Origin: Alphaproteobacteria bacterium
GTDB taxonomy: Bacteria > Pseudomonadota > Alphaproteobacteria > UBA9219 > RGZA01
Reading direction: 5' to 3'
NCBI GenBank assembly: GCA_010031785.1
Contig: RGZA01000007.1
Coordinates: 1 to 36,479 of the forward strand
DNA length: 36,479 nt
The stretch's first letter is position 1. The number at the start of each line of letters is the position of its first letter. This document shows, one piece after another, positions 1 to 36,479 of this stretch. The notes beneath the pieces were generated by a model. The model had not been told where the DNA came from. It made no database searches and saw only the letters and a program-made list of their open reading frames with translations. The translations under genes and the position numbers were made by a program.

Positions 1-615
1 GGGTTTGGGTGACAGCTCCTGCAATGATTTTTTGACCAGCGCATCAAAATCAATAGTGTTGTCATTGCCGATCACGGCCATGACGGTGGCAAAGGCTTCA
101 TCGCGGCGGAAACCCAGATTGGTAAGGGTTGAAACGGCATCCCCAGCGAGGTTTGGAACGGCCACGGGTGATTTAATGCTGGCGTGAAAGTTTGCGACAT
201 TACCTGCACCAATTTGCGCGACTTTGTCTTTAAGCTCGGTCATCAGCCGTGCGGCGAGTTTGGGGCCAACGCCATCGGCTGAAGATAGCAGCGCCTTATC
301 GCCATTGATAATCGCAGCGGATAATTGCTCACCCGAAAGCGTGGAAAGAATAGAAAGCGCAACCTTGGTGCCAACACCTTGCACGGTGGTCAGCACTTTG
401 AACGCGGATTTTTCTTCGATATCTGCAAAACCGATTAGCGTAATCGCATCTTCGCGCACTTGCGTTTCAATGAGCAGCGATACGTTGCTGCCCACAGCGC
501 CAATGCGGCGCAGTGTTTGTGCAGAGCACAGCGTGACATAGCCAACGCCATTTACATCAATCAGCGCCTGATTTTCATTTACTGCATCCAGCCTGCCGGT
601 CAGCTTGCCAATCAT
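1..615 (-). CDS. ruvA: Holliday junction branch migration protein RuvA (C-terminus truncated by window edge)
   Basis: Minus-strand reading frame open from ATG at 615 to the window edge: MIGKLTGRLDAVNENQALIDVNGVGYVTLCSAQTLRRIG...; helix-hairpin-helix-like VQGVGTKVA and ADGVGPKLA segments; ATGA overlap with ruvC. Not in the ORF track because it has no stop in the window. Confidence 0.93.
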   Translation of the reverse strand, partial: MIGKLTGRLDAVNENQALIDVNGVGYVTLCSAQTLRRIGAVGSNVSLLIETQVREDAITLIGFADIEEKSAFKVLTTVQGVGTKVALSILSTLSGEQLSAAIINGDKALLSSADGVGPKLAARLMTELKDKVAQIGAGNVANFHASIKSPVAVPNLAGDAVSTLTNLGFRRDEAFATVMAVIGNDNTIDFDALVKKSLQELSPKP

Positions 616-1136
616 GCACGTAATCCTTTTAGTAATGCGTTACTCGCGCGGTGGTGGGCGTGGCATACCGCAATCGCAAGTGCATCCGCTGCATCGGGCG
701 ATTCCAGTTCTGCTGCTGGCAGTAGCATTTTTACCATCTGCGTGACCTGATCTTTATCAGCATGGCCGTAGCCGCTGATTGATTTTTTGACAAGGGTTGC
801 GCTGTATTCTGCAACGCTTAATCCGGCATATGCCGGTGCAAGCATCACAACGCCGCGCGCCATTCCCAGTTTTAATGCTGATAGTGCATTTTTATTCATA
901 AAGGTTTCTTCAACAGCAGCTTCGCTGGGTTGGTGTGTTTCAATAATAATGTTCAGTGCATTATAAAGTGTCGTGAGGCGTTCACCCATTGTATCGGTTT
1001 TCGCCGCCGTTGTAATGCGCCCGCATGCAATATAATGCAGGGCGTTGCCGCTTGCATCAATAATGCCCCAGCCCGTGTGGTTCAGTCCGGGATCTAGACC
1101 GATGATGCGTACAGTATTCGACATGATTCGATTCAT
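612..1136 (-). CDS. ruvC: Crossover junction endodeoxyribonuclease RuvC
   Basis: RIIGLDPGLNHTGWGII N-terminus, AAVEETFMNKNALSALKLGMARGV, and DAADALAIAVCHAH C-terminal motif. Confidence 0.96.
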   Translation of the reverse strand: MNRIMSNTVRIIGLDPGLNHTGWGIIDASGNALHYIACGRITTAAKTDTMGERLTTLYNALNIIIETHQPSEAAVEETFMNKNALSALKLGMARGVVMLAPAYAGLSVAEYSATLVKKSISGYGHADKDQVTQMVKMLLPAAELESPDAADALAIAVCHAHHRASNALLKGLRA

Positions 1137-1145
1137 CCGCTCAGC

Positions 1146-1928
1146 TTAGCGGTTATTCCAGCTGTGGTTAAGGGGGCCGTGGCCATGGCCATAACTAGGC
1201 GCATGTTTAATTGCACCGATGACATAATCGCGTGCCCGGCTGATGCTTTCCTTGAGCGGCAAGCCTTGCCCTAAACTGACTGCTATAGCACTGGCAAGGG
1301 TGCAGCCTGTGCCATGGGTATGGGGCGTTACGATGCGTGGGCTTTGCCACTCGTGGATTTCTTTTCCATCCCATAATACATCGGTGATCACATCGCCTTG
1401 CGCATGACCGCCTTTAAGGAGCACAGCGCGGCTGCCAAATTGTGCGAGTTCGCGCGCAGCGTCCTGCATGTTGGTGATTGCATGACCGAGCAGCGCTTGA
1501 GCTTCAGGAATGTTGGGCGTGATCAGCGTAGTAAGTGGCAGGAGTTTTTCTTTAAGCGCATTAATTGCATTGGCATGCAGTAATGCATTGCCGCTTTTTG
1601 AAATCATCACTGGATCAATCACTGATGGCACATGCATGGCTTTTTCAGTGATAAAGTTGGCAACGGTTTCAATTACTGCGGCATCATGCAGCATGCCGGT
1701 TTTAATCGCATCCGCGCCAAGGTCATCAAACACCACGCGCATTTGCGCATCGATAATCGCGGTAGGAACAGGATGTACACCACTGACTGCAACCGTGTTT
1801 TGCACGGTGATGGCTGTGATCGCCGTCATTGCGTAACCGCCAAGCGCGCTCACGGTTTTAATATCACCCTGAATGCCTGCACCGCCGCCGGAATCAGAGC
1901 CGGCAATGATCAAAATGCGGCCTTTCAT
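1146..1928 (-). CDS. thiD: Hydroxymethylpyrimidine/phosphomethylpyrimidine kinase
   Basis: [45 protein letters not shown] and [12 protein letters not shown] motifs. Start placed at 1928 (ATGA overlap with glmM stop) rather than 1952. Confidence 0.94.
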
Positions 1929-3268
1929 GCGGCTTTTTGAATGAAGGCGCACAGATCGCTGACGATGCTGTTTATAAGCGCTTCATCATCGCCTTCGGCC
2001 ATCACGCGAATGAGCGGTTCGGTGCCAGATTTACGCACCAGCAAACGCCCTTGTGACCCCAAGCGTTTTTCTGCTTCGGCAATGGCGTTTTTTACCGGGC
2101 TTTGTTCGAGAATGGTCGTAGTGGTCACGCGTACATTAGTCAGTTTTTGCGGCACAGGCATGAAGAGACGCAAGGCGTCACTGGCTTTTTTCTTATTCTG
2201 CACCAGCATGGCGAGCACTTGCAACGCAGCCACCAGACCATCGCCAGTGGTATTAAAATCGCTCATTACAATATGGCCGGATTGTTCGCCGCCAAGGTTG
2301 CAACCGGTTTTTGCCATTTGTTCAACCACATAACGATCCCCCACCGATGCGCGGTGGAGTTTTATATTTTGCGCATTTAAAAAACGCTCAAGGCCCAGGT
2401 TAGACATAACGGTGGCAACAATCGCATCGCCACGTAGCAGGCCACTTTGTTTCCAGCTTTGTGCAATCAGCGCCATGATCTGATCGCCATCAATGCGCGC
2501 GCCTTTTTCATCCGCAAGTATGAGGCGATCTGCATCCCCATCAAGCGCAATACCAAGATCAGCGCCATGTAAAATAACGCTTTCCATCATGGCTTGTGGT
2601 GCTGTAGCACCGCATTGTTTATTGATGTTTACACCATCAGGCTTGGTGCCGATCGCGATTACCTCCGCGCCAAGTTCCCATAACACAGCAGGGGCAACCT
2701 TGTAAGCCGCTCCCTCTGCGCAATCGATGACGATTTTTAAACCATCAAGGCGCAGGCCTTTTGGAAAGGAACTTTTTACAAATTCAATATAGCGGCCCTT
2801 GGCATCATCAAGGCGCATCGCGCGACCAAAACTTTTTGGTTCTACCAGATGCTGCTGCATATCATCCTGCATCAGTTTTTCAATTTGCATTTCTGTTTCA
2901 TCCGAAAGCTTGTTGCCATCGGGGCCAAATAATTTAATGCCATTATCATCAAACGGATTGTGCGAAGCAGAAATCATCACGCCCATATCAGCGCGCAAGG
3001 AGCGGGTGAGCATGGCAACCGCAGGTGTTGGCAGCGGGCCGAGCAATGTCACATCCATACCCATGGATACAAAACCGGAGGTAAGCGCGGGTTCAATCAT
3101 ATAACCCGACAGGCGGGTATCTTTACCGATCACCACATGGTGGCGGTGATTGCCGCGGCGGAACTGCATGGCGGCAGCCATGGCGAGTTTGAGCAATGTG
3201 GGGGCAGTCATCGGCTCCTGATTGACCTTACCGCGTATGCCGTCTGTGCCGAAAAACTGTCGTGTCAT
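1925..3268 (-). CDS. glmM: Phosphoglucosamine mutase
   Basis: [21 protein letters not shown]..., active-site [38 protein letters not shown]. The tracked ORF extends to 3409, but its N-terminal 47 aa lie in a palindromic intergenic element, so the start is placed at 3268. Confidence 0.95.
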
Positions 3269-3328
3269 TAATACCCCAATACGCCTGTTCATAATCACGA
3301 TTACGCTGGCTGCTTTTCGCGTTTTTCT

Positions 3329-3475
3329 GCGCTTTCCTCCTTCGCCAAGGCTACGGAGGACAAAGCGCTTTACCATCCGAAGCTTTAGCGTAGGATGGCC
3401 GGTGCTCACATACCCAAAAGTACGCTGCGCGCCGGTTCTCGAAAACCACGAAAATCATCTCAGCGTAACGAGATT
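3329..3475. repeat. Composite palindromic intergenic element (several successive imperfect hairpins)
   Basis: GCGCTTTCCTCC(3329-3340)/GGAGGACAAAGCGC(3355-3368); CCATCC(3373-3378)/GGATGG(3393-3398); CCGGTGC(3399-3405)/GCGCCGG(3429-3435); TCTCG(3437-3441)/CGAGA(3469-3473). Confidence 0.6.
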
Positions 3476-3642
3476 CTGACAGGCTCTAAATGATTATCTA
3501 CCATAAATTATCGTAATGGCATTGTAACATCACGCTTTTTTACAGAGTTTTTCATGAAACAGGGTGATTCCCTGCGCTAAGCAGGCTCAAAAATTCAAGG
3601 TTTTGTTAATAGCTCATCTTTAGAGTTTTAAGGCACGATATC

Positions 3643-4683
3643 ATGCATAGGCCTATGGACCCACAAACCGCATCCACTGAACCTTTAATCGAGGTTGAAA
3701 CAACTCCCCAGCCAGAGGGCATTATTGCCACGGCTGTAGTTGACAATGAACATGATGCGAGCACGCATTTTGCATTCAAGCACCGGATCTTCTCGATTGA
3801 GCATTGCCGCTTTGCCTTGAACGGCAAACACAAGATGCCATGCTTTTATATTCCAATGGGCGAATTGATGGTGGCGATTGAGCTCGCCAAATTGCAGCAG
3901 GAATTTAATATCCCCGCAGACTCGGTTGATGCCGCCTTGTTACTCAAAGTGCAAAAGGGATTGAATTATGTTCCGGAGATTCGTCCGGGTGACAGTATCC
4001 CGCGTGAAATTCTCGATGGCAGTGCGTCATGGTCAGTGGAAGAACATCATAAGGAAGCCGCATTAGCACGGCTGCAGATGGAGTTGATCTTCTGGCTCAA
4101 TGGCATGCGTGAAGATATGCCGCCCTTGCAGATGATGAAGAATATGCAGAATTCAAGCAAGGGACGGGGTGAGATCAGGGATGCGCATGCCAAGATGGTG
4201 CAGCTATTGCGCCTTGATGATATGAAAGTGTCGCGCGACCGTCTTGCACAGGTTGCCCGTGAAACAACGTATATTGAGGCATTACGTGAACGCAGCTTGA
4301 AACTCGGGGATATTCTGCAAAAACTTGCGTCATTCTATACGTCCTTCAAAAAGGAGGCGGCCTTTGCTGCTGAAGTGAGCCGGATGCAGGAACTCACGCG
4401 CCGCGCGGCCAAGCAGGTGAATGAGCGCTTTGTGAAATGCGACAGCGTGCTCAAGGAAATCCTAAAGGTAATGAATGATGTTCCGCTTGCGGTTACCGCG
4501 ATTCGTCAAGTTCGTGATGAGACGCATCTGGATCTTAAAAAATGGGATGATTATTTTGCCAGATGGGCTGATATAAAAATTGAGCGTAATGAAGTGAATG
4601 AAAAACTCTTCCGCAATTTCTACCGCTTTCTGGCGGAGAATTATATGGAACAGCAGAGCTGGGGTAGCGGTAAGAAGAAATAG
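3643..4683 (+). CDS. Hypothetical protein (346 aa, alpha-helical C-terminal half)
   Basis: Long ORF with coding character, convergent with acs; no confident family match by eye. Confidence 0.75.
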   Translation: MHRPMDPQTASTEPLIEVETTPQPEGIIATAVVDNEHDASTHFAFKHRIFSIEHCRFALNGKHKMPCFYIPMGELMVAIELAKLQQEFNIPADSVDAALLLKVQKGLNYVPEIRPGDSIPREILDGSASWSVEEHHKEAALARLQMELIFWLNGMREDMPPLQMMKNMQNSSKGRGEIRDAHAKMVQLLRLDDMKVSRDRLAQVARETTYIEALRERSLKLGDILQKLASFYTSFKKEAAFAAEVSRMQELTRRAAKQVNERFVKCDSVLKEILKVMNDVPLAVTAIRQVRDETHLDLKKWDDYFARWADIKIERNEVNEKLFRNFYRFLAENYMEQQSWGSGKKK

Positions 4684-4701
4684 TTCCTAATTCTTCTTAC
4701 C
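4669..4701. terminator. 15-bp inverted repeat spanning the two convergent stop codons
   Basis: GGTAAGAAGAAATAG ttc CTAATTCTTCTTACC: 14/15 complementary, 3-nt loop. No strong U-tract, so terminator function is uncertain. Confidence 0.45.
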
Positions 4702-6621
4702 CTTTACCAATTCATCCACCACAGCTGGATCGGCCAGCGTAGAAATATCACCCAATTGATCGGCTTCGCCATGCACGATCTTGCGCAAAATGCGCCGCAT
4801 AATTTTTCCTGAGCGTGTTTTGGGAAGGCCGCTGGTAAACTGAATATAATCAGGCGTTGCAATGGGGCTGATTTCCTTGCGCACCCATGTGATCAGTTCC
4901 TTGTTCAAGGCATCGCTCGCGGTTTGATCGGCCTTTAAGGTAACAAACGCATAAATACCCTGGCCTTTAATATCGTGTGGGAAACCAACTACGGCTGCTT
5001 CGGCCACGGCCTTATGCGCAACGAGCGCGCTTTCAATTTCTGCGCTGCCTAGACGATGGCCTGCAACATTGAGCACATCATCCACCCGCCCTGTGATCCA
5101 GTAATAACCATCAGCGTCACGACGCGCACCATCGCCGGTGAAATAATTGCCTTTATAAGTGCTGAAATAGGTTTGCTCAAACCGCGCATGATCACCGTAA
5201 AGCGTGCGCGCTTGCCCGGGCCATGAATCCGCTAAGCATAGATTGCCTTCAACCGCGCCATGCAATAGGTTGCCATCATTATCAACCAGAATAGGTTTGA
5301 CGCCAAAGAAAGGCAGGGTAGCAGAACCTGGTTTTAAGGCTGTTGCGCCCGGCAGGGGCGTAATCATATGACCGCCCGTTTCGGTTTGCCACCATGTATC
5401 AATCACTGGGCAGCGTTCATCGCCGACCACGCGATAATACCAGTTCCATGCTTCGGGATTAATCGGCTCGCCCACTGTTGCAAGAATGCGCAAACTGGCA
5501 CGGCCGGCTTTTTTAACAAACGCATCACCTTCACGCATCAGCGCGCGGATCGCGGTGGGCGCTGTATAAAAAATGCTGACCTTGTGCTTGTCAATAATCT
5601 GCCAGAAGCGCGAAGCATCGGGATAATTCGGCACGCCTTCAAACATTAAACTGGTTGCGCCATTGGCGAGCGGACCATAGACGACATAGCTATGCCCCGT
5701 GACCCAGCCAATATCGGCGGTGCAGAAATAAACATCATTTTCCTGCACATCAAACACCATTTTGTGCGTCAGCGCCGCATAGAGCAGATAGCCTGCACCA
5801 GTATGCAAAACGCCTTTGGGTTTTCCGGTAGACCCTGATGTATATAAAATGAAAAGCGGATCTTCGCTATTCATGGTTTCTGCGGGGCAATCGTCCGACG
5901 CATCTTTTACAAGATCATGATACCAATGATCACGTTTTTCGTTCCACGCAATCGATCCACCGGTACGTTTGACCACCACAACATGTTTGATACTGGCGCA
6001 GTCTTTGAGCGCTTCATCGACATTTTGCTTGAGCGGAACGGTTTTACCGCCGCGCAAGCCTTCATCAGCGGTGATGATCAGCTCTGATCCGCAGTCATTG
6101 ATGCGCTCCTTAAGGCTGCTTGGGGAAAAACCGCCAAACACCACGGAATGCACTGCGCCAATGCGCGCACAGGCAAGCATGGCAATGGCAGCTTCGGGGA
6201 TCATCGGCATATAGATCGTGATGCGATCACCTTTTCTAGCGCCAAGCTTTTTAAAGATGTTGGCGAGCTTGCACACTTGATCAAATAATTGCTGATAGCT
6301 GATATGGCGGGTGAGGTGGCCATCATCGCTTTCCCAGATAATAGCAGTTTGGTGCGCGCGCTGTGGTAAGTGGCGATCAAGGCAATTCGCTGCGACATTT
6401 AATGCGCCATCTTCAAACCAGCGAATGGAAACAGGTGTATTAAAGGATGTGTTTTTTATTTTTGTAAACGGTTTGATCCAGTCAAGGGTTTTGGCCTGTT
6501 CGCCCCAAAACACATCGGGTTGTTCGATGGATTGCTTATAAAGCTGCTTATACTCCGCCTCATTGATCCCTGCATGCAACGCGATGGAAGGTTTGATTGG
6601 AATAATTTCAGAATCGCTCAT
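4687..6621 (-). CDS. acs: Acetyl-CoA synthetase
   Basis: [24 protein letters not shown] (AMP-binding), [36 protein letters not shown], and [15 protein letters not shown] acetylatable lysine motif. Confidence 0.95.
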
Positions 6622-6889
6622 GAAAACCTTGTGATGCTGGAGAATTTTTTATTTAACACTTTGTTTAAGGTGCTTGATAAAAAATTACTAATCCACATAA
6701 AACGTTTTGAATCCTATGGTTGGCTGTGCACTGCAATAAAATCTTTACGTTTTTTTACGCTATAGAAGCAAAAAAGCTTAATAATTCAGCAAGTTATCTT
6801 TAACTACGTTTTAGCACTTAAGCGGCATACTGATGGCATCACGAAGACAAATTCATGTCAGTTTTTTAGGTTCTCAGGAGAAGTACATC

Positions 6890-7117
6890 ATGTCACGCGA
6901 AACAGAATTCACCTTTGCAAGCGGTGCAGATGATACGTTGGAACGTTTGGTTGCAATGACCAATCAGACCAATCTTGTTGCGCTTGATAAAACGATTGCT
7001 GCAATCCGTCGCTCACCTGTGACAACCTATGCAGCAGCAGCCGCACGTTGTGGCAGCATTGGCGAACGTATTGTACGCGCAGCGACTGAAGTAGGCGCTA
7101 CACTTCAAGGTCGTTAG
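6890..7117 (+). CDS. Small hypothetical protein (75 aa)
   Basis: In-frame ATG MSRETEFTFASGADDTLERLVAMTNQTNL... preceded by CAGGAGAAGTACATC (good Shine-Dalgarno). The tracked ORF begins at 6833. Confidence 0.6.
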   Translation: MSRETEFTFASGADDTLERLVAMTNQTNLVALDKTIAAIRRSPVTTYAAAAARCGSIGERIVRAATEVGATLQGR

Positions 7118-7118
7118 T

Positions 7119-7529
7119 CTAAACAGATTTTGATAATTCGAGTATTCTTTTCCATTCAGTATCCGTCACAGGCGATACGCTTAAGCGTGACTGCTTGACC
7201 AGCGCCATATGCTTTAACACAGTATCGGCTTTGATATCTTTTAGCGTGATCGTTTTTTTAAGCGCTTTCACCGGCCTTACATCCACCATTACAAAACGGC
7301 CTTTTTCATCGGTGGGATCGGGGTGGGATTCCTTGGTAACTTCCATAATCCCGACAATTTCGAGCCCTTCATTGGAATGATAGAAAAAAGCCTTATCGCC
7401 TTTTTTCATGGCTTTGAGGTTATTAGCGGCCTGATAATTACGCACGCCATTCCAATGGGCATGGCCATCCTTGAGCAGTTTTTGCCAGGGAAACGCATCC
7501 GGTTCTGATTTCATCAGCCAATAAGCCAT
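7119..7529 (-). CDS. EVE domain-containing protein
   Basis: MAYWLMKSEPDAFPW...HWNGVRNYQAANNLKAMKKGDKAFFYHSNEG...IVGIMEV, typical of the EVE/THYN1 family. Confidence 0.9.
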   Translation of the reverse strand: MAYWLMKSEPDAFPWQKLLKDGHAHWNGVRNYQAANNLKAMKKGDKAFFYHSNEGLEIVGIMEVTKESHPDPTDEKGRFVMVDVRPVKALKKTITLKDIKADTVLKHMALVKQSRLSVSPVTDTEWKRILELSKSV

Positions 7530-7578
7530 GATTGTTCCATCCTTTTATTTTGCGAGCGATTACCTTATAGCTACGCTT

Positions 7579-8784
7579 ATGAATATATGCATCATCAACA
7601 CTCTTTTTCCACCGCATATTATGGGCGGTGCAGAAAAGACAACGGCACACCTGGCCAAAGTGCTAGCGGCGGCGGGCCATCAGGTCACTGCCATTTCGTT
7701 GCATGATGGTGCAGAAGAAAAAATTGAGGATTGGCATGGCGTGCGCGCTATTTATCTTCCGCTTGATAATATTTATTGGCCGTTCACAGCGAAGCAGAAG
7801 CCGCCAGCATTCAAACGGCTGTTATGGCACATTATCAATATGTGGAATTTCAAGGCAGCACGACGGATCGGCGCACTCCTTGATACCATCAAACCCGATA
7901 TTGTGAATACCCATATGATTACGGGTTTTTCTGCCGCCATCTGGTGGGAAATAAAAAAGCGTAAGATCCCTTTAGCGCATACGTTGCATGAATATGGGTT
8001 GCTGTGCCCGCGCATGACGTTGTTTAAAAAAGGTGCCATGTGTGCCAAGCGTTGCGTTTCATGTGTGGCGCTTACCATTCCCAACTATGTTGCATCGCGC
8101 TGGGTGGACCAGCTTGTTGGCGTGAGCGCTTATACAAAAGACCGGCATCAGCATTTTGGATATTTTCCCCATGCTGCGCACCGTGTGATCCACAATATGG
8201 TTGAAACGCCTTTGATGCAGCCTCATGCAGTGCCTAATAGACCTTTCAGCTTTGGATTTATTGGCCGCATTGAAGAAGAAAAAGGTATTGAGGTTGTGCT
8301 CAAAGCTGCTGCACGTTTGCCGCATAAAAACTGGCGCCTTGTCATTGCCGGACGCGGGCGCGGGGATTATGTGCAGCATCTTAAAAAAACCTATGCGCTT
8401 GCCAATATTTTATGGCTCGGCTTTGTGCCGCCCGATGATTATTTTAATCAGATTGATCTTTTGATCGTTCCTTCCATCTGGCCGGAGCCGTTTGCCAGCG
8501 TAGTTCCACAGGCAGCTGCTCGGGAAATTCCGGTGCTATTATCAGATGTGGGTGGGATGCCTGAATTTTTGCGCATAGGCGTGCGCGGGCAATCGGTTCC
8601 TGCCGGGGATGTTGATGCATTGAGCGCTGCAATGCATGAAGCATACGAAGGCAGAGGCGTGATGGCATTGCCGCCTGCACCCAATCCCGCATGGCAGGAT
8701 TTATTGAGCGAAACGACAGTAAAAGATGCTTATCTTGCGTGTTATTACGAAACTGTGTTTGATATAACCCATGAATTCCGCTGA
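7579..8784 (+). CDS. Glycosyltransferase family 4 protein
   Basis: MNICIINTLFPPHIMGGAEKTTAHLAKVLAAAGHQV; FIGRIEEEKGIEVVLKAA; IWPEPFASVVPQAAAREIPVL. Start placed at 7579. Confidence 0.9.
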   Translation: MNICIINTLFPPHIMGGAEKTTAHLAKVLAAAGHQVTAISLHDGAEEKIEDWHGVRAIYLPLDNIYWPFTAKQKPPAFKRLLWHIINMWNFKAARRIGALLDTIKPDIVNTHMITGFSAAIWWEIKKRKIPLAHTLHEYGLLCPRMTLFKKGAMCAKRCVSCVALTIPNYVASRWVDQLVGVSAYTKDRHQHFGYFPHAAHRVIHNMVETPLMQPHAVPNRPFSFGFIGRIEEEKGIEVVLKAAARLPHKNWRLVIAGRGRGDYVQHLKKTYALANILWLGFVPPDDYFNQIDLLIVPSIWPEPFASVVPQAAAREIPVLLSDVGGMPEFLRIGVRGQSVPAGDVDALSAAMHEAYEGRGVMALPPAPNPAWQDLLSETTVKDAYLACYYETVFDITHEFR

Positions 8785-10237
8785 CGATCTCCGTAAAAAA
8801 GTTATTCATAGTTTTGTATGGGCCGCTGCGCAAAGCTGGGGCAGCAAAATTCTGACTTTTTTGTTGTTTTTAATTTTAGCGCGATTGATTTCGCCAGCTG
8901 AATTTGGCGCGGCTGCTGCTGCGTTCCTTATTCTCAATATTCTTGGCATTCTTACCGAGTTTGGCTTTTTCGAAGCCTTGATCCAAAGCCCCGATTTAAA
9001 CGATAAAGATGTTAACCTGCCTTTCTTTGTGTCCATTGGCGCATCGATTATTTTATCGGCTTGCATGGTGTGGCAAGCACCTTTAATTGAGGAGTGGATG
9101 GGCGTTGCGGGTCTTGGCCCTGTTATTACAGCCTTGGCGTTTATTACGCCGCTTGCCAGCCTGGCGCTTTTTCAGGAAGCGCTTTATCGCCGTCATTTGA
9201 TGTTTAAATCATTGGCGTTGCGCACCCTGCTTGGAACAGCACTTGGTGGGATCATGGCGTGCATTACCGCATTCATGGGCTGGGGCGTTTATGCACTTGT
9301 GGTGCAAACCTATGTCACAACCTTGGTGAATGTCACATGGCTGTGGGCGCGGCCTGCGTGGAAGCCATCCTTTGAGATTGTACCGCAAACCTTCCAAAAA
9401 ATTGTACGTTTCAGCAGTTCCATTTTTGGTGTGCGCGTTCTGGATTTTGTAGCGGTGCGCACGGCGGATATTATTGTGCTGACGCTTTTTGGCACGGTCA
9501 CGCTGGGCCTTTATACCGCAGGCGTGAAGCTGTTGCAGGTATTGCTGCTGTTGTTCCAATCGGTGTTATCGGATGTGGCGCTTACGTTTCTTGCCAAGAT
9601 TGCCAATGACCGGGCGCGGGTCATGGCGCTTTATATCAAGACAACCAGCATGAGCATTGCGGTGCTATCGCCTGCGTTTGTATTGATGGCAGCGGTAGCC
9701 CCTGAATTATGCGATGTGATGTTTGGTAAACAATGGATCATGATTGACCAGATTGTTCGGCCCTTTTTACTGCTGGGCGCTGTGCAATGCGTGCAATATC
9801 TGAATGGCGCTTATTATACGGCGCTTGGCCGTCCGATCTATTCGTTCTTACTTCAACTTATTCGCATCGCTGCGCTGGTTCCGGTATTTCTGTTTGGCAG
9901 GGATGAGAATGTGTTTCTGTTTGTTACCTTTTTCTGTATCGCACAGACCTGCGTTACAATCCCGAGCTTCGTGTTCATCAGGCGCGTTTTGGGTGTTGAT
10001 CTTGTTGAGCTGATAAAAGGTTATGTACCGTTTATTCTGTCGTCTGCGATCAGTTTCTTTGCGGTTGAATTGATCCATGATGATGTTGCAGCGTTTATTC
10101 CGGGTAGCTTTTTGCGCGGGATGGTGCTCGGCGCCGTGTTTATGATTGTTTATGCTGCAGGCGTTTTGATCATGGCGCGCAAGCAGGCTTATGCGATCAT
10201 CACATTCTTAAAAAACCTGCGTGCTGCAGCGGCTTAA
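8771..10237 (+). CDS. Wzx-type polysaccharide flippase (MATE/MOP superfamily)
   Basis: Multi-TM protein; RKKVIHSFVWAAAQSWGSKILTFLLFLILARLISPAEFGAAA is typical of WzxC-like transporters. 14-nt overlap with the upstream GT. Confidence 0.88.
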   Translation: MNSADDLRKKVIHSFVWAAAQSWGSKILTFLLFLILARLISPAEFGAAAAAFLILNILGILTEFGFFEALIQSPDLNDKDVNLPFFVSIGASIILSACMVWQAPLIEEWMGVAGLGPVITALAFITPLASLALFQEALYRRHLMFKSLALRTLLGTALGGIMACITAFMGWGVYALVVQTYVTTLVNVTWLWARPAWKPSFEIVPQTFQKIVRFSSSIFGVRVLDFVAVRTADIIVLTLFGTVTLGLYTAGVKLLQVLLLLFQSVLSDVALTFLAKIANDRARVMALYIKTTSMSIAVLSPAFVLMAAVAPELCDVMFGKQWIMIDQIVRPFLLLGAVQCVQYLNGAYYTALGRPIYSFLLQLIRIAALVPVFLFGRDENVFLFVTFFCIAQTCVTIPSFVFIRRVLGVDLVELIKGYVPFILSSAISFFAVELIHDDVAAFIPGSFLRGMVLGAVFMIVYAAGVLIMARKQAYAIITFLKNLRAAAA

Positions 10238-10764
10238 TTCGATATACAGCGCGCGGGTATGCCAACGGCCGTTGCATTTTCTGGCACATCGCTAAGGACG
10301 ACGGCATTGGCACCGATCTGGGCATTTTTACCGATAATAATGCCGCCAATGATAACAGCGCCTGAATGAATGCACACATTGTCATGAATGACAGGATCGG
10401 CAGGATCATTTGGCGTGCGCCGCCCGATGGTGACATTCTGGTTGATGCTGACATGATTGCCAATTTTTACCGATGAACCAATGACAATGCCATAGGGATG
10501 CGGAAAATAAATTCCTGCGCCAATCGATGCATGCGGATCGACATCCGAGCCAAAATAGATAGTGGTGATATACCATGATAGTTTGCGCAAAGCTTTTCCA
10601 ATGAACGGAATTTTTGCATAAAGACGTTGCAGGCGCAGCGCGAGCGTAAATTGAAAGCCCGGGCAAAAAATCAGCAGCATCATCAATCCAACTATGGATT
10701 TGCTATAGCCGGGATAGCGTGCGCGATCGGCATTTAAACTGCTGAAAAATCCCTGATGAGGCAT
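10234..10764 (-). CDS. Serine acetyltransferase-like hexapeptide-repeat acyltransferase
   Basis: Left-handed beta-helix repeats: IGAGIYFPHPYGIVIGSSVKIGNHVSINQNVTIG...GAVIIGGIIIGKNAQIGANAVV. Confidence 0.85.
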   Translation of the reverse strand: MPHQGFFSSLNADRARYPGYSKSIVGLMMLLIFCPGFQFTLALRLQRLYAKIPFIGKALRKLSWYITTIYFGSDVDPHASIGAGIYFPHPYGIVIGSSVKIGNHVSINQNVTIGRRTPNDPADPVIHDNVCIHSGAVIIGGIIIGKNAQIGANAVVLSDVPENATAVGIPARCISN

Positions 10765-10767
10765 GAT

Positions 10768-12054
10768 CTAGCTCGCAAGACGTTGGTAGGGTGGGTTTTT
10801 CCGGATAGGTTCACTCGCTTTTCCCATTAGCATTCCAAAGACAAGCAGGCTGGTTGAGTTTTCAACCACATTTGCCGTCATGCCAATCATAACCACAACA
10901 ATACTGAACGTAAAATACATTAAAAGCGACTGTGTATTGCTGGCGCATCTGCGCAGGCTTTTCATGAGATAGTAAATAAAGATAAAGCTGCCAATCCCAA
11001 AGGTGACATAGAGATAGATAAAAAGATTATCCGCAGAATTCTGATACAGCGTTTCAAAGAACGTTTGCGGAGTACCAATGCCGCCAAGGCCACGCCCCAG
11101 CACCATCAGAACGGGGTTGTTATCCTTGAAAAGGAGATCCCATGCGCTTGGCCACATCCAGTACATGCGCTCAAACATCGATGATAATGTTAAAAACCCA
11201 AAGCCATCGAACGTGCCAACCTGTGAGCGCGTGGTGAGTAATAGAATGGGTGCGAGCACCATGATTGCGGTGAGTGTAAAGAGCAGGGCATAGGCAGGGC
11301 GGCCGGTTTTTTTGGCAGAAGCTTGGACTAGTAGGATCAGCAATGGTGTGATGATCATAATCAGCAATGCTATTTTGGATGTGGTCAGATAAACGGCAAT
11401 AATCGACAGCGCCCATATGCCAAATTTTTTCCACCTACCCATGGGAAGGCACAGCATCACCATGCAAAATAACGCAATCTGGTTTGATGCGGCAAAGCTT
11501 GCGCGCGAGAAACCGGCGATACGGAAGATGCTTTGTGCCCACCATTCACGCGAGGTTTGCAAGGTTTTTCCAAAGGCCTGATAATCCTCACCAACCCATG
11601 GAAAATCGATTTGTGAATTTAAAAACACACCAGCAATTGCGCATAACCAGCACATAAGCACATATTTTTGAAAGCTTTCCTCGCATTTAAAAATGGCAAC
11701 AAGCATGCCAAGAAAAAACGGTAGCCAGATATAAAGGGCAAAGCCAACTGCCATTGGCTGCCTTCCGATAAACATGGCATAGATTGCATTAAAAAGAAAA
11801 AGCAGCAGAAAAACGCCCATGGCTTTATGCCAGCGCATAGCAAAGCCATAGAGCAGGTAATAGGCGCCAACAACTCCGCCAGCAAAAAGAACGGGAAGGA
11901 AGGATAAAAATAATAAGGATGATCGGGCGGTATAATATTTGATTACGCCACCAAAAATATCATTAGCCAGCAGCACCAGCATAGCGATCGTAATGGCGTG
12001 CTTTATAAATGTAATGTGCTTGCTGGGAGAAGGTGAAGATATGGCCATGTTCAT
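10768..12054 (-). CDS. O-antigen polymerase/ligase-like membrane protein (Wzy candidate)
   Basis: Multi-TM ORF inside the EPS operon, ATGA-coupled to the GH gene; family inferred from topology and context. Confidence 0.7.
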   Translation of the reverse strand: MNMAISSPSPSKHITFIKHAITIAMLVLLANDIFGGVIKYYTARSSLLFLSFLPVLFAGGVVGAYYLLYGFAMRWHKAMGVFLLLFLFNAIYAMFIGRQPMAVGFALYIWLPFFLGMLVAIFKCEESFQKYVLMCWLCAIAGVFLNSQIDFPWVGEDYQAFGKTLQTSREWWAQSIFRIAGFSRASFAASNQIALFCMVMLCLPMGRWKKFGIWALSIIAVYLTTSKIALLIMIITPLLILLVQASAKKTGRPAYALLFTLTAIMVLAPILLLTTRSQVGTFDGFGFLTLSSMFERMYWMWPSAWDLLFKDNNPVLMVLGRGLGGIGTPQTFFETLYQNSADNLFIYLYVTFGIGSFIFIYYLMKSLRRCASNTQSLLMYFTFSIVVVMIGMTANVVENSTSLLVFGMLMGKASEPIRKNPPYQRLAS

Positions 12055-13250
12055 TGGGCATTACTATAAATAATAAGCGGCATAGTGTGTAGTTCTAATC
12101 GCGTCCGCCCGGATGGCAGGGAAAGATCAAACGGTTGCGTTGTTTTACGTGTTGTCCATGCAGCAAATGCAATCTGTTTCTCTTTTTTAAAACGTAAACA
12201 ATAAATGCCATTGCTGCTATGCGTCATCGCATCAAAACGATAACCGGCAAGCTGCTGGCTGAGCATATGGATTGCTTTAAAGGCTGGTTTTTTTATGGTT
12301 TCATCACCGGGATCAATATCGCCGTAACGCACAAGGCCATATTGGTGTTCCGGTTCGTTGTGATCATTGCCAGCTTCCTGCCAGTTATACCAGATGGAGA
12401 AGGGCATGTGCAGCGCACTGGCTAATAAAAAAGATCGCGCGGCATAGGCGGCTTGTGTTTCTTCATCAATATTTTTTGCGGCAGTGTGATAGCCCCATTC
12501 TGTAAAAACAATTGGCGCGGTGATGCCGTGCTTACGCAGCAGGCGTTTTAGCTTTGGCATTTCGTTTAGAATAGCTTCAGGTAGGTCTTGCGCGCGGTAG
12601 GGATGCACGCTGATCGCAGACCATTGCTTTGCAACAGGATTATGCAAGACAAAATCAAGATAGTGATAGCTACCATTAGCTTTTGCAGGCTCGGTTGTCG
12701 GACCAGCAAGGGCGGGGGCGAGAATGGCCTGATCAGGAATAATCTGTTTTAACGCACGCGTTACATCCGTAGCGAGTGCGATATAATTATCCACGTGCGG
12801 CATGGGTTTCCAGAAACCGATATTCGGCTCATTATAGATTTCCCACGCCACCTGTTTTGTGGCGTAGCGCTTTGCAGCTGCTTTGGTAAATTCCACAAAC
12901 GCCTTGCGCCCCTCAAGCGTATAAGGCGAAAAATTATCGTCATAATGCGGGTTGGAATAATCAAGGATCAGCAAAACCTTGATGCCTGCATGATTGAGCG
13001 CATCAATCTGTCGGTCATATCTTTCGAAATTATAAATTCCTTTTTTCTGTTCGATGCTGCCCCAATCAAGATCCTTGCGCACCCATTTAAATCCAGCTTC
13101 CTTGAGTAGCGCGATATGCTCATCAAGATCTTTATCCAGAAAATGGATATTTACGCCAAAACTATCAGGAATGGTTGTTTCATTGAACGCGGCGCCATAA
13201 GCAGGCATGCAGAAAAGCATCAAAACAAAGAGGAATGTTTTTAAACGCAT
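12051..13250 (-). CDS. Secreted glycoside hydrolase, clan A TIM barrel (GH39/GH5, PslG-like)
   Basis: Signal peptide MRLKTFLFVLMLFCMPAYGA; FGVNIHFLDKDLDEHIALLKEAGFKWVRKDLDW; acid/base WEIYNEPN; nucleophile IVFTEWGYHT. Confidence 0.82.
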   Translation of the reverse strand: MRLKTFLFVLMLFCMPAYGAAFNETTIPDSFGVNIHFLDKDLDEHIALLKEAGFKWVRKDLDWGSIEQKKGIYNFERYDRQIDALNHAGIKVLLILDYSNPHYDDNFSPYTLEGRKAFVEFTKAAAKRYATKQVAWEIYNEPNIGFWKPMPHVDNYIALATDVTRALKQIIPDQAILAPALAGPTTEPAKANGSYHYLDFVLHNPVAKQWSAISVHPYRAQDLPEAILNEMPKLKRLLRKHGITAPIVFTEWGYHTAAKNIDEETQAAYAARSFLLASALHMPFSIWYNWQEAGNDHNEPEHQYGLVRYGDIDPGDETIKKPAFKAIHMLSQQLAGYRFDAMTHSSNGIYCLRFKKEKQIAFAAWTTRKTTQPFDLSLPSGRTRLELHTMPLIIYSNAQ

Positions 13251-14344
13251 AATTGGTCCTCAATCATGCGCGCGATGCTGTGCGCATTCTTCTCCCATGT
13301 AAAAAGCTTGACGCGCGCAGCATGTTTTTCTGCGAGCGCGGCACGATTAATCGTTCCATCCAAGGTCTGGCGCATAAGCTGTGCAAGCGCATTGGCATTA
13401 TGCGGATCAAAATAGGATGCAGCATCGCCGCATATTTCCTGTACGGCTGGCGCGGTGGTGGCAAGAACAGGGCAGCCATGATGCATGGCCTCCAGTGGCG
13501 GCAGGCCAAAACCTTCATAAATGCTCGGGAATATAAAAGCCTGTGCGGCTGCATATAACCCTGCGATTTCAGCATCGCTTAGGCGGCCTGCATGGATAAC
13601 ATTGTTGGCGCTTGGCAGTTCTTCGCTGCCAAATATTGTTTTGTTGCCTCCACTCACAATAACAAGCCATGCGCTTGCGTGATTTAATTGTTCAAATGCC
13701 TTTACAGCAAGGCGTACATTCTTGTTTTTGGTAAGCGAACCAATGCACAGAAAGAAAGGTGTTGCTTGCAGTCTTAATCGCTCAATAATCGTGGTATTCG
13801 CCGTGATATGGCGCAAATGATCCGCACCATTATAAAAAACACCAATGGGGGATGCGGGTGCCAATAGCGCAGTAAGCTCGCTCCGCGAAAAATGCGAAAC
13901 AGTGCCGATGATGGAATTGCGTGCCAGTAATTTTCCTAATAGCTGATGCAGCAGCACATAAGGCTTGCTGTAAAATTCAGGATGGCGATAGACACAGGCA
14001 TCATGGATCAACACAAATTGACGCGGATGAATAATCGATCCTGTGTTGCAAAAATTGAGCAGAATATCATTGCGCGTAGCATGATAGAGCTCCGTTTGTT
14101 CCCATGCATGGCTTTGTAATATTCCTGTCTTGATATGGGTGATGGCGCGCAGGGGCAGCGAATATTGCGCATTTTTTGGCGAGAGCAGCACCCATTCATA
14201 GCGCTGCAAGGCGGGTGATAATTGTTGCTCTGCCAGCAGCCGATCAAGCGTCATCACCATCTCGCCCGCGACCCGTTGCACGCCCGTGAGCGATTGCGTT
14301 AAAAAACGCCCATTAATGATTATTTTGCGGACAGGTTGTTGCAA
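13241..14344 (-). CDS. Glycosyltransferase family 4 protein (group 1)
   Basis: INGRFLTQSLTGVQRVAGEMV...; FFLCIGSLTKNKNVRLAVKAFEQL; FIFPSIYEGFGLPPLEAMHHGCPVLAT. Confidence 0.92.
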   Translation of the reverse strand: MQQPVRKIIINGRFLTQSLTGVQRVAGEMVMTLDRLLAEQQLSPALQRYEWVLLSPKNAQYSLPLRAITHIKTGILQSHAWEQTELYHATRNDILLNFCNTGSIIHPRQFVLIHDACVYRHPEFYSKPYVLLHQLLGKLLARNSIIGTVSHFSRSELTALLAPASPIGVFYNGADHLRHITANTTIIERLRLQATPFFLCIGSLTKNKNVRLAVKAFEQLNHASAWLVIVSGGNKTIFGSEELPSANNVIHAGRLSDAEIAGLYAAAQAFIFPSIYEGFGLPPLEAMHHGCPVLATTAPAVQEICGDAASYFDPHNANALAQLMRQTLDGTINRAALAEKHAARVKLFTWEKNAHSIARMIEDQLCV

Positions 14345-14431
14345 GATATGTCTATTATGCTGGATAAGGCATGGGGCTCATGCTACCAAATTCGTACAAA
14401 AGCATCATACTGATTCCGCCGAAAGGCACTT

Positions 14432-15544
14432 ATGCGCGTTGCAATTATTCATGATTGGCTGGTGACCAAGGCAGGCGCAGAAGCTGTGCTGGAACAGTTG
14501 TTATTGCTTTACCCGCAGGCAGATCTGTTCACCATCGTTAATTTTTTCAATGACGAGGATGCGCGCATGTTAAAAGGCGTGCGTTGTACAACCAGTTTTA
14601 TCCAGCATCTGCCTTTTGCCAAAAGCCATTATCGCGCCTATCTTGCATTCATGCCGCTTGCCATTGAGCAATTTGATCTTTCCGGCTATGATCTTGTCAT
14701 CAGTTCGTCGCATGCCGTTGCCAAGGGAGTGATCACGGGCCCGGATCAGTTGCATATTTCATATGTGCATAGCCCCATTCGTTATGCATGGGATTTGCAA
14801 CATAGCTATTTGCGTGAAGCAAAACTGACCCATGGCCTTAAGAGTATGATTGCGCGGATCATCCTTCATTATATGCGCATGTGGGATAGTCGCACTGTGA
14901 ATGGTGTTGATCATTTTATTGCGAATTCACGCTTCATCAGTAAGCGGATTAAAAAACACTATCATCGTTCCAGTGAAGTGATTTATCCGCCTGTCGCGTT
15001 GGATGAATTTGTTGTAGGCACGAAAGAAAAAGAAGATTTTTATCTCACCGTCTCCCGTTTCGTGCCCTATAAAAAAATCCCCATGATTGTTGAGGCTTTT
15101 GCGCATATGCCGGACAAGCGCTTGATAGTTATTGGCGATGGGCCGGAGCGGGATGCTGTTGCAGCGGCTGCAAGGCCCAACGTTACATTCCTTGGACATC
15201 AGCCGCGCTCAGTCGTTGTGGATTATATGCAGCGCGCAAAGGCCTTTGTTTTCGCAGCGGAAGAAGATTTTGGCATTGTGCCGGTAGAAGCGCAGGGCTG
15301 TGGCACGCCTGTGATTGCGTTTGCTAAGGGCGGCGCTTTGGAAACAGTGATTGATGGCAAGACAGGTTTGTTTTTCGATGTGCAGAATGTGACTTCGTTG
15401 ATTGATGCCGTAAAACGGTTTGAAGCACATACATCGCACTTTGACCCTCAAGCCATTTGCCAGAATGCCGAGCGCTTTGCAAGCAACCATTTTCAGGAAA
15501 AATTCAAAGCGTTCGTTGATAGCGCATTACAGAAAAGGGATTAA
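14432..15544 (+). CDS. Glycosyltransferase family 4 protein
   Basis: MRVAIIHDWLVTKAGAEAVLEQLL; SYVHSPIRYAWDL; VPVEAQGCGTPVIAFAKGGALETV. Confidence 0.92.
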   Translation: MRVAIIHDWLVTKAGAEAVLEQLLLLYPQADLFTIVNFFNDEDARMLKGVRCTTSFIQHLPFAKSHYRAYLAFMPLAIEQFDLSGYDLVISSSHAVAKGVITGPDQLHISYVHSPIRYAWDLQHSYLREAKLTHGLKSMIARIILHYMRMWDSRTVNGVDHFIANSRFISKRIKKHYHRSSEVIYPPVALDEFVVGTKEKEDFYLTVSRFVPYKKIPMIVEAFAHMPDKRLIVIGDGPERDAVAAAARPNVTFLGHQPRSVVVDYMQRAKAFVFAAEEDFGIVPVEAQGCGTPVIAFAKGGALETVIDGKTGLFFDVQNVTSLIDAVKRFEAHTSHFDPQAICQNAERFASNHFQEKFKAFVDSALQKRD

Positions 15545-15549
15545 ATCCT

Positions 15550-17688
15550 ATGGAACAGCACGATGATTTTATTTCTTCTGGTGAATTTTTGAAATTCTGG
15601 TTCTTTGCCCGCCGTAATGCAAAGCTGATCGGGAAGATTATGCTTGGTGTGGTTGTGTTGGCGATGCTTTTCGCCTTTATCGCCAAGCCGCGTTACATGA
15701 GCGAAGCTATTGTAATGATGGATAGCCGCAAAACACGTGTAACGAATATGGAAGCAGTAGTTTCCAATGTATCGCTTGATACATCGGCGGTGCGTTCTGA
15801 AATTGATATTATTTCATCGCGTGCGGTGATTGACCGCGTGCAAAAACAGCTCAAGCTCAATGAAGATGCGGATATTAATCCGAATTTGCGTGGGTTTGGA
15901 TGGCTTGCGCGCTTGCTCCCATGGAAGAAGAACGATGACGAAGCACAAAAAAGCGAAACCGCCGAGCGCACGCTGATTGCCACGGTTCTCAAAAAGAATC
16001 TGGAAGTCGAAAATGATGGCCATTCCTATAGTATTGCTATTCGCTACCGCGATGCGGATGCAGAGCGCGCAGCACGCATTGCCAACGCCTTTGCTGACCA
16101 GTATCTTGTGGATCAGCTGGAAGTAAAATTTGATGCAAGCCAGCGCGCGAATGAGTGGCTGGCCAAGCGTTTGGAAGGATTGCGCGAGGAGCTGCGCACA
16201 AGTGAAAAAGCGGTAGAGGATTTCCGCGCTGCGCATAATCTGGTGGGGGCAGCTGAAGAAACCATCACCCAGAAACAGCTTGCTGAGATTAGCACCAAAC
16301 TTATTCAGGCACGCGCAGAGTTATCGCAAGCGGAAGCCAAGCAAAAAACCATCAGGAATTTGAAGGAAAAAGGTAAATCGGCATCCGTTGTGATGGCATC
16401 GCCGCTTATTCAGGAACTCAAAAGCCAATTAGCCGAAGTGCGCCGCAAGGAAGCCGATTTATCGGCGCGTTATGGTAACCGCCATCCGACCATGATCAAT
16501 GTACATAATGAATTGCGCGATATCACCGCCAAGGTTGAGGAAGAAACGCAGAAAGTTCTCAGTGGCGCGGATAGTGATCTGGATATTGCGCGCAGCAAGG
16601 TGAAAAGCCTTGAAGAAGGTGTTGCTGCGCTTAAAAATCAGACGGGCGAGGGTGATCAGGCGATGGTTACCTTGCGCCAACTGCGCCGCGAAGCGGATGC
16701 GAACAAGACGCTGTATGAAAGTTTCCTTGCGCGCTTCAAACAGGTTGCCGAGCAGCAGGATTTACAAATGGCCGATGCGCGTATTGTCGCAAAGGCCGAA
16801 GTGGCGCTAAAGCCTTATTTCCCTAATCCTGTGATTTTCTTTGTGCTTAGCCTTGTTTTAGGTGGAATGATCGGTTTTGCCGTTGCGTTTATTCGTGAAT
16901 ATATGGAGCGTGGTTACCGCGATCTCAATGCGTTGGAAACAGCGCTAGGCGTTGCAGGGCTTGGCATTGTTCCGCTCATGGATTGCAGCAGCCAGTTGCC
17001 AACCGATTATGTGTTGGAAAAACCATTATCGATCTATGCGGAATCCATTCGCAGCATACGCACGGCGGTGCATTTTTCTAATGTGGATGCGCCGCCCAAG
17101 GTGATTATGGTGACAAGTTCGCTGCCAAATGAAGGTAAAACCATTTTCGCCATAAGCTTTGCACGCATCATGGCAAAATCGGGCGCGCGCGTGTTGCTGA
17201 TTGATGCGGATATGCGCCGCCCGCGCGTGCATAGCGTTGCTGGGCTTGATAAAATCCAGCCGGATCTGGCGCGCATTTTATCGGGTGAGGTGCAGTTGGC
17301 GCAGGCCGTACAGAAAGATATCAGTGGTATGGATGTATTGATTGCACGCGCAAAAACCCCAAATCCACATGATCTGTTGGCATCCAAACAAATGGAACGG
17401 CTGCTTGCTATTGCGCGCGAGCAGTATGATCTCGTGATTATCGATACGCCGCCGGTGATTGCAGTAGCGGATAGTGTGGTTGTCACCAAGTTGGTTGATA
17501 CCACCGTGTATCTCGTGCGCTGGGCGACAACGCCGCGCGAAGTCATCGCGCAAGGCATTAAACGCCTTACCGATTGTAATGCAAAAATTGCTGGCGTTGT
17601 GCTTAACCAGGTTAATCTGGAAGAACAAAAGAAATATGGCGATTACGGTTATTATTATGACAAGTACAAAGATTATTACACCAACTAA
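15550..17688 (+). CDS. Polysaccharide co-polymerase / BY-kinase (Wzc-like: chain-length determinant plus tyrosine autokinase)
   Basis: Wzz-like N-terminus with coiled coil; Walker A SSLPNEGKT, Walker A' VLLIDADMRRP, Walker B LVIIDTPP; C-terminal Tyr cluster YGDYGYYYDKYKDYY. Confidence 0.93.
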   Translation: MEQHDDFISSGEFLKFWFFARRNAKLIGKIMLGVVVLAMLFAFIAKPRYMSEAIVMMDSRKTRVTNMEAVVSNVSLDTSAVRSEIDIISSRAVIDRVQKQLKLNEDADINPNLRGFGWLARLLPWKKNDDEAQKSETAERTLIATVLKKNLEVENDGHSYSIAIRYRDADAERAARIANAFADQYLVDQLEVKFDASQRANEWLAKRLEGLREELRTSEKAVEDFRAAHNLVGAAEETITQKQLAEISTKLIQARAELSQAEAKQKTIRNLKEKGKSASVVMASPLIQELKSQLAEVRRKEADLSARYGNRHPTMINVHNELRDITAKVEEETQKVLSGADSDLDIARSKVKSLEEGVAALKNQTGEGDQAMVTLRQLRREADANKTLYESFLARFKQVAEQQDLQMADARIVAKAEVALKPYFPNPVIFFVLSLVLGGMIGFAVAFIREYMERGYRDLNALETALGVAGLGIVPLMDCSSQLPTDYVLEKPLSIYAESIRSIRTAVHFSNVDAPPKVIMVTSSLPNEGKTIFAISFARIMAKSGARVLLIDADMRRPRVHSVAGLDKIQPDLARILSGEVQLAQAVQKDISGMDVLIARAKTPNPHDLLASKQMERLLAIAREQYDLVIIDTPPVIAVADSVVVTKLVDTTVYLVRWATTPREVIAQGIKRLTDCNAKIAGVVLNQVNLEEQKKYGDYGYYYDKYKDYYTN

Positions 17689-18223
17689 TCTTGGCATCAC
17701 TGCGTTGGCCGTTCTGCTCTTTGGGTTTGCTGCGGTTAATCTGTGGGCTGATTTCAGGCCGACTGCGGCTGCGAATGATCGCATTGCCCATCAGATCAAT
17801 CAAAGCAGTGCGCTGGGTTTTGCACCACGCCTTACGCTTTTATCGGATTTACGCGAGAAGCAGGAAGCGCTATTGGCACGAAACCCGATTGATTCCTACG
17901 CATGGATAAGACTGGCTTATTTGCGGCAGCAGACGATGGGCAACCGTCCTTTCGCATTCGAAGCTTTACGTTTTGCCGATATGATTTCTTACCCCGATAA
18001 TCTTGGCGGGATTGAGCGTATTTTAATGTGGCGTGATTATGCCGATATGCAGTCTGATGCAGAGCGCAGCCATGAAAAAGACATGTGGCGTCTTGGCTAT
18101 CGCCTAAACTGGTATGATCTTGAAACAGTAGCAACGCAGCGTGGTTTAAGAGATGTGCTGGTTGATGCGATTAAGGATGACCCGGTGCTTCATCAGCGCT
18201 GGCAGACACGGCATAAGCATTAG
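17636..18223 (+). CDS. Hypothetical membrane-anchored/secreted protein
   Basis: Start at 17636 or 17657, overlapping the 3' end of the Wzc-like gene in another frame; one N-terminal TM segment (LGITALAVLLFGFAAVNLWADF). The tracked ORF start 17474 is too far upstream. Confidence 0.65.
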   Translation: MAITVIIMTSTKIITPTNLGITALAVLLFGFAAVNLWADFRPTAAANDRIAHQINQSSALGFAPRLTLLSDLREKQEALLARNPIDSYAWIRLAYLRQQTMGNRPFAFEALRFADMISYPDNLGGIERILMWRDYADMQSDAERSHEKDMWRLGYRLNWYDLETVATQRGLRDVLVDAIKDDPVLHQRWQTRHKH

Positions 18224-19532
18224 TCTTTTTGCTTAAGCCCCAACTTTGCGCCAAGCCCATGCCAAGCAGCATTGCAAAGGGCATCGCAACGCCCGGGATT
18301 TGTAAACTGAAATCAACAGCGCTATGGCTGAGCACCATTATTGTGCTAGCAATCGCAAGAGCTGGGAAAATGCCATATCTGCGCCGCTTGAAAAGGCCGC
18401 GTATCAATCCGCTGATAAGTAGCAGGATGGCAGCCCATAGCAGTAATCCTGCGGGTAAGCCCAGATCAACGAGGGATTCCAGTATATCGCTATGCGCATG
18501 ATTGAACGCAATGGAAATCGCTTGATTATACATACGGAACACGGCCTGAAATGAGCCCAGCCCATAGCCAAACCATGGATTATCGGCAATTGCTTGCAGA
18601 CATAATTGATAAGCAGCAAGGCGTACACCCGATGACTGATCGGTAAATAATTGGGCGAAATGGTCGGAATGTTGGCCGGCAATCCATGCGGTTGCGCTGA
18701 TGATAAGGATGGACGCAATGACGATCTGCCCTGCAATATTCCAGCGTTTTTTATAAAGCTGGTAGCAAAAGAAGAATAAGGACAGCCCCACGATGCTCAG
18801 CATTAATCCTGCGCGTGAATGACTCAGCACGATGCTTACAAACACAGATGCGATAAGAAGTAGTGGGATGAATGCTTTAGATTTTTTACCATCACGCCAT
18901 GATTGATAAAGCAGGGCAGTGCCGCACAGCATTACCATCGCCGCATAGATCGCATAATGGTTTTTATTGATAAAACTGGCAGTAAAATCGCCCTGATATT
19001 GCGTTTTGGCTTGCCATAATACGGTGTCACTAGTTGTAAGACTAATATAGCCATAGATGCATATCGCAATGCCCGAATACCAGAGTGCTTGCACCATCAA
19101 TCGCGCGCGGTTGTGATCCTGAGCAAAAATGTAGGCCAGAATACCTGCAGTGATATAGGTGATCAGCCGATTAAAGTTATAGAATGCTTCATCATGCCAC
19201 AACGCAATGCTACCGCTCAGCGGTTTATGCAGGATTTTTTCTGCCTCCCACCATAAGGGGTGATGCCATTCACCGGGCATGAAAGATTGCGTTTGTAGTA
19301 AACCCCATAGCGCCACCACACCAAACAGACCGAGCGCCCATTGAATGCGCTTTGGCCAGAAGCATGCGCAAAGAATCTGCTGTTCTTTAAGCAGCAACAG
19401 CGCGCTAAGCCCAAGCCCGCACTGTGCCAAACCAAAAGGCAGATCGCGGTTGCCACCAAAGCCGATTGGCAGCAGCGTAATGCTTAGGATAAAGCAGGCA
19501 AAGGCGGCATCGCTTAGGGAAAGGGATTTCAT
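18171..19532 (-). CDS. O-antigen ligase/polymerase family protein (Wzy_C-like)
   Basis: Multi-TM protein; FINKNHYAIYAAMVM, SHSRAGLMLSIVGLSLFFF, FNHAHSDILESLVDLGLPAGLLLW. Start placed at 19532. Confidence 0.88.
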   Translation of the reverse strand: MKSLSLSDAAFACFILSITLLPIGFGGNRDLPFGLAQCGLGLSALLLLKEQQILCACFWPKRIQWALGLFGVVALWGLLQTQSFMPGEWHHPLWWEAEKILHKPLSGSIALWHDEAFYNFNRLITYITAGILAYIFAQDHNRARLMVQALWYSGIAICIYGYISLTTSDTVLWQAKTQYQGDFTASFINKNHYAIYAAMVMLCGTALLYQSWRDGKKSKAFIPLLLIASVFVSIVLSHSRAGLMLSIVGLSLFFFCYQLYKKRWNIAGQIVIASILIISATAWIAGQHSDHFAQLFTDQSSGVRLAAYQLCLQAIADNPWFGYGLGSFQAVFRMYNQAISIAFNHAHSDILESLVDLGLPAGLLLWAAILLLISGLIRGLFKRRRYGIFPALAIASTIMVLSHSAVDFSLQIPGVAMPFAMLLGMGLAQSWGLSKKTNAYAVSASADEAPGHP

Positions 19533-19594
19533 GCAGCGATGATAAAATATTATTTGTGATAGATAAACCAATGTTTTCTTGATAATTTCATAGC

Positions 19595-21436
19595 ATGAGC
19601 GAGCAATCCGAATTGGAACGAAAAGGTAAGGCGTGGAGCGTTGAAGAAGAACGCAGGCTTTATGACGCCTTTGTAGAAGGCAAAACGCTGGGCGCATCTG
19701 CCAAGGAGCATGGCCGCACGACAGGTGGGATTGGCGCACATTTAAAATTGCTTGGCTTGCTGGATGAGGACGGGCGCAAGATTGTGCCGGCGCCAGAATT
19801 TACGCCATCGCCAGCTGCGCAAAAACGCCATGAGAAAAAGGAAGCCAAGGCGGTAGTGCGCGCGAAAGCCACGGTATCAACGGGCAGCGAAATGGCCTTT
19901 TCGCCTGAGCTCAATGAGCGGTTTAGCGAAGCGCTCGCGGTGATGGAGGATACCAGCAAAAATCTGTTTATCACAGGGAAGGCCGGAACGGGTAAATCAA
20001 CGCTCCTATCATATTTTTGCGCGATGACCGATAAAAAGCCGGTGGTGCTTGCGCCAACAGGCGTTGCGGCGCTGAATGTTAAAGGCCAGACGATCCATAG
20101 TTTTTTTAATTTCTATGTCGATGTCACACCGCAAAGCATCCGCGCACGTAAAACCAAACCGCGCGAACCCAAGCTTTATAAAAAACTCAAAGCAATTATC
20201 ATTGATGAAGTATCGATGCTGCGCGCTGATATGCTCGACTGCATTGATGAGTTCTTACGGCTTTATGGCCCGCATGAAGAACTGGCTTTTGGTGGTGTGC
20301 AGATGATTTTCATCGGCGATCTTTATCAGTTGCCGCCGGTGGTAAGCCGTGATGAACAGCCAATTTTTGATGGGCATTATGCAACGCCGTATTTTTTCAG
20401 CGCGCATGCCTTACAGGAAGAGCCGCCGGAAATCATCGAACTGACCAAGGTGTATCGTCAGAAAGATCAGCGTTTTGTCGATTTGCTCAACCGTATTCGC
20501 AGTAATTCCATCAAGGATACGGATATCAAGCATCTCAACAGCCGCCATGGTATTGCAGAAAGCGATAGTAAAGAAGGGCGGTTTATCACGCTCACCACAA
20601 CCAATCTGAAAGCGGATGAGATTAATAATGCGCATCTGGAAGCGCTTAAAGGTCGTATCCATAAAAATAAAGCCGTAACCGAAGGGGAGTTTGGCAAGGA
20701 ATATTTCCCAACTGCGCCAGAGCTAACCTATAAAATCGGCGCGCAGATCATGATGCTCAATAATGATAGTGACCGTCGCTGGGTCAATGGAAGTATTGGT
20801 ACCATCGAAAGCGTTGAGCATGATGCCGATGGTGATGAATATCTCATGGTACGTCTTGCCGATACGCGCAAACGGGTGGAGGTGCGTCGCCATGCGTGGG
20901 AAGTCTATCGCACTGCGCTTGAACAGGGTGCGCTAGTATCAGTACCGGTTGGCACCTTTACGCAATATCCGTTTCGTCTAGCATGGGCGATTACCATTCA
21001 TAAAAGCCAGGGTAAGACCTTTGATCATGTGGTGATTGATATTGGAACGGGAACGTTTGCCGCAGGACAGATTTATGTGGCGTTGAGCCGTTGTACAGCC
21101 TTTGAGGGCATTATTTTAAAAACCCCCATCCGCAGCCATAATATCCGTACCGATGAACGTATCGCCGATTTCTTTAATGGCCGTACGCGTATGCTTGATA
21201 ACGGTGTTGCAGAAAAAGTCGCGCTCATCCGTAAAGTTATCAATGAAAAAGGCCGCATTGAAATTACCTATCTTAAGGCGAATGACACGCAAACTACGCG
21301 GATTGTGATTCCATCCACAGTGGGGGAGGCGCGCTATCAGGGGCAGATTTATCAGGGCATGCGCGCCCATTGTACCAAGCGCGATGAGCCGCGTTTGTTC
21401 CGTGTGGACCGTATTTTGGCGATGAAACAGGTCTAG
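19595..21436 (+). CDS. Pif1-like helicase with N-terminal HTH-like and C-terminal WYL-like domain
   Basis: Walker A FITGKAGTGKSTLL; APTGVAALNVKGQTIHSFF; IIIDEVSMLRADMLDCID; FGGVQMIFIGDLYQLPPV; AWAITIHKSQGKTFD; VALSRCTAFEGI. C-terminus GRIEITYLKANDTQTTRIVIPSTVGEARYQGQIYQGMRAHCTKRDEPRLFRVDRI resembles WYL. Confidence 0.92.
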   Translation: MSEQSELERKGKAWSVEEERRLYDAFVEGKTLGASAKEHGRTTGGIGAHLKLLGLLDEDGRKIVPAPEFTPSPAAQKRHEKKEAKAVVRAKATVSTGSEMAFSPELNERFSEALAVMEDTSKNLFITGKAGTGKSTLLSYFCAMTDKKPVVLAPTGVAALNVKGQTIHSFFNFYVDVTPQSIRARKTKPREPKLYKKLKAIIIDEVSMLRADMLDCIDEFLRLYGPHEELAFGGVQMIFIGDLYQLPPVVSRDEQPIFDGHYATPYFFSAHALQEEPPEIIELTKVYRQKDQRFVDLLNRIRSNSIKDTDIKHLNSRHGIAESDSKEGRFITLTTTNLKADEINNAHLEALKGRIHKNKAVTEGEFGKEYFPTAPELTYKIGAQIMMLNNDSDRRWVNGSIGTIESVEHDADGDEYLMVRLADTRKRVEVRRHAWEVYRTALEQGALVSVPVGTFTQYPFRLAWAITIHKSQGKTFDHVVIDIGTGTFAAGQIYVALSRCTAFEGIILKTPIRSHNIRTDERIADFFNGRTRMLDNGVAEKVALIRKVINEKGRIEITYLKANDTQTTRIVIPSTVGEARYQGQIYQGMRAHCTKRDEPRLFRVDRILAMKQV

Positions 21437-21480
21437 TTATAAACCTGTTGCACTTTCCCAAAACTCCAGTAAAAAGCGGC

Positions 21481-23325
21481 ATGCTTTCAATTCATGATCT
21501 CACTTACCGCATTGGCGGACGCGCCCTTCTTGAACATGTCTCGGTCAATATACCGGCGGGGCACCGTGTTGGCCTTGTGGGTCCCAATGGCGCTGGAAAA
21601 TCCACGCTGTTTAAACTCATCGCTGGCGAGTTACAGCCCGATGGCGGTGAGATTTCTTTTATCAAAGGCACGACGATTGGCATGGTGCGCCAGGATATTC
21701 CTGATGATGGTACCTCGATTTTAGATGTTGTGCTCAATGCCGATACCGAGCGCGCAAGTCTGCTCAAAGAATCTGAAACCGCAAGTGATCCGGAGCGTAT
21801 TTCTTATATCTTTGATCGGCTCAATGACATCAATGCCTATGATGCGCCATCACGCGCTGCGACCATTTTGGCGGGGCTTGGCTTCAGTGATGAAGCGCAG
21901 CAAAATCCGATCTCTTCTTTCTCGGGTGGTTGGCGTGCGCGCGTTGCGCTTGCAGCTGTTTTATTTTGCCAACCCAATGTGTTGATGCTTGATGAGCCCA
22001 CTAACCATCTGGATTTTGAATCGATGGTGTGGCTTGAAAACTTCCTTATGCGCTACCAGCAAACGTTGATCATTATCAGCCATGACCGTGATATTCTGAA
22101 CAAAACGGTTACGCATATCCTGCATCTTGAGAACAAGACACTCAATGCTTATACTGGTAATTACGACAGTTTTGAACGCCGCCGCGCCGAGCGTCTGATG
22201 AACCAGCAGGCAATGCATGAGAAGCAAACGGCGCAAAAAGATATGATGATGAAGTTCGTCGAACGCTTTCGTGCCAAGGCAAGTAAGGCGCGTCAGGCGC
22301 AAAGCCGCCTTAAAGCCATTGAGAGAATGGATATTGTCGATGCAGTGATTGCAGACCGCGTGACGGCCTTTACCTTTCCTGAGCCTAAGCCCATGAAATC
22401 GCCGATTATACGGCTTGAGCAGGTGGATGCAGGCTATGCGCCTGGAAAACCAATTTTAAAAAAGCTCGATCTGCGTATTGATATGGAAGATCGCATTGCG
22501 CTGCTGGGCGCGAACGGCAATGGTAAGTCCACGCTGGTGAAGATTTTATCAGAGCGTCTATCGCCTTTACAGGGTGAATTGCATAAATCCGGCAAGCTCA
22601 AGATCGGTTATTTTGCCCAGTTCCAGACGGATGAGCTCGATGTCAATGTCACGCCATTTGAAACCATGATGCTGGCGATGAAGGACAAGACCGAGGTGCA
22701 GGTACGCTCGATGCTTGCGCGCTTTGGATTTGACCGCCACAAGGCGGATACCAAGGTCGGTGGTCTTTCGGGTGGTGAAAAAGCGCGATTGCTCTTCTGC
22801 CTGATGAGCTTTGATGCCCCGCATATTATGTTGCTTGATGAGCCGACTAACCATCTTGATATTGATGCGCGTGAAGCCCTTGCGCAGGCAATCAATAACT
22901 ATGAAGGCGCCGTGATTTTGGTAAGCCATGATGCGCATTTGGTAAAGCATGTGGCCGATCAATTGTGGCTTGTGGCCGATGGCAAGGTAACCGCGTTTGA
23001 TGATGATCTGGATGCCTATTGCAAGCTGGTGATCCGCCAGCGCAAGATGGAGCGCGATAAGCTCAAGCAGGATGCACGCAAACCCAAAAATGATAATGCG
23101 CAAGCCGTGGATGTGTCGGAAGCTGAAAAGCAGGCTGCAGTGCTTGAAAAGAAAATTGCCGAATTGCAAAAGCGCAAACAGGATCTGGAAGGCGAGATGG
23201 CGGAGTTTTTTGCCAAGCCCGATCATGCAGCAGAGCTGAAACGTTTAACGGCAGCGCATGGTAAGCTAGAAGATGAAATCAGCTGCCAAGAAGCGCTGCT
23301 CGAAGAGCTGATTAAAACAATCTAG
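21481..23325 (+). CDS. ABC-F family ATP-binding protein
   Basis: Two ATPase domains (GPNGAGKST, GANGNGKST), signatures FSGGWRARVALA and LSGGEKARLLF, DEPTNHLD twice, inter-domain linker, C-terminal coiled coil. Confidence 0.95.
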   Translation: MLSIHDLTYRIGGRALLEHVSVNIPAGHRVGLVGPNGAGKSTLFKLIAGELQPDGGEISFIKGTTIGMVRQDIPDDGTSILDVVLNADTERASLLKESETASDPERISYIFDRLNDINAYDAPSRAATILAGLGFSDEAQQNPISSFSGGWRARVALAAVLFCQPNVLMLDEPTNHLDFESMVWLENFLMRYQQTLIIISHDRDILNKTVTHILHLENKTLNAYTGNYDSFERRRAERLMNQQAMHEKQTAQKDMMMKFVERFRAKASKARQAQSRLKAIERMDIVDAVIADRVTAFTFPEPKPMKSPIIRLEQVDAGYAPGKPILKKLDLRIDMEDRIALLGANGNGKSTLVKILSERLSPLQGELHKSGKLKIGYFAQFQTDELDVNVTPFETMMLAMKDKTEVQVRSMLARFGFDRHKADTKVGGLSGGEKARLLFCLMSFDAPHIMLLDEPTNHLDIDAREALAQAINNYEGAVILVSHDAHLVKHVADQLWLVADGKVTAFDDDLDAYCKLVIRQRKMERDKLKQDARKPKNDNAQAVDVSEAEKQAAVLEKKIAELQKRKQDLEGEMAEFFAKPDHAAELKRLTAAHGKLEDEISCQEALLEELIKTI

Positions 23326-23591
23326 GCTTTTTTCAAAAAGCAGGTTTTAAGCACAAGACCGCGTACTTTTTCGACATTGCATTCGACGAGCTCATCATTA
23401 TCGGTGAGGCGAATATTCTTGACCAGTGTGCCGCGTTTTAAGGTCACGGAGGTACCTTTTACAGGCAAATCCTTGATAGGCGTGACATTGTCGCCATCGG
23501 CTAAACGTGCGCCATTGCTGTCTTTTACAATCAGTTCGTCGTCCAAGATATGTTCCTTATTTGGGGTAGCTAAGCGTGCTGGCGGGCTCAA
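23322..23591 (-). CDS. PhnA-like domain protein lacking the zinc-ribbon half
   Basis: ELIVKDSNGARLADGDNVTPIKDLPVKGTSVTLKRGTLVKNIRLTDNDELVECNVEKVRGLVLKTCFLKKA; no N-terminal CxxC. Confidence 0.85.
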   Translation of the reverse strand: MSPPARLATPNKEHILDDELIVKDSNGARLADGDNVTPIKDLPVKGTSVTLKRGTLVKNIRLTDNDELVECNVEKVRGLVLKTCFLKKA

Positions 23592-24006
23592 CCTTTACAT
23601 CTTCCAGTACTTGCCCGCCTTTTTCAAAAGTGAGAGTGAGCGGGAATTTGTCGCCTGCTTTTAAGGGCTGCTTGAGTTTTTTGAGAACAATCACAGTGCG
23701 GTTGGGTTTGAGCGTAATGTCTTTTCCAGCAGGAATAGTCAGGGTCGCAAGCGGCTGCGATTCATTGACGCCATTCACATTGCTGGTTTCAGCCAGGCTG
23801 ATATCTTCTGCGACATAGCTGGTAAGCGTTAGCAAGGTGTCTGCAGTATCCAGACGATTTTGAATTGTGAGATAGACTTCTGCAGTTGTTGCGCCAGCAG
23901 GCGTTGCACGTGACCATGCTTCTGTTACTTTCATGACCTTGCCAGAACAATCAAGCCCCACAAAGGTGAATGCGATTGTAATAATGGCCCAGATAATTTT
24001 CCACAT
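23557..24006 (-). CDS. PCu(A)C-family (copper chaperone-like) periplasmic protein
   Basis: N-terminal signal; AWSRATPAGATTAEVYLTIQNRLDTADTLL; LATLTIPAGKDITLKPNRTVIVLKKLKQPLKAGDKFPLTLTFEKGG. Confidence 0.85.
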   Translation of the reverse strand: MWKIIWAIITIAFTFVGLDCSGKVMKVTEAWSRATPAGATTAEVYLTIQNRLDTADTLLTLTSYVAEDISLAETSNVNGVNESQPLATLTIPAGKDITLKPNRTVIVLKKLKQPLKAGDKFPLTLTFEKGGQVLEDVKVEPASTLSYPK

Positions 24007-24105
24007 AAGATTATTCCGTCGGTGTTTTGATTTTTTATAAGTGTGCAGAAAGTGCAGTATTAATGCAAATAATTAAAAAAATCCTAGGAGCAGTGCAAAT
24101 GCAGC

Positions 24106-24564
24106 TTATTGCAGCGCAACGTGCTCAGTGATCTGATAGGTATTCTGGCCGATTTGCGCATTAATTGCCGCATTCCATGTGCCGGGATGGGGCAGTTTTA
24201 TTTGCCCGCGATAGACCCCTGGCTCGACCATCGGCAATGAAAGAGTAATATTGCTTTGCGTGAGTATGTCTTTTGTTTGTGATGTGCTGGACAATATAAT
24301 TTTTACATCAGCGCCCTTGATGGGGTTATGTTGCTTATCGCGAAGCATGAAGCGAATGCGCGTGATCGTATTTTCTTTTTTATCAAAATGCAGTTCGCTG
24401 CCCCAGCCTAACGCATCCTGCATCATTTGTTTGTTATCGGTGCGCTCCTGCTGCTGGGTTTCATAATTTTTTTCCACCATATACTGCCATGCTGCGCCCG
24501 CAATGAGTACAATTGCTACGACAGCGACGAGGCGTGGCAGCAATGGAGAGGATTTTTTCTTCAT
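24106..24564 (-). CDS. FixH-like protein
   Basis: N-terminal TM; VEKNYETQQQERTDNKQMMQDALGWGSELHF; Ig-like domain VEPGVYRGQIKLPHPGTWNAAI. Confidence 0.7.
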   Translation of the reverse strand: MKKKSSPLLPRLVAVVAIVLIAGAAWQYMVEKNYETQQQERTDNKQMMQDALGWGSELHFDKKENTITRIRFMLRDKQHNPIKGADVKIILSSTSQTKDILTQSNITLSLPMVEPGVYRGQIKLPHPGTWNAAINAQIGQNTYQITEHVALQ

Positions 24565-24565
24565 A

Positions 24566-25477
24566 TCAACCAGCGCATTTATGGCTGGTCATTTGCGATG
24601 TCATTTGTACGTGGCGCATGCGATAGCGCGCTTTATCAGCATCGCTGGTGGTGGCATGGCAGTGATGGCAGGAGACGCCCGCTTCGTATAAGGCATGGGT
24701 TTGATCGGCTTCATTTAGCGCATAACCGCATGAAAAACACATCGCATGCGCGCCAGTTGCAAGGCCGTGGCCAACGGCCATGCGGCGGTCAAACACATAG
24801 CATTCGCCATTCCATGTGCTTTGTTCCTGTGGAATTTCCTCAAGATATTTGAGAATGCCACCTTTGAGGTGATAAACCTCCGGAAAACCTTCTGCGAGCA
24901 TGAAGGCCGATGCTTTTTCACAGCGAATACCGCCGGTACAATACATCGCAATCTTGCTATGCTTGGTGGGATCAAGGGTTTCACGTACGAAATTTGCAAA
25001 ATCGCTGAATTGCTCAATGCCGGGATCAATCGCGCCTTTGAATGTTCCAACCATGGTTTCGTATGTGTTGCGTGTATCAAGCACAACAACCGATGGATCA
25101 TTGATCAATGCATCCCAATCCTTAGGTTCAACATAGGTGCCAACCCGTTGATTGGGATTGGCGTCAAGTTGATTAAACGTAATAATTTCTTTTTTCAAAC
25201 GCACCTTGAGCCGATCAAACGGTTTGAAGGGGGAGGTTGAAAATTTCACATCTGCGCGCGGCAGGCCTGTGGTTTGTGCCAGCAGCGCCAGCATCTGGTC
25301 CACTGCCGTCGCACTGCCAGCGAGCGTACCGTTAATTCCTTCGGGGGCCACTAGCAACGAGCCGCAAATGCCAAGCTCGGCAAAGGCAGGCTTTAGCATA
25401 GCGCGAAGCGCGGATGCATCAGCAATGGGCGTGAAGCGGTAAAGGGCCGCAACGGTGTAAATCTCAGTATCAGTCAT
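24566..25477 (-). CDS. trhO: Rhodanese-like tRNA uridine(34) 5-hydroxylase TrhO (YceA family)
   Basis: APEGINGTLAGS; VGTYVEPKDWDALINDPSVVVLDTRNTYET; catalytic MYCTGGIRCEKASAFM; GGILKYLEEIP. Confidence 0.94.
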   Translation of the reverse strand: MTDTEIYTVAALYRFTPIADASALRAMLKPAFAELGICGSLLVAPEGINGTLAGSATAVDQMLALLAQTTGLPRADVKFSTSPFKPFDRLKVRLKKEIITFNQLDANPNQRVGTYVEPKDWDALINDPSVVVLDTRNTYETMVGTFKGAIDPGIEQFSDFANFVRETLDPTKHSKIAMYCTGGIRCEKASAFMLAEGFPEVYHLKGGILKYLEEIPQEQSTWNGECYVFDRRMAVGHGLATGAHAMCFSCGYALNEADQTHALYEAGVSCHHCHATTSDADKARYRMRHVQMTSQMTSHKCAG

Positions 25478-25587
25478 GAGTGGCAGAGTATGCTTTTTAC
25501 GGGCATCTTGTCAAAAATAAAACCCTATTTACTCGATATGTTTTCTTACTTAAAGTCATAATTTGCTCGTTAATCATAGGAAATTCC

Positions 25588-25995
25588 ATGCTGTCGATGA
25601 AAGCCAAATATGCCCTGCGTGCCCTGACAGTGCTTGCAAAAAGCAAGCAGGATATGACCCAAAGCAAGGTAATTGCCAGGGAGGCGGGTGTCCCTATCAA
25701 ATTTCTTGAAAATATTCTGCAGGAACTGAAACGCAATCATTTTGTCGAAAGCAAACGCGGTGTGTTTGGTGGTTATTATCTTGCGCGGCCTGCCAAGGAT
25801 ATTTCCGTTGCTGAGTTGATGCGCGTTATCGATGGGCCGCTTGCGCCGGTGCGTTGTGCAAGTTTATCGGCATACCAGAAATGTGATGATTGCAAGGATG
25901 AGCGCAGCTGCCAAATTCGTAAAACCATGAAGAAGGTACGCGATGCGATGGCGGATGTTCTGGATAAGACATCGATCCTTGATATGACGGCGTAA
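25588..25995 (+). CDS. Rrf2 family transcriptional regulator
   Basis: MLSMKAKYALRALTVLAKSKQDMTQSKVIAREAGVPIKFLENILQELKRNHFVESKRGVFGGYYLARPAKDISVAELMRVIDGPLAPVRC; cysteine cluster CX9CX2CX5C. Start placed at 25588. Confidence 0.93.
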   Translation: MLSMKAKYALRALTVLAKSKQDMTQSKVIAREAGVPIKFLENILQELKRNHFVESKRGVFGGYYLARPAKDISVAELMRVIDGPLAPVRCASLSAYQKCDDCKDERSCQIRKTMKKVRDAMADVLDKTSILDMTA

Positions 25996-26032
25996 AATAA
26001 TTCACACGATAAAAACGACGGTAATAAAAAAA

Positions 26033-26060
26033 CCCTTCTGAATGAACAGAAGGGCTTTTT
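26033..26060. terminator. Rho-independent terminator (bidirectional)
   Basis: CCCTTCTG aatgaa CAGAAGGG followed by CTTTTT; A-run on the other side. Confidence 0.9.
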
Positions 26061-26079
26061 ATTATTCTATAGCGAGCGT

Positions 26080-26110
26080 CTTATCCAGCAGCTTGCTGCT
26101 TGGTTAGATC
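26080..26110 (-). pseudogene. Duplicated remnant of the pnp 3' end (encodes DLTKQQAAG-stop)
   Basis: cttatccagcagcttgctgcttggttagatc aligns to 26809-26842 with 2 substitutions and one 3-nt gap. Confidence 0.85.
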
Positions 26111-26134
26111 GTAAAGAAATAAATTTTCAGCCTA

Positions 26135-26680
26135 TTAACCGCAGGTAAGTATTGCGTATGCGGATACATGACGCGAACGTTGGCGCGGTATAGAATTGGT
26201 CGGCAGGGATGCTGATATTATTTCGCTTCCTGCACTTCTAAAAGCAAGTATATGTTCTAGTCTTTTTGATTTCCGTAATACTTTCCAGTGTTCGAGCCCT
26301 GCTATAAATTTACGCGCTATAGCGCCACCTCTGTTCTCTTCAATGCCAAGTTTGATCTCTTCCCAAGACTTGAAATTCCCCTGCAGGTCACTGGAGGCAC
26401 GCTCGGCTAACCATTCGAACACACACTGCCGATGGATACTCTCAGCTGTAGCTCTAGGATTTCTTCTATTCTCCTGCTTTATATTTTTAGCTATCCCCTC
26501 TAGTATATATCCAAGATCGTACTTAGAAGTAGCCTTAGCTATATCATTGTTCCAATCCGTGTGTAGCCTTAGGTCTTGCTCTATGTTTGCTAAGGTTTCT
26601 GTGCAGGAATCATCTGAAGATAGCCGCAGGGCTTCTCTTGCATCGGCTAGCAGCGATCCAAGATGATCAAATGAAGTCAT
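26135..26680 (-). CDS. Hypothetical orphan protein (181 aa)
   Basis: ORF with GGGGAATTGAT upstream of ATG at 26680; lies between the two copies of the pnp tail; no recognised domain. Confidence 0.6.
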   Translation of the reverse strand: MTSFDHLGSLLADAREALRLSSDDSCTETLANIEQDLRLHTDWNNDIAKATSKYDLGYILEGIAKNIKQENRRNPRATAESIHRQCVFEWLAERASSDLQGNFKSWEEIKLGIEENRGGAIARKFIAGLEHWKVLRKSKRLEHILAFRSAGSEIISASLPTNSIPRQRSRHVSAYAILTCG

Positions 26681-26753
26681 ATCAATTCCCCGCCTTATTA
26701 TTTAAATTTTAAAACCATGATCACTATAGCCGTTCCTTTTGAAAGTAAAAAAT

Positions 26754-26796
26754 AAAAAAACCGGCATTCTCGTTTGTACAAGAATGCCGGTTTGAT
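26754..26796 (-). terminator. Rho-independent terminator downstream of pnp
   Basis: CCGGCATTCT(26761-26770)/AGAATGCCGG(26781-26790), followed on the minus strand by a T-run (ccggtttttttatttttt). Confidence 0.9.
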
Positions 26797-26808
26797 ATCT
26801 TAATTAAC

Positions 26809-26842
26809 CTTATCCAGCTGCTTGTTGCTGCTTGGTCAGATC
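26809..26842 (-). repeat. pnp 3'-end copy that is part of intact pnp (partner of 26080-26110)
   Basis: cttatccagctgcttgttgctgcttggtcagatc = [10 protein letters not shown]-stop on the minus strand. Confidence 0.85.
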
Positions 26843-28933
26843 TTCGCCGGTTTGCTGGTTCACAGCCTTCATCGAAAGGCGAACCTTGCCGCGATCATCA
26901 GTGCCTAGGCACTTAACCTTCACAACATCGCCTTCCTTCACAACATCGGTAACTTTACCAACGCGCTGGTTAGCAAGTTCGGAGATGTGCACAAGGCCAT
27001 CCTTACCGCCAAGGAAGTTTACGAATGCGCCAAAATCCATGATCTTCACAACCTTACCTTCGTAGATCATGCCAGCTTCTGGAACCGCAACAATGCCCTT
27101 GATCCAATCAAGCGCAGCTTTCGCTTTTGCTTCATCGTTGGATGCAACCATCACGCGGCCATCATCTTCAATGTCGATCTTCACGCCAGTCTTTTCGGTG
27201 ATTTCACGAATAACCTTACCGCCTGAACCAATCACTTCGCGGATTTTATCAACCGGGATTTGAATGGTGGTGATGCGTGGCGCAGTTGCATTCAGTTCGG
27301 TACGAGCACCGGTCAGAGCCTTTGCCATTTCACCAAGGATATGCATGCGGCCTTCTTGTGCCTGCTTAAGGGCAACCTGCATGATTTCTTCGGTGATCGA
27401 GGTAATCTTGATATCCATTTGCAAGGAGGTAATACCCTTATCGGTACCGGCTACCTTGAAATCCATATCGCCAAGGTGATCTTCATCACCCAGAATATCA
27501 GAAAGCACGGCATAACCCTTTGCTTCCTTGATAAGGCCCATGGCAATACCTGCAACGGGGCGGGCAAGTGGAACGCCTGCATCCATCAATGCAAGGGATG
27601 AACCGCACACGGTCGCCATCGATGATGAACCGTTTGATTCCGTAATTTCGGAAACAAGGCGGATCGTGTAAGGGAAGCTTTCCTTAGGTGGCAGGATAGG
27701 ATGCAGGGCGCGCCATGCAAGCTTGCCATGGCCGATTTCGCGGCGGCCTGGGGTGCCCATACGGCCGCATTCACCAACCGAGTAGGGAGGGAAGTTGTAA
27801 TGCAGCATGAAGTTTTCGGTGCGATCACCGGTCAATTCATCAATGCGTTGTTCATCCTGTGCGGTGCCAAGGGTTGCAACAACCAATGCTTGGGTTTCAC
27901 CGCGTGTGAACAAGGCTGAACCGTGGGTGCGTGGCAGAATGCCTGCTTCGCTAACGATTGGGCGAACAGTTTTGGTATCACGGCCATCGATACGCTTCTT
28001 GGTATCAAGGATCATGTTACGCATATAGTTATATTCCATATGCTCAACTGTTTCAGCAACAGCGCCTGCACAGAATTCGGTTTCAGGAATGCTCTTTGCA
28101 GCTTTATCCTTTAATGCAGCGATCTTGCTTTGGCGATTTTGCTTGATGGTTTCAGCGTACGCTGCCTTAAGATCAGCCCCGATGATGCCTTCCAGCTTCT
28201 TTTCGCATGCCGCTTTATCAAAGGAAGGAACAGGCAATGCCCATGCTTCTTTTGCAGCTAGTTCAGCAAGCTCAATGATCGCTTGAATAACCGGTTGGAA
28301 GTTTTTGTGTGCGAACATCACGCCTTTAAGCATGGTGTCTTCTGAAAGTTCCTTGGCTTCTGATTCAACCATCAAAACGCCTTCGGTTGTACCCGCAACG
28401 ATCAGATCGAGCTCACTGCCAACCTGTTGTTCGATTGTGGGGTTGAGGATGAATTCGCCATCCTTATAGCCAACCTTTGCACCTGCAACCGGGCCCATGA
28501 ACGGAATACCGGAAAGGGTAAGGGCAGCAGAGCAACCAACCAATGCAACGATGTCGGATTCATTGACAAGATCGTGCGAGAGAACAGTCGCCACAACCTG
28601 AACTTCATTCAAAAAGCCTTCAGGGAAGAGGGGACGGATCGGGCGATCAATCAAACGGCTGGTAAGGGTTTCAAAATCGGAAGGACGGCCTTCGCGCTTT
28701 AGGTAGCCACCAGGAATTTTACCAGCAGCATAGGCTTTTTCCTGATAGTTCACGGTCAGAGGAAAGAAATCCTGACCTTCCTTGGCTTTCTTTGCGCCAA
28801 CAACGGTGCAGAGCACGGATGTATCGCCATAGGTTGCAACAACCGCAGCAGTTGCCTGACGAGCAATTTTACCGGTTTCTAGAACCAGCTTACGGCCAGC
28901 CCACATGATTTCTTTACGATGGATATTAAACAT
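26810..28933 (-). CDS. pnp: Polyribonucleotide nucleotidyltransferase (PNPase)
   Basis: Two RNase PH domains; [50 protein letters not shown]1 [29 protein letters not shown]. Confidence 0.97.
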
Positions 28934-28967
28934 AGAGAGTTCCTTGTATTGTTAGGTTTTATAAGAA

Positions 28968-29085
28968 CGCTAAGGAGCAAGGAGAGTGACCTGAATAAAG
29001 GGCATTCGTTTATAAAATGCATTTTATTCAAGACACACGCCCCCGCCGAATCCTTAGCGCGATTGGCCACATTCTTAGGGCAATC
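28968..29085 (-). promoter_or_regulatory. Structured pnp 5' leader (nested inverted repeats)
   Basis: CGCTAAGGA(28968-28976)/TCCTTAGCG(29051-29059) perfect 9 bp; inner GAATAAA-GCATT/AATGC-TTTATTC (28993-29029); additional GATTGgCC/GGgCAATC just upstream. Confidence 0.5.
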
Positions 29086-29158
29086 AGCGTACGGAGTAAA
29101 GAGACGCGTAAAGCGCTCCTGATGATTGTTTTTGCTGGATAATTTTTAAAAATTATAG

Positions 29159-30256
29159 CTATAAAAGCGAAGTAACTGTTTCTATGCTATAGTAGCTTAG
29201 CTCGTGCAAATACTCTTCTAATGTTACAAGGCTAAGACAGGGCATTACTCCTTCAAGGGGGAAGGTTTTGTCGACTAGTTTTTTAGCAAGAATGATAGCA
29301 GGAATGGTTGGAATATTGGGGCCATGACCATCGCGCGCAATGATAAACCACGTTATACGATGAGATTGGCCGTGGTGATTTTTGCCCGAAATGATCATAT
29401 GCATTCCACCATCGGCTGAGCCAAAGCGATCAAACCAATTGCTGATCTTCAAAAGTGGTTCTGCATAGTGTGGCAGATAAAGCGGCAACCCTAAGCGCAC
29501 CAACCAGCTTACTATCCATAAGCCAAGATGTAGCGGCCATAATTCTAGCCCTGCAGAAAAACGAACAGATTTCAGTCCATAATACTGTGGCAACAGATCA
29601 AGATCAGGAATATCGCAATTTGCCATCCACCGCATGCCAAGGCCAGGATAGTTTTGCAGATATATATCTTGCCAGCCATAGCGCATATGTTTTTGCCCAG
29701 CGATTATTTTCAGTGGCTTGCCCACATACGATAAAATGGCCTGGGTTGTGGCAAGGCCACGTTCAGCTTTCTGACCAGGGCTGATGCCAAATGTTAAATC
29801 ATCAAAAGATGAGAAATCTTTTTTAAAATGTTCCAGCACGGCTGAAGAAAGTCCGGGCACAGTGCTGGCGCCGCTAATGATTGCAACATGATGCTGTTTT
29901 GCCTTCTCATCAAGTTGCGTAATGCCTGTTACAAAATCGCGGCCATCCGCCAGATCGATATAATGTAAGGATGCTTCAATGCATATGTTCGCAATGTGGT
30001 AATCGCTATTCTGGAATGGGCCGCATGTATTGATAACGACCGATGGTTTTATGAGTTTTAATTGATCTGCGAGTTCACGCCGCACATCAAAAATCGCAGT
30101 CTGTACCAATCCATTCGGTAGCTGCTGAGCAAAGGTTTCCGCCTTTTCCTTATTGCGCCCGGCAATGATAATTCTGTAACCATCGCGGCATAAGGCTGTT
30201 GCAATGCGTTTGCCGAAATTGCCATAGCCGCCAAGGATTAATATAGGGCCGCGCAC
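29159..30256 (-). CDS. Saccharopine dehydrogenase-like NAD(P)-binding protein
   Basis: Rossmann motif ILILGGYGNFGKRIATAL; VVINTCGPFQNSDYHIANICIEASLHYIDLADGRDFV; SGASTVPGLSSAVLEHF. Confidence 0.88.
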   Translation of the reverse strand: MRGPILILGGYGNFGKRIATALCRDGYRIIIAGRNKEKAETFAQQLPNGLVQTAIFDVRRELADQLKLIKPSVVINTCGPFQNSDYHIANICIEASLHYIDLADGRDFVTGITQLDEKAKQHHVAIISGASTVPGLSSAVLEHFKKDFSSFDDLTFGISPGQKAERGLATTQAILSYVGKPLKIIAGQKHMRYGWQDIYLQNYPGLGMRWMANCDIPDLDLLPQYYGLKSVRFSAGLELWPLHLGLWIVSWLVRLGLPLYLPHYAEPLLKISNWFDRFGSADGGMHMIISGKNHHGQSHRITWFIIARDGHGPNIPTIPAIILAKKLVDKTFPLEGVMPCLSLVTLEEYLHELSYYSIETVTSLL

Positions 30257-31224
30257 GACATATCCTTTATTCTAAATTCACCGGTATAGGCAAAAGTTAC
30301 ACCAAACCACGGATGCTTGGCATGCATCCACATGCTAAAGCTATTATCAGAAATGGGTGTTTCTTCTGCGTGTCCTTTTCCGATTATCCATTCAAATGGC
30401 AAGGGGATAATAATATTCATAATGCGCCAAGCATAACCGCGATGGCTTAAAATAACTTTCTGACCATTCCAATGATATATACATCGCCAGCAAATGCCAA
30501 AACGCATAAATTCAATTACTTCATCTTTGCGGTATGGCTTCATCCGCGAAAAAAAACGAACATCTTTTTTTGGATAATGGAAAACTCGTTCAAAACGAAA
30601 TACATCGGAATGTATGCCGCTCCGGAATGTTACTGTGACAGGAATTTGTTTTCCGGATTCTGAAACCAGCACGCCCGATAATCGCGCCATTAAGCCAACG
30701 AGCCATGACACGGTAATATCTAAAACCCCTTCAACGACTACACAATCATTACTATGGGGCTTGATGGCATAATGTTTTTTGAGAACAATAGGTAATATTT
30801 CCCATGTGTCGCCAAAAATTGATTTGAATATTGGTGTATTGTGATCGGGCTCAATGGGAATTACGCCCATAATTATTAATAGATAATGTCGGATGAATTT
30901 GAAAAGCGGATAAAAGAATGCTGAAAGAATCTTCGATCTGAAGAGAAAAACATTTATCTTATTAATGATATCAACCTCGCTTCCCAGCATTGCCAGGAGA
31001 TGCATGGCATCTTTGCCGTAATACGATTTGCCCTGATATTTAATTGCAATCCCTTTATTTAAATCATAGCCTTGTTTCTTTGCTTCTTTAACAAGTGCGT
31101 GTTCTTCTCTGGCATTGATGATTTCCATATTACCAACGGCTTGGCGGAGTTTGATAACTTTTGCGACTTGGCTGCATAATGGGCATTCGCCATCGTAAAT
31201 CAGATAGAGTGTTTCCTTCGTCAT
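30238..31224 (-). CDS. DCC-family thiol-disulfide oxidoreductase-like domain fused to DUF4166
   Basis: N-terminus LYLIYDGECPLCSQVAKVIK (CxxC, DUF393/DCC); C-terminal half IFKSIFGDTWEILPIVLKKHY...HPWFGVTFAYTGEF resembles DUF4166. Start placed at 31224. Confidence 0.8.
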   Translation of the reverse strand: MTKETLYLIYDGECPLCSQVAKVIKLRQAVGNMEIINAREEHALVKEAKKQGYDLNKGIAIKYQGKSYYGKDAMHLLAMLGSEVDIINKINVFLFRSKILSAFFYPLFKFIRHYLLIIMGVIPIEPDHNTPIFKSIFGDTWEILPIVLKKHYAIKPHSNDCVVVEGVLDITVSWLVGLMARLSGVLVSESGKQIPVTVTFRSGIHSDVFRFERVFHYPKKDVRFFSRMKPYRKDEVIEFMRFGICWRCIYHWNGQKVILSHRGYAWRIMNIIIPLPFEWIIGKGHAEETPISDNSFSMWMHAKHPWFGVTFAYTGEFRIKDMSCAALY

Positions 31225-31850
31225 AGAGTCTTCTCTTTGAAAATGCCTTCTTGCAGGAACATTAACCCAAACCATGGATGGATCATTTCTATTCGTACCT
31301 CAAAGCGATCATCGCCATAATCGCTATGCTTAATCATGGCTTTTCCGGGTGAAAATATCATTGGAATGGGTAGGCGCCACTCTGCAATTTTGATAAAATA
31401 ATGTGTTGTTTCAAAGTGCAAGTTACCATTTATGGCATACACATTCATTGTCATGCCAAGCCATGAATTTACATATTCTTCAAATTCATTCTTGCGATTA
31501 AGCGCCATGTAAGAATGAACCTGAAATGGTTTCCTGCCTGTAAAATAATAAACCCTGCTCTTATGAATACTGGGATCGCCATTCTCCTTATAAACCTTCA
31601 CATCAATAGGGACATTGGTTTGGCAATAAGGTATCAGAGGAGCATTAATCAGCTTTGCGCAATATGCAAATAGCTTGCCGAGAGGAGAGCAGCGAACCTC
31701 TGTCATCACTCCATCATATTCTTTTGGTTCGGTATAGAGTGGGTCCTGCTCAAACCGAGCTTGTGTTTTTGAGGATAAATTCTTCCATTGCTCACCAAGC
31801 GCAAGCTTTATAAGCTGTCCTTCAGTTTTGATGTTTGGGTCATTAAGCAT
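31221..31850 (-). CDS. DUF4166-like protein
   Basis: KLALGEQWKNLSSKTQARFEQDP...EMIHPWFGLMFLQEGIF; same end motif (HPWFG...F..G.F) as the preceding fusion protein; ATGA overlap with the DCC gene. Confidence 0.75.
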   Translation of the reverse strand: MLNDPNIKTEGQLIKLALGEQWKNLSSKTQARFEQDPLYTEPKEYDGVMTEVRCSPLGKLFAYCAKLINAPLIPYCQTNVPIDVKVYKENGDPSIHKSRVYYFTGRKPFQVHSYMALNRKNEFEEYVNSWLGMTMNVYAINGNLHFETTHYFIKIAEWRLPIPMIFSPGKAMIKHSDYGDDRFEVRIEMIHPWFGLMFLQEGIFKEKTL

Positions 31851-32318
31851 GGACTATCTAACAGTTAAGTTAATTCATATAATAAGTTCAACCATCCTGT
31901 TTGGCACAGGTATTGGCAGTGCATTTTTTATGTTTATAGCCAATCGCCGCAAAAATGTTTCGGATATTTATTTTGTTACGCGTCATGTTGTGATTGCTGA
32001 TTGGGTTTTTACGACACCAGCCATTATTATTCAGCTCGCATCCGGTATGGGCCTTGTTACTCTTGGTGGTCATATTGTAACAGATTTTTGGTTAATAACA
32101 GCGCTCATCCTATTTTTCTTTGCGGGTGCGTGTTGGCTACCTGTGATATGGCTGCAAATAAAGATGCGTGATATGGCCAAGCAAGCCTTCGATATGCATA
32201 TCCACTTCCTGATCGCTATTGGGAATATGACCGCTGGTGGATATTTCTTGGTGTGCTAGCTTTTCCAAGTGTTCTTATCATTTTTTATTTGATGGTTTTG
32301 AAGCCAATCGGCTTTTGA
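31849..32318 (+). pseudogene. DUF2269-family membrane protein, frameshifted near 32195-32210
   Basis: Frame 1: MDYLTVKLIHIISSTILFGTGIGSAFFMFIANRR...FAGACWLPVIWLQIKMRDMAKQAFDMHI; an adjacent frame then encodes LPDRYWEYDRWWIFLGVLAFPSVLIIFYLMVLKPIGF-stop (ends 32318), matching the expected family C-terminus. Frame 1 alone stops at 32259. Confidence 0.8.
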
Positions 32319-32370
32319 AAGCAAATAGTAGCAAAAACTTAATATGCCATTTTACAAACTAAAATAAAAA

Positions 32371-32393
32371 GGGGCGCTATAAAATAGCGCCCC
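32371..32393 (-). terminator. Rho-independent terminator of the infB-rbfA-truB-rpsO transcript
   Basis: GGGGCGCTA taaaa TAGCGCCCC, followed on the minus strand by TTTTTATTTT. Confidence 0.93.
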
Positions 32394-32417
32394 TTAAATG
32401 AATACTTATAAAAAAGC

Positions 32418-32687
32418 TTACTTACGAATACCAAGCTTTTCGATAATGGTTTTGTAGCTTTCTTCGTTTACAGACTTCAGGTAATCGAGAAGGCTGCGGC
32501 GTTGGCCAACCATTTTGAGAAGGCCACGGCGGGAATGGTTATCCTTTGGGTGCAATTTCAAATGGTCTGAAAGGCAGGTCATCTGGCTGGTGATCAGCGC
32601 GATTTGCACTTCTGGTGAGCCAGTGTCGTTTGCAGAACGGGCGAATGTTGAAACAATTTCTTGTTTTCTGGTTTGGTGTAACGACAT
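32418..32687 (-). CDS. rpsO: 30S ribosomal protein S15
   Basis: [57 protein letters not shown]. Confidence 0.97.
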
Positions 32688-32699
32688 CGGGTACTCCTT

Positions 32700-33641
32700 T
32701 TACGAAAGGTGAAAGACACGCACCGGGTGAACGATATGGCCATCGACTTTTGCAAGCGCCACGCAATCCTCACCATGTTTGACCATAATGATATCGGTGC
32801 TTTGCATCAGCGCTGTAATGCGCAACGGGTGCACAATCACATGTTGACCTTGCCGCAAGCGGCGCGTCTCTACCTCATTGACAGCCAGAGCCGGGATGTC
32901 GTCCAGCACGGTTGCAAGAGGCAATAATACGGCTTGGAACCTTTCCAAACCGCCCTCCTTTTGCCCGATTTTTTCAATGGTTTCCAGTGAAATCGCGCCT
33001 GCCATGGTAAAGGGGCCGCAGCTTAAGCGTTTCAAGGTCTTAACATGGCCATAACAGCCTAAAACCTGCCCAAGATCACGCGCCAGGGAGCGGATATAGG
33101 TACCCTTGCTGCATTCCACGATGAAATCAGCGCTGTGCGCATCGGGCGAACCGACATAGTCAAAGCGGGTGAGGGTGACTTCACGGGTTTGCAATTCAAC
33201 GGTTTCGCCCGCGCGCGCAAGGTCATAGGCGCGCTCACCATTTACATGCAGCGCTGAAAATTGTGGGGGCATTTGCTGAAAGGTGCCTGTGAATTTTTGC
33301 AAGGCTGCTGTGATGGCTTCGGGGGTTGGCCGCGCATCGGATGTTGCAATAGTTTTTCCGGTGCAATCATCGGTATCGCGCGCTTGCCCCCATACCGCAG
33401 TAAAGGCGTAGGATTTTTTTCCATCAAGCACATGATTAACAAGCTTGGTTGCTTCGCCAAGGGCAATGGGCAGAACGCCAGTTGCAAAGGGATCAAGCGT
33501 GCCACCATGGCCTGCTTTTTCAGCATTGAGTTCCCATTTGACGCGGCCAAGTGCCTGGGTTGAGCTAAGCCCTGCGGGCTTATCAAGGATGAGCCAGCCA
33601 TTAATTTTTTGTTTTTGTTTCTTGGGGAGTGTTTGTTTCAT
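32700..33641 (-). CDS. truB: tRNA pseudouridine(55) synthase TruB
   Basis: GWLILDKPAGLSSTQALGRVK; GHGGTLDPFATGVLPIALGEATK; CSKGTYIRSLARDLG. Confidence 0.96.
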   Translation of the reverse strand: MKQTLPKKQKQKINGWLILDKPAGLSSTQALGRVKWELNAEKAGHGGTLDPFATGVLPIALGEATKLVNHVLDGKKSYAFTAVWGQARDTDDCTGKTIATSDARPTPEAITAALQKFTGTFQQMPPQFSALHVNGERAYDLARAGETVELQTREVTLTRFDYVGSPDAHSADFIVECSKGTYIRSLARDLGQVLGCYGHVKTLKRLSCGPFTMAGAISLETIEKIGQKEGGLERFQAVLLPLATVLDDIPALAVNEVETRRLRQGQHVIVHPLRITALMQSTDIIMVKHGEDCVALAKVDGHIVHPVRVFHLS

Positions 33642-34051
33642 TCTTCAGTGTCGTCGTGCTTTAAATCGCGCGCGACATTGGGATCATGCAAAATGCGTTC
33701 GATCCGTTCGGCATATTCAAACGAGGTATCAATCTGGAAATGCAGTTGCGGTACAAAACGCAATTCAACATTCTGTGCAATCACATTTTTAAAATAATAC
33801 TTGGCCTGATTTAAAACCTTTACAGTTTCTGCGCTGTGCTGCCCGCCCAATGTTACGATGTAGGCAGTGGCATTGCGCAAATCGGGGCTTACGCGCACTT
33901 CGGTAACCGTAATAATGCTGCGCGGCAGGCTGGTTTCCCATGGGTAATTACCATCCTGAAACGCTGCTGCCAGCGCATGACGCAATTCCTCACCAACACG
34001 AAGCTGGCGGGGAGTTCTGCTTTGACCTGTAGGGGTTTTAAATTTGCTCAT
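33638..34051 (-). CDS. rbfA: Ribosome-binding factor A
   Basis: SRTPRQLRVGEELRHALAAAFQDG...ITVTEVRVSPDLRNATAYIVTLGG...LRFVPQLHFQIDTSFEYAERIERIL. Start placed at MSKFKTP (34051); the ORF extension to 34105 lies in a palindrome. Confidence 0.93.
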   Translation of the reverse strand: MSKFKTPTGQSRTPRQLRVGEELRHALAAAFQDGNYPWETSLPRSIITVTEVRVSPDLRNATAYIVTLGGQHSAETVKVLNQAKYYFKNVIAQNVELRFVPQLHFQIDTSFEYAERIERILHDPNVARDLKHDDTEE

Positions 34052-34057
34052 CACATA

Positions 34058-34115
34058 GTAGTGAGAAATGAGTAATGAGTAGTGAAGAATTTCCTCATTA
34101 CTCAATACTCACTAC
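34058..34115. repeat. 22-bp inverted repeat (hairpin element) between infB and rbfA
   Basis: gtagtgagaaatgagtaatgag (34058-34079) and ctcattactcaatactcactac (34094-34115): 20/22 complementary, 14-nt loop. Confidence 0.8.
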
Positions 34116-34131
34116 TCAATCCTTTTATCTT

Positions 34132-36479
34132 TTAAAGTTGGCGTGCCACTTCTTCAACTTCGAAGCACTCAATCTGATCGCCTTCTTGAATGTTGTCGTA
34201 GTTTTCAAAGGCCATACCGCATTCATAACCTTCGCGCACTTCCTTGACTTCGTCCTTCATGCGCTTGAGGGTTTTGAGCATGCCTTCATGGATAACAACA
34301 CTGTCACGCAGCAAGCGAACCTTAGCACCGCGCTTGACGATCCCTTCGCTAACCTTACAGCCGGCAATTTTGCCGTGCTTGGTGATGTTGAAGACTTGCA
34401 AGATGGTGGCATAGCCAAGGAATTTCTCGCGTAGATCGGGCGAGAGAAGGCCGGAGAGCATGCCCTTCACATCATCAAGGATGTTATAGATAATCGAGTA
34501 GTAGCGGATATCGACATTATCGCGTTTGGCAAGATCACGCGCTTGCGGATTTGCGCGCACGTTAAAGCCAATGATAAGCGCACCCGATGCTTTTGCCAAA
34601 ATCACATCGGATTCTGAAATCGCGCCCACGGTAGCATCAAGAACTTTGACCTTCACCTCGGTGTTATCGCCGGCAAGCTTATCAAGTGAACCACGGATTG
34701 CTTCAACCGAGCCCTGTACGTCACCTTTAATAAGAACAGGAACTTCCTTTGCAACACCTTCGCGGATGCTGGTGAACATTTCTTCAAGCGATGACTTTGT
34801 TGCGCTTGCTACTTGCTTGGAAGCAAGCTTACGGCGCTTACGGAAGTCACTGATTTCACGCGCGCGCGCTTCGGTTGCTACCACAACGAAATCATCGCCA
34901 GCGAGCGGCACGCCGCCAAGGCCAAGGACTTCAACCGGTTGTGCGGGCAGGGCAGCATCAAGGGGTTTGCCATGATCATTCACAATCGCGCGAACACGAC
35001 CAAGCTCAATACCTGATACAAGAATATCACCAGCGCGCAGGGTTCCTTGCTGAACAAGTACGGTTGCAACTGCACCGCGACCTTTATCCATCTGCGCTTC
35101 GATAACCACGCCCTTACAACTGCGGTTTGGGTTTGCTTTCAGATCAAGCACTTCGGCCTGGAGCAGGATAGTTTCAAGAAGCTTATCAAGGTTCTTGCCC
35201 GTCTTGGCTGATACTTCAACGGACAGCGTTTCACCGCCCATCTCTTCAACCTGAATATCATATTGCAATAATTCCTGACGAACGCGGTTTGGATCGGCAG
35301 CAGGTAAATCAACTTTATTGATCGCAACGATGATCGGAACATTCGCAGCCTTGGCATGCGTAATCGCTTCCACGGTTTGCGGCTTCACACCATCATTCGC
35401 TGCAACGACCAAAATCACTACGTCGGTTACGTTGGCGCCGCGTGCACGCATTTCGGTAAAGGCAGCGTGGCCCGGTGTATCGATAAAGGTGATCTTGCCC
35501 TTTGGAATTTCGACCTGATAGGCACCGATATGCTGGGTGATGCCGCCAGATTCGCGGGACACAACATTGGTCTTGCGAATGGAATCAAGGAGCGAGGTTT
35601 TACCATGATCGACGTGGCCCATAATCGTAACAACAGGCGCGCGCGGTAATAAATCTTCAGCTTTTTCTTCAATTTGCTCAAGACCAATTTCAACGTCGGC
35701 TTCAGCAACGCGGGTGTAGCGATGGCCAAATTCCGATGCGACGAGTTCTGCCGTGTCGGCATCAATAGTTTGGGTGATGGTTGCCATCACGCCAAGCTTC
35801 ATCAGGGATTTGATAACATCGCCTGCACGTTCTGCCATACGGTTGGCAAGTTCCTGCACAGTGATGAATTCAGGAATGACAATGTCGCGAACAATTTTAA
35901 GCTGTTCTTTGGTCATCATCTGACGCATTTGCTTTTCGCGTGCACGGCGCGCGGAGGCGAGCGAGCGCGTACGCTGCATCACTTCTACTTCGCCGCCTTC
36001 ACCCGACATCTGGATTTGCGAGAGCATAACCTTGCCGCTGTTGCGGCCTTTACCGGTGTTGGTATCCCGTTTTGGCGTTGGCGCAGGCGCTGCGGCAACC
36101 TTGCCTGCGGTGCGGCGCTTGGCGCGCGGCGCATCATCATCTTCTTCGTCTGTTGCGCGTTTCATGCCCTTGGGCACGATCAGGGCGCGCGGTGCTTCTT
36201 CGCCATCTTTTTTGCGTTTGGATTCATCTTCAACGCGCTTGGCTTCGCTTTCCTTGGCTTGCTGCTTTTCAAATTCCTGAATTTGACGCAGTTCTTCTAA
36301 TTCGCGTGCGCGCAATGTTTCAGCCGACATAGTGCCGGATGGTTTTGTGCGGTGAACGATATCACCAGGACGTGGACCACCCGTTGGAGCAGGCGGTGCA
36401 TCACGCATTTCAGCTTCGCGCTGTTTTTCTTCATCAATGGCGCCGCGTAGCGCTTGTACGCGTGCTGCACGTTCTTCAT
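34132..36479 (-). CDS. infB: Translation initiation factor IF-2 (N-terminus beyond window edge)
   Basis: [39 protein letters not shown]. The frame stays open past the tracked Met at 36408 ([27 protein letters not shown]), so the true start lies outside. Confidence 0.97.

Follow-up and report, generated by a model that had tools for sequence, protein, structure and literature searches.

Described relatives of the component families

The saccharopine and carboxyspermidine dehydrogenases (8h4z, 8deb, 4rl6, and 4ina) are the solved relatives, found by profile, of the saccharopine-dehydrogenase-like enzyme (SDH) studied here, whose gene belongs to a block of four genes in a stretch of alphaproteobacterial DNA of 36,479 nucleotides (hereafter, the window). 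Compared with these solved saccharopine-type enzymes, the profile match of SDH is mainly N-terminal, whereas its C-terminal half remains unmatched beyond the first part. What SDH has in common with this superfamily is the N-terminal Rossmann domain, whereas its partners in the window, i.e., DUF4166, DCC, and DUF2269, are different. SDH matches PF03435, the NADP-binding Rossmann domain of Pfam, with an E value of 2.3e-11 (44.6 bits, cut-off 25.1), and it carries the dinucleotide motif GGYGNFG followed by AGR(N/S)xxKA (AGRN in the window). In Rossmann enzymes, such motifs favor NADPH, and this pattern thus favors NADPH as the probable cofactor of SDH. SDH may also resemble SCCPDH and Rv2953, of the trans-acting enoyl reductase superfamily. 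The mycobacterial Rv2953, annotated as a saccharopine dehydrogenase, reportedly acts in lipid biosynthesis as an enoyl reductase (PMC3089613).

The stand-alone DUF4166 protein of the window matches PF13761 with an E value of 5.1e-23 (82 bits) and the DCC-DUF4166 fusion with 2.2e-18 (67 bits, cut-off 23), and the matches cover the full length of the profile (positions 1-184). There were no credible relatives of DUF4166 by sequence in the PDB, and neither DUF4166 nor PF13761 is mentioned in the open-access papers that were searched. The AlphaFold model of the stand-alone protein (pLDDT 93, pTM 0.88) confidently predicts a barrel of 10 antiparallel strands with helices at the N-terminus, the strand count and the topology being read from the secondary structure of the model and from the fold matches. 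The closest folds found by Foldseek were nitrobindins, Rv2717c, THAP4, the CpeS lyase, nitrophorins, and one fatty-acid-binding protein (FABP); for the nitrobindins, the probability was 1.00, the TM score 0.42-0.57, and the identity about 10%. Therefore, DUF4166 is predicted to be a calycin-like barrel of the lipocalin/FABP/nitrobindin type, which is a statement on the fold and not on membership or ligand. The barrel is what it would have in common with the calycins (the nitrobindins THAP4 and Rv2717c, lipocalins, FABPs, and CpeS lyases), whereas the extra N-terminal helices, the low identity, and the moderate TM scores set it apart. Calycin-like barrels bind heme, bilins, or lipids.

The DCC domain, located at the N-terminus of the fusion, matches PF04134 (E value 9.9e-9, 36.9 bits, cut-off 27.8) and contains the motif YDGECPLC, of the DGxCPxC type, whose two cysteines are invariant in four homologs. 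As to DUF2269, the model of an intact protein from another genome (locus L081) shows four long helices with a pLDDT of 95.5, suggesting a four-helix bundle of the membrane type. The fold search with this model against the PDB gave no significant match, and there were no credible PDB relatives by sequence. A distant relationship of the family to DUF989, a domain of the membrane urate oxidase PuuD, has been reported (PMC4562309), and DUF2269 is listed in one transcriptome table (PMC11267869).

A block of genes between rpsO and pnp

The block is flanked by pnp (26810-28933) and rpsO (32418-32687), and its features are collected in Table 1. The first-pass annotation had named the four families from the sequence, and PF03435, PF13761, PF04134, and PF10027 each reach at least their Pfam cut-offs. 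It had also described a terminator at the end of rpsO and an ATGA coupling between the two DUF4166 genes, and both features were found. Transcription on the minus strand proceeds from the stand-alone DUF4166 gene to the DCC-DUF4166 fusion and then to SDH, while the stand-alone DUF4166 and the DUF2269 genes are arranged head to head, with start codons that overlap in a common CATG (31848-31851).

Table 1. Features of the block between rpsO and pnp and of its two borders.
Feature	Position	Strand	Remarks
SDH, saccharopine-dehydrogenase-like NAD(P) Rossmann oxidoreductase	29159..30256	-	365 aa; GTG start overlaps the end of the DCC-DUF4166 gene
DCC-DUF4166 fusion	30238..31224	-	likely start ATG at 31224; ATGA overlap with the upstream stop; a longer ORF reaches 31275
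Stand-alone DUF4166 protein	31221..31850	-	209 aa; predicted 10-stranded beta-barrel
DUF2269 membrane protein gene	31849..32318	+	frame broken at about 32190-32215; stop of the in-frame ORF at 32259
rpsO intrinsic terminator	32369..32395	-	upstream limit of the insertion
Conserved pnp leader hairpin	28985..29035	-	pnp side of the insertion; arms GUGUCUUGA/UCAGGUCAC common to four same-family genomes

The DUF2269 gene had been assigned to the opposite strand, and the PF10027 match is indeed on the plus strand, but the gene is not intact. The match (E value 9.7e-38, 130 bits) covers only profile positions 2-111, the remainder being in another frame, in such a way that the HMM matches 31861-32193 first and then, after a change of frame, 32127-32306; the second frame contains an intact-looking C-terminus that ends at 32318. 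This frame break may be a deletion in the cell or an error of the draft assembly; should it be real, the system may be in decay in this genome. Intact DUF2269 copies exist in other genomes. Tandem DUF2269 paralogs were also observed (L182, L184, and L190), with a second copy about 23-26% identical to the query.

The block had been noted as visibly AT-rich, and in fact its GC content is 41.6% compared with 48.7 +/- 1.7% in the genome, a value below every one of 207 windows of equal length taken from 20 contigs of the same genome and from the window itself. The GC content is uneven inside the island (45% in SDH and 40% in the rest), and at the third codon position it is 0.36-0.43 in the island genes vs 0.49-0.53 in pnp, truB, infB, and rpsO. 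Moreover, the block splits an rpsO-pnp pair that is otherwise plain in close relatives: in four genomes (two congeneric, two from the same family), the gap measures 191-247 bp and the block is absent. DUF4166 is also absent from 30 of the 33 genomes of the order.

The insertion sits between two regulatory elements, with the leader hairpin of pnp on one side and the terminator of rpsO on the other. The hairpin arms are 9 nt long and invariant, and the sequence of the stem varies yet its pairing is kept in five family genomes. This element is possibly a leader for PNPase autoregulation. The hairpin has no Rfam match, nor did the Rfam scan of the region give any credible one. Downstream of pnp, the window encodes a 181-aa ORF without a Pfam match (26135-26680, minus strand) and an Rrf2-type regulator (25591-25992, plus strand), while two genomes of the same genus (G001 and G002) have at that place a gene that by eye is TauE/SafE-like and encodes a membrane protein.

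In the sister families of the order, the rpsO-pnp gap is often larger and contains a GNAT acetyltransferase-like gene, recognized by eye from the translations (L017, L019, L025, L029, L030, L031, L033, and L034). This suggests that the site is permissive and that insertions there are not unique, which tempers the surprise of finding one in the window.

The closest SDHs are found in other orders of the class, i.e., in G353 (locus L081, 67% identity) and G371 (L082, 61%), and they form a supported clade with the SDH of the window. PNPase is 63-67% identical between the window and these two genomes, and for G353 the SDH (67%) is more conserved than PNPase (63%). Since an accessory enzyme is here conserved as much as PNPase or nearly so, we infer horizontal transfer, and the block was probably acquired in this way. 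The spread is patchy, with a close SDH in 9 of the 26 genomes of the order of G371. The nearest cassette (L081) has a GC content of 52%, and thus the AT-richness of the island points to no known donor. Several vehicles were considered and discarded: there was no phage match and none was confirmed in viral contigs, five plasmids carry only distant DUF4166 homologs, and, instead of the terminal repeats of a mobile element, merely weak internal repeats are present.

Recurrence of the cassette and its Rossmann partners

The four genes had been proposed to form one functional module, and the co-occurrence analysis supports this proposal, as the families do share neighborhoods. Besides the window, eight alphaproteobacterial loci carry the DUF2269/DCC-DUF4166/SDH cassette (L078, L081, L082, L271, L273, L274, L275, and L276), either in divergent or in co-directional orientation and mostly with different flanking genes. 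One locus (L083) has no DCC and another (L270) has no DUF2269, and thus not every part of the cassette is essential. In this last locus, of genome G791, a DNA photolyase gene (L270:3074-4546) follows directly after the DCC-DUF4166/SDH cassette.

DUF4166 was detected in 45 of 385 genomes of the class and 51 of 399 of the phylum, i.e., in about 1 of every 8 sampled. When in-house profiles were run over the loci selected by DUF4166, this domain adjoined, or was fused with, a Rossmann enzyme (either SDH or a TIGR01777-type SDR) in 25 of 30 class loci, in 14 of 24 phylum loci, and in 75 of 80 GTDB loci, this last set coming mostly from related Burkholderiales, so that its 75 loci are not independent events. 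Furthermore, SDH and DUF4166 are encoded in one reading frame in 13 of the 30 class loci. As controls, about 205 kb of unrelated loci yielded a single SDH match and none for the other families, and in 161 kb from the outer ends of wide loci the matches were off-centre cassette parts or extra DUF4166/MarR copies, except for an SDR-like one in L089. These results argue strongly that DUF4166 works with a Rossmann enzyme, to which it is often fused, and, as judged from sequence and gene order, the four genes very probably constitute one module.

The partner enzyme is not always an SDH. In Burkholderiales, DUF4166 lies beside a Rossmann enzyme as it does here, but this enzyme is a TIGR01777 (YfcH/ThyD-like) SDR with its own N-terminal extension, and DUF2269 is usually missing. 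A homology of this N-terminal region with DUF2269 was discarded (hhalign 0.2%). The DCC domain also changes its position, being fused in G242 (L090) to the SDR that accompanies DUF4166 and encoded in G334 and G142 by a gene of its own beside an SDH-DUF4166 fusion. The L090 gene (L090:8325-10187) is a three-part fusion of the N-terminal extension, the TIGR01777 SDR, and DCC, and it adjoins DUF4166 and MarR genes. On the side of DUF2269, a Rossmann enzyme was found nearby in 21 of 30 phylum loci, and the two partners that were scanned are SDR-DoxX_3 fusions. These pairs of Pseudomonadota couple a Rossmann enzyme to the same DUF2269 family, as in the window, but this enzyme, an SDR, carries a fused DoxX_3, and both DUF4166 and DCC are lacking.

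Candidate function of the cassette

The locus is real, probably acquired horizontally, and a genuine conserved cassette, and its component domains are known families. As to its function, the reading that we favor, at somewhat less than an even chance, is that this horizontally acquired and self-contained cassette encodes a membrane-associated NADPH-dependent oxidoreductase system for a hydrophobic molecule. SDH would reduce this molecule with NADPH, and the DUF4166 barrel would hold it and hand it over at the membrane surface, while DUF2269 would anchor the complex or feed the substrate from the bilayer. The CxxC domain of DCC would donate or pass on electrons from thiols to the barrel fused with it or to the ligand of that barrel. 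In favor of this reading are the recurrence of the cassette in different surroundings, the fusions among its parts, the barrel model, and the high identity of SDH relative to PNPase; against it are the moderate TM scores and low identity of the barrel matches, the negative fold search with DUF2269, the loci devoid of DCC or DUF2269, the broken DUF2269 frame in the window, and an AT-richness that points to no known donor. That the system is a hydrophobic-substrate reductase is a tentative claim in itself; the earlier idea of a redox reaction on a lipid-like substrate gains some support because the predicted DUF4166 barrel is lipocalin/nitrobindin-like.

A related but rather unlikely role is the detoxification or repair of oxidized lipids, reactive aldehydes, or peroxides, where SDH would reduce an oxidized lipid held by the barrel and DCC would regenerate the thiol. 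The presence of the CxxC domain agrees with this role, as do the DNA photolyase gene that comes right after the cassette in L270 and the MarR-type regulators located upstream of many DUF4166 genes; however, the photolyase appears at a single locus, and the cassettes of the window type have no MarR.

We consider it unlikely that the cassette serves the biosynthesis or modification of a specific lipid or polyketide, with SDH acting by analogy as a trans-acting enoyl reductase like Rv2953 and DUF4166 presenting the intermediate. This proposal draws on the reported activity of Rv2953, annotated in the saccharopine dehydrogenase family (PMC3089613), and on a fatty-acid-hydroxylase gene that adjoins SDH and DUF4166 in G010 (L046), but the cassette is devoid of other biosynthetic genes.

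More improbable is that DUF4166 is a heme-binding, nitrobindin-like protein and that the cassette is a redox system linked to heme or nitric oxide, in which DUF2269 would be the heme-binding membrane subunit. The nitrobindins are the best structural matches of the DUF4166 model, DUF4166 has a near-invariant HP motif, and helix 1 of DUF2269 contains an invariant histidine. In addition, DUF2269 has been reported to be distantly similar to DUF989 of PuuD (PMC4562309) and has a weak profile similarity to HemJ (UPF0093; hhalign probability 32%, pairwise E value 5e-4). Nevertheless, all these similarities are weak, and that histidine is the sole invariant one of DUF2269.

Finally, a fortuitous grouping of accessory genes at the permissive rpsO-pnp site, which also takes the GNAT-like gene in sister families, is hardly credible and was ruled out by the recurrence of the cassette and the neighborhood counts, since the same genes are found together at other sites in many genomes and fused to one another.

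Returning to the membrane-associated oxidoreductase, a wider and more speculative form of this reading is that the cassette represents a so far undescribed membrane redox system that moves horizontally. In it, a lipocalin-like barrel bearing a thiol domain might present the hydrophobic substrate to the Rossmann reductase, and DUF4166 would serve NAD(P) reductases of several unrelated families as a general partner or carrier domain. The pairing of DUF4166 with two Rossmann families, together with the barrel model, yields the testable hypothesis that DUF4166 may be a hydrophobic-ligand carrier for NADPH reductases. In addition, the cassette ties two other domains that are common but little understood, DUF2269 and DCC, to the process in which DUF4166 takes part.
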